Shown here one piece after another: positions 1 through 64,000 of a stretch of 64,000 bases of DNA. The stretch spans positions 2,418,001 to 2,482,000 of the forward strand of contig NZ_CP009526.1 of the NCBI RefSeq assembly GCF_000969985.1, given 5' to 3'. Numbering within the stretch: position 1 is the first letter of the stretch; each line of letters starts with the position of its first letter. The position numbers and the translations under genes were made by a program. Under the pieces are notes generated by a model. That model did no database searches. It had not been told where the DNA came from and saw only the letters and a program-made list of their open reading frames with translations. Source of the stretch: Methanosarcina barkeri str. Wiesmoor (GTDB lineage: Archaea; Halobacteriota; Methanosarcinia; Methanosarcinales; Methanosarcinaceae).

Positions 1-984
1 ACAAAGGCTGTAAGAAGAATCTTTTCAATCCTGAAAAGGCTGAAAGAAGCCGGAAAGACTATCATAATCATAGACCACAACATAGATGATTTCCTCGAAA
101 TCGGGGATAGGGTCGTGCTGCTTGAAAAAGGCAGAATAAAAGATATAAAAAGTCCAGCTGATTTTTCAGCATCTTCTCTTTCAGCATCTTCTCTCGCTTT
201 AGAACCGGAAATTCCTGAAACTGACAGACAGACTCTTTATATGCCTCATAATAAGTGGAAGGAAAGAAAGCCCATTATTTCTGTAAAGAATCTCACACAG
301 CGTTACGGAGAAGTCCTGGCACTCGACAGCATAGACCTGGAGATTTATCCTGGGGAGCTCGTTGCTGTGCTGGGCGAGAATGGTTCAGGCAAGACAACCC
401 TTGTCAAGCACTTTAATGGCCTTTTACGCCCTTATTCTGGGAGTGTAACTATAAAAGGCTTTGAAACTTCAAAAAGTTCTGTAAACGAGCTTGTCAAATA
501 TACCGGTCTGGTCTTTCAGAACCCGGACAACATGCTTTTTGAGGATACTGTCGAAGCAGAAATTGCTTTCGGATTAAATAACATTAATATAAAAGGGCTT
601 GAGGCTGAGAAAGCAATATCCGATTCCCTTGAACTTGTAAATTTGGGCGAAAAACTGAGAGTTTTTCCCCGCAACCTGAGCAGAGGAGAAAGGCAGAGAC
701 TGGCGGTTGCTTGCATAATTGCCATGAAGCCCGAACTGATCGTGCTCGATGAACCTACAACAGGTCTGGATGCCGAAGAATCGGACAGTATGATGCAGCT
801 CATACGAAAACTCCAGCAGGAAGGGCACACAATAGTCATGGTGACCCATAACATGCAGATAGTAAAAGACCACGCCGAGAGGGTTATTCGCATGGCGGCC
901 GGAAAAATCGTCGAAGATACCAGCAGGATAACTGCAGATAGTGAGCAGGTGAGCAGAGAACACATTGGAGGCATTTGTACATGA
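1..984 (+). CDS. ECF-type transporter ATPase with two ABC domains, 5' end outside window
   Basis: The frame is open from base 1, so the gene begins upstream. The first ~40 visible residues are the end of one ABC domain: IIIIDHNIDDF is its H-switch, and RVVLLEKGRI follows. A linker leads into a complete second ATPase domain: Walker A GENGSGKTT (visible residues 125-133), Q-loop VFQNPDN, signature LSRGERQ, Walker B LIVLDEPTTGLD and H-switch MVTHNM. Two ATPase domains on one chain are known for energy-coupling factor (ECF) importers of the YkoD/CbiO type. The protein would hydrolyse ATP at the inner membrane face to drive vitamin or metal uptake. The stop overlaps the start of the EcfT gene in an ATGA, so the two are translationally coupled. 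The substrate is unknown because no S component is visible here. Confidence 0.9.
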   Translation, partial: TKAVRRIFSILKRLKEAGKTIIIIDHNIDDFLEIGDRVVLLEKGRIKDIKSPADFSASSLSASSLALEPEIPETDRQTLYMPHNKWKERKPIISVKNLTQRYGEVLALDSIDLEIYPGELVAVLGENGSGKTTLVKHFNGLLRPYSGSVTIKGFETSKSSVNELVKYTGLVFQNPDNMLFEDTVEAEIAFGLNNINIKGLEAEKAISDSLELVNLGEKLRVFPRNLSRGERQRLAVACIIAMKPELIVLDEPTTGLDAEESDSMMQLIRKLQQEGHTIVMVTHNMQIVKDHAERVIRMAAGKIVEDTSRITADSEQVSREHIGGICT

Positions 985-1766
985 AGGAGATTATGCAGTA
1001 CATTAATAGTGACAGCTTTTTACACAGTATGAATCCGCTCTCCAAAATGGCAGCTGTAGCAGGAATTATAGTTCTGAGTGTTTTTACAATGAATTCTATA
1101 GTCCTGGCCCTTATGGTGCTGGGAATCTTTCTGGTGTCTCTCAAAGCCGGACTACAGCATGAACTTCTCAGACAGCTCAAGCTTCTTGTTTTCCTGAGTG
1201 TAAGCCTGATACTACTAACGGTCTTCACCATGAAAAGTGGAATAATCCTGGGTTTTCTTATCCCGGCCGGAATTCTTACTGCCAACGGGATACTTCCAGT
1301 CACTACCGGAGCTCTGGACTTTGGAGTAGTTCTTTCCCTCCGATTCTTTGCAATGCTCTTTGCGTTTCAGCTTCTTGTGGTCACCACAAGGCCCAGTGAC
1401 CTCATGAAAGCCCTTCTGGAAATCCACATCCCTGTGGATTATGTGCTTATGTTCGTAATTGCCCTTCGCTTCATCCCGAGCTTGCAGGTCGAAGGGCAGC
1501 GTATCCATGAAGCCCAACTTGCAAGGGGCTACAACCCAGGAAAAGGGTTCCGTGGAAAGGTAAGGAGTATAAAGCCGCTTCTTGTGCCCCTGGTGGCAAA
1601 TTCTCTTGGAAGGACCCAGGTTCTCGGCCTGACGATGGATATGAGAGGATACAGGGACAGACATGGCGTGGACAAGGGCAGGCTTGTCTGGAATAATATG
1701 GACTTTGCGGCCGTGGGCTGTGTAGCGCTTATGGGAATCGGCGTAATACTTACAGGACTGATATAA
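981..1766 (+). CDS. ecfT: ECF transporter transmembrane component (EcfT/CbiQ family)
   Basis: A membrane protein of 261 residues with several hydrophobic segments in the first ~120 residues and again at the C-terminus. The EcfT coupling-helix signatures are present: AQLARGYNPG and, later, MDMRGYRD, the Arg-containing motifs that dock on the two ATPase domains. A TTG six bases upstream would also give an open frame. ATG at 981 is preferred because it forms an ATGA overlap with the ATPase gene and matches family N-termini (MKEIMQYI). With the preceding double ATPase it makes the energising module of an ECF importer. The matching substrate-binding S component is not adjacent downstream and may lie upstream of the window. 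Confidence 0.88.
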   Translation: MKEIMQYINSDSFLHSMNPLSKMAAVAGIIVLSVFTMNSIVLALMVLGIFLVSLKAGLQHELLRQLKLLVFLSVSLILLTVFTMKSGIILGFLIPAGILTANGILPVTTGALDFGVVLSLRFFAMLFAFQLLVVTTRPSDLMKALLEIHIPVDYVLMFVIALRFIPSLQVEGQRIHEAQLARGYNPGKGFRGKVRSIKPLLVPLVANSLGRTQVLGLTMDMRGYRDRHGVDKGRLVWNNMDFAAVGCVALMGIGVILTGLI

Positions 1767-1783
1767 TTTGTCTTCCAAAAATG

Positions 1784-1821
1784 GAGGAGTTCGAAGGTTC
1801 AAGCCCTTCAATAAAATCCTC
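1784..1821 (+). terminator. Branched hairpin just downstream of ecfT
   Basis: An outer stem GAGGA (1784-1788)/TCCTC (1817-1821) encloses an inner hairpin GAAGG-TTCAAGC-CCTTC (1793-1809). It starts 17 bases after the ecfT stop and probably ends or stabilises that mRNA. The inner arm has the shape of a tRNA T-arm, but no complete tRNA can be folded around it. Confidence 0.4.
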
Positions 1822-2450
1822 ACCTCTATTTCTGGATTTGCCGCTTTTATATAAATTCTGCCACATTTTTGTAAATATCAGGGCATGTAACTTATTTGTC
1901 TGATCTTTAAACCTGAGGAGTCACAGAGGAAGTTGACTCTTATATTCCCTGAGTTAAATATTCAGGAAGGGTCTTATGCTTCGTAATGTAAACCGTTTCT
2001 ATCCGATAAGAAGGCTATTTAATTTTTATCCTGAGAAATAGGGAAAAACTCGCTTGATGTATCGTAGGTTAGCTGTTTTTCATAATCAGTACAGAGATCT
2101 TTGGAAAAGTTAAAAGTTTTTTAATTGCCCTATTTTGCTAAAATTATTATAAAAAATTTATAATTAAAAAGCTATGATCACAGAGTGATCAACATTTGTT
2201 AGTACAGATACCAATAAAAGTGACTCATCAAAGGACTTAAATAGAATAGGACAGTTATTGATTACTTGAAAGATTTGTAAAGGTAATGACTGGGGAAAAT
2301 TCAAAAGTTGAACTTTAACAGGGAGAAAGTGGGAGCTAAATTAAACTATTTGTACGATTTATGGAAATTAATAAATTGTTCTAAAAGTTAGTCAAAAATA
2401 GTTTAAGCTGACATTCCAATTAAGTTAAAAATTAATTTAAAAGTTGGTAA
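1822..2450. other. Gene-free AT-rich intergenic stretch
   Basis: Apart from the TATA-like element at 1842, no reading frame, strong hairpin or recognisable gene remnant was found on either strand. Stop codons are dense in all frames. Confidence 0.6.
1842..1855 (+). promoter_or_regulatory. Archaeal TATA-box-like element with no gene after it
   Basis: CTTTTATATAAATT is close to the methanogen box A consensus. Initiation would fall near 1870-1880, but no plausible reading frame follows for more than 1.7 kb on this strand. It may drive a non-coding transcript, or it may be a chance AT-rich match. Confidence 0.3.
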
Positions 2451-2645
2451 TTGATTGAGAGCCCTATTTGATGACCCCTGGGCTCTCAATTGGTGAAACC
2501 CCCTTGAAGAATACTCCCCCATATTCTTCATCTAGTTGCAAGAGAACAGTGCAGACATTTAATTGGTTGTGGTGATTGATTGAGAGCTCCGTTGTGATCT
2601 CTGAGCTCTCAATCGATGAAACCCCTACAGAAAAACTCCCCATAA
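2451..2645 (+). ncRNA. Candidate structured RNA: two related hairpins and C-rich segments
   Basis: Two copies of one module lie 125 nt apart. Module 1 has the stem ATTGAGAGCCC (2454-2464)/GGGCTCTCAAT (2480-2490). Module 2 has ATTGAGAGCTC (2579-2589)/GAGCTCTCAAT (2603-2613). The one position that differs within the 11-bp stem changes on both sides (C-G to T-A), so pairing is kept. The loops resemble each other, and each stem is followed by GRTGAAACCCC and then ACTCCCC. In module 1 the C-rich run is the loop of a further 9-bp hairpin (TGAAGAATA 2505-2513/TATTCTTCA 2522-2530). An AT-rich promoter-like stretch lies at 2423-2443. C-rich loops in known bacterial and archaeal sRNAs often bind ribosome-binding sites. 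Strand and transcription are inferred. Confidence 0.45.
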
Positions 2646-2864
2646 GCTATGCACAAGGGTGCATTATTGCGCTTCTCTTACAACTACATCCTTCTAATGC
2701 TGAAATCGTATATATAATAAATTACGTCAAATATTCAATTGCCCATCATTTTTGTATTGTCATACACTTTTTAATATGGGAATAAATTAAAATGTCCTTC
2801 AAAAATGTAATCAATCTTTAAAATTTGCTAACATCCTATTTTTTAATGGCCTTGAAATTTTAAA

Positions 2865-3362
2865 CCTACATTCCGCAGTATTTTTTTGAAAATCAATATT
2901 TCTCATGATAGCGTTTTTGGAACAGAGCAAATAATTTGGATTTTTAATCTGACTTTCCGCAGATGTTCTCGAAAAAACAACAATTTTCTTGCTATCGGTT
3001 TTGGAGAATTTCTCAAAAATCTCTCGTTATTATCTCAACTGAAGCTTTGGTAAATCGAGTTGAAAGTTTTCATTGAAGGTAAAAATGCCGAAAATTGTAG
3101 AACATTTTAAAAATAATTCTTTAAACATCACATGCAATTAGCAGAAAAAACGATAGCAGAAAAAATTATGAAAATTGTACGGACATCTGCGGAAAGAGAG
3201 TTTAATGGTATTTGGGGAAAATTGAATGATATCGTTTTTGGTCTCTAAATACACCACATCGTTGCTTTTACCTACTGCATAAAAGTCCAATAAATCTACA
3301 TTTGATTGAAAATCGATAGCAGTAAAAATATGAATTTACGAAAATTTACTGCGGAAAGTGAG
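2865..3362. mobile_element. Outer MITE, interrupted by a second MITE
   Basis: Inverted ends CCTACATTCCGCAGTA (from 2865) and its imperfect complement ending at 3362 (TACTGCGGAAAGTGAG) are flanked by the direct repeat TTAAA (2860-2864 and 3363-3367). Internal GATAGC(G) boxes near each end are also inverted. After removing the inserted inner element and one of its target copies, the outer one is about 240 bp. It has no coding capacity, so it must have been moved by a transposase in trans. Confidence 0.65.
2949..3200. mobile_element. Inner MITE inserted in the outer MITE
   Basis: The ends are CTGACTTTCCGCAGATGT (from 2949) and the inverted partner ACATCTGCGGAAAGAGAG (to 3200). Perfect 6-bp target copies TTTAAT lie at 2943-2948 and 3201-3206. 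It is 252 bp, AT-rich and non-coding. It shares terminal sequence and internal CTATCG/CGATAG boxes with the outer element and with the copy at 39374, so all three belong to one family. Confidence 0.68.
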
Positions 3363-3490
3363 TTAAAGCAAAAGAATTAACGAATTGAAACTCAATTAAG
3401 AAAGAAAATCGACCTGAATGGCTGATAAAACAATCTGAGTAGTTAATAATAACTGATCTATTTTTTAATATGCGAGGTCAATAGTCGCTA

Positions 3491-3630
3491 TCAATAACTG
3501 CCAACAACTACCTATAACTATCAATAACTGTCAACAACTGTTGACAACTGTTGACAACTGTTGACAACTGCTAACAACTGCCAACGACTACCTATAACTG
3601 CTAACAACTGCCAACAACTGTCAATAGCTA
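3491..3630. repeat. Tandem array of a 10-nt unit, about 14 copies
   Basis: The unit is YYAACAACTG with variants such as CCTATAACTA and TTGACAACTG, in strict 10-nt register. It ends 6 bases beyond the stop codon of the minus-strand acyl-CoA ligase. The central TTGACAACTG copies are partly palindromic. Confidence 0.85.
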
Positions 3631-3636
3631 CTGCTT

Positions 3637-5295
3637 TTACTCAATTGCTATTTTTTCACCTTGCTCATTAAGAAGCTCCACAGCCAGTTCCCTTAGCCTG
3701 TATTTTTGAATCTTACCGCTTGCTGTCAGTGGGAATTCATCTACAATGAATATGTGTTTTGGAACCTTATAGCGAGCGACCTTGCTTAAAGCATAATCTC
3801 TGATATCGACTTCTGTAAAGTCTGCACCTTTTTTGAGAATCACAAAGGCACCTACAATTTCCCCGTATTTTTTGTCAGGGATGCCCACAACCTGAACGTC
3901 TGTAATTTCGGGCATGGTAAGCAGGAGTTCCTCAATTTCCCTTGGATATATGTTTTCTCCTCCCCGGATAATCATGTCCTTAATCCTGCCTGTGATTCTG
4001 TAGTAACCGTTTTCGTCACAGGTTCCAAGGTCTCCACTGTGAAGCCAACCGTCTTCATCGATAACTTTTTTCGTTTCTTCAGGCATCTTATAGTAACCTT
4101 TCATTACGTTATACCCGCGACAACATATCTCTCCTACAGTATTTAGGGGCACAGGCTCATTGGTATCGGGATCAACAACCCTGACCTCTACGCTCGGGAA
4201 ATGCTTACCAACAGTTTCGACCCTGAGTTCTAGAGGATCGTCTACAGCAGTTTGGGTCATACCAGGGGATGCTTCCGTAAGCCCGTAAACACTGGTAATC
4301 TGATAGCAGTGCATATCGTTTACGACCTTTTTCATGGCTTCCACGGGGCAGGTCGAACCCGCCATAATTCCTGTCCTGAGAGATGATAGGTCAAACATGT
4401 CGAACATGGGATGTGTATACTCGGCAATAAACATTGTTGGCACGCCGTAAAGCGCTGTACATTTCTCTTTATGGACAGCGGCAAGTACTAATAGAGGATC
4501 AAAAACTTCGAGCATAACAAGCGTTGCTCTGTGAGTCAGAACGGCCATAACTCCTAGTACTATCCCAAAACAGTGAAAAAGTGGCACGGGAAAACAGAGT
4601 TTGTCTACATAGGTAAACCTCTGGCGGTCTCCAATAGAAAGCCCGTTATTCAGGATATTTTTATGGGTCAGCATGACTCCTTTAGGAAACCCGGTAGTAC
4701 CTGATGTATACTGCATATTGACAACATCGTCACAGTCGACGCTGGTCATAATCTCGCGGAGCTTGTCATCGGGATAATGACTGCCAAGAAGCATAAGCTC
4801 ATTTGTGTTATACATACCCCGGTGCTTTTCCTGTCCTACATAAATTATACTCTTAAGATAGGGAAAGTTTTTGCTTTTCAGTCTCCCCCTCTCAGAGGTT
4901 TTGAGCTCAGGGACCAGTTCATTAATTATTTCGAGATAATCAACGTCTCTGTAACTATCAATCATAGCCAGAGCCTTCATATCGGACTGTTTTAATACAT
5001 ATTCGACCTCATGGCTCTTGTAGGCAGTATTCACAGTAACAAGTACTGCTCCTATCTTTGCCGTGGCAAACATGAAGGTAAGCCAATCAGGAACATTTTT
5101 TGCCCAGATTCCTACATGATCCCCTTTTGTTATCCCTATAGCTAGCAGCCCTTTTGCAAGGTTATTGACCCGTTCGTTGAACTGCCCATAGGTAAAACGA
5201 AGGTTGCGGTCAGGATAGATTATAAACTCGTGGTCAGGGTCTACAGCCACCTGTTTTTCAAAGTAATTACCGAGGGACTCTTCTATAAGATGCAT
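3637..5295 (-). CDS. AMP-forming acyl-CoA synthetase (fatty-acid or aryl acid CoA ligase)
   Basis: At 552 residues this has the full length of the ANL adenylate-forming family. Visible motifs are the phosphate loop [11 protein letters not shown] (around residue 198), YGLTEASPG, the hinge region [33 protein letters not shown] and the C-terminal catalytic lysine in TASGKIQK (around residue 528). It should activate a carboxylic acid to the acyl-AMP and then the CoA thioester in the cytoplasm. The best general match is the medium/long-chain acyl-CoA ligase group; the substrate cannot be read from the sequence. A thioesterase and an XRE-cupin regulator follow on the same strand upstream, which suggests one acyl-CoA locus. 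A 10-nt tandem array follows its stop. Confidence 0.9.
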
Positions 5296-5403
5296 TGTAT
5301 TAGCCTCTCACTTGCCTTATCAATTTTTTGGAGCTGTTGACTTGCGACCAGAAATATTTCGTGTGCTCCAAAGTTCGATTTGAGGGCAGTCAGTCAAATA
5401 GAT

Positions 5404-5847
5404 TCAAATAGAGCAAGGGGAATCCGTATCTGTTTCAGCATTGTCCATCGCAGGAAACATATGCGCTGTCAGAATTTCGCGGATTGGATCGGGAAGCGGC
5501 ATTGCTTTCTGGAGCTTAAAGTCGTAGTAAACCAGCACTGCCTTACCCTTTACCTTTAGCTCGCCTTCCTGCCATGCTTCATGCCCGACAGTAAATGAGC
5601 TGTTTCCTATCTTTGCAATGAAAGTTCTTATCTCCACATCCGACCTGAAATACATCTGGTGCAGAAAATCAAACTCGGTCCTGACAAGTATCAGGTGCCA
5701 TACATCAGGGCTAAGATCAAGGTCCGGTGAAAAAAGCCGGAATACTGAGTTTCTTCCAATTTCGAACCAGACCGGGAGGACAGTGTTATTCACATGCCCA
5801 AGCCCGTCTATGTCCCCAAAGCGCGGACTAACAATTGTACTGAACAT
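5404..5847 (-). CDS. Hotdog-fold acyl-CoA thioesterase
   Basis: About 147 residues. FGDIDGLGHVNNTVLPVWFE near the N-terminus is the 4-hydroxybenzoyl-CoA thioesterase/YbgC type hotdog motif: an acidic residue, then GHVNN, leading into the long helix. The family hydrolyses acyl-CoA thioesters in the cytoplasm. A TTG 21 bases upstream keeps the frame open, but ATG at 5847 is preferred because AAGGAAT precedes it at normal spacing and the protein then starts MFSTIVSPRFGD as in relatives. It lies 108 bases upstream of the acyl-CoA ligase on the same strand; together they could set the level of one acyl-CoA. Confidence 0.85.
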   Translation of the reverse strand: MFSTIVSPRFGDIDGLGHVNNTVLPVWFEIGRNSVFRLFSPDLDLSPDVWHLILVRTEFDFLHQMYFRSDVEIRTFIAKIGNSSFTVGHEAWQEGELKVKGKAVLVYYDFKLQKAMPLPDPIREILTAHMFPAMDNAETDTDSPCSI

Positions 5848-5951
5848 TTTTGATTCCTTAACTCTCAAGTACTTGTGTTTAATATTTCAAATATGGAGTT
5901 TCCAGCCAGTTTAAATTAAGTGCTTACTTTCTCCTCTGCCTGACTGCGCCT

Positions 5952-6530
5952 TTACAGAGGAGCATAGACTACAGCTAGAATTTTTGCGTCCTCTTTCCCT
6001 GCTGCATGGACGTCATGCGGGATAATAGAGTCATAATAAATGCTGTCTCCGGCGTTTAGCCTATGGACATCCTTTCCGTAGAATATCTCAATTTCCCCGG
6101 AAAGAATATAAATGAACTCCTCTCCTTCGTGAGAAGAGAGCTGGTGGCTTTCATCAGGAGACGGATGAATATCAATTATAAAGGGCTCCATGTTGCGGTC
6201 TGCTTTATCGGAGGCAAGTGAATAAAACTCAAGAGCACTCTTCCTGGGTTTTTCGGTCTTCCCCGAAAAACGGACTACATTATCTGACAGCCCTGCCCTG
6301 ACAATTACAGGCCCGCTCTGTGGCATATCGTCCAGAAAAGTACCGAGACGGACGCCTAAAGCCCGGGCAATTTTTAAAAGAGGTGTTAAGGAAGGAACCA
6401 GGGCCCCATTTTCTAGCTGCTGGATTAACTCCTCGCTGCTCTGACTGGCTTCAGCCAGTTCTTCAATGGTCATTTCCCTAGCTTCTCTAAGCTGGCGTAT
6501 CTTACTACCGACACGGTTCTCCTCTGACAT
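5952..6530 (-). CDS. XRE-family regulator with C-terminal cupin domain
   Basis: 192 residues in two parts. Residues ~8-62 form a helix-turn-helix of the XRE type ([19 protein letters not shown]). Residues ~115-190 form a small beta-barrel cupin ([33 protein letters not shown]). This HTH_3 plus cupin_2 design is typical of regulators that sense a small organic ligand through the cupin. It is the first gene of a same-strand run with the thioesterase and the acyl-CoA ligase, so control of those genes or of itself is likely. No clear operator palindrome was recognised upstream. Confidence 0.88.
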
Positions 6531-6797
6531 TATCCTTTCCTCACGAATATTTTAAGGTAGCAGACCCGGAAAAATATAAACCAGAGTCCTGTTAATTGCC
6601 TAGAAGGCTTATCTCTTTTGTATCCATCTATTATAAATACGTTTATTTTTGCTTTAAATATTCCATGGAATCCGGATATATGGAATAAAGACAAATAAAA
6701 CAGATAAAAGAAAACAGTGAAACAGGTAGAATAAATAAAAACATGGATGGTAAAATAAGGAGTTAAGATTTAATCAATCCGAAAATTAATTGAATCC

Positions 6798-7895
6798 TTA
6801 CTCAAACTGGAAATTGCAACTTATACCCTCAGGGTCAAAACAAAGATTACAGGACACGCACCTTGCCTTTTTAACTTTTCCTGATTTGAATTTCAAAACA
6901 ATGTCAGGTTCGCTGATAAATGCCCTGCTCATTGAAATCATATCTGCAGATCCGTTTTCAAGCAAATCATTAATAACCGAAAGCGACCTGATGCCGCCGA
7001 CAAGAATAACTGGAATGTTCACTGCACTTTTTATTGCTTTAGAACAATCCCTAAAATATGCTTCTTTTGCAGGAGTATTGATTGCAGTCCTTATAGTTAC
7101 CCCACCTGCCTCACCGATTCCTCCGCTTACCTCAATTGCGCAGACTCCAGCCTTTTCCAGAAGCTTTGCAATTTCTACGGCCTGGAAAATGTCAAGTCCC
7201 AGTTCAGCCTTTGAACAACAGGGCTGGAAGCCATCGGTAGCATTCATTTTGACCAGAATGGGAAAAGAATCTCCAGCCTCTTCTTTTATGCGCCTGACAA
7301 TTTCCGTGACTATTCTTGTCCGGTTTTCTACCGAGCCTCCCCAACGGTCAGTCCGCCTGTTCGTATAGGGAGAGATGAAATTACTTAAAAGAAAGCCGTG
7401 GGCACAGTGAAGCTGAACCCCGTCAAAACCTGCTTTTTTTGCCCTGACCGTCGCCTTTGTAAAAGCTTCGATTACTTTCAGGATTTCCTGTTCGGTCATT
7501 TCCCTCGGCACAACTGCCGAATGGCTGTCTTTTACTTCCGAAGGAGCCATTGGGACAGGATATTCGTCCGAAACGCTTGCCTGACGCCCTCCGTGAACTA
7601 TCTGGAGCACGATTTTACTTCTGTATCTGTGCACTTTTTCGGTAATCTTCTTATAGGGCTCGATAAAACGATCATCATAGATGCCCTGCTGGTAGATATC
7701 GCTCTGCCCACCCGGAAGAACATAAGAATAACCAGTTATGATCATCCCGACCTCATTTTTTGCAAGCTCTTCATAAAGGTCTTCGAGCTTTGATGTAGGC
7801 GTTCCGTCTTCTTCAGCCAGAAATTCGTGAGTTGCGGACCTTACAAATCGGTTCTGGAGTTCCAGATTGCAGACAGTGATAGGGTCAAAAATCAT
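6798..7895 (-). CDS. Old Yellow Enzyme-family NADH:flavin oxidoreductase
   Basis: 365 residues, a single TIM barrel. FDPITVCNLELQNRFVRSAT begins the FMN barrel. VHGGRQ, the catalytic HCAHGFLLSNF and the DRWGGSVENR loop are all characteristic of OYE/2,4-dienoyl-CoA reductase N-terminal domains. The C-terminus carries four cysteines (about 346, 349, 352 and 360), resembling the [4Fe-4S] ligands of dienoyl-CoA reductases. The FAD/NADPH domain of the long bacterial enzymes is absent. It should reduce activated C=C bonds using FMN and perhaps ferredoxin-type electrons. The neighbouring acyl-CoA genes make an enoyl-type substrate possible, but this is inference. Confidence 0.87.
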   Translation of the reverse strand: MIFDPITVCNLELQNRFVRSATHEFLAEEDGTPTSKLEDLYEELAKNEVGMIITGYSYVLPGGQSDIYQQGIYDDRFIEPYKKITEKVHRYRSKIVLQIVHGGRQASVSDEYPVPMAPSEVKDSHSAVVPREMTEQEILKVIEAFTKATVRAKKAGFDGVQLHCAHGFLLSNFISPYTNRRTDRWGGSVENRTRIVTEIVRRIKEEAGDSFPILVKMNATDGFQPCCSKAELGLDIFQAVEIAKLLEKAGVCAIEVSGGIGEAGGVTIRTAINTPAKEAYFRDCSKAIKSAVNIPVILVGGIRSLSVINDLLENGSADMISMSRAFISEPDIVLKFKSGKVKKARCVSCNLCFDPEGISCNFQFE

Positions 7896-8010
7896 GAGAA
7901 AAAATAGGATCAGGGAAGGTAAATAATTATCCTGACCCTTGAATAAAGGAAGTCGTGCGTTAGAAATAAAGTTCTTTTCAACTGCGACAATAAAGGAGGA
8001 AGGAATTTAC

Positions 8011-8985
8011 TCAGGCAATTTCGCTTACGAACTCAATGGGGTTATCAGGATTATCAACGATATTGATATGCAGTTTTTCTGAACCACCTAAATTAGCAGC
8101 GTAACTTGCCACTACTCTTTGTTCAAAAGTAAATTTATTATCTAAAGTAATTTTATATCTGTAATATCCCGGCTCGACATTTATTTCAGGTGAAAAGATT
8201 TCATCTCCAGGCTTCGTTGTGTAGTTTTCTTTGGATACAGAATTATTATAGAAATCAAAAAGCTCGATATGGATTTCATGGCTCTTTTTATCACTATTCC
8301 TCAGGGTAAATTCGAATGGATCTAACGAATGATGTTTCTTAATTTCTTCCTCTCCTCCTTCATTATAATACCTCCACAGAAGATGGACAATTTTTCCATC
8401 ATACTTCTCTTCAGTTGAAGCGATCCCATATGATTTATTGAAAAAATCCACATTGATACAAGCGTCAATTGAATCATCTTTTACTGTGAAAAAAACACTA
8501 CTTTGCGGCTTTCCGACAATGTATCCCATATAAGAATTTACATTTGGTTTTTGAATCTCTCTTTCTTGAAGTTTAAGTTCATAGTCCTCTCCCATGAGGT
8601 CCAGGTTTACAGTTCCGTTAGAGGCTAATTCCCTGAATTTCGCAGGGTTCACTATTACAGTTTCAAAGCGATCACATGATTCAGGAGCCTTAATTGAATT
8701 CCTGTCAAGTTTTATTTCTTTAAATATATCGTTCTCATCAGTTTCCGACAAATTCTTATCTGAATTTTCACTAACAGAGGTTTCCCTGATTTTGTCGATA
8801 TCTGCTGTTGCTATTTTAAAACCGCCCCAATCTATAGGAGACTCAAGAAAACTGCTATTATTCTCTATTTTTAGAATCAAATTTTTATTATCAGAAATGA
8901 CCCCGTTGTTTGAACCCGAAGGAACCGAAAAAATTACAATTCCCAACAAGATTAGAGCTGCAGTAATTATACTTATAATACGCAT
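8011..8985 (-). CDS. Exported protein resembling a metalloprotease prodomain, paralogue 1
   Basis: 324 residues with an N-terminal signal or anchor (IITAALILLGIVIFSV). The middle part (FETVIVNPAKFRELASNGTV, LMGEDYEL, GYIVGKPQSSVFF, EKYDGKIVHLLW) resembles the prodomain in front of archaeal secreted reprolysin-type zinc proteases. No HExxH catalytic motif follows. The C-terminal ~100 residues form a beta-rich domain (IELFDFYNNSV, YRYKITLDNKFTFEQ). It is a clear paralogue of the next gene, with an extra acidic insert around residues 70-100. The function is unknown: a free-standing prodomain or inhibitor, or an independent surface protein. It probably faces the outside of the cell. Confidence 0.7.
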   Translation of the reverse strand: MRIISIITAALILLGIVIFSVPSGSNNGVISDNKNLILKIENNSSFLESPIDWGGFKIATADIDKIRETSVSENSDKNLSETDENDIFKEIKLDRNSIKAPESCDRFETVIVNPAKFRELASNGTVNLDLMGEDYELKLQEREIQKPNVNSYMGYIVGKPQSSVFFTVKDDSIDACINVDFFNKSYGIASTEEKYDGKIVHLLWRYYNEGGEEEIKKHHSLDPFEFTLRNSDKKSHEIHIELFDFYNNSVSKENYTTKPGDEIFSPEINVEPGYYRYKITLDNKFTFEQRVVASYAANLGGSEKLHINIVDNPDNPIEFVSEIA

Positions 8986-9202
8986 AACTTTTCCTCAAAA
9001 AGTAAATAGTATTACGAGATATATCAAATTTAGGCAATAAAGTTTAAAAAATAACTGAAATCTTGACTCTATGATAAATAAAGTAAATATCTTAGTAAAT
9101 ATGTTCATAGTTTAGCTTATATAAAGTAACATATATAAAGAAAATGTGCAGCTTTAATTTTATAGCTTCATATTACCCTTTATACGAGTTACAAAAATTT
9201 AC

Positions 9203-10024
9203 TCAGGCAACTGTAATTCCGAACGTAACAGGGTTTTCTGGATCATCAGAAATGTAGATGTATAGTGTTTCTGAAGAACTAACATCAGCTGCGTAATCTG
9301 CCTGTATTTTCTGTTCAAAAGTAAATTTATTGTCCAGAATAATTTCATACCTGTATTGTCCCAACTCGGCATTTATTTTCGGTGAGGAAATCTTTTCCTC
9401 AGGGTTCATTGTGTAGTTTTCTTTGAACACGGACTTATTATTAAAATCAAAAATCTCAATAGACATTACATGCTTTTTGGAATCACTGTTTATGAGGAAA
9501 AATTGTAAAGGATCGATTTCCATCTTTTCCAGCCTTTCCTTTTCTTTTTCCCAATCTTGCATAAATACAATGTAAACTGTTTTGCCATTATATTTCTCAT
9601 CAGTGGGTCCAATGTTATATGTCACATTCCTGGGTTTACCCAGCCCAACAGACCCACAAAAACTGTTTTTTTGTAAATATAAGTCAGCTCTACTCTCATT
9701 ACACCCTACAACAGGTCCCGCATAAAAGTATTCATCTTCAGTGTATCTGGACGCTTCCTGGATTTCAACTTCATATTCTTCTCCCATTAATCTAAGAGAT
9801 ACATGGCCACTGTCTGCGGCTTTCCTGAATTTCTCGATATCTATGGTTACTGTTTCAAAACCGTCCCAATCTTTCGAGAACTCAAGAAAACTGCTGTTGT
9901 TAACCTCTATTTTTTGAATTATATCGTCGTCCGAGATGTCTTCGTTGCTGGAGCCAGAATAAACAGAAAAAACGGCAATCCCCAATAAAATTAATATTGC
10001 AGCGGCTAGAACTTTAAAATGCAT
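9203..10024 (-). CDS. Exported protein resembling a metalloprotease prodomain, paralogue 2
   Basis: 273 residues; same design as the gene at 8011. A signal or anchor segment (LAAAILILLGIAVFSV) is followed by FETVTIDIEKFRKAADSGHV, LMGEEYEVEIQ, GPVVGCNESRADLYL and EKYNGKTVYIVF. The C-terminal beta-rich domain is shared with the neighbour (IEIFDFNNKSV, YRYEIILDNKFTFEQ). There is no protease catalytic motif. The two genes are separated by ~217 bases and probably arose by tandem duplication. The prodomain comparison comes from memory of the family and needs a profile search. Confidence 0.7.
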   Translation of the reverse strand: MHFKVLAAAILILLGIAVFSVYSGSSNEDISDDDIIQKIEVNNSSFLEFSKDWDGFETVTIDIEKFRKAADSGHVSLRLMGEEYEVEIQEASRYTEDEYFYAGPVVGCNESRADLYLQKNSFCGSVGLGKPRNVTYNIGPTDEKYNGKTVYIVFMQDWEKEKERLEKMEIDPLQFFLINSDSKKHVMSIEIFDFNNKSVFKENYTMNPEEKISSPKINAELGQYRYEIILDNKFTFEQKIQADYAADVSSSETLYIYISDDPENPVTFGITVA

Positions 10025-10228
10025 AACATTGCCTCAAAAATTAATAAGTTAATATATGCATTTAGTAGAATGTTTATCAAATTATCTAACAAAACAAAAA
10101 AAGTTAGAATAACATAAAATATGCTATAAAGTAATAGGGGCACAAGTTAAGCGCTATTCAGCTACAGAGCTCTTTTAAAGGTTATTTTTTCAAATTAAAT
10201 TATTAAACGGTACTTTTCTTTTTGGGAG

Positions 10229-10774
10229 TTATTTCTTCAAACCTCGAAGTATGTTCTGCAGAAAGCCTTTCTTTTCAAAATACTGCTGGTGATACTCTTC
10301 GGCCATATAGAATTCCGAAACCGGCACAACCTCAGTAACTATAGGGTTCTTGAAAACCCCTGATTTTTCAAGCTTTTCTTTTGAAGCCAAAGCAGAAGCC
10401 TTTTGCTTCTCGTCATGATAAAAGATAACTGAGCGGTATTGTTTTCCAACATCAGGTCCCTGTCTGTCCTTTGTAGTGGGGTCATGGATTTTCCAGAAGA
10501 CATCAAGTAAGGTTTCATAAGACACCACTTTTGGGTCGAAAATTACCCGAACTGCTTCGGCATGCCCGGTATCAAGGGTGCAGACCTGTTCATAAGTAGG
10601 GCGTTCAAAATGCCCGCCGCTGAAGCCAACCGCAGTTGCAACTACACCTTTAACCTGTCGGAAAGCTTCTTCAATGCCCCAGAAGCAGCCTGCAGCAAAG
10701 GTTGCTTTTTTCAGGTCGCTTCCGGGATTTTCGAAATAATCAGGATTCAATTCAGCGTTTTGGTTTTCTTCCAC
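10229..10774 (-). CDS. msrA: Peptide methionine sulfoxide reductase MsrA
   Basis: 181 residues. The active site GCFWG (Cys around residue 30), [27 protein letters not shown] and [18 protein letters not shown] are diagnostic of MsrA. The enzyme reduces methionine-S-sulfoxide in proteins, repairing oxidative damage, which suits a strict anaerobe exposed to oxygen. It has no signal peptide, so it acts in the cytoplasm. It lies 22 bases downstream of the PEBP lipoprotein gene on the same strand and may be cotranscribed with it. Confidence 0.96.
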
Positions 10775-10796
10775 TCTTTCCCCCCCACATAAATAA

Positions 10797-11381
10797 TTAT
10801 TTTCTGCTGTATTTTCCCATCAATTCCCCTTCAGCAATAATATGCCCTATCATTTCGTTTTCGAGGCCTTTTCTTCCTGCTCCTGCTTTAAGATCCAGAT
10901 TCTTGTCCAGAGCATAGACTCGGAAGAAATACCTGTGAGTTCCTGAGGGTGGACATGGTCCTCCGTATCCTATTTTCTTGAAATCGTTTAAACCCTCAAT
11001 CCCAGGTATACTATCTTCTTCTATTTTCGCCACAGGTTCTATGTTCCAGACAATCCAGTGTGTGAATGTCTTCGTGGGAGCATCAGGATCGTCTACTATG
11101 ATTACTAAACTTTCAGCCTCTTCAGGAATGCCTTCAAATTCCAAAGGCGGATTTATATTTTGCCCATCACAGGTGTACTTTCCTGGAATACTACCATTAG
11201 ATTCAAATGCGCTGCTAGAAACCTTTATACTTTGAATATTCATGCTCTCATCCCCTTTACCGTCTTCGGGAAACTCCTTATTTACAGGCGCTCCGACTTT
11301 CTCATTTTGGACACATCCCGAAATGAAAACAATTGCTGCAAACAAGAATATCAGAACAACTGCACCGGTCTTTCTATTCAT
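10797..11381 (-). CDS. PEBP/YbhB-family lipoprotein
   Basis: About 194 residues. A lipoprotein signal ([16 protein letters not shown]) puts a lipid-modified cysteine near residue 23. A complete phosphatidylethanolamine-binding-protein domain follows: [37 protein letters not shown] and [21 protein letters not shown], the ligand-site signature DPDAP...GxHRY. The archaeal/bacterial YbhB group has unclear biochemical roles. A GTG 9 bases upstream is also possible; ATG at 11381 is chosen because it gives a normal signal peptide (MNRKTGAVV) and better spacing from the GGAG upstream. Confidence 0.9.
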
Positions 11382-11704
11382 AGATGGCACCAGCTCCTGA
11401 CAGCAGGAAAACTGCTCAACACTGGAATATTAAAGCTAAAAAGATATAACTTTAAGGCTTAAAGCTAAGGCTGCGCTATAATTAATCTCAAAAGACTGGT
11501 TCCTGCAGTACAGTTAGAGATCTAGGCTGAAGTGTATCCTCCTTTCAGTACTCAAATTTCAAGCAAGAAATCCGGCAGGTACGTGGTCGTCCCCTCCGCT
11601 AACCTTGTCGTAAAACCTTACATTTAAAGCCTTATATTAAATCTCCGAAGAAAAACCCTGCAGCCGTCTCGGGACCTAACTTATACCCTTATCGAAAATC
11701 AGGT
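11382..11704. other. Intergenic, possible short coding remnant
   Basis: No intact gene. On the minus strand 11559-11640 is open and reads as protein-like (FYDKVSGGDDHVPAG before a stop), but it has no start codon. It may be the last piece of a lost gene; the parent was not recognised. Confidence 0.3.
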
Positions 11705-11911
11705 TCAGTCTTCCACATCAAGAGATTGAATAATATCGTGGACTGTAAGTTCTCCTTTAGCTACGCGCTGGACAAGCGGATAGATAAATGAACAGTCATC
11801 CATTGCAGCCCAGCGTGCTTCTCCTACCCGTCTTACAACTTCGTCCATTATTTCGCCACATTTCGTGCAGTATTTTCCTTCACTCTCTGCTCCACAGCTT
11901 TCGCATTTCAT
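11705..11911 (-). CDS. Small zinc-ribbon protein
   Basis: 68 residues. Two CxxC pairs, CESC (residues 3-6) and CTKC (residues 15-18), form a rubredoxin-like zinc ribbon. An alpha-helical tail follows, with ARWAAMDDCSFIYPLVQRV and ELTVHDIIQSLDV. The tail looks like a small protein-interaction helix rather than an enzyme. Such short zinc-ribbon proteins are common in methanogens and mostly uncharacterised. It stands alone, with intergenic DNA on both sides. Confidence 0.65.
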   Translation of the reverse strand: MKCESCGAESEGKYCTKCGEIMDEVVRRVGEARWAAMDDCSFIYPLVQRVAKGELTVHDIIQSLDVED

Positions 11912-12034
11912 AAAAATTCACCCATAGCTTATGGGACCGTAGAAAATAAATAAATTATGGTAATATATGAGCATATTTGCACAGTCTGGATAAATCAGAG
12001 GCAAAAAGAGAAATGTAGGGTTTGGGCAAAGTAA

Positions 12035-12170
12035 AATTACTTTACAATTACTTTATAATTACTTTATAATTATTTTATACTTATTATACTACTGTCAACT
12101 ATAATGCCGTCAACTATACGACTGTCAACTATAAGACTGTCAACTATAATGCTGTTAACTATTAGGTTGT
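12035..12170. repeat. Degenerate short tandem arrays
   Basis: First come 4-5 copies of a 12-nt unit like ACTTTATAATTA, then 5-6 copies of a ~15-nt unit like CTGTCAACTATAATG. The rest of 11912-12306 shows no gene. Confidence 0.7.
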
Positions 12171-12306
12171 TAAAGTTGCTCAATTCGTAGATTTAATTTT
12201 TAAATTCAAGCGACAGGAAATTCGATTTATTGAATCATGCAGGAATATATACAGGCCTGATTTTTCTTGCCTGGTTTTATCTTCACCGAATGTTTCCAGA
12301 CCGCGA

Positions 12307-12595
12307 TCAAACAAGATTGGAAAGAATTTTTTCGATTTCCTCAACTCCCTGAACTCTTTACAGTCATATATTCTCTGCCGCGTCCCTCTGTACCCCTAGC
12401 TCAAGTTCTACCTCTCTTTTGATCTGAGGCTGAGCCCAGACGAAAGCTTCTGGATTTTTGGAATTGTATCAAAAGTTTTCAAGAGAGCAAGACCCACTGT
12501 ATCATTTGCGACCACATCCGAACTTGCCAGTACAATGTCGGAATCCCTATTAATTTCAAGTCCTCCTGCAAGTTCCACTGCCACACTATGGATTC
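12307..12595 (-). pseudogene. Decayed C-terminal part of a DUF362-family protein
   Basis: Three minus-strand frames join into one recognisable tail. The first piece reads VAVELAGGLEINRDSDIVLA then SSDVVANDTVGLALL (around 12595-12450). A frameshift follows, then WAQPQIKREVELELGVQRDA (12441-12375). A stop and another shift follow, then VQGVEEIEKILSNLV and the final stop at 12307. The SSDxVAxDTVG and WAQPQIKRAxELG patterns are those of DUF362 (iron-sulfur flavoprotein-associated) proteins. At least two frameshifts and one nonsense codon show it is dead. A 22-bp tandem duplication lies just upstream at 12621-12665. Confidence 0.7.
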
Positions 12596-12874
12596 AAAGG
12601 TGTCTTTTTTCTTGAAAGCCCAACAATTACCATACTCAAAACCAACAATTACCATACTCAAAAACACCCATAGGATAATATATAACCAGAAATATAAAAA
12701 TATAGTTAGGCATCTAAAAACAGGAAGCTCGTAAGCTTCCAAAACAGTTACAAATCAAAAATAATAAAATAAAAAATGTAACTATTCAGAAACTTTCATT
12801 CCAGGTTATACTTCCTGTGAATGGGATCGCGCCAATCTGCAGGGAATGAAAGGGTAGAAATTGCAATAGGGGGA

Positions 12875-14074
12875 TTACTGGTTAAGTTTACACTCACACA
12901 TTTCTATAAGCGCCCCTTCTCCAATCCTTGAGCCGCGTGCAATAAGCATATCTCCTGCCTGAACAACTGTATTTCCTTTCGGAGCATAGACCCAGCGGTC
13001 AGCCCTTTTGATTGCCATTACGTGCAGCCCGGTTTCGGTCTCAAGCTTCAATTCAGAAAAAGTCTTTCCGACTATAGGAGAACATTTCTCGACCTGGAGC
13101 CTGGTTATAACCTCTTCGGAGTTTCTGACCGCAAGGGTGATAATGGGGTGAAGTTCTATGTCCCTGAGTACGGTATCCGCAATTCCGTAGGCAGCGTCGG
13201 AAATAGCTTCAGAGGCACTTGCAAGGTGCAGGATTCCCCTGAGCATGTTCACATCCTCAAAATGCTTTGCGGTTTCAAGCACCCAGTGCTGAAGTTCATA
13301 TTTCATAGAGTCCATTTCGGACTCCAGGGCACTAACCTCATACGCTATATCTTCGTTATCAAAAAGAATAGCAGAGTATGCAAGCCCTACCGAGAGTTCG
13401 GACATATTCTTCATATCCACGATAATATCCACGGCATGCTCAAGGTCTTTCAAAAGCTTATCGTGCTCGATCTCCTTTGGTACGAATTTCTTTGTTGTGG
13501 CCATCTCGAAAAATAGCGTGACTCCTTCATCATGACCTCTGGCAATCAAAACATCTCCCTGCCGGAGGCGAGTTTCTTTGTCAGGGTCATAAATCCAGTC
13601 CTCATTTCTCCTGATAGCAATAATCCACATGCCTGTCTCGATATCAAGTTCGAGGTCGCCAAGCGTACGTCCTGACATTGAAGATTCTGCGGCAACTGTT
13701 GCCCTGACTATGGTCTCTTCCGCTTCCCTGAGAGCAACTTTCAGTTCCATCGGAATTCCCATGTTCATGAGAACTATCTTGGCAATATCGCCTGCAGCGT
13801 TAGCGATATTTTCCGAACACGCAGCAACCTGTAAAACTCCCAGGAGGCCTTCGGCCTCATCAACCCTGCGTGTGCTTAACATCGCGGCCATCTTAATGTG
13901 ATAATCGAGGGTATCCATCTTATCTTCAAGATTGAGTACCTCTTCTGCAACATCCTCATCATCGTAAATCATTGCAGAGTATGCAAGGTCTACCATGAGT
14001 TCGGAAGTATCCTTCATCTCAGTCAAAAGATCCTTGAGGTTCTTTGGACTGTATCTGAATTCTTTAGGGAACAT
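12875..14074 (-). CDS. PhoU-like/TrkA_C double-repeat protein, probable regulator of the MgtE-type transporters
   Basis: 399 residues made of two similar halves. Each half has a helical PhoU-like part (LKDLLTEMKDTSELMVDLAY and LEHAVDIIVDMKNMSELSVG) followed by a TrkA_C/RCK C-terminal domain (GMWIIAIRRNEDWIYDPDKE, RQGDVLIARG; and LHVMAIKRADRWVYAPKGN, AGDMLIARG). TrkA_C domains bind small ligands and regulate ion channels or transporters. There is no membrane segment. It lies ~160 bases downstream of two MgtE-like membrane genes on the same strand, a linkage that suggests it gates or senses divalent-cation transport. Confidence 0.85.
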   Translation of the reverse strand: MFPKEFRYSPKNLKDLLTEMKDTSELMVDLAYSAMIYDDEDVAEEVLNLEDKMDTLDYHIKMAAMLSTRRVDEAEGLLGVLQVAACSENIANAAGDIAKIVLMNMGIPMELKVALREAEETIVRATVAAESSMSGRTLGDLELDIETGMWIIAIRRNEDWIYDPDKETRLRQGDVLIARGHDEGVTLFFEMATTKKFVPKEIEHDKLLKDLEHAVDIIVDMKNMSELSVGLAYSAILFDNEDIAYEVSALESEMDSMKYELQHWVLETAKHFEDVNMLRGILHLASASEAISDAAYGIADTVLRDIELHPIITLAVRNSEEVITRLQVEKCSPIVGKTFSELKLETETGLHVMAIKRADRWVYAPKGNTVVQAGDMLIARGSRIGEGALIEMCECKLNQ

Positions 14075-14233
14075 GGTCTCTAGATCAACTCTACCTTATG
14101 CTGGTGTGTATGAGTATATACTTAATAGTAATTATTAATTATTAATATTTGATAACTCAGGTTCTAAGAACCTGGCTGGAATCTAATAAACTAATAATTA
14201 GAACTGGCATTTAATTAAAATATTAAAACTTTT

Positions 14234-14812
14234 TTATAAAATTTTTAATAAGTAAAGGGCTATCAAAATTCCTGTAACTCCAACGAGATCTCCAAGGCTT
14301 GCTATGAAAGGAATGACCGTATCATCTGGATCGATCCCAAATCTGTGGGAAATAAAGGCGATGGCAACTGTTGCAGAATACACGACGGCAAGTTCTACGA
14401 TAACGGCAATGAGGCTGATTTCCAGAATGGTGAGATAAGGCATCCCAAACCCAAGGAAACTGCTTGCCAGAAAGACCAGTACGCTGACCGAAATTGACGA
14501 AACAAATCCGACAATTGCAGCTGCAATAACACTATTGTGTACGACCGGATTACTCCTGAGATTATCTCCAAGCCCCATATGGAAAGCAGACGAAAGCCTG
14601 GCTCCAAGCATGCTGCCAGTATCCCCTCCGATCTTGATGAGGGAAGGAATAAGAATCAGTATCGCTGGCATCGATATAAGGCTTTTTTCCCTTGAGTTCA
14701 GGATCTGCCCCACAAAAATTCCCATCACACATGTAACTATAAGTACTGGTAGCCCGCGCTGAATGATACCGCTTATTGTGTAGTAAGGAGTCTGTTGCCT
14801 TGTTTTTTTCAA
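14234..14812 (-). CDS. MgtE/SLC41-like divalent cation transporter, second half
   Basis: 192 residues, about five membrane segments. The MgtE-family pore motifs are GGDTGSMLGARLSSAFHMG and FGIDPDDTVIPFIASLGDLVG; conserved acidic residues in the latter coordinate Mg2+ in MgtE. It lacks the cytosolic N and CBS domains of bacterial MgtE. Its start overlaps the stop of the upstream paralogue (14809) by four bases, so the two are translationally coupled and probably pair as a pseudodimer. The metal is most likely Mg2+, but Co2+ or others are not excluded. Confidence 0.85.
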   Translation of the reverse strand: MKKTRQQTPYYTISGIIQRGLPVLIVTCVMGIFVGQILNSREKSLISMPAILILIPSLIKIGGDTGSMLGARLSSAFHMGLGDNLRSNPVVHNSVIAAAIVGFVSSISVSVLVFLASSFLGFGMPYLTILEISLIAVIVELAVVYSATVAIAFISHRFGIDPDDTVIPFIASLGDLVGVTGILIALYLLKIL

Positions 14813-15435
14813 AGCATCACCACCAGTTTTGCCGAGAGGAAAAGCATGAGCATAGAAACAATATCTCCGATAGTTGCAATCGAAGGTGTAACAACATTAT
14901 CAGGATCAAAACCAAATCTGAACATTCCTACGGCAAGCAGAGTTGCAACAAAAGAAAGAATTAGTCCGGAAGTAAAAGCTGATATCACGCAAATAAGGGT
15001 AAGTTTAAAGACCCCGGCACTTTCAAAGCCCAGAGCAAGGGTTACAAAGTGCCCGAGGATTCCGAGAATAAAAGCGGTAATAACGCTTAAGATCAGGGAA
15101 CCGGAGATATTATTCATGAGTTCGGGGTTATGCCTGTCGAGCTCTGTAACTAGCCCCAGATGAATCGCACTGCCAAGCCTTGAGCCAAGGGTAGAAGAAA
15201 TATTTCCCCTGAGTCCGAGCACACCGGGATAGATCACAATTAATCCCGGTACCATCTCAAGTTCTTTTGTCATTCCCGAAAATATAATTCCTGCAGCTAC
15301 TCCCCCAACAGTAGCAATAAGTTCAAAAGGCAACGCCTCACGTACTATTGATGAAACACTCGCATACTCGCTCAGGTATTTATCAATATACTGGGACTCG
15401 AAAAGATCTTCATCCCTGTGAGACTCTGAGGGCAT
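14809..15435 (-). CDS. MgtE/SLC41-like divalent cation transporter, first half
   Basis: 208 residues: a short hydrophilic N-terminus (to ~residue 35), then about five membrane segments. The family motifs are LRGNISSTLGSRLGSAIHLG and FGFDPDNVVTPSIATIGDIV. It is a paralogue of the following gene, with which it overlaps by four bases. Two unlike MgtE half-size genes side by side, plus a TrkA_C/PhoU protein, form a compact cation transport locus. No M-box riboswitch or other leader was recognised upstream. Confidence 0.85.
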   Translation of the reverse strand: MPSESHRDEDLFESQYIDKYLSEYASVSSIVREALPFELIATVGGVAAGIIFSGMTKELEMVPGLIVIYPGVLGLRGNISSTLGSRLGSAIHLGLVTELDRHNPELMNNISGSLILSVITAFILGILGHFVTLALGFESAGVFKLTLICVISAFTSGLILSFVATLLAVGMFRFGFDPDNVVTPSIATIGDIVSMLMLFLSAKLVVML

Positions 15436-15625
15436 GCGGTTGTATTATACACTAATAATATTAAAACAATCGCTAACTTCAGAAAAAAGTCTATCTAAAA
15501 ATGTTTATCCTTTGGGCTCACGAAACTGGACAATAAATTAAATAATGTTGAATCCCAACCAGTTCAATCAGTTTATTCGGTTTCCGGAAAAAAGATAAAT
15601 AACTTGCAGCCGTTACCTTATATAC

Positions 15626-15856
15626 ATGGTAGTAGGGATCACAATGATAAACGTGTTGCCAGGTTATGAAAAGGCAGCATACCGAGAATTGAAGAACATC
15701 GAGGGAATTAAGGATGTTTACCATGTCTTTGGGGAGTATGACTTTGTAATAATAATAGATGTTGAAGACATGAATATCCTGAATGATGTGGTAGATAGAA
15801 TCAGGGAAAGCGAAACCGTAATAACCACCAAGACAATTGTCGGAGCAGAACTTTAA
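15626..15856 (+). CDS. Stand-alone RAM (Lrp/AsnC ligand-binding) domain protein
   Basis: 76 residues forming only the regulation-of-amino-acid-metabolism fold: a first strand (VVGITMINVLPGYE), a helix (AAYRELKNIEGI), then DVYHVFGEYDFVIIIDVED and a final strand. There is no helix-turn-helix. Stand-alone RAM proteins bind amino acids and can join Lrp/AsnC oligomers. Start choice: ATG at 15626 keeps the first beta strand whole. A TATA-like TTATATAC sits directly before it, however, which would better suit initiation near 15644 and a leaderless ATG there. The start is therefore uncertain by six codons. Confidence 0.8.
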   Translation: MVVGITMINVLPGYEKAAYRELKNIEGIKDVYHVFGEYDFVIIIDVEDMNILNDVVDRIRESETVITTKTIVGAEL

Positions 15857-16521
15857 TTCTCCTGCTTAAAAATTAGCGCATCTTGGTCAGGATAAAACAG
15901 AAGGAACGAAAAAACAAAAGCAATATATTTTTTAGCAGGTCCTGGCTTTTTACCTTAACCTTTTATTGAGGATCAAACTGGTGAAAGTTCTTCTTTTAAA
16001 AAATGTTTCGATAGATTAAATCTGCTTGAAACAATTAGAGATGCAGAAAAATGTATTAATAAGCATATTTGTGTTATGTTTATAAAGTTAGTTTTTATAA
16101 TATGAAACTGTTTCCCTGTGTTAAAATGATATTTTTTATGCTGTGAAACTATTTTCCTATATTTTAACAGATCCTTTAAAAAAATATGAGATTATTAAAC
16201 TCTACCACGTAAGGAAGCCAAAATACATAAAATAGACAAAAGGTATGCTGTTGTCAAAAATAGTGGAACACTAAAACATTAAAGTGCTAAAACATTAAAG
16301 TGCTAGAAAAATAAAAGACCCGGATAGCAGGACATTAAACCAGTTAACACTAGATAACAGCAAAACGCTAAAATCGCAAAGCACTAGAATAGCAAAATGC
16401 TAAAACAGTATAACTAACAATGGGATTACTTTTAAGGTAAAATTCCTGCTTTAGGTGTGTGTAAAAGAATATTTAAAGCAGTATAAAGTTACATTGATTT
16501 TTCAACCTGAGGTAAATTTTC
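15857..16521. other. Intergenic before top6B with degenerate short repeats
   Basis: No gene. 16260-16420 holds loosely repeated AAAGTGCTAAAACATT-like units. A GAGGTAA Shine-Dalgarno lies at about 16508-16514, and TATA-like TATAAAG near 16480 could start the top6BA mRNA. Confidence 0.5.
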
Positions 16522-18387
16522 ATGGAATTCACCATTGCAGAAGAACTTGCCAAAAATCAAAAGTCAATAAGCGTTGCAGAATTTTTTGAAAAAAACAGGC
16601 AGATCCTGGGTTTTGACTCGGCTCCCCGAAGCCTCATAACAACTGTAAAAGAAGCTGTTGACAATGCCCTGGACGCCTGTGAGGAAGCAGGAATTCTGCC
16701 CGATATTCTTGTCCAGATTGAAAGAACCGGACAGGACTATGTAACTGTTATTATAGAAGATAACGGACCAGGAATTATAAAAGAGCAAATCCCCAAAGTT
16801 TTTGCAAAGCTTCTCTATGGTTCCAGGTTTCATGCTCTTAAGCAAAGCAGGGGACAGCAGGGAATAGGAATTTCCGCAGCCGTCCTCTATGCCCAGATGA
16901 CTGCGGGCAAGCAGACGAAAATCCTCTCCAAAACCGGCTCCGGTAACCCTGCACATTATTACGAGCTTATGATCAATACCAGCACGAATGAACCAGACAT
17001 CCTGAAAGACGAGATAAGGGACTGGTTCCGCCCACATGGGACCCAGATCGAGCTGGAAATGAAGGCTGCCTACGTAAAAGGAAGAAGGCAGTCCATTTCC
17101 GAGTACCTCAAAGCTACTGCAATTGTGAATCCACATGCAAGAATTACCCTTATAGAACCTGACGGCAATGAGGAGGTTTTTGAAAGAGCCACGGATAAGA
17201 TGCCCAAGCCAGCCGAAGAAATCCTGCCTCATCCTGAAGGTATAGAACTTGGCACTCTAATGAAGATGCTCCATTACACTGAGCGCCAGAAACTTGCCCC
17301 ATTTCTTCGCTACTCTTTTTGCAAAATTGGGTTGTTAACTGCCGAGGAAATCTGCAAAGCTTCAGGGCTTGACCCTGAGATCGACCCTCATGCTCTTGGC
17401 CGCCATGAAGCGAGAAAGCTAATTGAGGCTTTTGAGAAGGTAAAGATCATGTCTCCTCCCACGGACTGTCTTTCCCCAATAGGAGAAGAGCTGATTTACA
17501 GGGGGCTTGAAAAAGAAACAAATGTGGATTTCATTGCCACAAGCACCCGAAAACCCGCAGTATATTCAGGAAATCCTTTTGTGGTGGAAGTGGGACTCGC
17601 TTACGGAGGAAAACTTCCAAAAGAAGAAAAGATCAGTATAATGCGTTTTGCTAACCGTGTGCCTTTGCTTTACCAGCAGGGAGGCTGTGTAACCACACAT
17701 GCCGTAGAAGACATTAAATGGAAACAATATGGCTTAAACCAGCCCGGAGGAGGAGTTCCTGTAGGCCCGGCTATCCTCTTGATCCATGTTGCTTCTATTA
17801 ACGTGCCTTTCACTTCAGAATCAAAAGATGCTATTGCTGACATTCCTGTAATCAAGGACGAGATCGACCTCGCGATCAAGGATGTTGCAAGAAAGCTCAA
17901 GCACTATCTGAGCAAGCAGAGCAACCTCAAGAAGCGCCGGGAAAAAGAGATTATCATTACAAAAGTACTCCCTAAAATGGCTGTAAAGGTTGCTAATATC
18001 CTGGAAAAAGATGTCCCGGACATTAATCCTGTCGTTGCAAAAATTATGGGAAACCTGCTTGTACACAGAAAAGTGAAGAGAAACGAGGATGGGACTGCAG
18101 ACGTTGTAATAAAAGTCAAGAATTTCGGGACCTCTGCATATGCTTTCAAAGTTCATGAGATGCTGCCCTGTACGATCCTCGGAGCAAAGCCCGAACCAAA
18201 GGTTGTGACTTTGGGCAATGATTACGATTATGTATGGGATATCTCAGCAGCAGCTGGGTCTTCAAAGGTGCTCAGCTACAGGATAGAATCTACAACCGAT
18301 AAAGAACTTGGAACATTTCCTGACCTTGTTGTGGAAGGACTTGAAGAAGAGCTTGTAACCGGGGCAAAAGCCTTTAAGGGGGTATAA
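16522..18387 (+). CDS. top6B: DNA topoisomerase VI subunit B (ATPase)
   Basis: 621 residues, normal for archaeal Top6B. GHKL ATPase motifs: [15 protein letters not shown] (metal/ATP-binding Asn), IEDNGPGI and [20 protein letters not shown]. The central H2TH and transducer parts are present, ending in the C-terminal domain seen in euryarchaeal homologues. As an A2B2 complex with Top6A it relaxes and decatenates DNA by ATP-driven strand passage. A GAGGTAA Shine-Dalgarno precedes ATG 16522. The stop is one base before the top6A start, so the pair is an operon. Confidence 0.97.
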
Positions 18388-18388
18388 A

Positions 18389-19498
18389 ATGGCCAGAAAA
18401 ATAAGTAATAAAAAAACTCAGAGAGATCTCCTGGCAAGAGAAAAGCTGTTTGAGCTTGCAGAGAAGATTTACAACCAGTTCGAAAATGAAGTTGTCCCAA
18501 GCATCAGCCTTCCAAGCCGGACAAAATCAAATCTAGAATACTCCAATGAGAGTGATGTTTGGGTCTATGGAGGCCGGGAAAGCGAGAGGAGTGCAAAAAC
18601 CGTAAAAGGGGCATTCCAGCTCCTGAAAACTACTTACGCCACCGAGTTCCTTATAAACGAGCACCTTGCCCAGAGCCGCGGTTCAACGCTTCGAGAACTT
18701 TACTATATTTCAGAAGGCTGGGAAGCTGCGAAATTCAAAGAACAGGCTGAGAGCGACCGTCTGATCGAAGACCTTGAACTCCTTACAAACCTTCAGAGAG
18801 AGTATTTCCATATGCGCCCTGAAGAAGACGGAGCTACCATGTTCGGGCCTATTGAAATTACAGAGCAGACAAATCGTGGAGAACGGAATATTCACTGCCA
18901 GAAAGACGTGGGGGAAGGAGGGTACCAGATCCCCTTCAATGTGGAAAATATCGAATTCAAAGCCCATGATGCAAGCATGATTATTGCCATAGAAACCGGT
19001 GGTATGTACGCACGTTTGATGGAAAACGGGTTTGACGAAGCTTACAATGCGATTCTTGTCCACCTCAAAGGTCAGCCTGCCCGTTCAACACGCAGGATTA
19101 TCAAGCGCATGAACGAGGAATTAGGTATCCCTGTAGCCGTTTTTACGGACGGCGATCCCTGGTCCTACAGGATCTATGCCTCGGTTGCCTACGGGGCTAT
19201 AAAAAGTGCTCATCTTTCGGAATTTATGGCAACTCCCGCAGCCAAGTTTCTTGGCCTTCAGCCCTCGGATATAGTCGAGTATGAACTCTCGACCGACAAG
19301 CTTACAGAACAGGATATAAATGCGCTGCGTAGCGAACTTTCCGATCCGCGTTTTGAATCCGACTACTGGAAAGAACAAATCCAGCTCCAGCTCGATATAG
19401 GAAAAAAGGCCGAACAGCAGGCTTTTGCAGGTAAAGGCCTTAACTTTGTAACCGAGGTATACCTGCCCAATAGGCTCAAAGAAATGGGTATGCTGTAA
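18389..19498 (+). CDS. top6A: DNA topoisomerase VI subunit A (Spo11-like cleavage subunit)
   Basis: 369 residues. The winged-helix part contains the catalytic tyrosine in [11 protein letters not shown] (Tyr 105/106). The Toprim domain has the metal-binding glutamate in [12 protein letters not shown] and [16 protein letters not shown]. It cuts both DNA strands with 2-base overhangs through 5'-phosphotyrosyl links, working with Top6B. AAGGGGGT just before the start, and the one-base gap to top6B, indicate coupled translation. A 14-nt tandem repeat begins directly after its stop. Confidence 0.97.
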
Positions 19499-19500
19499 CG

Positions 19501-19595
19501 CCCGAGTTCCGTCACCCGAGTTCCGTCACCCGAGTCTCGTCACCCGAGTCCCGTCTCGGGAGGACGGAGCCCTTTTCGCTTCGCTCAAGAGGGCT
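19501..19595 (+). repeat. Four-copy 14-nt tandem array and hairpins after top6A
   Basis: The unit CCCGAGTTCCGTCA, with variants, repeats four times straight after the top6A stop. The last copy folds (CCCGAG 19543-19548/CTCGGG 19555-19560). A second hairpin follows: AGCCCTTTT 19568-19576/AAGAGGGCT 19587-19595. It is GC-rich against an AT-rich background. A 3' end or terminator role is likely. Confidence 0.7.
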
Positions 19596-19687
19596 GAATT
19601 AGGGGTAAGAACGTCTACATTCTCAACGAGCTCAGAACATCTGATTTACCCGAATTTCGTTTTGGACCATGCGGTGGGCGTGGTTAC

Positions 19688-19925
19688 AACCCTTTTTAAA
19701 AAAGGATTGAGTGAAAACTTCTAGTAACGTTTGAGTTTGATGAACTTATCCCCAAACCCCATCGGCGTGATCACAATCCTTTTGAAAAAAGGCTTGATCG
19801 CAACCCTTTTAAAAAAAGGCTTGACCGAAAACTTCAGTAACAACATGGTCGGCGTGATTAACCGGCGCAACGGTTGTGGCACAAGCCTTTTTAAAAAAGG
19901 CTTGACCGAAAATATTAGTAACGAC
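19688..19925. repeat. Repeated palindrome CCTTTTTAAAAAAGG with shared flanks
   Basis: Four copies centre near 19698, 19785, 19812 and 19892. The best is AAGCCTTTTTAAAAAAGGCTT-like at 19883-19903. Flanks also recur: GGCGTGATTA before, and TTGACCGAAAACTTCAGTAAC-like after. No gene is supported. The rest of 19926-20535 is AT-rich and empty, ending with GGAG at 20521 before gyrB. Confidence 0.7.
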
Positions 19926-20529
19926 GAGATCAACATCGTCGATGATTGCGGGTCAATGGTTGAGGTTCTATGCTTGCTGGTTAAGTTTAGAGTGAAACAT
20001 TGTAACTTAATAATAATAGATGTATTTTTTAAAAACTGCAAGCAAACCCAATCGATTTTGAGTTTGGAAAGATACTCCGAAACTGTATATGTAAAAATTG
20101 TAAAAATCTTCTGATAAACAGTATAAATGCCGCGACTTCTGTTCTGATTCCTTGTGAGACGCGAATTTTTGCGAGCGAAACAGCAAATATTAATTTAAAC
20201 TAAAGACGTATTAAAAAATTAATATGAAAAGCGCATATTTGGACACAAAATTATGCTAAAAAGTCCCTGTTCTGAGAGGATTGATACTGAAAAATCTTGT
20301 GCAATTTTCAGGGAATCTAAAGGCTTAAAATGTATGAGCGCATAATGAATCTGGTTCGTGGAAGAAAGGATAATTATAAAATATAATAATCACTTAATAA
20401 AAAATGAAGGCTTACAGGACTGATACGAAATCTAAGACCTATTTTGATAAAAGTTTCCCCGCGAATTTTAAAAAAAGAATGTAATGTTACGTGATTTAGA
20501 TAACTCTACTAGATTTTTATGGAGAATAA

Positions 20530-22437
<1,908 letters not shown>

Positions 22438-22448
22438 GGTGGCTAAAA

Positions 22449-25298
22449 ATGGCAAAATATGAAGACGAGAAGAAACTCGAAGATGAATTGAAAAAATCTT
22501 ATCAGTCTACCCTTCTCCCCGAAGAAAAAGATGAAGTAATGGAAAATGGGGACGGTTCGGCCGCCCTTACACAGGAAGATTCGGGCAAAAGACTGGAATT
22601 AAACGTATCAGACCCTGCTTCAGATGATCCAGAAGACAAAGGTATAGAGCCAGGTCAGAGTGGGGTTACTTCCATCCTTATCGAAAATGAGATGAAACGC
22701 TCTTACATCAACTATGCGATGAGTGTGATCGTTGGAAGAGCTCTTCCCGATGCAAGGGATGGTTTCAAGCCAGTTCACCGCAGGGTCCTTTTTGCTATGA
22801 AAGAGGCAGGGATCACGCATGATAAACCTTACAAGAAGTCAGCCCGTGTGGTGGGAGATGTGCTCGGTAAATACCACCCTCACGGAGATACTGCGGTCTA
22901 TGACACTATTGTGCGTATGGTTCAGGATTTCTCTCTTCGTTACCCTTTAATTGATGGGCAGGGAAACTTCGGGTCAATAGATGGTGACTCGGCTGCTGCC
23001 ATGCGTTACACTGAAGTCCGTATGGACAGAATCGCAGAAGAGATGCTGGTAGACATCGACAAGGAAACAGTTCCCTTCATGCCAAATTACGACGGGTCAA
23101 TGGAAGAGCCCGAAGTCCTCCCTGCAAAACTTCCGAACCTTCTTGTCAATGGATCCACAGGTATTGCGGTAGGGATGGCAACTAACATGGCACCTCATAA
23201 CATCGGAGAGGTCATTGACGGCATTCTTATGCTTATTGAAAATCCTGACATCACAATTCCTGAGCTCATGACCGTAATCAAAGGCCCGGATTTTCCTACA
23301 GGTGCTCATATTCTTGGGACGGCAGGCATAAAATCGGCTTATATGACCGGAAGAGGTGCTTTAAAAATTAGGGCAGTTGCCGAGATTCAGGAGTTTAAAA
23401 AAGACAGACAGCGAATTATCGTAACCGAACTTCCTTATCAGGTAAACAAAGCCAGGATGATTGAAAATATTGCCCAGCTAGTTCGGGAAAAAACAATAAT
23501 GGGAATTTCCGACCTTCGTGACGAGTCTGACAGGGAAGGAATCAGGGTTGTTATCGAGCTTTCTCGAGGTACGAATCCAAAGGTTGTTTTAAATCAGCTT
23601 TATAAGCACACTCAAATGGAAACCACTTTCGGGGTAATCAATCTGGCTCTTGTTGACGGAAAACCAAAAGAGCTGAACCTGAAGGAACTTCTTGAGATCT
23701 ATCTTGAATACAGGATGGAAATTATCCAGAAGCGGACACTTTATGACCTCAGAAAGAGCGAGGAGAGAGCTCATATCCTTGATGGGCTCAAGATTGCTCT
23801 GGATAATATAGACGAAGTCGTTGCTCTGATAAAGGGCTCGGCAAATGCTGATGAAGCAAAGAAGGGCTTAATGGAGAATTTTGCCCTTGACGAGATTCAG
23901 TCAAAGGCTATCCTTGATATGCGCCTGCAGCGCCTGACAGGACTCGAAACCAAGAAGGTGCTTGAGGAGCTGGAAGGGCTTGTAAAGCTGATAGGAGAAC
24001 TTAATAAAATCATTGAGAGTGATGAACTCAAGTACGAAATAATCAGGAATGAACTTCTGGAGCTCAAGGAAAAGTATGGGGATGCTCGCAGGACTAAAAT
24101 CATGCAGGCTGCTTCTGAAGTCAGAGAAGAGGATCTTATTCATGAAGAAGAAGTTGTTGTCACGATTACTAATGGAGGCTACATAAAGCGCATCCCACTC
24201 AAGACTTACACCATGCAGCACCGTGGAGGCAGGGGTATAATCGGCATGGAAATGAAGGAAGAAGACTTCGTGGAAAATCTCTTCATTTCCTCAACCCATA
24301 ACTATATCCTTTTCTTCACAAACCTCGGAAGGCTCTACTGGGAAAAAGTATATGAGATCCCTGAAGGCTCCCGGCAGTCCAGGGGCAAAGCCATAGTAAA
24401 CCTTCTGGAGCTTAAGGGAGGCGAAACAATTAATGCAATGATTCCTGTCAAGGAGTTTGACAAAAACCACTACCTTCTCATGGCAACAAGGGAAGGTACT
24501 ATTAAAAAGACTCCTCTCTCGGAGTTCAAGAACCCGAGGAAAGCAGGCATAATTGCAGTCACCCTTGATGAAGATGACGAGCTTGTAAGAGTTCTCCTTA
24601 CCGACGGGAAAAAAGAAGTCCTGATAGTTTCAAAGAAAGGCAAAGCTATCCGTTTCTCTGAAAAAGACGTCCGTCCGATGGGCCGAACTGCAAGAGGTGT
24701 ACGGGGTATGGCCCTTGACGGCCCTGAAGACGAAGTTGTCAGTCTAGACATCGTCGATGAAACCACGACCCTCCTGACCGTAACTGAAAACGGCTTTGGC
24801 AAGAGAACCGAGTACTCTCAGTACCCTGCGCACCGTCGCGGTGGAAAAGGCGTGATAACAATCATTACCAACGAGAGGAACGGCCCGGTCTCAAGAGTCC
24901 GGTCCGTAGCCGATGACGATGAACTTATCTTCACCAGTGCCGATGGTATCATTATCCGCATTCCTGCGAAAGATATCTCGATCCAGGGCAGAAACACCCA
25001 GGGCGTAAGGATCATTAATCTCAAATCCGGCGACAAAGTTGCAGGCATAGCAAGAATTCAAAACGGGAAAGCCGAAAAGAACCTGAAACTCACAGCTTTC
25101 AAAGGCAAAGAAGCCACAGAAGCAACTGGAGCCGGAGAGGAAGCCGAGGTTCCGGAGGGCGAAGCTGAAGATCTCAATGAGTTTGACGAAGTAGAAGACT
25201 TTGAAACTGCCGATGAAGCAGAAGAAACTGAGGAAACCGAAGAAATAGAAGGGGATGAAGCAGAAGAGGACGACGTAGAAGAAATTGAAAAAGACTGA
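22449..25298 (+). CDS. gyrA: DNA gyrase subunit A with acidic N- and C-terminal extensions
   Basis: 949 residues. The breakage-reunion domain has ALPDARDGFKPVHRRVLFAM, LGKYHPHGDTAVYD and the catalytic tyrosine 187 in AAAMRYTEVRM. The C-terminal beta-pinwheel has a GyrA-box-like QHRGGRG and a later HRRGGKG, which supports true supercoiling activity rather than Topo IV. Unusually, about 75 charged residues precede the core, and the last ~75 residues are very acidic (runs of Glu/Asp with few other types). The AAGGTGG Shine-Dalgarno overlaps the end of gyrB, so the two are translated together. A hairpin follows at 25312. Confidence 0.97.
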   Translation: MAKYEDEKKLEDELKKSYQSTLLPEEKDEVMENGDGSAALTQEDSGKRLELNVSDPASDDPEDKGIEPGQSGVTSILIENEMKRSYINYAMSVIVGRALPDARDGFKPVHRRVLFAMKEAGITHDKPYKKSARVVGDVLGKYHPHGDTAVYDTIVRMVQDFSLRYPLIDGQGNFGSIDGDSAAAMRYTEVRMDRIAEEMLVDIDKETVPFMPNYDGSMEEPEVLPAKLPNLLVNGSTGIAVGMATNMAPHNIGEVIDGILMLIENPDITIPELMTVIKGPDFPTGAHILGTAGIKSAYMTGRGALKIRAVAEIQEFKKDRQRIIVTELPYQVNKARMIENIAQLVREKTIMGISDLRDESDREGIRVVIELSRGTNPKVVLNQLYKHTQMETTFGVINLALVDGKPKELNLKELLEIYLEYRMEIIQKRTLYDLRKSEERAHILDGLKIALDNIDEVVALIKGSANADEAKKGLMENFALDEIQSKAILDMRLQRLTGLETKKVLEELEGLVKLIGELNKIIESDELKYEIIRNELLELKEKYGDARRTKIMQAASEVREEDLIHEEEVVVTITNGGYIKRIPLKTYTMQHRGGRGIIGMEMKEEDFVENLFISSTHNYILFFTNLGRLYWEKVYEIPEGSRQSRGKAIVNLLELKGGETINAMIPVKEFDKNHYLLMATREGTIKKTPLSEFKNPRKAGIIAVTLDEDDELVRVLLTDGKKEVLIVSKKGKAIRFSEKDVRPMGRTARGVRGMALDGPEDEVVSLDIVDETTTLLTVTENGFGKRTEYSQYPAHRRGGKGVITIITNERNGPVSRVRSVADDDELIFTSADGIIIRIPAKDISIQGRNTQGVRIINLKSGDKVAGIARIQNGKAEKNLKLTAFKGKEATEATGAGEEAEVPEGEAEDLNEFDEVEDFETADEAEETEETEEIEGDEAEEDDVEEIEKD

Positions 25299-25311
25299 AT
25301 AACGCACGTAG

Positions 25312-25333
25312 GTGAAGAACTATAATTCTTCAC
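25312..25333 (+). terminator. Hairpin downstream of gyrA
   Basis: GTGAAGAA (25312-25319)/TTCTTCAC (25326-25333) around a 6-base loop, 13 bases after the gyrA stop. There is no long T run after it, so it may protect the 3' end rather than terminate. Confidence 0.45.
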
Positions 25334-25360
25334 TCAAACTGCTGCCGGAGTCATGATTTT

Positions 25361-25528
25361 TTGGGGTTTTGTTTCCGGCGGCGGGCTTTTTGTCTGGAGG
25401 GGAGCCGGGCAGTGAACTTATTTTTCGGGGTGGGTTTTTTGAATAGATATTTTTAAAACAATGAGTACCGAGAGGTACAGTTTTCAGAATTTTTATTATT
25501 CAGGGTCAATTTAAGTTTTGATTTTTCG
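25361..25528 (+). repeat. GC-rich intergenic repeat, copy A
   Basis: Contains module 1 (TTTCCGGCGGCGGGCTTTTT ... GCCGGGCAGTGAACTTATTT ... GGGTTTTTTGAAT) and module 2 (GAGAGGTACAGTTTTCAGAA ... TTATTCAGGGTC). Related copies are at 26272, 27278 and 29246. It lies between gyrA and the chagasin-like gene. The rest of 25529-25825 is AT-rich and empty. Confidence 0.75.
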
Positions 25529-25825
25529 TAAAAACAGCTGCTATACAATAGTTGAGCTCACAGAACAAATAACAGAACAAATAAAGAGAAACTCTGGAAT
25601 ATTTGAGACTAATTTTCCATAACAGACTTATACTGTTTTTCGTAAGGAGTGTCAAACATTAGTATTTATATAGTTATATAATATACAAAGTTAGGAAGTT
25701 GTATATACTTGAACCAACATTCTAACGTATAACTCACTCACTTAAATAAATTGTTTAAAGTACTACTACACACAGCAATTTCCAGAAAAATGGTGAGAGA
25801 GTTGACATAAAGGAGGAATTTAAGA

Positions 25826-26140
25826 ATGCAAGAATTAGAAGTATTGCCACCGATAAATGCGAAAGTTGGAGATATATTCGAAATTTCAATACCCTCGAAT
25901 CCTTCTTCGACCGGCTATAACTGCTTACTGTCAGAGATGCCAAGTTGTGTTTACTTTGTAGAGTCAACGTACGTACCCGATGAACCTGTCATGACAGGAA
26001 AAGGTGGAACTAGCAAGTTCAAATTTGTTGCAGTCGAAAGCGGGAGTGGCCCAATTATTTTCCATAGTGTAAAGTTCTCTCATCCTCTGGATATATTGGA
26101 ATCTACTCCTATGCAACAAAGGTTTGTTATAGTCGAGTAA
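25826..26140 (+). CDS. Chagasin/ICP-type cysteine protease inhibitor (family I42)
   Basis: 104 residues, one immunoglobulin-like domain. The three inhibitor loops are recognisable: NPSSTGY (chagasin NPTTGY), GKGGTSKFKF (GxGG motif) and a SHPLD segment where relatives have RPW. There is no signal peptide, so as read it is cytoplasmic, whereas many prokaryotic homologues are exported. The family blocks papain-like proteases by wedging loops into the active site. An AAAGGAGGA Shine-Dalgarno precedes the ATG. It stands alone between two copies of the GC-rich repeat. No papain-type protease is visible in the window. Confidence 0.85.
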   Translation: MQELEVLPPINAKVGDIFEISIPSNPSSTGYNCLLSEMPSCVYFVESTYVPDEPVMTGKGGTSKFKFVAVESGSGPIIFHSVKFSHPLDILESTPMQQRFVIVE

Positions 26141-26271
26141 TGAAATGGCTTTATTTTGCCATTCATCTTCCATTTTTTTGTCATAGCTGTTCATTCTGTT
26201 TTAGTCTAAGTTTCAGTCAGTTACTACTCCTCAACCTGTTTTTTTTCGCGGATTTTTTATCCAGGGCCAAT

Positions 26272-26413
26272 TATTTCTAACAAAAATCAACGAGATTTCA
26301 CAGGAGTGAAAACATTTACGAAAATTTTCGGCGGAGAACTTTTTGTCTGGAGGGAAGCCGGGCGGTGAACTTATTTTTCGGGGCGGAGTTTTTGAATCGA
26401 TTTTTTTGAGGGA
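26272..26413 (+). repeat. GC-rich intergenic repeat, copy B
   Basis: Module 3 (CTAACAAAAATCAACGAGAT ... CACAGGAGTGAAAAC) is followed by module 1 (TTCGGCGGAGAACTTTTTGT ... GAACTTATTTTTCGGGGCGG). Module 3 is shared with copy D only. A promoter-like stretch at 26466-26552 after it matches the region in front of the AAA ATPase gene. Confidence 0.75.
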
Positions 26414-26667
26414 TTGAGTAATTGAAGGTATAATTTTTTGGAATTCTTAGAAACCTTGTGCTGCGGATCTAAAAGTTTATTTATATAGCTTTCGTTGGCA
26501 TTTCACTATTTTTTATAAATGTGAAATAGCAATTTAAGGTTAAAAGTTGAGTGAAATTTCTGGTTGTTTCGATATAACTGTATTTTTCAAATTTCTTTTA
26601 CATGCATAAAACAGGATGAGTTATGACAATTGAAGAATAGAACGTGGAGATTCGATGAATTTCGGTT

Positions 26668-27198
26668 TCATAAAGCATAAACGAAGCCAATTATTGTGAA
26701 ATCGAACAGAAACGAAAAGACAAATGACCCTGCTAATACAGTAAAGAACGACTTCCAATAGCTCAAGTTATGAACAAACTGTCCTCCCCGACTGCAAATA
26801 TGTACCCAGTAAATACCCATCAGTATATTTATCGGAGACATTGGTAAATATTCTATAGGCATAACTACAGTTGAGTAGGCCATTATAATGAAGGTATCTT
26901 TATAACTTCCTTCACCTCCAAGCAGTTTAAATGAGATAATATTACCCATTGTAAAAGATGCATTAATAACCAAAAGGTGTAGCATTTCTGTAAAAAAGAT
27001 TGTTCCGGGAATTGTTAATTCTTCAATTATGTACATAGTTTCAAAAAAGTCCCCTACCAATGTTGTAATTAACAGAAATACTATGCTGAAAATTAAAGCA
27101 TGAATAAAATTATTCTCACGGGAAATTTTTCTGAAGAATTCTGAAGGTTTCAGCAACACATCCATAAATACAGTAAAATAATTCATGACAACACTCAT
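26668..27198 (-). CDS. Yip1-like multi-pass membrane protein
   Basis: 176 residues with about five hydrophobic segments (LIFSIVFLLITTLVGDFF, LLGGEGSYKDTFIIMAYSTV, VLAGSFVFSFLFDFTIIGFV). The pattern VLLKPSEFFRKIS... plus GGEGSYKDTFIIMAYST is that of archaeal Yip1/DUF1282-type proteins (the bacterial YIP1-family membrane proteins), whose role is unknown. It sits between two repeat copies with no operon partner. Confidence 0.7.
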   Translation of the reverse strand: MSVVMNYFTVFMDVLLKPSEFFRKISRENNFIHALIFSIVFLLITTLVGDFFETMYIIEELTIPGTIFFTEMLHLLVINASFTMGNIISFKLLGGEGSYKDTFIIMAYSTVVMPIEYLPMSPINILMGIYWVHICSRGGQFVHNLSYWKSFFTVLAGSFVFSFLFDFTIIGFVYAL

Positions 27199-27277
27199 AT
27201 ATTATTTTAAATGTTCATGTACATAAATTAAATTTTCCAGAAAACGAGCAATTTTGAAATATTTTTAATAATTATAT

Positions 27278-27540
27278 ACCCGAGAGTCTAATTTTCAGAA
27301 TTTTCACTATTCAGGACCGGTTTGAGTTTCAAGGAATCTTAAAACGGGATACCATACGACTGCGAAGCAGGCGGCGAAAACCGAAAAGAAGTGTGATTAT
27401 TGACTAACACATTAAATTAAAAACAAAAGATTAATCAGGTAATTGAAGATTTCTTTGGTTTTTGTTTCCGACGGCGGGCTTTTTTTCGGAGGGGTGGCCG
27501 GGCAGTGGACTTATTTTTCGGAGCGGGTTTTTGAGTTCAC
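27278..27540 (+). repeat. GC-rich intergenic repeat, copy C
   Basis: Module 2 comes first (27278-27390, including ACCATACGACTGCGAAGCAG and GGCGGCGAAAACCGAAAAG). After a ~65-base spacer comes module 1 (27456-27540). The order is reversed compared with copies A and D. The remaining 27541-27822 is AT-rich and empty. Confidence 0.75.
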
Positions 27541-27822
27541 TTATGAGAATTCTGCAGGTTAATAAGCGATAATAAGCATTTCTTAGTTGGGTGGATAAAA
27601 TGAATCTATCAAACTTTGTAAAAATAGTCCCTTTTTTTATTTTTTCATTTTAACTACTGTAATTCACTTAAATAGCTTTCATCATAATGATCAGTTTAGA
27701 TCTAAACCTTTCATTATAATGAAAAGTATAAAGGAAGAAGAAAGGATCAGGTATGTTTTTGTGTGGAAAATGATTCTTGGAGTGGAATGATTATGAATGA
27801 GTGTACTTGATTGTGAAATTAT

Positions 27823-29112
27823 TCATTCGAGAAGCCATTTCCATACCGGTTTCAAAATGATTTTTTTTCCTCCTGCATCAAGTATGTCGTCCTCTTCAAA
27901 CGTCAGGATAAGCCCACTGTCCAGTTTATAAGTCGTCATTGCCTCTATTAATCCTTCAATTTCTCTTTTTCTTGTTTCTGGACTGTTCAGGTCCACTGAA
28001 ACCTGAATTGCTTCCTTGATCCGCATCCCTTCCCTCAGCACAAAATCACATTCCTTTTTTTCGGAATGATAATACAGTTCTTTTTCTCTTCTAAGAAGTT
28101 CAACAAAGACCAGGTTTTCAAGCCTCTGTCCTTTGTTTTCGGAAAAATTGAAAGCTACTGTTTTCAGGAAACTGTTGTCAATCGTGTAGATTTTTGAAGA
28201 CGATACCTTCTGCTTTTTCAGTGAGTAGTCAAACCTGGGGAGCTGGTAGAGTAAAAACACATTCTGGAAGTAATCAAGGTAGTTTTTGATCGTACTTAAA
28301 CTCTTTATTCCGGTTATTTTTCTCAATGTGGGATAGGAATACGCTCTGCCCACATTGGAAAGCAGGAACAGAACCAGGTCCTTAAGAGCTCTTACCTCTT
28401 TTATATTGTAGCGGACCAGAACGTCTTTGTTCAGGATATCTTCGAAATACCCTCTGGATAGCTCAAGGTCCCCACTTATCAGGACAAGCGGAAAGCCTCC
28501 TTTTTCGAAGTATTCCAGAAAATAGCTAAATATCTCAGCTTTTCTGGAGCTTGTAAGCATGCCAGATTCTATTTTTTCTCCTGTGATTTCGATACCCTTC
28601 AGACGCAGTAACTCCCTAAAGGAGAAAGGAAAGAGTTTGAGCACTTTGTTTCTTCCGGTCAAAAATGTAGAAATTTCTGAACTGAGAAGCTGGGAATTCG
28701 AGCCTGTGGCAAACACTTTTTTGCCTTCTTTGTAGAGGTTGTTCAGCCACCTCTCCCAGAGTGGCACATTCTGTATTTCATCGAAAAAATAATACACCTG
28801 CCCTGTTCCGCTTTTGTCCAGCTCCTCCCTATAAAACTCAATTACGAGATCCTGCAAATCCTGAAAATTCTTAACTTCAAAATCCGAAAGCCGGATATCA
28901 TCAAAGTCCACATAAAACTTAACTCCTTCCAGCTGCCCGGCTATCAATTTTAAAAGCGAACTCTTCCCACACCTCCTGATCCCCGAGATGATAACGATTT
29001 CATTTCCCCGGAGGTATCTCTCAAGATCTATATCGCGGTAAACAAGCTCCTCCACTTTCCTGAAAGATTCTTGCTGGTCGATTATTACCTGTCGAAGCTG
29101 GCTTTTCTCCAT
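27823..29112 (-). CDS. AAA-family ATPase with DUF4143 C-terminal domain
   Basis: 429 residues. The Walker A is GIRRCGKSSLLK, the Walker B VYYFFDEIQNV, and the sensor region ATGSNSQLLSSEI...LTGRN. The C-terminal half is DUF4143 (LENLVFVELLRREKELYYHS, ECDFVLREG, EAIQVSVDL), whose fold resembles restriction-type nucleases, although activity is unproven. Such genes are abundant in methanogens, are often transferred, and behave as selfish or defence-related cassettes. A TATA-like ACTATATAA ~25-35 bases before the start suggests a short leader. It is flanked by repeat copies C and D. Confidence 0.9.
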   Translation of the reverse strand: MEKSQLRQVIIDQQESFRKVEELVYRDIDLERYLRGNEIVIISGIRRCGKSSLLKLIAGQLEGVKFYVDFDDIRLSDFEVKNFQDLQDLVIEFYREELDKSGTGQVYYFFDEIQNVPLWERWLNNLYKEGKKVFATGSNSQLLSSEISTFLTGRNKVLKLFPFSFRELLRLKGIEITGEKIESGMLTSSRKAEIFSYFLEYFEKGGFPLVLISGDLELSRGYFEDILNKDVLVRYNIKEVRALKDLVLFLLSNVGRAYSYPTLRKITGIKSLSTIKNYLDYFQNVFLLYQLPRFDYSLKKQKVSSSKIYTIDNSFLKTVAFNFSENKGQRLENLVFVELLRREKELYYHSEKKECDFVLREGMRIKEAIQVSVDLNSPETRKREIEGLIEAMTTYKLDSGLILTFEEDDILDAGGKKIILKPVWKWLLE

Positions 29113-29245
29113 CTAAGTTAGATATCTGAAAGTTGGTTTATATAGTTTTCGTTGACATTTTACTAGTGTTTATATAAGGATGTGAAATTGTAATGTAAAG
29201 TTTAAAAAGAGATATCTAAGTTTAATCACCTTCCTTGGGTCTGTA

Positions 29246-29510
29246 ATCTCTAACAAAATCAACGAGATTCCACAGGAGTGAAAACGTTTATGAAAATTTC
29301 CGGCGGCGGGCTTTTTTTCGGAGGGATGGCCGGGCAGTGAACTTATTTTACGGGGCGGGTCTTTTGAATCGATTTTTTGAGTAAACCACGCCTGTAAGCC
29401 TAATTTTGAAGAATTTCTGAATTCAGGGCCGGTTAGAAGAATTTCGAGGAATCTTAAAACGGGGTACCATACGACTGCGAAGCAGGCGGCGAAGACCGAA
29501 AAAAGACAAA
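29246..29510 (+). repeat. GC-rich intergenic repeat, copy D (fullest)
   Basis: Carries modules 3, 1 and 2 in order: AATCAACGAGATTCCACAGG, TTCCGGCGGCGGGCTTTTTT, GGCCGGGCAGTGAACTTATT, then CAGGGCCGGTTAGAAG and TACCATACGACTGCGAAGCA. It lies between the AAA ATPase and the TPR locus. Confidence 0.78.
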
Positions 29511-29556
29511 GACAAATATTTCAAAATTAAAAACAGAACAGAGATTTAAAAATTTA

Positions 29557-30582
29557 CTAGTTTCCTATTGCTTCGAGAAGTATCTCCACAACCTTAGATG
29601 GTATAGGCACACCAAAAGCTGCTGTTGTTAGCACTGGTGCCAATAACTTTATAATTTCATTAGAGGTCAAAGTTACTACTACGTCTTTTGTGACATCTAC
29701 ACTGAAGGATTTAGTTTTTTTCTTTATGAGTCCAGGTATCTTTTTAAAACTAGAGATTTTTGATCTTGCATTTTGCTTCTCTTTCTCAGGAAGGTCAGAT
29801 TTTTCTATTATTTCTTTGAGTGAAGTTTCATGTTGAATAATTTTTTCAAGGAAGTCATTTATCATATCATATTTTCCTGAATTTGTCAATTCGGAAAACT
29901 GCGATATAAATTTTCTCAGACATTCGGCTTCCTTACCACTGACTTTATTCGAAATTTGCATCAAATCTTCGAGATTATAATTAACGTAATCAAGCTGATG
30001 TTGTAATTTTTTTAATTCTGTTTCGTTGCCTTCAAATCCTTTCTCCACTCGAGATTTTATTGAATTACAATCTATACTTATTTTACTTAATACCTTATTT
30101 GAATTAGATACGCTCTCCTCAATGCGATTTATTTTTGTGTCTTGCACATCTAATTTACAAATAATTTCATCACGAAAAGACTGGAGAGATCGTTCTTTTT
30201 CAAAATCTAATTCTATTGACGATGAAACTGAATTTACTGGTGTAAGCAACGATATTTTTGCATTAACTGTTTTACTGTTAATTACATAAGGTAAATTAGA
30301 AATACGTAATTCGGCTAATCTTTGTAGGGCATTTCCTTGATTCATAGTTACAAGTGCATAATCTGAACTTATAGGAGAAAGAATTTCTCTAGCTTCGTCA
30401 TACAACCGGACTGCAGTTTCAAGATAATCTTTTTCATTAATTCCTAAATTAGCCAGTTTTTGTAATGCATCACCCATGTTCATAGTTGCACGAGCATAGT
30501 CTAAACTTCTTGGGGTGAAGATATTTCTTGATTCTTCGTATCGTTTAACTGAAGTTTCAAGTAATTTGATACAAGAATGCAT
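29557..30582 (-). CDS. C-terminal part of the TPR protein, with coiled coil and hydrophobic tail
   Basis: 341 residues. The first ~95 residues are two more repeats of the upstream TPR protein (LDYARATMNMGDALQKLA, SDYALVTMNQGNALQRLA). Residues ~120-270 are strongly helical and coiled-coil-like. The C-terminus ends in a hydrophobic stretch (IIKLLAPVLTTAAFGV). It is in the same frame as the ORF at 30595 and separated from it by one TGA and four codons, so it is either the detached 3' end of one gene or a downstream cistron that uses ATG 30582. No convincing Shine-Dalgarno precedes that ATG, which favours a broken gene. Confidence 0.6.
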   Translation of the reverse strand: MHSCIKLLETSVKRYEESRNIFTPRSLDYARATMNMGDALQKLANLGINEKDYLETAVRLYDEAREILSPISSDYALVTMNQGNALQRLAELRISNLPYVINSKTVNAKISLLTPVNSVSSSIELDFEKERSLQSFRDEIICKLDVQDTKINRIEESVSNSNKVLSKISIDCNSIKSRVEKGFEGNETELKKLQHQLDYVNYNLEDLMQISNKVSGKEAECLRKFISQFSELTNSGKYDMINDFLEKIIQHETSLKEIIEKSDLPEKEKQNARSKISSFKKIPGLIKKKTKSFSVDVTKDVVVTLTSNEIIKLLAPVLTTAAFGVPIPSKVVEILLEAIGN

Positions 30583-30594
30583 TTCGGCTAATCC

Positions 30595-32757
30595 TCATTT
30601 AGCCATTTTTTGTAGTGCGTTTCCTTCATTCATCAATGCACGAGCATAATCTAAACTATTTTTAGGGAATATATCCTTGGCTTTCTGAAAGAGGAGAATT
30701 GCCAGTTCCAAATCATCTTTACCATAAATCCCAATTTCCGCTAAAGATACTCTAGCAGAGCCTTCATTCATTAATGCACGGGCATAATCCATACTTTTCT
30801 TTGGAAGTATTTTTTGTGCCTCGCTATAGAGACAAACGGCAGCTACTAAGTTATCTCTACTGGTAAAACCCATTTCTGCAAGTTTTTGTCTTGCAGAACC
30901 CTCATTAATTAACAAGTTAGCATAGTACTTGCTTGTTCGAGGAAAAAAAGTCTGAGCTATACCATAAAGATGCACAGCAGTCTCCAAATTGCCATTACTA
31001 TCAACACCTATTTCTGCAAGTCTTTGCCTTGCAGAGCCCTCATTCATCAACGAAATAGCATAGGATATGCTCTCTTTAGGAAGGATGGATCGTGACCCAC
31101 TATAAAGATTAATTGCTGCTTCAAGATTTTCACGACTAGAAACACCTATTTCTGCAAGTCTTTGTCTTGCAGAACCCTCATTCATCAATGCACGAGCATA
31201 AGATGCGCTTGTTTTGGGGAAGATGGATTGCGATTTGCTGTAAAGACTAAAAGCAGTTTCAAGATTTTCCCTACTGTCAATACCCATCTCCGCAAGTTTC
31301 AATCTTGCATTACCCTCGTTCATCAACGTAAGAGCATAAGAAACGCTTGTTTTTTGAAAGATTTCCCTAGCAGCTCCATAAAGATTGAATGCAATTTCAA
31401 GGTTTTCTCTACTGTCAATATCCATCTCCGCAAGTTTCAATCTTGCATTACCCTCATTTGACAAAGCACGGGCATAGTCTGTGCTTTTTAGGGAAAACAT
31501 TTTCCTAGAATCACCATAAAGACTAATAGCATTTTCAATATTTTCCCTGCTGTCAATGCCCATTTCTGCAAGTCTTAGTCTTGCAGAGCCCTCGTTCATC
31601 AAGGCACTAGCGTAATTTGTGCTTTTTTTGGGAAGTATTTCCCTAGAGGTGCCGTAAAGACGAACAGCATTTTCAATATTTTCCTTGCTGTCAATGCCCA
31701 TCTCTGCAAGTCTTAATCTTGCATTGCCTTCATTCATCAACACACGAGCGTAAGATGCGCTTGTTTTGGGAAATATTTCTCTGGAATCTCCATAAAGACA
31801 AACAGCATTTTCCAGATTTTTTCCATTATCAATTCCCATTTCTACAAGTCTTAATCTTACATTGCCCTCATTCATCAATGCACGAGCGTAATCTACACTT
31901 TTTTTAGGAAGTATTTTTCTAGAATCACTGTAAAGACTGATAGCATTTTCCAAATTTTCTCTGCTACTAATTCCCATCTCTGCAAGTTTTAATCTTGCAT
32001 CGCCCTCATTCAACAATGCACGAGCGTAATTTATGCTTTTTTCGGGGAATTTTTCTCTTGAATCGCCGCAAAGACTGACAGCATTTTCCAAATTTTCTCG
32101 GCTATTAATTCCCATCTCTGCAAGCTTTAATCTTGTACTGCCCTCATTCATCAATGTAAGAGCGTAATCTGCACCTTCTTTGGGAAATAGTTCTCTAGAT
32201 TCACCGTAAAGGCTGACGGCATTTTCTAGATTTTTTCTGCTATCAATTCCCATTTCTGCAAGTCTTAATCTTGCATTACCCTCAGTCATCAATGCAAGAG
32301 CGTAATTTACACCTTTTTTGGGAAGTATTTTCAGAGCAGCATCACAAAGATGGACAGCATTTTCCAGATTTTCCTTACTATCAATGCCCATTTCAGCAAT
32401 CTTGCAGAAAGCAATAGCATGATTTACTAATACACGTTTGAGTTTTACGATATCGTTTTCAGAAAGAGAAACATATATGCTATAATAGAATTTGCTGAGA
32501 AGACAATTATTGAGCTCATCGACTCCTTTTAAAGTATTTTTCAGAAAGAATGATCCCTTAACTTCAAGAAAATTACATAATCTGTCTACTTTCTGTGAAC
32601 TAAATTGGTGAGAAATGTAAATAATTCGTGAAAATTCTTCATTGGTAAAGCCAACTATTACATCAACAGGAAGGTCATAAATAGTTTTAGTAAACAATCT
32701 TTTATCACTATTTGCGAAAGAGATTTCCAGTTGATGCAGGAAAGCTTCTTTATCCAT
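30595..32757 (-). CDS. Long TPR-repeat protein
   Basis: 720 residues. After ~125 non-repeat residues come about 13 tandem repeats of 45-46 residues. Their consensus contains YARALMNEGNARLRLAEMG, then IDSRENLENAVSLYGDSR and a Phe/Leu-Pro-Lys step. They fold as paired helices, like Sel1/TPR scaffolds. No signal or membrane segment is seen, so it is cytoplasmic. Such repeats bind proteins; no partner can be named. The repeat pattern runs through the TGA stop into the ORF at 29557. The near-identical DNA repeats make length change by recombination likely. Confidence 0.75.
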   Translation of the reverse strand: MDKEAFLHQLEISFANSDKRLFTKTIYDLPVDVIVGFTNEEFSRIIYISHQFSSQKVDRLCNFLEVKGSFFLKNTLKGVDELNNCLLSKFYYSIYVSLSENDIVKLKRVLVNHAIAFCKIAEMGIDSKENLENAVHLCDAALKILPKKGVNYALALMTEGNARLRLAEMGIDSRKNLENAVSLYGESRELFPKEGADYALTLMNEGSTRLKLAEMGINSRENLENAVSLCGDSREKFPEKSINYARALLNEGDARLKLAEMGISSRENLENAISLYSDSRKILPKKSVDYARALMNEGNVRLRLVEMGIDNGKNLENAVCLYGDSREIFPKTSASYARVLMNEGNARLRLAEMGIDSKENIENAVRLYGTSREILPKKSTNYASALMNEGSARLRLAEMGIDSRENIENAISLYGDSRKMFSLKSTDYARALSNEGNARLKLAEMDIDSRENLEIAFNLYGAAREIFQKTSVSYALTLMNEGNARLKLAEMGIDSRENLETAFSLYSKSQSIFPKTSASYARALMNEGSARQRLAEIGVSSRENLEAAINLYSGSRSILPKESISYAISLMNEGSARQRLAEIGVDSNGNLETAVHLYGIAQTFFPRTSKYYANLLINEGSARQKLAEMGFTSRDNLVAAVCLYSEAQKILPKKSMDYARALMNEGSARVSLAEIGIYGKDDLELAILLFQKAKDIFPKNSLDYARALMNEGNALQKMAK

Positions 32758-32857
32758 ATAAATATAATATATACTAATTCTTTTTAAGTTTTGTTAAATA
32801 ATTTGACAGAAAACTTAAGAAACTAATATCTTGAAATAAAATGCAGTGTTCACAATT

Positions 32858-33311
32858 TCACTCAAACCAATTCTCCTCCAACTTCTCCTCACGTCCCTCC
32901 TGTTCTCTCGCATAAGCCACATACTCCCCTCTCTCCCTATCAAAAACAAACCTGCAAACTGTTTTGAAATAAGCCCAGTATTTGACATACTGATCTCTCT
33001 CATCGCTCAGCGTAACAGTTACCGAACCATTTTCTTCCGAAACGCTAAACAGGATAATCGATTTTCTGAGGAACGGCTGTGCTGTAAAGTTTTCCGGCTC
33101 TTTCAACATACGCAAAGGTGTCGGGAATGGCACCGGTCAAGTTGATTTTTTCTATATAATCGCTTTTTTCGACCCCGGACCAGTAGCTCACTTCCATAAT
33201 TCTGTAATGGGTGGAGTTATATGAATACGCGGAAATGAACTTCTCTACAGACGAAGGATAGGTATCCTGATAGCTGATTTTCGCGCCTTCCGCGCCGGAA
33301 ATATAATTCAC
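32858..33311 (-). pseudogene. Frameshifted remnant of an unknown gene
   Basis: The upstream frame (about 33365-33060) reads SAGGKLFLVNYISGAEGA, then YRIMEVSYWSGVEKSDYIEK and FAYVERAGKLYSTAVPQK. The downstream frame (33080-32858) continues with IILFSVSEENGSVTVTLSDE and YWAYFKTVCRFVFDRERGEY. They overlap near 33060, and together they look like one secreted-type beta-rich domain. No start codon or signal sequence is left. The family was not recognised. Confidence 0.45.
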
Positions 33312-33620
33312 AAGAAATAATTTTCCACCGGCAGAATTGTGAGCCAGACTACAAGCACAATTAAAAAATTGAGGTAAAATTCAGAATAGGAACGAGATTG
33401 TTCAGGTTGTGAAAATACGGACAAAAGAAATAAGTTTTAAAGTGAAACGATATCAGAATAAAATATTTCATACTCTCCTTTTAATTTTGTCTCCGCTCTT
33501 CCATTCCCTCTAACTTTTGCGCACCAATTAATTTTTCACAATGAGTACTTTTTTTAATTATGGTGTCTTAATAATTAATGGGAAGTCATTTGCTACTAAA
33601 GCAATCAAGGGAAGTTTATT
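33312..33620. other. Intergenic region
   Basis: Apart from codons continuing the neighbouring remnant up to about 33365, nothing was recognised. AGGGAAG at about 33610 serves as the ribosome-binding site of the next gene. Confidence 0.5.
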
Positions 33621-34241
33621 ATGACTGTTTTCTTCAATAAGCACAATATTATCCAGAACAGACCTGTAAGCTTTCAGAGTTCTCTCTCAAGCCATTCACA
33701 TGATATCTCTTTTTCTTCCGGGCCCGTGGAAGGAATAAAACTCTTCCTTGATATGGATGGAGTCCTTACGGATTTTACCGCAGCCTGTGAGAAGCTCAGT
33801 GGCAATATGATGTTCTGGTACGGTAATGACAGGGAACTTTTCTGGAAGAAGATTACATCTGCAGGAATCGAGTTCTGGTCCGAGATGTCCTGGATGCCTG
33901 GCGGACAGGAATTGCATGGTTTCCTTAGAAGCTCGGGCCTATGTCCGACAATCCTTTCTGCAATTCCCGGACCCGAGAGAAAAAAAGCCTTAACCAATGC
34001 AAGAGAGGGAAAAATCAAATGGCTCAGGAAAGAACTCGGACCCTCTTATGCAGAAGCTGCAATTCTCTGTTACCGCCCGGAAAAAGCCTTACAATCAGGG
34101 GCTGCAAGGGTTCTTATTGATGATAACTCCGAGAACATCCGCGAATGGGAAGAAGCAGGAGGTATTGGAATCTTACATAAGAACACTAGCCGGACGATCA
34201 GGTGTTTCTCTAAGGTTCTTAAAGTCGAGCAAAAGTTCTGA
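33621..34241 (+). CDS. HAD-superfamily 5'(3')-nucleotidase-like phosphatase
   Basis: 206 residues. HAD motif I is LFLDMDGVLTD (nucleophile Asp 44, general acid Asp 46). Motif II is near PTILSAIPGP, a conserved lysine lies in the KIKWLRKELG region, and the C-terminal acidic motif is VLIDDNSENIREW. This matches the NT5C-type deoxyribonucleotidase group, which removes phosphate from nucleotides. The first ~38 residues are an extra N-terminal stretch. AGGGAAG before ATG 33621 supports this start. A 14-nt unit (GCTAAACTTTACAG) repeats three times straight after the stop (34244-34286). Confidence 0.8.
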   Translation: MTVFFNKHNIIQNRPVSFQSSLSSHSHDISFSSGPVEGIKLFLDMDGVLTDFTAACEKLSGNMMFWYGNDRELFWKKITSAGIEFWSEMSWMPGGQELHGFLRSSGLCPTILSAIPGPERKKALTNAREGKIKWLRKELGPSYAEAAILCYRPEKALQSGAARVLIDDNSENIREWEEAGGIGILHKNTSRTIRCFSKVLKVEQKF

Positions 34242-34243
34242 TA

Positions 34244-34286
34244 TGCTAAACTTTACAGGCTAAACTTTACAGGCTAAACTTTACAG
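34244..34286. repeat. Three-copy 14-nt tandem repeat after the nucleotidase gene
   Basis: Unit GCTAAACTTTACAG, three copies, beginning within three bases of the stop codon at 34241. Confidence 0.85.
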
Positions 34287-34302
34287 GGACGAACGAAAAG
34301 GC

Positions 34303-35127
34303 TTATGCTTCTTGCTTACAGGCTACGATAAGAGCCACAAAGTTTTGCCTATGGTTTTTGATATATTCTCCTTCCGCATCTTTTAACCACTTTTTTGCCC
34401 CGTGAATCGCGTGATCCCCGCAGATAAAGAAAATCGTTCCTTTTTCCGCATTTCTGTAAATCTCCCCCAGGTTTTTATCCACAGCCTCTGCAGCCTTTTT
34501 CAGTTCTTTCCAGCTTTCTGCCCTGTGGGAAAAACGGTCAAGGGTTCTGAGGTGAACCGCCATAATATCGGGCTTTTCTTTAAGGGAATGTAGCGCATAG
34601 TTCGTTATTTGAAGGTCATAATCCAGGATATCCTCGGAATTTGGAACTCCATAAAAGTCTTTTATCCTTCCCCTGAAACTTTCTGCACCTTCGGTCTCTA
34701 TGATTGCTGACGCTTTCATGCCTGCCCTGCAAGCCCATTCCATAATGCTTTTCAGTCTCGGATTTTCCGAGTCTTTTGTCCTTTCAGTATAAATGTCTGC
34801 GGTTGAGTAGATATTATGCTCCTCAGGCAGGTATCCTGTAAAGATTGACGCAATTGCAGGGGAGGTTATTGTTGCTGGGGATTTGCACCTGAAGAGGAAC
34901 CCTTTTTCGGCTATATTGCTCAAGTTCTTCATTATCGGAGAAAAATAGTTATAAAGAGAATACCCCAGACTGTCAACCACAATGATTACTGCTCTTTTGC
35001 AGTTTCTTTCCTTTGCGTAGCTCTCTACTTCTGGAATTGGCCTGCCAGTTGGCGGAACCATAGGGATTTTCAGTAATCTCGAGATCGTAGGGGCAATATC
35101 AATGGTGTTGCACTCTAAAATTTTCAT
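34303..35127 (-). CDS. Alkaline phosphatase-superfamily hydrolase (phosphodiesterase/nucleotide pyrophosphatase-like)
   Basis: 274 residues. The metal-binding Asp lies in AVIIVVDSLGYSLYNYF, the catalytic Thr/Ser region in CKSPATITSPAIASIFTGYL, and the late metal ligands in FFICGDHAIHG. It also has AVHLRTLDRFSHRAE. This is the type I phosphodiesterase core, shorter than usual. There is no signal peptide. The substrate is unknown. It is convergent with the HAD phosphatase gene; both could act on phosphorylated small molecules, but that is only proximity. Confidence 0.78.
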   Translation of the reverse strand: MKILECNTIDIAPTISRLLKIPMVPPTGRPIPEVESYAKERNCKRAVIIVVDSLGYSLYNYFSPIMKNLSNIAEKGFLFRCKSPATITSPAIASIFTGYLPEEHNIYSTADIYTERTKDSENPRLKSIMEWACRAGMKASAIIETEGAESFRGRIKDFYGVPNSEDILDYDLQITNYALHSLKEKPDIMAVHLRTLDRFSHRAESWKELKKAAEAVDKNLGEIYRNAEKGTIFFICGDHAIHGAKKWLKDAEGEYIKNHRQNFVALIVACKQEA

Positions 35128-35771
35128 ATGCTCTCTAATATATTATCTAGCAAGCCGGCTTATATGTCTTTCCTGTATTTCTGTTTTAAGCTCAGTAACT
35201 GTATATAATTATATCAGATCAGATACAAATTTCCAAGGGATTCAAATGTCCAATGGATATGAGTATCCTGGGATAGAATAGACGCAAAAAATGAAGAGTT
35301 CTCTGAAACAGAATCCCCTGAAGAGTGAGAAGAGTTTTTCAGAATTGATAAGTATACCCTGCCAGGTTACTTTTTAGGACTTCTGTCCGGTTTGTCCAAT
35401 TTATTTCCTACTTCAATCATATTGGTTTGGGTTTTTAGAGAACGAAAGAAGTCAGGATGAATAAATTCAGGACGAAAGAAGTCAGGATGAAAGAAGTCAG
35501 GATGAAAGAAGTCAGGATGAAAGAAGTCAGGATATGTCAATTTTATTTGTGTTCCGTTAATAATCAGTTGATATTTTTCCAGCATATTAACACTCGTATC
35601 CCACTCTCAGACCTTCCACTCTCAGACCTGCTTATGTACACTAAATTTTTGTACACAGGTAAGCTTAGAAAACAGAAGAACTCAGAAAAAACACTCGAAA
35701 ACAAAATATCAGCCAGCCACTAAACACGACTTAATCACTTGCTAAATATAAAAAATAAAAAAACAGCCTTA
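35128..35771. other. Intergenic with a 15-nt tandem array
   Basis: 35444-35532 holds about five copies of GAAAGAAGTCAGGAT, with one degenerate copy. The antisense reading (PDFFH repeats) is an artefact of the array. No gene is supported in the rest. Confidence 0.7.
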
Positions 35772-38657
35772 TTAGGCTGCTTCTGCCCAAAAGATAAGGC
35801 TTCCATTAAACTGTCCTGTAGACGAATAATTTTCTGGTAGTTCGAGCTGGGCTTCCGAGGTTTCAGATGTGTTTGAAGCTATCGTTTTACTGTAATCAGA
35901 ACATTTGTTCTGGTCAAGCATAAGCCCTGTATTGAATGGGCCGTCATCCTGGTCTTCTACTTCAGCCGTTACTTTTATACTACCATGTCCATTGTTTTTG
36001 AGGGTCAGAGGTACGGATTCACTCGTTGTTCCCGGTTTTAACGTTCCGAAATCTACTGAGTTCGGTGTGACCTGCAAGCAAATTACAGGTGTGATGTTCA
36101 CAGTAAGTGATACCGTAGCTGAATCCGATCCAGATGAACTTGTTCCGTTGTCACTGGTCCCATTGTCACTGGTTCCATTGTCACTGGTTCCATTGTCACT
36201 TGTTCCATTGTCACTTGTTCCATTGTCACTTGTTCCATTGTCACTGGTTCCGTTATCACTGGTTCCGTTATCACTGGTTCCATTGTCACTGGTTCCATTG
36301 TCACTGGTTCCATTGTCACTGGTTCCATTGTCACTAGTTCCGTTATCACTGGTTCCATTGTCACTGGTTCCGCCTTTATAACTGACAGCAAGAATCGCAC
36401 TCGAAGGAGCAAGGTAGTCCCCACTATTATCTGTAACAGAAGGAGCAATTATCTGAGCCATGTTATTCTTGGTCAGGAGATAATTATCAACAGGCCTTGC
36501 TTCATCAATATCCAGATCTGAGTAGGGAGTTGAGTCATAAACACCAGACTTATTCATTTCATTGAATTGCAAGATAATGCCATCATGTCCTCCAGACTGA
36601 ACTGTAGTCCAGAGCTTGGCGCTGTCTACATTGCTGAGATTTATAGAACCGTTGAATGGGATTTTTACGGTAGCGTCTTCAGGAGTCAGACCGCCTGAAG
36701 TACTCATTGTACTCACCATGTCACAGCCTTCGTTTATCCAGTACTCGGTTTCGTTTCCTGTGGCATCTTCATACACCACAAGTAAGCCGATTCCATCAAA
36801 GCAGACAAAATTTCCAGTTTCACTATTGATATTTGTAACTACTGTAGTATAATTTCCACTTCCTTTTACAAGATCCGTTACATCATAAGCCCAGGTACCG
36901 CTTGGGTAGTCATATACAGAGCCCCATCCCTTCTGGTCACTGTATTTTGCTTCCGGATTCAGAGAAGTCCCCTGGAACTTCAGGCTCATGGAAGGATCAA
37001 CTCCGGTAGTGCCTGTAGCACTCCATGTCCAGTAATTATAGAGTCTTGCAAGCTTTATAGTTGCATTTGCAGGAAGCTTCAGGTTGTGATTTACTGTGTA
37101 TGTGCTGCCAGAAGATACTTTGCCGCTGTACTTGCTGTCTCCATAATCATAAATAATGTCACCTTTTACAGTGTTGTGGGCATAAGTCTCAAGAGGCTTA
37201 TCTCCTGCATATCCATTATGCTGCACTTCCTGAGTCTTGCTCAGTTTATTGTTTGTTGCTGTCGGGTCGTTGATCGTAGAACCAGGAACTATAACTGCTT
37301 TAAGAGTGTAATTCTTTGCTTCTTCTGGCTTCCAGTTAAGTTCAACTGTTTCCGCTGCCCCATTTGCAAGACCCGAAACTGGTTTGCTTTCAACAAGAGC
37401 TGTCTCAGCATAAAGTTCGACGGCAAAATCACCTGCATCGTCTGGTCCACTGTTTGTTATATTTACTTTTACGGTATTGTTCAGGTTGTCCCATACTTTA
37501 TTCCCATTATTGTGCAAGACTTTTAAATCCTGTATGCTCAGGTCAGATGATACTGTTTGTCCGCTATCGTTGTCCGACGAGTTGTCTCCACTACCATTGG
37601 ATGAGTTGTCTCCACTATTGTTGTCTGACGAGTTGTCTCCACTACCATTGTCTGATGAGTTGTCTCCACTATTGTTGTCCGGAGAATTATCTCCACTATT
37701 ATTGTCCGAAGAATTATCTCCACTATTGTTGTCCGAAGAATTATCTCCACTATCGTTGTCTGAGGATGAAGTAGTGTATTCGGCCGTCAGTATAGCAAGT
37801 GCATTTTTATAGAACGCGCCAGTCCGATCATAGGTCAGAGTGTTTGTGCCAGTAGATTTAAAATCGTCCGTAACATCCCAAGAATCTAGCCCACAATAAG
37901 TACCCTGAGGTGTACCTGAAGTGAGTGCTTTTCCGTTGAAAGTGTATGATCCGTCTGTACTTGCCATGTGTACGTCTGTAAGTGTTGCATCTGTCAAGGA
38001 CGCATCAGATGGCAAAGCTGCCTTAAATGCGGTGCTCCCAACGTAAGTTTCTCTATTGTCATCAACATAATATGTATCTGGATCATGCCCGCGGTTTACC
38101 TGATACCAGATCTTTTTTCCGCTACCGTCATTGTAAGCTACAATAAGAGTTATCAGTTTTATTCTACCATCAAAATTCTTGTCAGTAGGCTCAGTATGTA
38201 CAGTAGCTTTATTTTTCCCGGATTTTACAAGGCTTGTGACATCATAATACATCATGTAGTCACTTGTTACCCTGTCAACATGGTCGTTTACCTGGACATA
38301 TGCTTTTCCGTCATTACCCCCGTTGGTAATGTATTCATAAGGAACGTTGAGGGTTTCTGTTCCTAGAGTTTTATCGTTAAAACTTACTGTTGCCGTTCCC
38401 TGGTAATTGTTTTGCATGTGCCCGCAGTATACGGTTGTGAGCAACATTGCCCATTCAACTTCAGCATCATCAGGCAGTGTAAAGGTCTTGTCTATAGTTT
38501 TATCGGTGTGTATTGCCTGATCTGCTGTTCCGTAGTAGCTATCACAATAAACACCTCCACTTACTGTTCCGCTGTGGACAGAAGTCAGAGGGATTCCGCC
38601 TACGAAATTGTCAGCCAGGCAGACCCCGCTGGTCAGAATCAGAGTTAACAATATCAA
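35772..38657 (-). CDS. Surface protein: DUF3344-CARDB-DUF3344 with Asn/Asp/Ser-rich linkers
   Basis: About 961 residues, exported (signal ...LTLILTSGVCLADNF). The order is a DUF3344 domain (~15-295; VSGGVYCDSYYG, WYQVNRGHD), a GDNSSDNNS-type linker (~300-370), CARDB (~375-475), a second DUF3344 (~480-765; RLYNYWTWS, YWINEGCD), about 15 TSDNG repeats, and a C-terminal beta domain. It probably lies on the cell surface. The start is odd. A good AGGAGGAA (38681-38688) is followed 5 bases later by ACG (38673-38675), exactly where the near-identical paralogue at 41511 has ATG. TTG at 38657 is the nearest standard codon but is badly spaced. The N-terminal domain is nearly identical to that of the neighbour. 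Confidence 0.85.
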   Translation of the reverse strand: MILLTLILTSGVCLADNFVGGIPLTSVHSGTVSGGVYCDSYYGTADQAIHTDKTIDKTFTLPDDAEVEWAMLLTTVYCGHMQNNYQGTATVSFNDKTLGTETLNVPYEYITNGGNDGKAYVQVNDHVDRVTSDYMMYYDVTSLVKSGKNKATVHTEPTDKNFDGRIKLITLIVAYNDGSGKKIWYQVNRGHDPDTYYVDDNRETYVGSTAFKAALPSDASLTDATLTDVHMASTDGSYTFNGKALTSGTPQGTYCGLDSWDVTDDFKSTGTNTLTYDRTGAFYKNALAILTAEYTTSSSDNDSGDNSSDNNSGDNSSDNNSGDNSPDNNSGDNSSDNGSGDNSSDNNSGDNSSNGSGDNSSDNDSGQTVSSDLSIQDLKVLHNNGNKVWDNLNNTVKVNITNSGPDDAGDFAVELYAETALVESKPVSGLANGAAETVELNWKPEEAKNYTLKAVIVPGSTINDPTATNNKLSKTQEVQHNGYAGDKPLETYAHNTVKGDIIYDYGDSKYSGKVSSGSTYTVNHNLKLPANATIKLARLYNYWTWSATGTTGVDPSMSLKFQGTSLNPEAKYSDQKGWGSVYDYPSGTWAYDVTDLVKGSGNYTTVVTNINSETGNFVCFDGIGLLVVYEDATGNETEYWINEGCDMVSTMSTSGGLTPEDATVKIPFNGSINLSNVDSAKLWTTVQSGGHDGIILQFNEMNKSGVYDSTPYSDLDIDEARPVDNYLLTKNNMAQIIAPSVTDNSGDYLAPSSAILAVSYKGGTSDNGTSDNGTSDNGTSDNGTSDNGTSDNGTSDNGTSDNGTSDNGTSDNGTSDNGTSDNGTSDNGTSDNGTSDNGTSSSGSDSATVSLTVNITPVICLQVTPNSVDFGTLKPGTTSESVPLTLKNNGHGSIKVTAEVEDQDDGPFNTGLMLDQNKCSDYSKTIASNTSETSEAQLELPENYSSTGQFNGSLIFWAEAA
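36144..36372 (-). repeat. 15-bp in-frame tandem array encoding TSDNG, ~15 copies
   Basis: Plus-strand unit TTGTCACTGGTTCCA with few variants. Each unit is 15 bp, so copy-number change keeps the frame and only alters linker length. A related 24-nt array encoding (S/G)DNSSDNNS lies at 37570-37760. Confidence 0.9.
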
Positions 38658-38675
38658 AATTAGTTTTCTATTCGT

Positions 38676-39373
38676 TAATCTTCCTCCTGTACGTCAATTA
38701 GAGAAAGAATTCCAGAGACCTGTGCATAAGCAGTTCTTATCAGACAATTAACAGGAATCTAGACTATTACCTGTAAATGAAGAGCCAAGTCGCTTTCGTT
38801 GGGTTTTAAGGAAAGTATCAAATGCTTTTTTTCAGACTGAATGAATCAAATTAATTTCAGTTCTGAGAACTCCTTTTGACAGTTTTATCTTTAGGATTCT
38901 TTCTCCCAAGTTTTTATATAATTTTGATCATTTTTTAAGATAAATAATCATTTTCTTAATAACTTTTCAGATATATTAATCTTTCCAAATGTTTTATATG
39001 TGTAATAATATATAAGATATTATGCGTCTTGTAATTATTAATTTTTTAAAAATTATTTGATTGATGTCGATTTATTACTTGACATATTATAACTGCTAAC
39101 TAATAAAAAATTCAAAAACAAATTTAATAACCAACAATTAAAAAATTTGGTTTGCACAAGTTTGCCTATCAATTTTTATAATGATGTCTAATATTCTTGA
39201 TTTTTTCCAGCTAATTAATTACTATAGTTTATAATTTTTATTTCAACAAAATATAATTTTATCTTAAAATTGCTATGTATTCTTAAATAGTATTTTTTAC
39301 TCACTATTTTTTCTGAATAATTGCTAAAATATTGAATAAAATATCGAAAATATTGTCCTTATAATCCTTATTT
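38676..39373. other. Long AT-rich upstream region of the DUF3344 gene
   Basis: 38690-38930 is similar to the region upstream of the paralogue (41520-41745): AATTCCAGAGACCTGTGCA, AGCAGTTCTTATCAGACAAT, CTCCTTTTGACAGTT. This shared block probably holds the promoter and leader. Beyond it the DNA is very AT-rich, with no gene. Confidence 0.6.
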
Positions 39374-39514
39374 CCCACATTCCGTAGATGTATACAGATG
39401 TAGAATTTATTTTCCTAATTGTCCAGGAGAGCCAATCAAAGAATGAGCTAATTTTTAATTACTACCACATTGAGATAATTGATGGCATTCTTGTGTACAT
39501 CTGCGGAAAGTGAG
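39374..39514. mobile_element. MITE, 141 bp, same family as those near 3 kb
   Basis: The ends are CCCACATTCCGTAGATGTAT (from 39374) and the inverted GTACATCTGCGGAAAGTGAG (to 39514). A perfect 6-bp target copy TTATTT lies on both sides (39368-39373, 39515-39520). It is non-coding and shorter than the 240-252-bp copies at 2865 and 2949. Confidence 0.65.
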
Positions 39515-39775
39515 TTATTTGATAGTTTCTATAAGCTAACTACAGTGTTCCCACAAAATAGAAAAAAATTAAAGAATGCAAGGTAGAAATTCAAATAATT
39601 TGAACTAAGCAAAAACGTGAAGCTTATTTATACATTATAAAATTTATATTTCTGTTAAACGGACACGATATTTTTCGAATAACAGGTACAAACAAATGAA
39701 AGTACTTTTCACCTTATTCTTTATAATAAATAACTCCCCCACTGCCATTAAACCCTACCATTTTTATATTATAAC

Positions 39776-39858
39776 ATATTTATATATTTGTTTATTTGTT
39801 TATTTGTTTATTTGTTTATTTGTTTATTTGTTTATTTGTTTATTTATTTGTTTATTTA
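39776..39858. repeat. 8-bp tandem array TTTATTTG at a gene end
   Basis: About nine copies of TTTATTTG/TTTGTTTA that run into the stop codon of the minus-strand gene at 39856. Between the MITE and this array (39521-39775) no gene is seen; a short palindromic motif lies near 39695-39712. Confidence 0.85.
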
Positions 39859-41511
39859 TTTTACAATTATGTAATTAGATATTGTTTTAGTGTTAATACC
39901 TGCTGCGTTGGCAACTGTAAGCGTCACTTTATACTTTCCTGCCTTTGAATACTTATGAATTGGATTCTGTTTTGCTGAAATTTTTCCGTCTCCAAAGTTC
40001 CATTTCCATTTTTTTGGCGTTCCTGTACTTTTGTCAGTGAAGGTAACTTTTAGTGGTGCTTTTCCAGAGGTTGGAGACGCAGAAAATGCAGCAACTGGTT
40101 TTGCTATTACTGTTATATAATTTGTTTTTGTTACCGTATTAATACCGGCTGCATTGGCAACTGTAAGCGTCACTTTATACTTTCCTGCCTTTGAATACTT
40201 ATGAATTGGATTCTGTTTTGCTGAAATTTTTCCGTCTCCAAAGTTCCATTTCCATTTCTTTGGCGTTCCTGTACTTTTGTCAGTAAATTTAACTTTTAGT
40301 GGTGCTTTTCCGAAGGTTGGAGACGCAGAAAATGCAGCAACTGGTTTTGCTATTACCTTTATATATTCTGTTTTTGTTACCGTGTTCTTGCCTTTAGCAT
40401 TCTTTACCGTTAAGCTAACAGTATATGTTCCTGCTTTAGAATACTTGTGAACCGGATTCTGTTGGAATGACTTTGATCCATCTCCAAAATTCCAGAACCA
40501 TTTAGAAGGTATTCCTGTGCTTGTATCAGTAAATTTAACTTTTAGTGGTGCTTTTCCGGAGGTTGGAGATGCAGAGAATGCAGCAACTGGTTTGTTACTA
40601 GAGGTCTTGTATTCTGCTGTCAGTATGGCAAGTGAATTCTTATAGAATGGGGCATTCCTGTCATAGGTCAGGGTGTTTGTGCCGGTAGATTTAAAATTGT
40701 TTTTAACATCCCAAGAATCAGATCCACAATAAGTACCCTGAGGTTTGCCTGAAGTGAGTGTTTTTCCGTTGAAAGTGTATGATCCGTCTGTACTTGCCAT
40801 GTGTACGTCTGTAAGTGTTGCAGATGTTAGTGTAGAACTCGCTGGTAAAGCTGCCTTAAAAGCTGTGCTTCCTATGTAGTTTTCACCCAGGTTATTCTCA
40901 CTATAATATGTATCTGGATCATGCCCGCGGTTTACCTGATACCAGATCTTTTTTCCGCTACCGTCATTGTAAGCTACAATAAGAGTTATCAGTTTTATTC
41001 TACCATCAAACTTCTTGTCAGTAGGCTCCGTGTGTACAGTAGCTTTATTTTTCCCGGATTTTACGAGGCTTGTGACATCGTAATACATCATGTAGTCACT
41101 GGTCACTCTGTCAACATGGTCGTTTACCTGGACATATGCTTTTCCGTCATTACCCCCGTTAGTAATATAGTTATAAGGAACGTTAAGAGTTTCTGTTCCG
41201 AGAGTCTGCCCGTTAAAGCTCACCTTTGCAAGACCCTGGTAATTGTTTTGCATGTGTCCGCAGTATACGGTTGTGAGCAACATTGCCCATTCGACTTTGG
41301 CGTTAGCCGGCAATGTAAAGGTCTTGTCTATAGTTTTAGCTGTGTGTATTGCCTGATCTGCTGTTCCGTAGTAGCTATCACAATAAACACCTCCACTTAC
41401 TGTTCCGCTGTGGACAGAAGTCAGAGGGATTCCGCCTACGAAATTGTCAGCCAGGCAGACTCCACTACTCAGAATCAGAGTTAACAATATCAAAATTAAT
41501 TTTCTATTCAT
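39856..41511 (-). CDS. Surface protein: DUF3344 plus three PKD domains
   Basis: 551 residues. Signal peptide MNRKLILILLTLILSSGVCL, then a DUF3344 domain (~20-310) almost identical to the first domain of the gene at 35772. Three PKD domains follow (each ~80 residues; FWNFGDGSKSFQQNPVHKYS, WKWNFGDGKISAKQNPIHKY twice). The PKDs are lysine-rich, and PKD 2 and 3 are nearly the same. It has no membrane anchor, so it is released or held by the S-layer. AGGAGGAAGATTA precedes a normal ATG. It is a duplicate of the neighbour that has exchanged its C-terminal parts. Confidence 0.9.
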   Translation of the reverse strand: MNRKLILILLTLILSSGVCLADNFVGGIPLTSVHSGTVSGGVYCDSYYGTADQAIHTAKTIDKTFTLPANAKVEWAMLLTTVYCGHMQNNYQGLAKVSFNGQTLGTETLNVPYNYITNGGNDGKAYVQVNDHVDRVTSDYMMYYDVTSLVKSGKNKATVHTEPTDKKFDGRIKLITLIVAYNDGSGKKIWYQVNRGHDPDTYYSENNLGENYIGSTAFKAALPASSTLTSATLTDVHMASTDGSYTFNGKTLTSGKPQGTYCGSDSWDVKNNFKSTGTNTLTYDRNAPFYKNSLAILTAEYKTSSNKPVAAFSASPTSGKAPLKVKFTDTSTGIPSKWFWNFGDGSKSFQQNPVHKYSKAGTYTVSLTVKNAKGKNTVTKTEYIKVIAKPVAAFSASPTFGKAPLKVKFTDKSTGTPKKWKWNFGDGKISAKQNPIHKYSKAGKYKVTLTVANAAGINTVTKTNYITVIAKPVAAFSASPTSGKAPLKVTFTDKSTGTPKKWKWNFGDGKISAKQNPIHKYSKAGKYKVTLTVANAAGINTKTISNYIIVK

Positions 41512-42396
41512 TAATCTTCCTCCTGTACTTCTTAGAGAAAGAATTCCAGAGATCTGTGCACAAGCAGTTCTTATCAGACAATTAACAGGAACCTAAGTAT
41601 TGCCAATAAAAGTAAAGTCAAATAATGATTATTCTGTTTTAGGAAATGTGACCAAATATGCTTTCAGACTAAATATACCATATCAATTCCCGTTTCTGAG
41701 TGACTCCTTTTGACAGTTATCTTTTAAGTTCTTTCTCATAAGTTATCTCAGACTATATTTAATTTTTAATACTAATAATTATTTTATTAACAATTTTTAG
41801 GATATATTAATCTTTCTAAACATCTTAGAAGGGAAAATATATCTAAATTTTTGTGCTCATTTGTCATATTTATTTTGACAAATTCCGATATTTACCTTAA
41901 ACTGTGGGTGTTAATTGGTGAAAACCACAATGATTAGCAACAGTTTGCATTTTTCCAAAAAAGCAGTGATAATACTCGTTTTTCAAAATTGATCACTTGC
42001 TCTTGTACAAACCCACAAACTCCAAAAATGAAAGTCTATTATGTGTGGTTTCTGTGGAGGAAGATTGGGTTCTATGGATTTCCATATAACATCACCGATT
42101 TCACAATATGATATAATTTTATATTTATAATTTTGAGCCAATATCAGTTTCAGGATAGGTCCAATATAATTATATTAAATATAACACTAAAAATCATAAT
42201 TTTTTAGAATAAAATAACACCATTTAGAAAAATTAATATATGAATAATATGAAGTATGATAAAATTTGAAGTTTTTTGAGACAAAGTATGATTTAAAATA
42301 GAAATCATTCCATATAAAAAATTAGGAGAGCTTTCAGTTAATTCCTTAAAGAGTTGCCAGATACTAAAAAACTTATTGAGAAATGAGAGAATAAAT
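41512..42396. other. Intergenic between divergent DUF3344 genes
   Basis: 41520-41745 is the conserved upstream block shared with 38690-38930. The rest is AT-rich and empty. The short antisense frame at 42204-42458 overlaps the signal peptide of the next gene and is not supported. Confidence 0.55.
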
Positions 42397-44121
42397 ATGC
42401 TGTTAAAGAGCAGTAAGTTGAACAGGTTTTTACTGTATGCTGCAGGAACTTTAATCATTTTTATGTATGTTTCTCCTTGCCTGGCAACTTACAATTTCGA
42501 AGGTATTCCTGAACAGGATGAATTGATTGAAGCTACATCAGGGACGGTAAAAGGTGGGCTTTACGTTGATGGGGGTGAGGGGCTTAAGGAGACTCCTTAT
42601 GTGCAGGAATTCAATGTTCCGGGAGATTCTGTAAAATGGGCCAGGGCATATGTGGGAGTCTGGGGCGGTACAGAAAAAAAAACTGGAACTCTGGATTTTA
42701 CTGTCAATGGGAAAGATTTCGAAAGCGTGGATCTTGAAGGTGAAGCAGATAAGGGAGATGATGAGGGTCAGAATCCCTCAATATATTGTACTGGACATGG
42801 GGTATACTGGGTAGCTTATGACGTAAGCACGAATATAAGTACCGGACCTGTAAAAGTGGAAGTAAAAACTGAAGGGGACATTGATGGCAGAATATATGGT
42901 ATAATCCTTGCTGCTGTATATGAAGATAAAGACGGAGAAGATACAAAGTACTGGATAAAGGAAGGAAACCTGAATCTTCACGGCGAAGGATGGAGTGGAG
43001 ATCTGGCATCAACGCATGATGAAGGATATGCCGAATTTTCGGGAAATATAGATACTGATAAGTACAAAACTGCAACCCTTGCTGTAGCCTACCTATGCGG
43101 CAGCCCAGGACTTGAAGACTCTCTCTACTTTAACGATGAACAACTTTCGGATGGAGATAACAAAAACGATATTGCAAATTCAAGAAGTTATTTTGATCTA
43201 AAATTCTTTGATGTACTGGACTTTCTTACGGAAGATGACAACGAAGTCAAGTTCCAAAGAGACGATGAAGATTATGTCCATCCTGTACTGGCCGCGCTAA
43301 CTTTGGGAACGGAAGAAGCTGGAAGCTCTTCTGACCTTATAGTCTCCAGACTTACTTTACCTGTGCTCTGCGCAGGTGAAGATAATGTCATCAAGGCAAA
43401 CATTAAAAATATCGGAAAAGACTCAGCAAGTAGTTTTCAGGCAGCACTTTATGCTGATGATGAAGTCGTATCCACTGCTACCGTATCTTCTCTTGCTAGT
43501 GAAAAAAATAAAACTATAGAGTTTAACTGGAAACCTGCCAGTGACGGACAGAGGGCTCTAAAAGTATATGTCGACTACGTAAACAAAATAAAAGAAAAAT
43601 GTGAAGTAAATAATTACAACGTTCCTGTTCTTGCTAAGGTTATCGATATAACTCCACCCGAGATTGAAATAAAATCACCGGAAGACGGAAGTTTCGTAGA
43701 TGCTGGAGAGATAACTGTAAGCGGAACGGTTGAAGACACAAGTCGAAACTTAACAGTGGATGTGAACGGAAAGAAAGCACTGCTTTCAGGTGGGAGCTGG
43801 AGCGCAAAAGTTCCTTTAGCTTCAGGGCCTAATGTAATAGCTGTTTGCGCGATGGACAGAGCAAATAACACAGCAAAAGAAGTTATTGTTCTCAACCGAA
43901 AAGCTTCTTTCCTGCGTGACTTTAATGAATCTTCCAGGTCTATGAATCAAAATAACACAAAATCTGCCAATGAAACATTTCAGATTTCCCGGCATAAAGA
44001 CCTGTCACAAAATAGAATATATCTATTTTTCAAAAAATTGATTTCTAATTGGTGGGACGAGGTTGAAAATCGAAGCATACAATCGGAACCTTTACATAGA
44101 TTATTCTATGACGGATCCTAA
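42397..44121 (+). CDS. Surface protein: DUF3344, CARDB and Ig-like domain
   Basis: About 574 residues. Signal (LNRFLLYAAGTLIIFMYVSP), DUF3344 domain (~25-310; GTVKGGLYVDGGEG, YWIKEGNLNLHGEG), CARDB (~315-415; NVIKANIKNIGKD, VYVDYVNKIKEKCEVNNYN), then an Ig-like domain (~420-510; PPEIEIKSPEDGSFVDAGE). A basic C-terminal tail has no obvious membrane anchor. TTG at 42376 keeps the frame open, but ATG 42397 is preferred because it gives a compact signal peptide. It is followed by another exported protein on the same strand, probably cotranscribed. Confidence 0.85.
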   Translation: MLLKSSKLNRFLLYAAGTLIIFMYVSPCLATYNFEGIPEQDELIEATSGTVKGGLYVDGGEGLKETPYVQEFNVPGDSVKWARAYVGVWGGTEKKTGTLDFTVNGKDFESVDLEGEADKGDDEGQNPSIYCTGHGVYWVAYDVSTNISTGPVKVEVKTEGDIDGRIYGIILAAVYEDKDGEDTKYWIKEGNLNLHGEGWSGDLASTHDEGYAEFSGNIDTDKYKTATLAVAYLCGSPGLEDSLYFNDEQLSDGDNKNDIANSRSYFDLKFFDVLDFLTEDDNEVKFQRDDEDYVHPVLAALTLGTEEAGSSSDLIVSRLTLPVLCAGEDNVIKANIKNIGKDSASSFQAALYADDEVVSTATVSSLASEKNKTIEFNWKPASDGQRALKVYVDYVNKIKEKCEVNNYNVPVLAKVIDITPPEIEIKSPEDGSFVDAGEITVSGTVEDTSRNLTVDVNGKKALLSGGSWSAKVPLASGPNVIAVCAMDRANNTAKEVIVLNRKASFLRDFNESSRSMNQNNTKSANETFQISRHKDLSQNRIYLFFKKLISNWWDEVENRSIQSEPLHRLFYDGS

Positions 44122-44220
44122 AGAAATTGGAAAGCAGGTAGTTTCCTCCAAATTTTGCGTAGTCTCTGGGTTTCTTTTGGCTGCTTTACTCATAAAGTTT
44201 CAAAACTGGAGGGAACAATC

Positions 44221-45420
44221 ATGAACAGAAAAAGTAATTTCTATATAACTGCGGTTTTTTTAATCATTATTTACACGCTCATATATATTATGCCTGCTGC
44301 GGCAAATGAAGATGACTGGAACAGCCTTACCGTTACCCTCGGAAATGAAAATTCAATAGTAAGCATAGTTTCTGTTGATGAATACACTATTGAAGCACTG
44401 AATTTTGATGGTTATGGCATGGTATGGCTTCGAGTCTCGAAAAACGGTTTGGCTCTTGGAGATACTGTCCTGGAAAATAACAGTTCAAGCTGGTGTTATA
44501 TGGACAACGACAATATACGGCTTAAGGCTTTCAACGTCACCAATAAGGAAAGTCTTCCTATGTTTTCTAATCTTTGTTCACCTGAAGCAGAAGTAGTTTT
44601 TGAAGCAAAAAGGCCTAAAGAAGAATCATCTGCCGAAGATAATGTGCATCTGGAACTTGATTTGGAAGCTGACAAAGATGAGTACCTGCTTGGTGATGAA
44701 GTAATTGTTGATACGGAAATTCGAAATATAGGGAAAATTAAAGCAGATAAGGTAAAATTTGATTTTGACTCCGATGGGCTTCTAGTTCATGAAGGGGGTC
44801 CTGAGAATATATCGATTGATAAAGGTTCAAAAAAGTCTTTTGAACTTCGGTTCAGGTTTCCAGAAAAAATAAAAGAGAATTATAATATAACTGCAAATGT
44901 GAGTTGGGAAGATAATTCCGGCAAACATTTCCTTTCAAAAGTTGTAGAAATTTCAGTCAGCGAGCCTCTGGAAATATATAAAAACACTGGGTCCGAAGTT
45001 TTTATAGGGACTCCTGCATATGTTACGGTTTCCGTTAAAAACGTTCAAGACAGACCTGCAAATATCTCATTAATCGACCTGTTGCCAGCAACATTTACAA
45101 TAATTAACAACTCCAAACTGGCTGCTAGTGTCCTGGGTCTGGATAGTTCGCCTTATTTGAGCCAGGATTTTGTGCTGGCCCCGGAAGAAATGAAAACATT
45201 TTCTTACTCGATCAAATCCGAAAAAACCGGAGCACACAGAGTACCGCAAACTCATGCATACGCAAATTTATGCGGACAACTATACAACGAATATTCAGAT
45301 TCCGAAAATATAATTACAGTATATGATAATATTTCATACAAAGAATATAATCAGGAGACTCAAGTAGAAAAAATACCTCCTGTAGAAACAAAATTGCACG
45401 TTGAGCTGGTTCCTGCATAA
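44221..45420 (+). CDS. Exported adhesin-like protein with CARDB-type domains
   Basis: About 399 residues. Signal FYITAVFLIIIYTLIYIMPA. Residues ~30-130 (VDEYTIEALNFDGYGMVWLR, SWCYMDNDNIRLKAFNVTNK) resemble the S-layer-associated beta domain of Methanosarcina surface proteins. Two CARDB/COG1361-like domains follow (VIVDTEIRNIGKIKADKV; YVTVSVKNVQDRPANISL). There is no C-terminal membrane segment. Start at ATG 44221 with GGAGGG eight bases before; the frame is open further upstream but has no signal there. It lies 99 bases after the DUF3344 gene. A 13-copy array follows its stop. Confidence 0.75.
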   Translation: MNRKSNFYITAVFLIIIYTLIYIMPAAANEDDWNSLTVTLGNENSIVSIVSVDEYTIEALNFDGYGMVWLRVSKNGLALGDTVLENNSSSWCYMDNDNIRLKAFNVTNKESLPMFSNLCSPEAEVVFEAKRPKEESSAEDNVHLELDLEADKDEYLLGDEVIVDTEIRNIGKIKADKVKFDFDSDGLLVHEGGPENISIDKGSKKSFELRFRFPEKIKENYNITANVSWEDNSGKHFLSKVVEISVSEPLEIYKNTGSEVFIGTPAYVTVSVKNVQDRPANISLIDLLPATFTIINNSKLAASVLGLDSSPYLSQDFVLAPEEMKTFSYSIKSEKTGAHRVPQTHAYANLCGQLYNEYSDSENIITVYDNISYKEYNQETQVEKIPPVETKLHVELVPA

Positions 45421-45432
45421 TTTTTTCGATTT

Positions 45433-45641
45433 TCAGAACTTTTTATATTCAGAACTTTTTATATTCAGAACTTTTTATATTCAGAACTTTTTATATTCAG
45501 AACTTTTTATATTCAGAACTTTTTATATTCAGAACTTTTTATTTTCAGAACTTTTTATTTTCAGAACTTTTTATATTCAGAACTTTTTATTTTCAGAACT
45601 TTTTATATTCAGAACTTTTTATTTTCAGAACTTTTTATAAC
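45433..45641 (+). repeat. 16-bp tandem array, 13 copies, directly after a stop codon
   Basis: Unit CAGAACTTTTTATATT, with some TATTTT variants, in perfect 16-nt register from 45434 to 45641. Every unit carries a T5 run. Archaeal polymerase stops at T tracts, so the array could act as stacked terminators for the upstream genes. Confidence 0.9.
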
Positions 45642-45990
45642 TTGAGAGTGCGGAGAAATTCAAGAGTACTGTGCTTTCACTGCTTATCCGACAATTCTGT
45701 TGTAGGGTAAAAAAATTCTATTGTGGGGTAAAAAGATAACAAAATAAATATGAAATCTTCGAATAACAAATACAAATAGATAATAATACGTGAAAGCACT
45801 TTCACGCCAGAGTTGGATGAAATCGCTGTTGACAGAACATTTTTCAGTTCAATTGTTGACTATCAGTAGATTACTATTTTTTTCGCGATATTTGGAAGAT
45901 AAGTTTAAGTTCTTTTTTTGAAAATCTGGAAATTCCGAATCATCTTATTCTCTTTCTAATTTTCGCTGAGAAGTTCCAGTTATATATTTC
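45642..45990. other. Intergenic with an 18-bp palindrome
   Basis: CGTGAAAGCACTTTCACG at 45789-45806 is a perfect palindrome. It is preceded at ~45758 by TTCGAATAACAAATACAAA, a pair of motifs also found at 39673-39712. No gene. Confidence 0.55.
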
Positions 45991-46845
45991 TTATTTAAGT
46001 AGCCGCCTTCTCATTAGCAGCCCTGAAATCATCAGGCATACATACGCAAGGGGTGCATTAAAGCCAGGTAAAACATGGAACTTTTCTTCATAACTTTCAA
46101 TTTTGGTCAGAGCAAAAGTATTTTTTTCATCAAGGCTTTTGATTGTATCACCAAGACTCTTTGTAGTAACTTCAAAACTTCTGGTTGCATTGTCAATACT
46201 CTTGGTCACAATTGCTTGCAAATTTCCAGTGTAATCTTTTAGTTCCTCATCTATATGAGTAACATTCTGAGTAAAATTAAGCCCGTTGTCGATGTTTTTT
46301 TCCAAAGATTGCTGCAAGGTCTCATTGATTTCTATTTTAGCTAAAGGATCTGAGGAGTTTTCTGTTCCTTTTGAAGAACTACTGTCAGAAGAGATTTTTT
46401 TAGAAGAACCACTCTCGGAAGAAACTTCTTTAGAAGAACTCTCTTCTAATGTGGAGAGCTCAACATAAACAGGGATTATGACCCCTGCCCCAACCGATCT
46501 TCCTGGTACGGTACATGGAACATATATTTTACATTTAATGTCTGTTTCAGCGGAAGCGGGAACTTTGAGCGTGACTTTAACTTCTTTCGTATCTCCTGCT
46601 TTTAGATCAAAGGAGGAGGGAGAAAAGGTAAACCAATTTTGATAAGCACTTTCATTAACAAAAACATCATATCTTGCAGTTTCATTTCCTGTATTTATCA
46701 CATATATCTGTTGCTCTGCGGACGTCCCAGGAGCAAGTTTAAAACTCATATTTCCTGGGTTCACTCCAATGCCCATACCATACGCTGTAGTTCCTTGCAA
46801 TGAGATCATAAGAACACTAATGAATAACACAATTTTTACTCTCAT
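45991..46845 (-). CDS. Exported COG1470-like protein with C-terminal anchor
   Basis: 284 residues. Signal (VLFISVLMISLQGTTAYG), then one NEW3/COG1470-type beta-sandwich (MSFKLAPGTSAEQQIYVINT, FDLKAGDTKEVKVTLKVPAS). A Ser/Glu-rich linker (SSKEVSSESGSSKKISSDSS) and a helical segment (~175-255) precede one C-terminal membrane helix and RRRLLK. The layout is that of a cell-surface protein anchored at its C-terminus, with the coiled part near the membrane. The start is supported by GAGGT before ATG 46845. Function unknown. Confidence 0.75.
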   Translation of the reverse strand: MRVKIVLFISVLMISLQGTTAYGMGIGVNPGNMSFKLAPGTSAEQQIYVINTGNETARYDVFVNESAYQNWFTFSPSSFDLKAGDTKEVKVTLKVPASAETDIKCKIYVPCTVPGRSVGAGVIIPVYVELSTLEESSSKEVSSESGSSKKISSDSSSSKGTENSSDPLAKIEINETLQQSLEKNIDNGLNFTQNVTHIDEELKDYTGNLQAIVTKSIDNATRSFEVTTKSLGDTIKSLDEKNTFALTKIESYEEKFHVLPGFNAPLAYVCLMISGLLMRRRLLK

Positions 46846-46970
46846 TTACAAACCTCATTATTTCCCAGTGACTCAGTTCCAAAATCTAGTGATAAAAATA
46901 AGTGTAACATCACTACATAAATTTATAAATTTATAATTTTGTAATTATGTAATAATGTTACGGCACAACG

Positions 46971-47385
46971 ATGGTAACTATAAATCTTAATCTTAATAAC
47001 TTTTCGGACCTCTCTGTTCTCTTAAACCTTTTTGATAGTTTTGACAATGATTACGAATATACTGCAAGAGGAGTTTTTCGCAGAAAAACTCCTCCAACTT
47101 GTCCCATTTGTAATACTCGTATGGTTCATAATGGCTATAATTCATACACCAAAAAAGCTCTTGGAGCAATCAAGATTGAGAGATATAAATGCTCAAATTG
47201 TGGTAGTATATGCGAAGAAGATCATAGTTTTTGGGAACATCTGAAAACTTTACTTTTTGACTCATTTAATAATTTTTTCCAGGTACTCAGATATCATAGC
47301 ATTTCTTATATATCATAGCATTTCTTATGATGGAATTTCTGATGTAATGGCCTTTATACTTCCAAGATCAAAAAGCTCTATTTTG
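46971..47385 (+). pseudogene. Transposase N-terminal fragment broken by a 19-bp duplication
   Basis: Reads as the start of an insertion-sequence transposase with a zinc-ribbon (CPICNTRMVHNGYN ... YKCSNCGSICEEDHSFWEHL). A perfect 19-bp tandem duplication (47291-47309 and 47310-47328) shifts the frame. If one copy is removed the frame runs on as RYHSISYDGISDVMAFILPR to about 47385. There it meets the opposite-strand C-terminal fragment, so the element has also been rearranged by inversion or deletion. Confidence 0.75.
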
Positions 47386-48030
47386 ATTAAATTCCTTTTT
47401 TACCTTTTTACTCCATTCTAAATGTTTTTTTTCGCTATTAATTACGTTAAGTTCTTTAGATAGAAGTTTTTCCAGAAATTTGATCTCATTTTCACGATTA
47501 TAAAATATATTCAATAATCTGTATTTTAGTAATTCTTGTTCAATAGTTGTTTTCTTTGGGAAATCACTAACTATAAGCTTGTTTAAGTGCATCAAACAAT
47601 ATTGATGCACTAACTTCTCTCCAAAAACTTCCTTTAATATATTAGGATATCTCTTATCAAAATCCGTAACAATAAACACAGTTTCTGATGAATCAAGATT
47701 TTTCCGTAGAAATTTTTTGATGGTTTCTGGACTTTTATCTTCGAAAAGTTCATCCGCTATTGATCTATGAGTTTTTGCATCCAATAAGGTTAAACGGTAT
47801 TTCTGACACCTTCCTTTTTTCGGATGCTGTTCGTCATAATGTACTATACGAGGTCATCCCAAAACTTGAAATTTGCTTCTTGGACCTTGTATTTTGAATA
47901 ATCAATCAAGCTCATGATCATGAAAATAATTCTGAAAATTCCCAATGATTAAGAGTAAAGTGGCTTTTGGGATAGGCTCTACGTGTATTTCCTGAGATTG
48001 GAACATTTTTCTTTTCTATTTTTTTCGTTG
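47368..48030 (-). pseudogene. DDE transposase catalytic fragment, interrupted by a MITE
   Basis: The minus-strand frame reads IVHYDEQHPKKGRCQKYRLT, LLDAKTHRSIADELFED, then TVFIVTDFDKRYPNILKEVF and YCLMHLNKLIVSDFPKK to the stop at 47368. Asp residues in HYDEQ and VTDFDKRYP fit a DDE catalytic core. The 5' part is separated by a 130-bp insertion at 47850-47979. Removing it and one TAC copy restores an open frame with NVPISGNTR joined to IVHYDEQHP. It is the tail of an element whose head lies on the other strand. Confidence 0.7.
47850..47979. mobile_element. 130-bp MITE inside the transposase remnant
   Basis: Imperfect terminal inverted repeats GAGGTCATCCCAAAAC (from 47850) and GAGCCTATCCCAAAAG (complement of the end at 47979), with 3-bp direct copies TAC on both sides (47847-47849, 47980-47982). 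It is non-coding. It is unrelated to the TTCCGCAG family. Insertion plus target copy is 133 bp, which breaks the transposase frame. Confidence 0.6.
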
Positions 48031-48728
48031 AATGCTCAAAATATAGATATAAGTTAAAGCTAAAAAGGAGGCGAAAGAAAGAAAATCTTCCATTTAATAT
48101 TAGGGTCCTTCCAAATCAGTACCAAAACTAAGGGCATACAATGCTTATTTTAAATGATAGGTATGCATTTAGAGTTTTCCCAATTAAGGTACACTTTAAA
48201 AATCAATTTTTTAGATAAATAATCTATAATACTCTTTTAAATCAAGAAAAAAGTGAGATAAATACTTTATTCTTTTACAATTTATGTTTATTTATAAATA
48301 AGGCATATGATGTCATTTTCATCCATACAAAATTCAATGTTAAAAGTAAGGATAAATCAACGTTTAATTTAACAATTAAAGTACTTAAGTCATTTAAACA
48401 GCAAATAGATCATTTAATGAATGTATCTTAACTGGGGGAAGGCTGACACTACATTATATTTGGCAAATAAAGTTCAATATCCCTTAAAAAACTAATCATT
48501 TTTCAAGGGGTCTAATTTAATAGTCTTGAAAAAGCAAAATAGAACTTCAATAAATTAATGGAAAATTGCAGCTTTTTGAGGTAATTAGCAGAGAAAAAAT
48601 GTAGGTTTAAGGAAGTAACAATAAGAGAAATAACTAGATTATGGAATTGTGTCAATTTTATGCATAGTTTAAGTTTGACTTTCCACGTTCAGGGGTTATT
48701 CTGGCTTTTGTGTAAATGTAAAAACAAT
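48031..48728. other. Gene-free AT-rich stretch
   Basis: Beyond the transposase remnant, which may stay open to about 48110, no gene, RNA or repeat was recognised on either strand. Confidence 0.55.
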
Positions 48729-49904
48729 TCAATATTCTAAGACGGATTCAAGAGAATTTTCTGCGAGATTCATGATTCTTAACTTCAAATTATCCAGATT
48801 TTCAAAAAAGGCGACTTTTTTTCCTGATAAAATATCTTGCAGAATTAGTCTACCGAACTCGTCATCCTGTCCGGATTTTAAATTCAGGATCACAGAACCC
48901 GCAGAATAGGTAACTGAAGCTGCAAGTTCGTCACAGTCGCCATCTGTAACTCCAATTATCGGAATTCCAAACCTAGAAAATATACTTCCTGCAATCTCAG
49001 TTGTGTCGTCTCCAATGGTAATAGCAAGGTCTGCTCCCTCAATCATCTCAAGTGAACGCTCTGCGCAGTGGTCTATTAGAATGACTTTAATTCCGCGTTC
49101 AGGGGTTGTCTCCATTAAAGAGTTCTTTTTTAAAATAGCAGTTTTTGCCACACATTCACTTTTGCCTTCAAGAGGATTTTTGCAGTCTTTGAAATTTTCC
49201 CGCTGAGTACCGGTTTTTACCCAGGACCTGGAAAGGTCTATAGGTACTCTTTCTCCGTGCTTATGGAGAATATCAATACCTTGCTCTTTTAGAATTCCTC
49301 CTTCCATTGAGGTCAGGAAACCATCTTCGGATATGAGGGTGATCTCAGAAGAAGTAGCTTTTCCGATGATGATCCCCTCAACAAGTATGTATGCCCCGGG
49401 AAAGGCTGATATTTTCCTCAGAACCCGCCTTCCCTGATTTGTGACTTCAATACTATTAATCGGACGCGGAGGCTGGGAAATTTTCAGATTAAGCAATTTG
49501 GAAAGTTTTTCTGCATGGAGTTCAGCAGCCTGATTCCATGGGATGATTTCACCATCGGGACAACCGGGCCTTTCTATCTGTATAAGGGGCTTTTCATCAT
49601 GATTTTCTACATGCGAGACTACGATCCTCCCAAAAGTCCGGCCTGTATTAAGCTCTCTACCATGGTTCAGAAGGCATACCATATCATTTGATTTAAAGAG
49701 AGTCCCAATACAGGCACTTGGACTCAGAAACTGGTTGATTTCAATCAAGTCTTCCAAACCGGCATCAATAACTGCAACTTTTCCCAATGTACCGCAGAGA
49801 CAGGCGTCGACAAGGTTTTCCCTGGAGAGTAGTGTAAGAATATTTTTAATTATCTGAGGGGAATCCATAAGCTGGACATTATGAATAACAATTCCAATCT
49901 TCAT
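48729..49904 (-). CDS. DUF2117-family protein of methanogens
   Basis: 391 residues, soluble. The N-terminal half (MKIGIVIHNVQLMDSPQIIK, DACLCGTLGKVAVIDAGLED, VCLLNHGRELNTGRTFGRIV) matches my recollection of DUF2117, a family limited to methanogenic archaea. The C-terminal third (LAITIGDDTTEIAGSIFSRF, PIIGVTDGDCDELA) looks like a Rossmann-like or glycine-loop domain. Function unknown; conservation in methanogens suggests a housekeeping role. It stands alone and has no clear Shine-Dalgarno. A TATA-like TATAATTAG ~30 bases upstream suggests a very short leader. Confidence 0.7.
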   Translation of the reverse strand: MKIGIVIHNVQLMDSPQIIKNILTLLSRENLVDACLCGTLGKVAVIDAGLEDLIEINQFLSPSACIGTLFKSNDMVCLLNHGRELNTGRTFGRIVVSHVENHDEKPLIQIERPGCPDGEIIPWNQAAELHAEKLSKLLNLKISQPPRPINSIEVTNQGRRVLRKISAFPGAYILVEGIIIGKATSSEITLISEDGFLTSMEGGILKEQGIDILHKHGERVPIDLSRSWVKTGTQRENFKDCKNPLEGKSECVAKTAILKKNSLMETTPERGIKVILIDHCAERSLEMIEGADLAITIGDDTTEIAGSIFSRFGIPIIGVTDGDCDELAASVTYSAGSVILNLKSGQDDEFGRLILQDILSGKKVAFFENLDNLKLRIMNLAENSLESVLEY

Positions 49905-50345
49905 AGATACAAGTCATATAGTCAAACTAATTATACTCATCGAATTAATTTCGTATTAAATAATTTATATTTCTTCATAATCTTTAGTTATATTAATTTT
50001 TATATTATCAAAATCTGTTTGGATATATCTTATGGCTAAGCTTGCACATACGATTAATACAGCGTAGCAACCTCATTTTTGACTATTAAGTAACAAATGA
50101 CAGTTTAAATTCGGGTTTAAATTCGAGCTTGTTTTCAAATAAGTACCTGTAAAAAATCAAAAAAGATATATATTCATAAATTATGTTAACTAATATAAAA
50201 TAAGTAACATTTAATCTTGTAATCCGCAATGTTTTTTCTTTCATTAATATACGTTACTGTGATTTTAATGCATTGATCTGGCTACGTTTTGGCCTCATCT
50301 CTGCCCCATTACAGTAATGGAAAAGGAAGCAAGGATTGTTGAACG
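49905..50345. other. Divergent intergenic region
   Basis: AT-rich with TATA-like stretches on both strands (TATAATTAG for the gene on the left; AGATATATATTC near 50165 to the right). No gene or strong hairpin was seen. Confidence 0.45.
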
Positions 50346-51530
50346 ATGTTTGACGAAGAATTTTCAATGGCAATAAGGCAGTTGCGTCTTAAAAAACTCC
50401 GAAGCCTGTTGATCCTTCTAGGAATCGCAATTGGAGTAGCATCTGTAGTAGCCGTCGTATCCTTAGGAGAAGGTCTCCGAATCAATGCGGTAGAAGAAAT
50501 TCAGAAGTCTCGTGACCTGACTTTGATTGATGTTTCTCCGGGTTTAAAAGACAATGGACTCATCCTGATAAGCGAGTCGAAAGTAGAAGAACTAAAAGGA
50601 TATGGAAAGCTTGTCTGTCCGTATGTAAAGGATGCCTATGTTAGCCCTTCAGGAAGCTATTTTGACTTGTTTGGTGTTCAGGAAGATTACAGAACTGCAA
50701 ATGAGCTTGAGCTTGCCGGAGGGAGCTGGTTTGAGAGTGGACAGAACCAGATTGTACTTGGAAGTGACCTGTGGGGAAAACTGGAAAAATTAGATGGAGC
50801 CAAAATAGGAACACCCATGACAGCTAAGCTGCGGCTTTATGGAGACGATGGAAGACCAATCGATAAGGAAGTAAGCTTTATTCCAATGGGCTACCTAAAG
50901 CCAACCGGAGGCGAAATCGACAATGGAGCCTTTATGAGGCTTGAATATGCAAAAAAACTCAGCAAAAAGGAGTATTATGACGGAGCTCTGGTTAAGGTGG
51001 AAAGTTCCTCTTTTGTTGCCGATACAAGAAATCAGATCGAAAAACTTGGGCTTGCTACTTCAAGTGCCCAGGATGAAATCGATTCAGTTAACCGGATAAT
51101 GAATGGGATAACTCTTGTCCTTGCCTTTTTTTCGAGTATTACCTTGCTTGTAGGTGGACTAATGGTAATCAACACTATGGTGGTATCGGTCTACGAACGA
51201 ACCAGGGAGATAGGGATCTCAAAAGCTCTTGGTGCTTCAGAATCTGACATCCTGCGAATGTTTTTAGCTGAATGTCTGTTTATTGGGGCACTTGGAGGGA
51301 TTTTTGGAGATTTTTTTGGTATCATATTTTCAACGCTCATAGATAGAGTAGGAAGGCCCCTGTTGGTATCACGTCTCGGAATTGAAAATATTGGCCATCT
51401 GACTGCATTAAACTTCGAGATTCTTGCAGCCGGTTTTATAATCTCCTTATTTGTGTCCGTGCTTTCAGGACTTTATCCTGCCTGGAGGGCTGCAAAATTG
51501 GATCCTATTAAGGCACTGAGACATCTTTGA
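50346..51530 (+). CDS. MacB/FtsX-type ABC transporter permease
   Basis: 394 residues. One N-terminal membrane helix (LLILLGIAIGVASVVAVVSL), a large outside MacB_PCD-type domain (~50-240), then three helices of the FtsX core. Their signatures are MVVSVYERTREIGISKALGA and YPAWRAAKLDPIKALRHL. This class uses mechanical force across the membrane, for example to move lipoproteins or peptides, rather than transporting solutes. The partner ATPase (LolD/MacB type) is not in the window. A DUF3344 gene starts within 35 bases of its stop, and an S-component-like gene follows; the three look like one operon. Confidence 0.9.
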   Translation: MFDEEFSMAIRQLRLKKLRSLLILLGIAIGVASVVAVVSLGEGLRINAVEEIQKSRDLTLIDVSPGLKDNGLILISESKVEELKGYGKLVCPYVKDAYVSPSGSYFDLFGVQEDYRTANELELAGGSWFESGQNQIVLGSDLWGKLEKLDGAKIGTPMTAKLRLYGDDGRPIDKEVSFIPMGYLKPTGGEIDNGAFMRLEYAKKLSKKEYYDGALVKVESSSFVADTRNQIEKLGLATSSAQDEIDSVNRIMNGITLVLAFFSSITLLVGGLMVINTMVVSVYERTREIGISKALGASESDILRMFLAECLFIGALGGIFGDFFGIIFSTLIDRVGRPLLVSRLGIENIGHLTALNFEILAAGFIISLFVSVLSGLYPAWRAAKLDPIKALRHL

Positions 51531-51564
51531 ATGGAATACTTAGCTTTTCCTGGAGATGATTTAT

Positions 51565-52494
51565 TTGGATACTGGAAAGAAAATCTTGATAATAGGGCTG
51601 CTTGGAATCGGACTTTTGCTTCTATTTTTCCTCTCTGGAAACGGAGGCTGGCAGGGAGACGGTATTCCTCCGTATACGATTGCAGAAGGAGTTGTCAGAG
51701 GAGAAGTCTATGTTGACGGGGGGCACGGCTATACTGGGGAAAACCCTTACATCCAGTATTTCAAACTGCCTTCTGGGGACGTCAAATTTTCCAGACTTTA
51801 CGTACCAGTCTGGAACTATAAAAGCGGGAATAGTATCCTTGTAACTGTCAATGGCAATAACCTTACATTAAGGCAGGAGCCTGATTATACTTCGGCCTGG
51901 GGAGTCGGCCTCTATTGTTTACAAATCAATAATTCTCTCCATGAAGGAATAAACAAGGTTTCGATCTCTCCTGAAATTCCAGGAGGTGGACCTTACGGAA
52001 CTACACTTGTAGCTGTTTGTGAGAACAGGTCCCTGCCTCCGGTCAAGTTCTGGATCAACGAGGGCAATTATGCTCTTGCATATACAAATAATAAGGATGA
52101 TGTAACGAGCACTTTTGAAGGCACATCTCCTGGAAAAAATGCAAGCTTATATACAATGATTGTGGCAGGTACTGAAGGGGAAAGAGATGAACTGTACTTT
52201 GATTCGACGAATGTTGGAAGCGATGTTGGCAGGTCTGCCCAGGGAAAGTACTTTGACCTATTTTCAACTTCAGTTTCTCTGAAGAGTACGGAAAGCTCCC
52301 TTCGCTTTGAACGGGGAGATGAAGGCTACTTACATCCCTGTGTTGCAGTCCTCGTTTCTGAATCGGAATCAAATGATGAGTATTTTAAAATACATGAACA
52401 AAAAAGCACAGAAAATCAACAGGTTCCTCTTCCAGTAATAATTGTCTGCCTTCTAGCTTGCCTTGCTATTGCTGTCAGGTTTCGGAAGAGATAG
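51565..52494 (+). CDS. DUF3344 protein with N- and C-terminal membrane anchors
   Basis: About 309 residues. An N-terminal hydrophobic segment (IIGLLGIGLLLLFFL), one DUF3344 domain (~25-280; GVVRGEVYVDGGHG, PYIQYFKLPSGDVKFSRLYV, WINEGNYALAY) and a C-terminal helix with basic end (VIIVCLLACLAIAVRFRKR). ATG at 51556 lies inside the ribosome-binding site GGAGATGAT, so the real start is more likely TTG 51565, 5-8 bases after it. It follows the permease and precedes the S-component-like gene. Unlike other DUF3344 proteins here it is membrane-anchored, which suggests a receptor or adaptor role for the transporter. Confidence 0.82.
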   Translation: MDTGKKILIIGLLGIGLLLLFFLSGNGGWQGDGIPPYTIAEGVVRGEVYVDGGHGYTGENPYIQYFKLPSGDVKFSRLYVPVWNYKSGNSILVTVNGNNLTLRQEPDYTSAWGVGLYCLQINNSLHEGINKVSISPEIPGGGPYGTTLVAVCENRSLPPVKFWINEGNYALAYTNNKDDVTSTFEGTSPGKNASLYTMIVAGTEGERDELYFDSTNVGSDVGRSAQGKYFDLFSTSVSLKSTESSLRFERGDEGYLHPCVAVLVSESESNDEYFKIHEQKSTENQQVPLPVIIVCLLACLAIAVRFRKR

Positions 52495-52541
52495 GTTAGG
52501 GAAAGATAAGTTCAGGAAGAATAGGTTCAGGAAGAGATAGG
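52478..52541 (+). repeat. Four-copy ~16-nt tandem repeat spanning a stop codon
   Basis: Unit GGTTCAGGAAGAGATA with variants. The first copy encodes the last residues and stop of the DUF3344 gene, and the rest lie after it. Confidence 0.7.
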
Positions 52542-52669
52542 TGTGTACGTAAAAGGCCTTCTAACACTAATTCAAAAAAAGAAAACCTTCTTTGGCTAAA
52601 AAGTATGCAATTCCTCTCCCACGTAAAATAGATACCTGAAAATTAATCCTGATAAAAATGAGGTAAAAC

Positions 52670-53761
52670 ATGAAATACAGACTGATTCTCGCGGCAGTGC
52701 TTGCACTGATTCTGGCTGTTTATTTTGTTCCTGGAGTTATTATATCAGGAGCAGTTTCCAGCTCATCGCCTCCCCCTTTTGCGTGTAGTCTGGAGATTCC
52801 CCTGGACAAGAGTCAAACTTCAAATGTCCTTGTAGCGGGACAAACCTGGGAGAGGGCTAGAGTAAACATCCAGAATATTGGAAGTGAACCCTTACACAAT
52901 ATAACCGTATTAATTGAAATTCCACAAGATCTGGAAATCGACATACCTTCTCAACCATATCATATAACAAAGGAAGAACAGAACCTCGAGGCTGAAATAG
53001 GGGATCTGTCTCCCGGACAAAGTATAGATCTCTTTCTTGATGCAAAACCACCTGCCTCTATTGAGTTTAAAAAAGAGGTCCCTTTTAAAATTCATGTGGT
53101 CTATCCTGGGGGTGAGCAGCAAAGTGAACAATTTATAAATATTGTACCACCACCTTCCTGGCTGACTTATTTTACGATCCTGGCAAGCCTCCTGCTCTTT
53201 GCTGGCATTCTGGTTGCTGTCAAACATTTTGGAGTTCTTGAGCTCTTTTCAACCGTTGACCTGATAACAATAGCACTTCTTGCCGCCATTATTGCCGTAG
53301 TGTTCCGGTATATAAGCAAACTCATTAATCTGGGTTGGTTTGACGGTCTGATTATTGCAATTCCAACAGTTATCCTGATGATAGTAGCCCTACAGCTGGT
53401 CCGAAAGCCCGGAACTGCGACTTTGCTTTTTGCCTGCGTCCTGCTAATCAGTATTGTTGTCTGGGGTTCTCAGATTATGTGGCTGGGCTTCTATCTGGCT
53501 GAAGGTGTTATAGTTGACCTTCTGGTCTTCTTATTTGGGATGGATTATGCAGATAGGCGCTTGACAGCTGCGGTCTACGGCATATCAAGAGGTATGGTTT
53601 CAACCCTTGTGTTCTACATGCTCTATGCCCCAGTTGAGTGGAAGATCTCATATGCGCCCTGGTACGTCGGGGTTCAACTTGCACTTGCATGTGCAGGAGG
53701 GTTAATAGGAGGGCTGCTTGGTTACGACACAGCTGTAAAAATGAGTGGTGCAAGGCTTTAA
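52670..53761 (+). CDS. CARDB-like domain fused to an ECF S-component-like membrane domain
   Basis: 363 residues. A signal or anchor (LILAAVLALILAVYFVPGV), then an outside COG1361/CARDB-like beta domain (~40-160; RARVNIQNIGSEPLHNITVL, FKIHVVYPGGEQQ). The remaining ~200 residues form about six membrane helices. The segment LQLVRKPGTATLLF within them recalls the RKPG signature of YkoE-type ECF S components. GAGGTAA before ATG 52670 confirms the start. It ends the permease/DUF3344 operon. If the S-component reading is right, it is an ECF substrate receptor carrying its own extracellular domain. That link is inference from motif and helix pattern. Confidence 0.65.
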   Translation: MKYRLILAAVLALILAVYFVPGVIISGAVSSSSPPPFACSLEIPLDKSQTSNVLVAGQTWERARVNIQNIGSEPLHNITVLIEIPQDLEIDIPSQPYHITKEEQNLEAEIGDLSPGQSIDLFLDAKPPASIEFKKEVPFKIHVVYPGGEQQSEQFINIVPPPSWLTYFTILASLLLFAGILVAVKHFGVLELFSTVDLITIALLAAIIAVVFRYISKLINLGWFDGLIIAIPTVILMIVALQLVRKPGTATLLFACVLLISIVVWGSQIMWLGFYLAEGVIVDLLVFLFGMDYADRRLTAAVYGISRGMVSTLVFYMLYAPVEWKISYAPWYVGVQLALACAGGLIGGLLGYDTAVKMSGARL

Positions 53762-55456
53762 AATACTAATAAACTTTGTTGTTTTCCAAAGACCTGTAAA
53801 AAAGATTTAACTGGGCAGAGGATCAGATTTTTTCTGGTCCAATCCCTGCCCTAATATTCCGCAATAACATGTAGAGTATTAAGCTTATTTTTACTACTTT
53901 TGCTGTTGTTTTAAAGAGATGAGTTTTTTCAAACCGCTACAATATCTGGAAATGATTTCATTTTGTGGACTTTTGCGGAATACAAGCTGCACCTAAAACT
54001 CTTCACCTGCCCATACTCACAGGCGAAGAATTTACAGGAGTTGTATGTTCAAGTTACGAATCTAGGAGGCGTTTCTTTTTGTGTCCTTGTAGACATATAT
54101 ATGTATGATAAACTTATATTTAACATTTTCTGTAAGTTTCATAACATTAGATGTTATTATAATAAAAGGTTATGTTATTTATAAAGAGAATAAATACTCA
54201 GAGAGAATACTCATAAAGTATACTCAAAAAGAATAAACAGAAGGAATAAACAGAAGGAATAAACAGAAGGAATTTTGTTTTATAGTCTGGACAAGTCCAT
54301 CCTCTATCCTTCAAGGTTGGGTTAGAATTATGATAACCACAAACTTTAGAGGAAAGCTCAAACTGCCATATCTCTAATATGATTTTTCCTATCCATTGTC
54401 TTATCCTAATAGTAGATTAAGTTTAATTTTAAGACACCAAAACTGATCAAGGAATTGAGAGTCGGATTAAACTTACTGAAACGAGGAGATTAAATTTACT
54501 CAAGATGGAAAATGACATGTAGAACTCAAGTTTATGAGATCTAAAATATCAACTTATTATTGATGAACGACCTAAGTATTTGCACTTACTTTATAATCAC
54601 GACAGAAACAAAACTCGCGGAAGAAATATGTTCCTATTTTTTATACCGTGTCTTTCGTGGTTAACCTTTCACTTCATCTTGGTGAAGAAATTTTAGTTCT
54701 TGACTATCGTTCGGAAACCCGGAATATAAAGTTTAATCACTTTTCATTGTTTTTCAGATAGATTACTGGGATCCGGAAGTTATCTAGATCATTTTTGCCT
54801 TACAAATGATTAAAAGATTATACTATTATAAGAATTCATATTACGATATAGGATATACTTTCATTATATTTAATACTATTTAGTATTTTTATATAATTTA
54901 GTATTATTCATAATAACTTTTTAATCTATTATTTTTTTAATTCAAGATAATAAGAAAGTAAACAATTACATGAATCTCAGAAAAGAAAACGGTATGCGTT
55001 ATTATAAGCACAAATTTTTATGTTCAGGAAATATTTGTCATTTAATTATGAGTTTTATAACAAAAAATAGATTATATATATGATTTTGTGTGAAAATAAT
55101 ATATAATATCAATATATAGTAAAATAAAATTAAAAAAAAATAACACAAATATAGGAAAAATTTAAATAGACATCATATCTATAATACACTGCCGGAAAAA
55201 AGTAGATAGGCAAGAAAAAGTAGACAGTCCAGGGAAGTGGAACGTATTGACTTGTTGACTTGTCTTAAGACCCCTCATATAACCTTTAAAAATATGCCAA
55301 TCCACATTCGCGAAACAGAGAAAGTGGAGATATATTCCGGCTATCAATCATCTGGATAAGGTGATTGGATCATACGAACACGAAGAATCTGAACAGAAGA
55401 TGAAAGAGTCTACGTTCAGATTTTTCATTGTCCATTTTGAATGCTCTGTGCATGCT
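53762..55456. other. Long AT-rich intergenic region without genes
   Basis: A 13-nt unit (AATAAACAGAAGG) repeats three times at 54236-54275. The frame at 53963-54184 has no ribosome-binding site or recognisable domain. A protein-like reading in another frame (53980-54060) is too short to support a remnant. Confidence 0.6.
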
Positions 55457-55665
55457 TACTGCACAGTATCGCTCGACGGATTTCCCAAAAAGCGTCGAGG
55501 ATGACTGGAGAAGGATAGAAAAGAATCCATTCTCGGATTTCAAAGCATATTATCCAGATTATATATAAACTTACTGGATAGTGTCGCTCGGCGGACCCCC
55601 AATGAGCTGTCTGAGGATGGAATAGTACAATGAGTTTTCAACTAAGATGCGGGGACAATCCGCGA
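55457..55665 (+). promoter_or_regulatory. Structured leader with a duplicated hairpin before a DUF3344 gene
   Basis: Two related segments (55464-55515, 55575-55625) share GTATCGCTCGACGGA/GTGTCGCTCGGCGGA and (C)GAGGATG. The first forms CTCGACG (55472-55478)/CGTCGAG (55493-55499), and the second a weaker CTCGG/CTGAG stem. A third hairpin, GCGG/CCGC, follows at 55649-55663. A regulatory 5' leader is possible. Confidence 0.4.
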
Positions 55666-55707
55666 TTAAAATCAGTACTTGAGTAGATTTAAAGGAGAAA
55701 TTCATAG

Positions 55708-56787
55708 ATGATAAGAAAATCTGATTTAAGTTTGCGCATAGGGATGACTATGCTGGTCCTGTGTGCAGCACTGATTCTGACAGCGTTACCGGCGGCTGCT
55801 AATTATACGGGAGACCATAATTTGACCGAAAAAGATAGTGGAACGGTCACGGGAGGCATGGACTACACGATAGGAAACAGCACCTACAGCTCGAAGATAT
55901 GGAACAACAATTCTAATACAGGTGCTATTGATCATTATAACGTTGAGCTCACTCCAGACTTACCAGAGGGAGCAACAAATGTCAGTGCAAGGCTGTATGT
56001 TTACTGGACATGGAGTTATATTAACGACTTAAACACCATGTATAATGAAGGTACTGAAGCCGAGATGGACGTAAATTTCGATGATCAGTATACATATGAA
56101 TTCGATAATCCAGCTGATTATGATTCTTACGTAGACTGGAAAGACCAAAGTCAACAACACACGCATAACGTATATTATAATTATCCGAGCGGAACGTATG
56201 CTTATAATGTCACTGACTATGTTGATGCAACTGACGCAGATCGGACGTACTATGTGAATATTTCAAACAGCCGTGCGTATGTATATAACCCATTAACTGC
56301 CGGTAATGACAGTCACTCGTTCTGTATTCAGGCAGTAGGACTTCTTGTACTCTACAATCTTGAAGGTTCTACTGCGACAAAATATTACTGGATTGACGAA
56401 GGATGTGACGTGACGTATCTTAAGGCTCTTAATTTTACAGCACCTATTAACTGGCGAAATAACATATCCCCAAGTGTTGCTAAAACTTGGGCACCCTTCA
56501 CAAATGTTCCGACTGGTATCTCTTCTGCAACTCTGATCACGGCTGCGCCGTCTGCAGGTACACCATATAACACACTCTTCGTAAATAATCAGGAATTTGA
56601 CACTGGAGTATGGGATGGAAGTCCACGAGATAAAGATTTCTCATATAATACTACAAACATACTTGCGAATCTTACTTCAGGTAATAATTCGATTACATTT
56701 ATGAATGGACTGGATGATAACGACTATCGCAATGATACTCAAATGGGAGCAGCAAACGCATTCCTACTTGTTAATAAGACAACATAA
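55708..56787 (+). CDS. Secreted single-domain DUF3344 protein
   Basis: 359 residues. A clear signal peptide (MTMLVLCAALILTALPAAAN), then one DUF3344 domain over the whole mature protein (VTGGMDYTIGN, NVSARLYVYWTWSYINDL, YPSGTYAYNVTDYVDATDAD, YYWIDEGCDVTYLKALNF). It has no PKD, CARDB or anchor, so it is probably released or bound by partners. An AAAGGAG Shine-Dalgarno sits ~10 bases before the ATG. A long leader with repeated hairpins precedes it. It is the simplest member of the family here and useful for defining the domain boundaries. Confidence 0.88.
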   Translation: MIRKSDLSLRIGMTMLVLCAALILTALPAAANYTGDHNLTEKDSGTVTGGMDYTIGNSTYSSKIWNNNSNTGAIDHYNVELTPDLPEGATNVSARLYVYWTWSYINDLNTMYNEGTEAEMDVNFDDQYTYEFDNPADYDSYVDWKDQSQQHTHNVYYNYPSGTYAYNVTDYVDATDADRTYYVNISNSRAYVYNPLTAGNDSHSFCIQAVGLLVLYNLEGSTATKYYWIDEGCDVTYLKALNFTAPINWRNNISPSVAKTWAPFTNVPTGISSATLITAAPSAGTPYNTLFVNNQEFDTGVWDGSPRDKDFSYNTTNILANLTSGNNSITFMNGLDDNDYRNDTQMGAANAFLLVNKTT

Positions 56788-57566
56788 TCGGATTTTTCTT
56801 CTTAAAGAAGCGGAGCTTCACCATAGAAGTGACAGCTGAAGCGATCAACTTCTTAGAAGGAAACAGATTTTGGTAGTGGGGTCTTTGTGGACTTCAACCA
56901 GGAGGGTTACCAAAGGTGATCGGAAATAGCTAGGCGAACACGACAGCGACTCTCAAGGTGCTTCACGAATAGACTTTGGAACTCGAAAGCAATTAAATGC
57001 TGGGTGGGGGCAGCCTGAATAAGGTTGCTTACCTTCCCATTTATTTTTGGAAAAATTGTAAAAATCTGGACTCTGAGGATTGAACTTTTTTGGGTATTTT
57101 CTTCAAATTTAATGGTAAATTTCACAATATGAAATATGTTCTGGAATTTATTGACACAGTATCAAAGTTGGGCATATCACTTGAGTACATTTTTTAAGTT
57201 TAGTTAAATTCTTCAATTGTCATCATGAATTAGAAATTTACTTTTTATCATTGAACTTGAAGAAGATATACTTTTTGTGATTATTTTATCCACTAGGATG
57301 AATTATTTCATAAAAATCACAGAATTTAAAAAAGATATTTACAAATAATATATCACTATTTTTTATATTAGTAATACTTATTACATATATAAATTAATAA
57401 GAATCTTATTTTTTCAAATCATTTAAATACTTGTTATTTATAATTGGCTTGACTAAGTATACAGTAGATTCCAGAAAACGACGGTACAAGCACATAGAAA
57501 ACTCTGAGAGTTCCTTAAGAGACTATGCAAACTTTGAAAGTGAAAAAATCAATTTTCAGGCAGAGG
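56788..57566. other. Intergenic region
   Basis: A short hairpin CTTCTT/AAGAAG (56810-56823) after the DUF3344 gene may mark the 3' end. The rest is AT-rich, with no gene recognised on either strand. Confidence 0.45.
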
Positions 57567-57595
57567 CGACCTTATAAGGTCGTCCTTATTTTTTA
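57567..57595 (+). promoter_or_regulatory. 16-bp palindrome followed by a T run, before the 2000-residue gene
   Basis: CGACCTTATAAGGTCG (57567-57582) is a perfect palindrome, and TCCTTATTTTTTAATT follows. It lies only ~30 bases before the ribosome-binding site. It could be an operator or an attenuator-like terminator. Confidence 0.4.
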
Positions 57596-57612
57596 ATTGA
57601 TCAAACCAAAAG

Positions 57613-60600
57613 GTGATAAATATAACCCCCAAATACGCAAAATATATACTTCCAATACTATTAATACTGCTTTTTGCCGGTACTGCTTCGGCTTTAAACA
57701 CAACAGCACACGACACGGTTCGAGGTGAGATGTATGTCTCATCTATAGCAAACTGGGATTCTAAACTCTCTACAAACAATTTTAACGTACCAAACGGTAC
57801 CGTTGCTTTTGCACGATACTATGTAGGGATCTGGGGTTCCTCTTATCTCGAAGATGCAACAATATCCACCACATTCAACGGTCATGAATTCGAGACTAAC
57901 CCGTCTTGTTATATCTCCGGTATGGGTGTAACATGGATACCCTACAATGTCACAGACTATGTGCAGCCAGGAGAAAAAAATACCGCAACTATCAACTCTA
58001 AATCATGGGGAGACGGCAGACAGTATGGCACTACTCTTGTAGTCGTGCTGAAAAAAGAAAGTAAGCCGCAGATGGAATACTGGATTGCAGATGGTCTTGA
58101 CTGGCTTCATTATGGCGAGTACTTAGGATATTCAGTGGACAATTCTTTCACATATTTCAACGGGACCGTGGACCTTGCTAATGTGCAGAGTGCAAGTCTC
58201 TATTCAACCCACCTAACTGGGTATAATTATGAGGATTTCAATGGAAAATCCCTTTCAAATCCTGCCGATTCAACAAGTGGTGGCTATTTTGACTACATAA
58301 GATGGGACAATGTAAAGGACTCCCTTGTTGCCGAGAACCAGACTGTAAACGTGGGACGAGGAAGCGATACCTATTGTTCTCCAGTGTTCCACGCTCTTTC
58401 AATAGAATATAAAGCTTCTGATCTCATACCAGTGAACCTCACACCTTCTGTTGTAATTGCTAACACTAGCAACACCATGACTGCCACCATTGAAAACCAG
58501 GGAGACAAAGATTCTCAGCCCTTTAATGTATCGCTCATGGTAAAAGGTAAGGTTGTTGATACGCAGTCTGTTTCCGGATTGACCGCTGGAGGTAACACAA
58601 CGGTTGACCTGCACTGGACACCTGATGGCAGCGCAGATACTTACTCACTCAGCGTGGTTGCAGATCCTGAAAATACAGTAGTTGAGTCAAATGAGAATAA
58701 CAACATTCTAACCTCATTGATAGGCGCTAATTCAGCAACTGCACCCGTAGCTGAATTCAGTGCAGACAAGACTTCTGGCGATGCTCCACTCACAGTGACC
58801 TTCACAGATCAGTCGACTAAATCACCAATATCGTGGTCTTGGGACTTCGACAATGACGGAACTATTGACAGCACAGAGCAGAATCCTACCTACATTTACT
58901 CAACTCCCGGTAACTACACGGTTAATCTCACGGTTTCAAACGCAGGCGGAACGAATTCAAGCCTGAAAATGAATTATATCACAGTTTCGGCAATCACGCC
59001 AGTAGCTAATTTTACTGCAAGTCCGCTCACCGGTGGTACTCCTCTCACAGTAAATTTCTCTGATCAGTCAACTAATACACCAACTTCGTGGTTCTGGGAC
59101 TTCGGTGATGGCACAAATGCAACCAATCAAAACCCCTCGCACACTTATGCTGCCGCAGGAAAATACACTATCAATCTCACGGTTAGCAATGTAGCTGGGA
59201 GCGATTCCGAAATTAAAACGGATTACATTAGCGCTTTCATACCACCTGTAGCCAACTTCACAGCAACGCCAACTACTGGAAGTGCACCTCTATTAGTTAC
59301 CTTTACTGACCAGTCAACTAATACACCAACATCGTGGCTCTGGGACTTTGGTGATGGCAGCAATTCAACCAGTCAAAACCCCACACATCTATACACCGCT
59401 ATTGGTACTTATACTGTTAAACTTACGGCTACAAATGTTGCCGGAAACAATACCACCTCAAAAACAGGATATATTACAACTTCAACAACTTCCGGTCCGG
59501 TGTGGGCCTCCAAATCAGAATGGAATGCACCTGATATAAATACTTATGCAGCTCCATGTTTAGCTGATCTTGATGACGACGGAGACTATGACCTACTGGA
59601 TGGTGTATATAGCGGTTATGCATATGGCTATGAGAATACGGGGACTAAGAATAGCCCTGTATGGACATCGAAATCTGCATGGAATACACCTGACATAGGA
59701 TCTTCTGCAGCTCTATGTTTAGCCGATCTTGATAACGATGGAGACTACGACCTGCTGATAGGTGATAAAATCGGTAAGGTACATGGCTACGAGAACACGG
59801 GGACTAAAAACAGCCCGGTGTGGACGACGAACTCTGCATGGGATGTACCTGACATAGGATCTTCTGCAGTTCCATGTTTAGTAGACCTTGATAACGATGG
59901 AGACTACGACCTGCTGATAGGTGAGAAATCCGGTAAAGTATATGGCTACGAGAACACGGGGACTAAAAACAGCCCGGTGTGGACGGCGAACTCTGCATGG
60001 GATGTACCTGACATAGGATCTTATGCAGCTCCATGTTCCTCTGATCTTGACGAAGACGGAGACTACGACCTACTTATAGGCAATACAGATGGTACCTCAT
60101 ATGCTTATGAGAACACAGGGACTAAAAATAGCCCTGTATGGACGCAGAAATCTGCATGGAATGCACCTAATATCATAGAACCAATAGCTCATCCATACTT
60201 AGCCGATCTTGACGGTGACGGGGACTATGACTTACTCGTAGGGGCGTATGGTGGTAGCATCTATGGCTACGAAAACACCGCTGTTTCAGCCGTAGCAAAA
60301 CCAGATATAATTCCTACTGAAATTATCCCATCATCAAGTATTACCGCGAACACTCTCTGCATCATTAGCTCTACCATTAATAACACCGGTACAGAGAATG
60401 TAGATACCTTTAACGCGACTCTTTCCGTAAACGACACGGTGGTAGATACGCAGTCTGTTTCAGGCATTGCATCAGGCAGCAGCTCTACAGTGAACTTCTC
60501 GTGGACACCGAAATCAGCGGATGACTATAACCTCACTGTAACTGCAGATCCAGAAAATGAGATAGATGAATCGGACGAGACGAACAATGCGCTTAAAGTA

Positions 60601-63600
60601 CTTGTCACAGCTTCTTCGGCATCGGCAACCCTGGTTGCGAACTTCTCTGCTGACGTAACGAAAGGTACGGTTCCTCTCAGTGTGAATTTCACTGACCAGT
60701 CAACAGGTTCCCCAACATCCTGGTTCTGGGACTTCGGAGACGGTACTAATGCTACCGAGCAGAACCCCGTGCATATCTACAGTAAAGTCGGAAACTATAC
60801 AGTCAACCTTACGGTTGAAAATGCAGACGGAAGTAATTCTGAAGTAAAGACTGAATACATTGTGGTAAGTGAACCACTGCCTGGAGCACCGGTTGCAAAC
60901 TTCACAGCCAATCGGACCAGTGGAAAGGCTCCGCTTGACGTTCAGTTCACCGATGTATCAACTGGAAATATCTCATCCTATGCATGGGACTTTGATAACG
61001 ATGGCAACGTAGACAGTACTGAGCAGAACCCTATTCACACTTACACCGCAGCTTGGAACTATACCGTCAACCTTACGGTCACAAATGAAGCCGGAAGCAA
61101 CAGCACAGTAAAGACGGATTATATCACTGTAAGTTCAGCGAAAACTAACGATCTCACTATCTCCGGAATCATAAACACTGTACCAGGCTCTGCAGTCTTT
61201 GCCAAGGAGGCAAACACTGTAAAGATAACCGATGTCAAGAACACCGGAACTGACACCCTTACTAACATTTCGCTGTCTCTATATGCAAGCGACGTGTCCG
61301 ATGGAACAGTTCCGGTAAACACAACAACAATTGTTTCCCTTGCAAGTGGAGAGACAGTAACCGTATCCTTAATTGACCCCACAATCCGCAGCCTGGAAGG
61401 CGGCACCGTAACCTACACTGCAGTTGTCGACCCTGACAACCTTATTCCTGAAAATAACGAGGCAAACAACAATGCCAGTGTGGATAAGTCTGTCAAATAC
61501 AATGGGTATAAAGGCAAACGCTACTGGGAAGGTGGAAGTGATATCACAACGAAAGAGACCTATGATCTCCAGGGTAACCTTCTGTACTCCACCCAATCTT
61601 CTTCTGCTTATAAGGGTGTAAAATGGGCTAACAGGACAGAAACCTGGACAGCAAGCGACCTTTTGATTCCGAGCGGTTCTACTGTGGAAAAAGCCGTGCT
61701 CTATATGTCCTATAACTGGGATACAACTTCTGGAGGAGTGCCAAAATGGACTGCAACCTTCAACGGAAACACGCTTGCAAACGGTACCCTCTACACTGAC
61801 AAGAGTAATTTCGGTAGTTATGCGAATTATACATACGGTCTCTATGTCTTCGATGTAACAGATCAGTTCAATACTGCTGGAAACAACCTTACCATGACAC
61901 CTGACTCTGAAAACAGCAATGCTCTGTACCCCAGCACTCTGGTAGTGGTCTACCGCGATTCTAACGAAACCAGGAAACAAATCTTCATCAATGAAGAATG
62001 CGACGAACTAGCTTATTCTCCTACTAGTTACGGAACTACGCTTGAAGAAGCCACTGCCTATGCTCCTTTCACAGGCATGTCTGTTGACGTGAGTAAGGTA
62101 AGGAACGCTACGCTGTACAGTTTCGCAGGAAGTGCCGGTCCAGATGAAGGGAATCTGCTCTTCAATGGCAATACCGTTGCAAGCAATGCATGGCAGGGAA
62201 ATGCAAGCTCCAGCAATGCACAGGTTTTTGACGTGAAAAATTACATTAACAAAACCGGTAACGAGGCAGGTATCCAGGAAACAATACGCGGAGGTATGAA
62301 TGTGCTCCAGCAGATCCTTGTTGTTGAATATCAGGAAGAACAAGAATCTGCACCAGTAGCTAACTTTACTGCAAATGTAACAACCGGTACAGCACCAATG
62401 ACCGTAGAATTCACAGATATCTCGACTGGCTCGCCGACGGGCTGGCAGTGGGATTTCAACGATGATGGGATAATTGACAGTACTGAGCAGAACCCTATCT
62501 ACACATATTCAACAGTAGGTAACTATACCGTCAACCTTACTGTTGTCAATGCTGACGGTAACGATTCTGAAGTAAAGACTGAATACATTGTGGTAAGTGA
62601 ACCATTGCCTGGAGCTCCGGTTGCAAACTTTACTGCAACTCCGACGTCTGGTAATGCTCCTCTCACTGTCAACTTTACGGATCAGTCAAATGGCAATATC
62701 TCATCCTATGCATGGGACTTTGATAACGATGGAACAGTTGACAGCACTGAGCAGAACCCTATCTACACTTATGCTGCAGCCGGTACCTACACTGTCAACC
62801 TTACGGTTGCAAATGCTAACGGTAACGATTCTGAGGTAAAAACTGAGTATATTAAGGTCTCCAGTCAATCTTCAGCAAAGCCAGTAGCTGAATTTTCTGC
62901 GAATCCAACATCAGGAAAAACACCATTAAAGGTTAAATTTACTGACACAAGCACTGGTTCTCCAACTTTCTGGTTCTGGAAATTTGGGGACGGGTCAAAG
63001 TCATTCCACCAGAACCCTGTTCACAAGTATTCAAAGGCAGGAACATATACTGTTAACTTGACTGTAAAGAATGCTAAAGGCAAGAACACGGTAACAAAAA
63101 CAGAATACATAAAAGTGATAACAAAACCTGCTGCAAACTTCAACAGCAGTGTTACATTAGGAAAAACACCATTAAAGGTTAAATTTACTGACACAAGTAC
63201 AGGAATACCTGCTAAATGGAGATGGGACTTTGGAGATGGAGCAAAGTCATTCCTCAAGAATCCGGTTCACAAGTATTCTAAGGCAGGAACATATACTGTT
63301 AACTTGACAGTAAAGAATGCTAAAGGCAAGAACACGGTAACAAAAACAGAATATATAAAAGTGATTACAAAACCAGCTGCAAACTTTTCTGCAACTCCAA
63401 CCTCAGGAAAAACGCCATTAAAGGTTAAATTTACTGACACAAGTACAGGAATACCTGCTAAATGGAGGTGGGACTTTGGAGACGGAGCAAAGTCATTCCA
63501 TCAGAATCCTGTTCACAAGTATTCAAAGGCAGGAACATATACTGTTAACTTGACAGTAAAGAATGCTAAAGGCAAGAACACGGTAACAAAAACACAATAT

Positions 63601-63615
63601 ATAAAAGTTGTATAA
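57613..63615 (+). CDS. Giant surface protein: DUF3344, CARDB, ten PKD domains and VCBS-like repeats
   Basis: 2000 residues, exported (YILPILLILLFAGTASALN). The order is DUF3344 (~28-270), CARDB (~275-375), PKD 1-3 (~380-630), five VCBS/FG-GAP-like repeats (~635-895) with Ca2+-type loops such as LADLDNDGDYDLLIG, CARDB, PKD 4-5, CARDB, a second DUF3344 (~1290-1570) and PKD 6-10. The last PKDs are lysine-rich and match those of the gene at 39856. It ends in PKD without an anchor. The start is doubtful: GTG 57613 lies inside the Shine-Dalgarno AAAGGTGAT, and the next in-frame option is ATA 57622. It probably serves as a cell-surface adhesin or matrix protein. Confidence 0.85.
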   Translation: MINITPKYAKYILPILLILLFAGTASALNTTAHDTVRGEMYVSSIANWDSKLSTNNFNVPNGTVAFARYYVGIWGSSYLEDATISTTFNGHEFETNPSCYISGMGVTWIPYNVTDYVQPGEKNTATINSKSWGDGRQYGTTLVVVLKKESKPQMEYWIADGLDWLHYGEYLGYSVDNSFTYFNGTVDLANVQSASLYSTHLTGYNYEDFNGKSLSNPADSTSGGYFDYIRWDNVKDSLVAENQTVNVGRGSDTYCSPVFHALSIEYKASDLIPVNLTPSVVIANTSNTMTATIENQGDKDSQPFNVSLMVKGKVVDTQSVSGLTAGGNTTVDLHWTPDGSADTYSLSVVADPENTVVESNENNNILTSLIGANSATAPVAEFSADKTSGDAPLTVTFTDQSTKSPISWSWDFDNDGTIDSTEQNPTYIYSTPGNYTVNLTVSNAGGTNSSLKMNYITVSAITPVANFTASPLTGGTPLTVNFSDQSTNTPTSWFWDFGDGTNATNQNPSHTYAAAGKYTINLTVSNVAGSDSEIKTDYISAFIPPVANFTATPTTGSAPLLVTFTDQSTNTPTSWLWDFGDGSNSTSQNPTHLYTAIGTYTVKLTATNVAGNNTTSKTGYITTSTTSGPVWASKSEWNAPDINTYAAPCLADLDDDGDYDLLDGVYSGYAYGYENTGTKNSPVWTSKSAWNTPDIGSSAALCLADLDNDGDYDLLIGDKIGKVHGYENTGTKNSPVWTTNSAWDVPDIGSSAVPCLVDLDNDGDYDLLIGEKSGKVYGYENTGTKNSPVWTANSAWDVPDIGSYAAPCSSDLDEDGDYDLLIGNTDGTSYAYENTGTKNSPVWTQKSAWNAPNIIEPIAHPYLADLDGDGDYDLLVGAYGGSIYGYENTAVSAVAKPDIIPTEIIPSSSITANTLCIISSTINNTGTENVDTFNATLSVNDTVVDTQSVSGIASGSSSTVNFSWTPKSADDYNLTVTADPENEIDESDETNNALKVLVTASSASATLVANFSADVTKGTVPLSVNFTDQSTGSPTSWFWDFGDGTNATEQNPVHIYSKVGNYTVNLTVENADGSNSEVKTEYIVVSEPLPGAPVANFTANRTSGKAPLDVQFTDVSTGNISSYAWDFDNDGNVDSTEQNPIHTYTAAWNYTVNLTVTNEAGSNSTVKTDYITVSSAKTNDLTISGIINTVPGSAVFAKEANTVKITDVKNTGTDTLTNISLSLYASDVSDGTVPVNTTTIVSLASGETVTVSLIDPTIRSLEGGTVTYTAVVDPDNLIPENNEANNNASVDKSVKYNGYKGKRYWEGGSDITTKETYDLQGNLLYSTQSSSAYKGVKWANRTETWTASDLLIPSGSTVEKAVLYMSYNWDTTSGGVPKWTATFNGNTLANGTLYTDKSNFGSYANYTYGLYVFDVTDQFNTAGNNLTMTPDSENSNALYPSTLVVVYRDSNETRKQIFINEECDELAYSPTSYGTTLEEATAYAPFTGMSVDVSKVRNATLYSFAGSAGPDEGNLLFNGNTVASNAWQGNASSSNAQVFDVKNYINKTGNEAGIQETIRGGMNVLQQILVVEYQEEQESAPVANFTANVTTGTAPMTVEFTDISTGSPTGWQWDFNDDGIIDSTEQNPIYTYSTVGNYTVNLTVVNADGNDSEVKTEYIVVSEPLPGAPVANFTATPTSGNAPLTVNFTDQSNGNISSYAWDFDNDGTVDSTEQNPIYTYAAAGTYTVNLTVANANGNDSEVKTEYIKVSSQSSAKPVAEFSANPTSGKTPLKVKFTDTSTGSPTFWFWKFGDGSKSFHQNPVHKYSKAGTYTVNLTVKNAKGKNTVTKTEYIKVITKPAANFNSSVTLGKTPLKVKFTDTSTGIPAKWRWDFGDGAKSFLKNPVHKYSKAGTYTVNLTVKNAKGKNTVTKTEYIKVITKPAANFSATPTSGKTPLKVKFTDTSTGIPAKWRWDFGDGAKSFHQNPVHKYSKAGTYTVNLTVKNAKGKNTVTKTQYIKVV

Positions 63616-64000
63616 AAGGACAACAAATACAAGACCTAAAATATATTCTGAAAGCAAATAAATCCTTAACTTGAAAAACAATAAAAAATCGAGGCTAAAG
63701 GGTTGAGAGATCATTGATCAAATCTGGCAAAATAGCCCTTTAGCCTCGTTGAACAGAGTTGAAAACCAACTTTGGTTTGAAATTTTTAATAACTGACACC
63801 ATTACCTAATCTCAGGTTAGCATGAAAGTGTGGAATAAAACTGGTTCCTCATGTGTATTCTTCCTTTTCTGCTCATAATCACATTTAAACTTCGATGACA
63901 ATTTTTTGGTTAGTTTAGGTACAACTTTGAAAAATCAAAATGCCGACAATTTACTGCAAGTGGTGAGGGCTTAATAACCAAAAAAAGCAGGGTAGAGTAC
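63616..64000. other. Downstream region with a 13-bp inverted repeat
   Basis: CGAGGCTAAAGGG (63690-63702) pairs with CCCTTTAGCCTCG (63737-63749), a perfect stem with a 34-base loop that may end the giant gene's mRNA. Near 63950, ATTTACTGCAAGTGGTGAG resembles a worn right end of the TTCCGCAG MITE family. No gene. Confidence 0.5.

Follow-up and report, generated by a model that had tools for sequence, protein, structure and literature searches.

Results

An intergenic locus with two related modules

Within the window, the 64,000-nucleotide stretch of DNA analysed here from a 4.9-Mb genome in two contigs, an intergenic locus carries the gene of a predicted small RNA, termed RNA-I (Table 1). In the Methanosarcina and genus g21 contexts examined, the gene lies downstream of an acyl-CoA synthetase gene and on the same strand; in genus g2 it sits at another location. 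A repeat search returned direct repeats matching both modules of the RNA (84% and 94% identity) and a 15-nt inverted repeat at the modules (93% identity), in keeping with the two stem-sharing modules described in an earlier sequence-only reading of the locus. That reading had also pointed to a single stem difference between the modules, changed on both sides (GAGAGCCC/GGGCTCTC versus GAGAGCTC/GAGCTCTC), to GRTGAAACCCC...ACTCCCC tails and to a 9-bp hairpin with a C-rich run in its loop. All of these are present in the DNA, the hairpin at 2506-2529.

By DNA search, the RNA-I region is kept in 25 of the 30 other genomes of Methanosarcina and, outside that genus, in one genome of a sister genus, with full-length matches showing 71-94% identity. 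In genome G015 the homologous locus lies at C1:1690072-1690287 on the minus strand. For the comparisons below, 27 loci were aligned for the TATA box and 26 full-length Methanosarcina sequences, that of the source genome included, were aligned for structure. No open frame of at least 20 codons is conserved on either strand of the region, such frames being shared by at most 4 of 26 sequences; a small protein gene was rejected on this ground, as the sequence-only reading had expected. A tRNA-like identity was likewise rejected, ARAGORN giving no match.

Other repeats were noted in this part of the window. Units of CAACTG/TTGACAACTG are imperfectly arrayed in tandem at 3481-3640, beside the acyl-CoA synthetase gene at its 3' end. 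Positions 2944-2966 and 3183-3205 form a 23-nt inverted repeat (87%) with the core TTTCCGCAGATGT, and pieces related to it, TCCGCAG/CTGCGGA, appear again near 2872 and 3345.

Table 1. Features of RNA-I and its relatives (window positions unless a contig is named; covariance model R1 was built from RNA-I modules, R2 independently of RNA-I)
Feature	Position	Strand	Evidence
TATA box of RNA-I gene, TTATATATA within TTTATTATATATA	2709..2717	minus	27/27 aligned loci
RNA-I, predicted transcript of ~250 nt	2435..2688	minus	26 Methanosarcina genomes including the source genome; fold z -5.55
P1, 5' strand	2674..2686	minus	pairs with 2533-2545; 99.1% of cells paired; 2 pairs changed on both sides
P2, small hairpin within P1	2651..2664	minus	91.9% of cells paired; one-sided changes only
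Module A (first in RNA-I)	2571..2650	minus	R1 match E 3.9e-18 (module A is among the sequences used to build R1); R2 match E 0.029
G-rich motif GGGGAG, module A	2636..2641	minus	columns 55-59, 97% identity
Unpaired linker AGGGGUUUCAUC, module A	2615..2626	minus	98% identity
P4 hairpin, module A	2578..2614	minus	2603-2614 with 2578-2589; 99.0% of cells paired; 4 pairs changed on both sides
P1, 3' strand, between modules	2533..2545	minus	pairs with 2674-2686
Module B (second in RNA-I)	2447..2532	minus	R1 match E 7.9e-19; R2 match E 0.0032
P5 hairpin, GGGGG(A) in loop	2506..2529	minus	G-rich run 2513-2520; 97.9% of cells paired; 2 pairs changed on both sides
Unpaired linker AGGGGGUUUCAC, module B	2493..2504	minus	GGGGGUUUCA 99% identity
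P6 hairpin, module B	2453..2491	minus	2480-2491 with 2453-2464; 99.4% of cells paired; 3 pairs changed on both sides
RNA-II	G000:C2:234056-234151 (L087 1457-1552)	minus	R1 match in the source genome, upstream of fmdE-like gene
RNA-III copies	G000:C2:3312127-3312228, 3312808-3312904, 3312903-3313001 (L154)	plus	multi-copy family, L133-L181

Secondary structure and covariation

RNAalifold, applied to the 26 full-length sequences, returned 49 pairs, of which 11 show compensatory changes. The structure scored for pairing was this result with a lengthened P2 and a small helix, P3, both added by hand. Across the 26 Methanosarcina sequences 96.1% of 1471 cells pair, as against 36-51% when the partners are slid by 1-3 columns, and 40 cells are changed on both sides where shuffles gave 14.9. 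Covariation and conserved pairing across related genomes bear out the earlier proposal of a selected RNA rather than a passive DNA repeat, and together the comparisons support RNA-I as a selected, structured, non-coding small RNA; conservation within the genus can partly reflect limited divergence.

Both modules have the same design: a hairpin carrying GGGG in its loop or close by is followed by the unpaired linker AGGGGUUUCAUC and then by a rigid hairpin (GAUUGAGAGC). The long-range helix P1 wraps module A. Support for P3, a GAAUAC hairpin of module A that has GGGGAG in its loop, is confined to the M. mazei/M. acetivorans-like clade; in the window's clade this GGGGAG has other local surroundings. 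The interval 2451-2645 given by the sequence-only reading takes in both modules but lacks ~40 nt at the 5' end of the RNA, together with one strand of P1; the helix had been missed because one partner lies outside that interval.

Strand, promoter and extent of the transcript

When folding was compared with shuffled sequences, the plus strand of 2445-2645 gave z -4.8, and 2435-2688 gave -5.6 on the minus and -6.4 on the plus strand. Since both strands fold well, a single fold cannot tell the strand, which is decided by comparison. Read on the minus strand, the six helices hold 171 G-U and 9 A-C cells, figures that are swapped in a plus-strand reading. The TATA box upstream is identical and at fixed spacing in every one of the 27 aligned loci, with a conserved element upstream. 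No conserved TATA box was seen upstream of the modules in a separate alignment of the plus strand, in which strands are mixed for some loci. The promoter, the asymmetry between G-U and A-C cells and the long-range helix P1 all assign RNA-I to the minus strand; a plus-strand RNA, as in the sequence-only reading, was rejected on wobble asymmetry and promoter.

Transcription of RNA-I is predicted from these signals. Because of the spacing from the TATA box the start is placed near 2687, where it coincides with the 5' strand of the 13-bp helix P1, and the 3' end would fall near 2440, in T-rich DNA.

Exposed G-rich motifs

With the RNA assigned to the minus strand, the "C-rich" runs become exposed G-rich motifs and therefore cannot serve as the Shine-Dalgarno-binding loops that had been suggested for them. 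They look instead like Shine-Dalgarno sequences themselves, not like the complement. Column identity in the unpaired G motifs and linkers is 95-99% (GGGGA 97%, GGGAG 95%, the two linkers as in Table 1); stems reach 93%, the hairpin loops 49% and 66%, and the spacer 36%. Selection has held the unpaired G motifs at least as tightly as the stems, while hairpin loops and spacer drift. Across the two modules GGGGA(G), AGGGGUU and AGGGAUC occur, the kind of repeated G-rich (GGA-containing) motif that marks CsrB/RsmZ-type RNAs.

Distribution and copy number

Searches with R1, a module model built from 40 sequences, gave matches in 31 of 186 genomes of the order, belonging to 3 of its 27 genera; by this search RNA-I occurs nowhere beyond Methanosarcina and two sister genera. 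Across the phylum, 295 evenly sampled genomes yielded matches in only 2 of 107 genera. No further strong copy of RNA-I was found in the source genome with R1. The number of modules varies: RNA-I has two, one Methanosarcina genome (G027) has a second twin-module RNA, which lacks P1, and matching genomes of genus g21 replace the twin-module RNA with two or three tandem genes (L091, L092, L093), each with a single module and its own TATA box, spaced by ~620-700 bp.

Two related RNA families

A weak R1 match elsewhere in the source genome (E 0.0047) recurs in three other genomes (E 3e-4 to 9e-4). This RNA, termed RNA-II, is kept by 30 of 31 Methanosarcina genomes (loci L100-L127), and its first half matches a multi-copy RNA, RNA-III. 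As many as ten matches to the latter occur in a single genome, often arranged as tandem modules spaced by ~97 nt; TATA-like boxes lie upstream of copies, and UAGGG is presented in two apical loops. RNA-III stems covary, with 7 doubly changed pairs and none of 500 shuffles scoring as high; RNA-II showed no compensatory changes, because there is too little variation among its sequences.

All three RNAs share a design, in which a hairpin with GGG(G) in or near the loop is joined by a GGG(G)UUnnAUC linker to a second hairpin, whereas RNA-II and RNA-III differ from RNA-I in stems, loop sequences and loci. The linker flanks differ among the families (UUUCAUC, UUGAAUC and UUGGAUC) while GGG(G)UU is constant. 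R1 detects RNA-II at E 5e-6 to 2e-3 (52,929 bases searched), and R2, a model built from RNA-II only, detects RNA-I in the window (E 0.003 and 0.03) and in relatives (~1e-3) as well as RNA-III (~1e-4); calibration of both models was brief, so that these E-values are rough, and the relation of RNA-I to RNA-II is one of modest E-values. RNA-II and RNA-III are restricted to the same three genera as RNA-I. Judged from these sequence relationships, RNA-I belongs with RNA-II and RNA-III in one clan.

The linkers of RNA-II and RNA-III, GGUUGGAUC and GGUUGAAUCAC, resemble the archaeal 16S rRNA 3'-terminal consensus, with which GGUUGGAUC is held in common. Mimicry of the 16S rRNA 3' end was dropped as a lead; the 15-mer GGTTGGATCACCTCC is missing from the source genome.

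Comparison with known small RNAs

At RNA-I no Rfam 15 family reached its gathering score, and no Rfam 15 match was obtained at the RNA-II and RNA-III loci or in their relatives; mir-549, at 27.5 bits, stays far under its cut-off of 93. The three RNAs thus appear to form a set of regulators not described before, although a homologue may already figure as a transcript in the 2009 list of M. mazei small RNAs.

The M. mazei RNA sRNA154 (~130 nt, between MM3337 and MM3338, with a GGTA-N6-TACC NrpR operator; PMC3177094) resembles RNA-I in being intergenic, conserved in Methanosarcina and equipped with two hairpin loops. Neither that operator near the RNA-I promoter nor the published sRNA154 primer cores in RNA-I loci were found, and identity with sRNA154 was rejected on locus, operator and primers. 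The duplicated M. mazei small RNAs sRNA162 and sRNA171 also have stem-loops conserved in Methanosarcina (PMC3510493), but are set apart by their description, having another locus (MM2440-MM2442 region) and another architecture (PMC3510493).

The window also holds a copy of sRNA41 (RF02905), described as a characterised Methanosarcina small RNA, at 53986-54100 on the minus strand (48 bits, gathering score 45). It is the sole sRNA41 match in the window, with none at RNA-I. Like RNA-I it is an archaeal intergenic small RNA, but it is a separate gene and lacks G-rich loop modules.

Discussion

Comparison of related genomes establishes the conservation, strand, structure, distribution and modular design of the RNA-I gene, along with its relation to two other families. 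As to function, our leading explanation, held at a little under even confidence, is that RNA-I is a stand-alone minus-strand RNA that titrates a shared partner, most likely an RNA-binding translation regulator, through repeated G-rich motifs. The gene would yield an RNA of ~250 nt made from two copies of one module; this RNA would act in trans, offering an exposed, G-rich, Shine-Dalgarno-like motif in many copies, and these motifs would bind and titrate the partner. Titration is favoured because the GGGG(UU) core is common to the three families while its flanks differ, and because modules have been multiplied within and between genes.

The logic would be that of the bacterial decoy RNAs CsrB and RsmX-Y-Z. 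In these, repeated hairpins display many short G-rich motifs, both in their apical loops and in unpaired linkers; such RNAs titrate CsrA and can form multi-gene sets. RNA-I similarly has repeated hairpins presenting G-rich motifs, but its core is AGGGG(UU) besides GGA, its sequence and structure are unrelated and its decoy function is here proposed by analogy. CsrA (PF02599) was found in 0 of 31 genomes, while the positive controls E. coli, B. subtilis and T. maritima all matched; RNA-I would therefore work like CsrB/RsmZ, with a partner other than CsrA, rather than be one of these RNAs.

The main rival, which we regard as a substantial possibility if a lesser one, is that RNA-I is a trans-acting antisense RNA like sRNA162 or sRNA154, likewise read from the minus strand, whose two-copy AGGGGUUUCAUC and AAUCACC pair with mRNAs and alter their translation or stability. 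The 12-nt linker is long, invariant (98-99% identical) and unpaired and could be an antisense seed, which counts against titration, as a protein decoy with short motifs would need no such seed; AAUCACC is moreover similar to the anti-Shine-Dalgarno sequence, and the characterised M. mazei small RNAs work by base-pairing (PMC3510493; PMC5867862). On the other hand, when the source genome was searched for exact complements of the linker 11-mer, the one non-self match lay inside an apparent reading frame and not at a start codon, and reversed controls were equally frequent (1 and 1), so that the linker complement was rejected as a target signature. Pairing through the linker also sits poorly with flanks that change from family to family around a constant GGG(G)UU. 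A structural RNA that does not regulate translation, for example a ribonucleoprotein scaffold or a trans-acting RNA that binds a ligand, would accord with the elaborate conserved architecture, in which a long-range helix closes a multi-hairpin domain, and with the lack of a match to any Rfam 15 family. We consider it rather unlikely, given that RNA-I stands alone with its own promoter and no conserved same-strand gene downstream, and that its modules come single or paired and do not always have P1, an uncommon trait in a riboswitch or ribozyme.

The two remaining explanations are far less probable. C-rich loops do bind Shine-Dalgarno sequences in other small RNAs, and the plus strand of the locus folds equally well; a plus-strand RNA of this sort, as the sequence-only reading envisaged, is nevertheless very improbable when the conserved wobbles are G-U on the minus strand only and the one aligned TATA box serves that strand. 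Scarcely credible is a passive DNA repeat or mobile palindromic element: the twin repeats are 84-94% identical, but compensatory changes and a conserved promoter argue against it, as do the constant position behind the acyl-CoA synthetase gene wherever the Methanosarcina context was examined and the lack of other strong copies in the source genome.

Should titration through the G-rich motifs be the correct account, a broader proposal can be made, which we put forward as speculative and on balance improbable: that the modular, partly multi-copy clan formed by RNA-I, RNA-II and RNA-III in the Methanosarcinaceae, with up to about ten RNA-III modules in a genome, titrates an archaeal RNA-binding protein through repeated AGGGG motifs and so represents an independently evolved, CsrB/CsrA-like global post-transcriptional switch. 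The mechanism is known for very few archaeal small RNAs. Among those named in the papers cited here, the best studied base-pair. The covariance models, exact coordinates and mutants of the motifs make these proposals testable in the tractable species M. acetivorans and M. mazei. A clan of motif-sharing, often multi-copy RNAs across a model methanogen genus would suggest a common partner.
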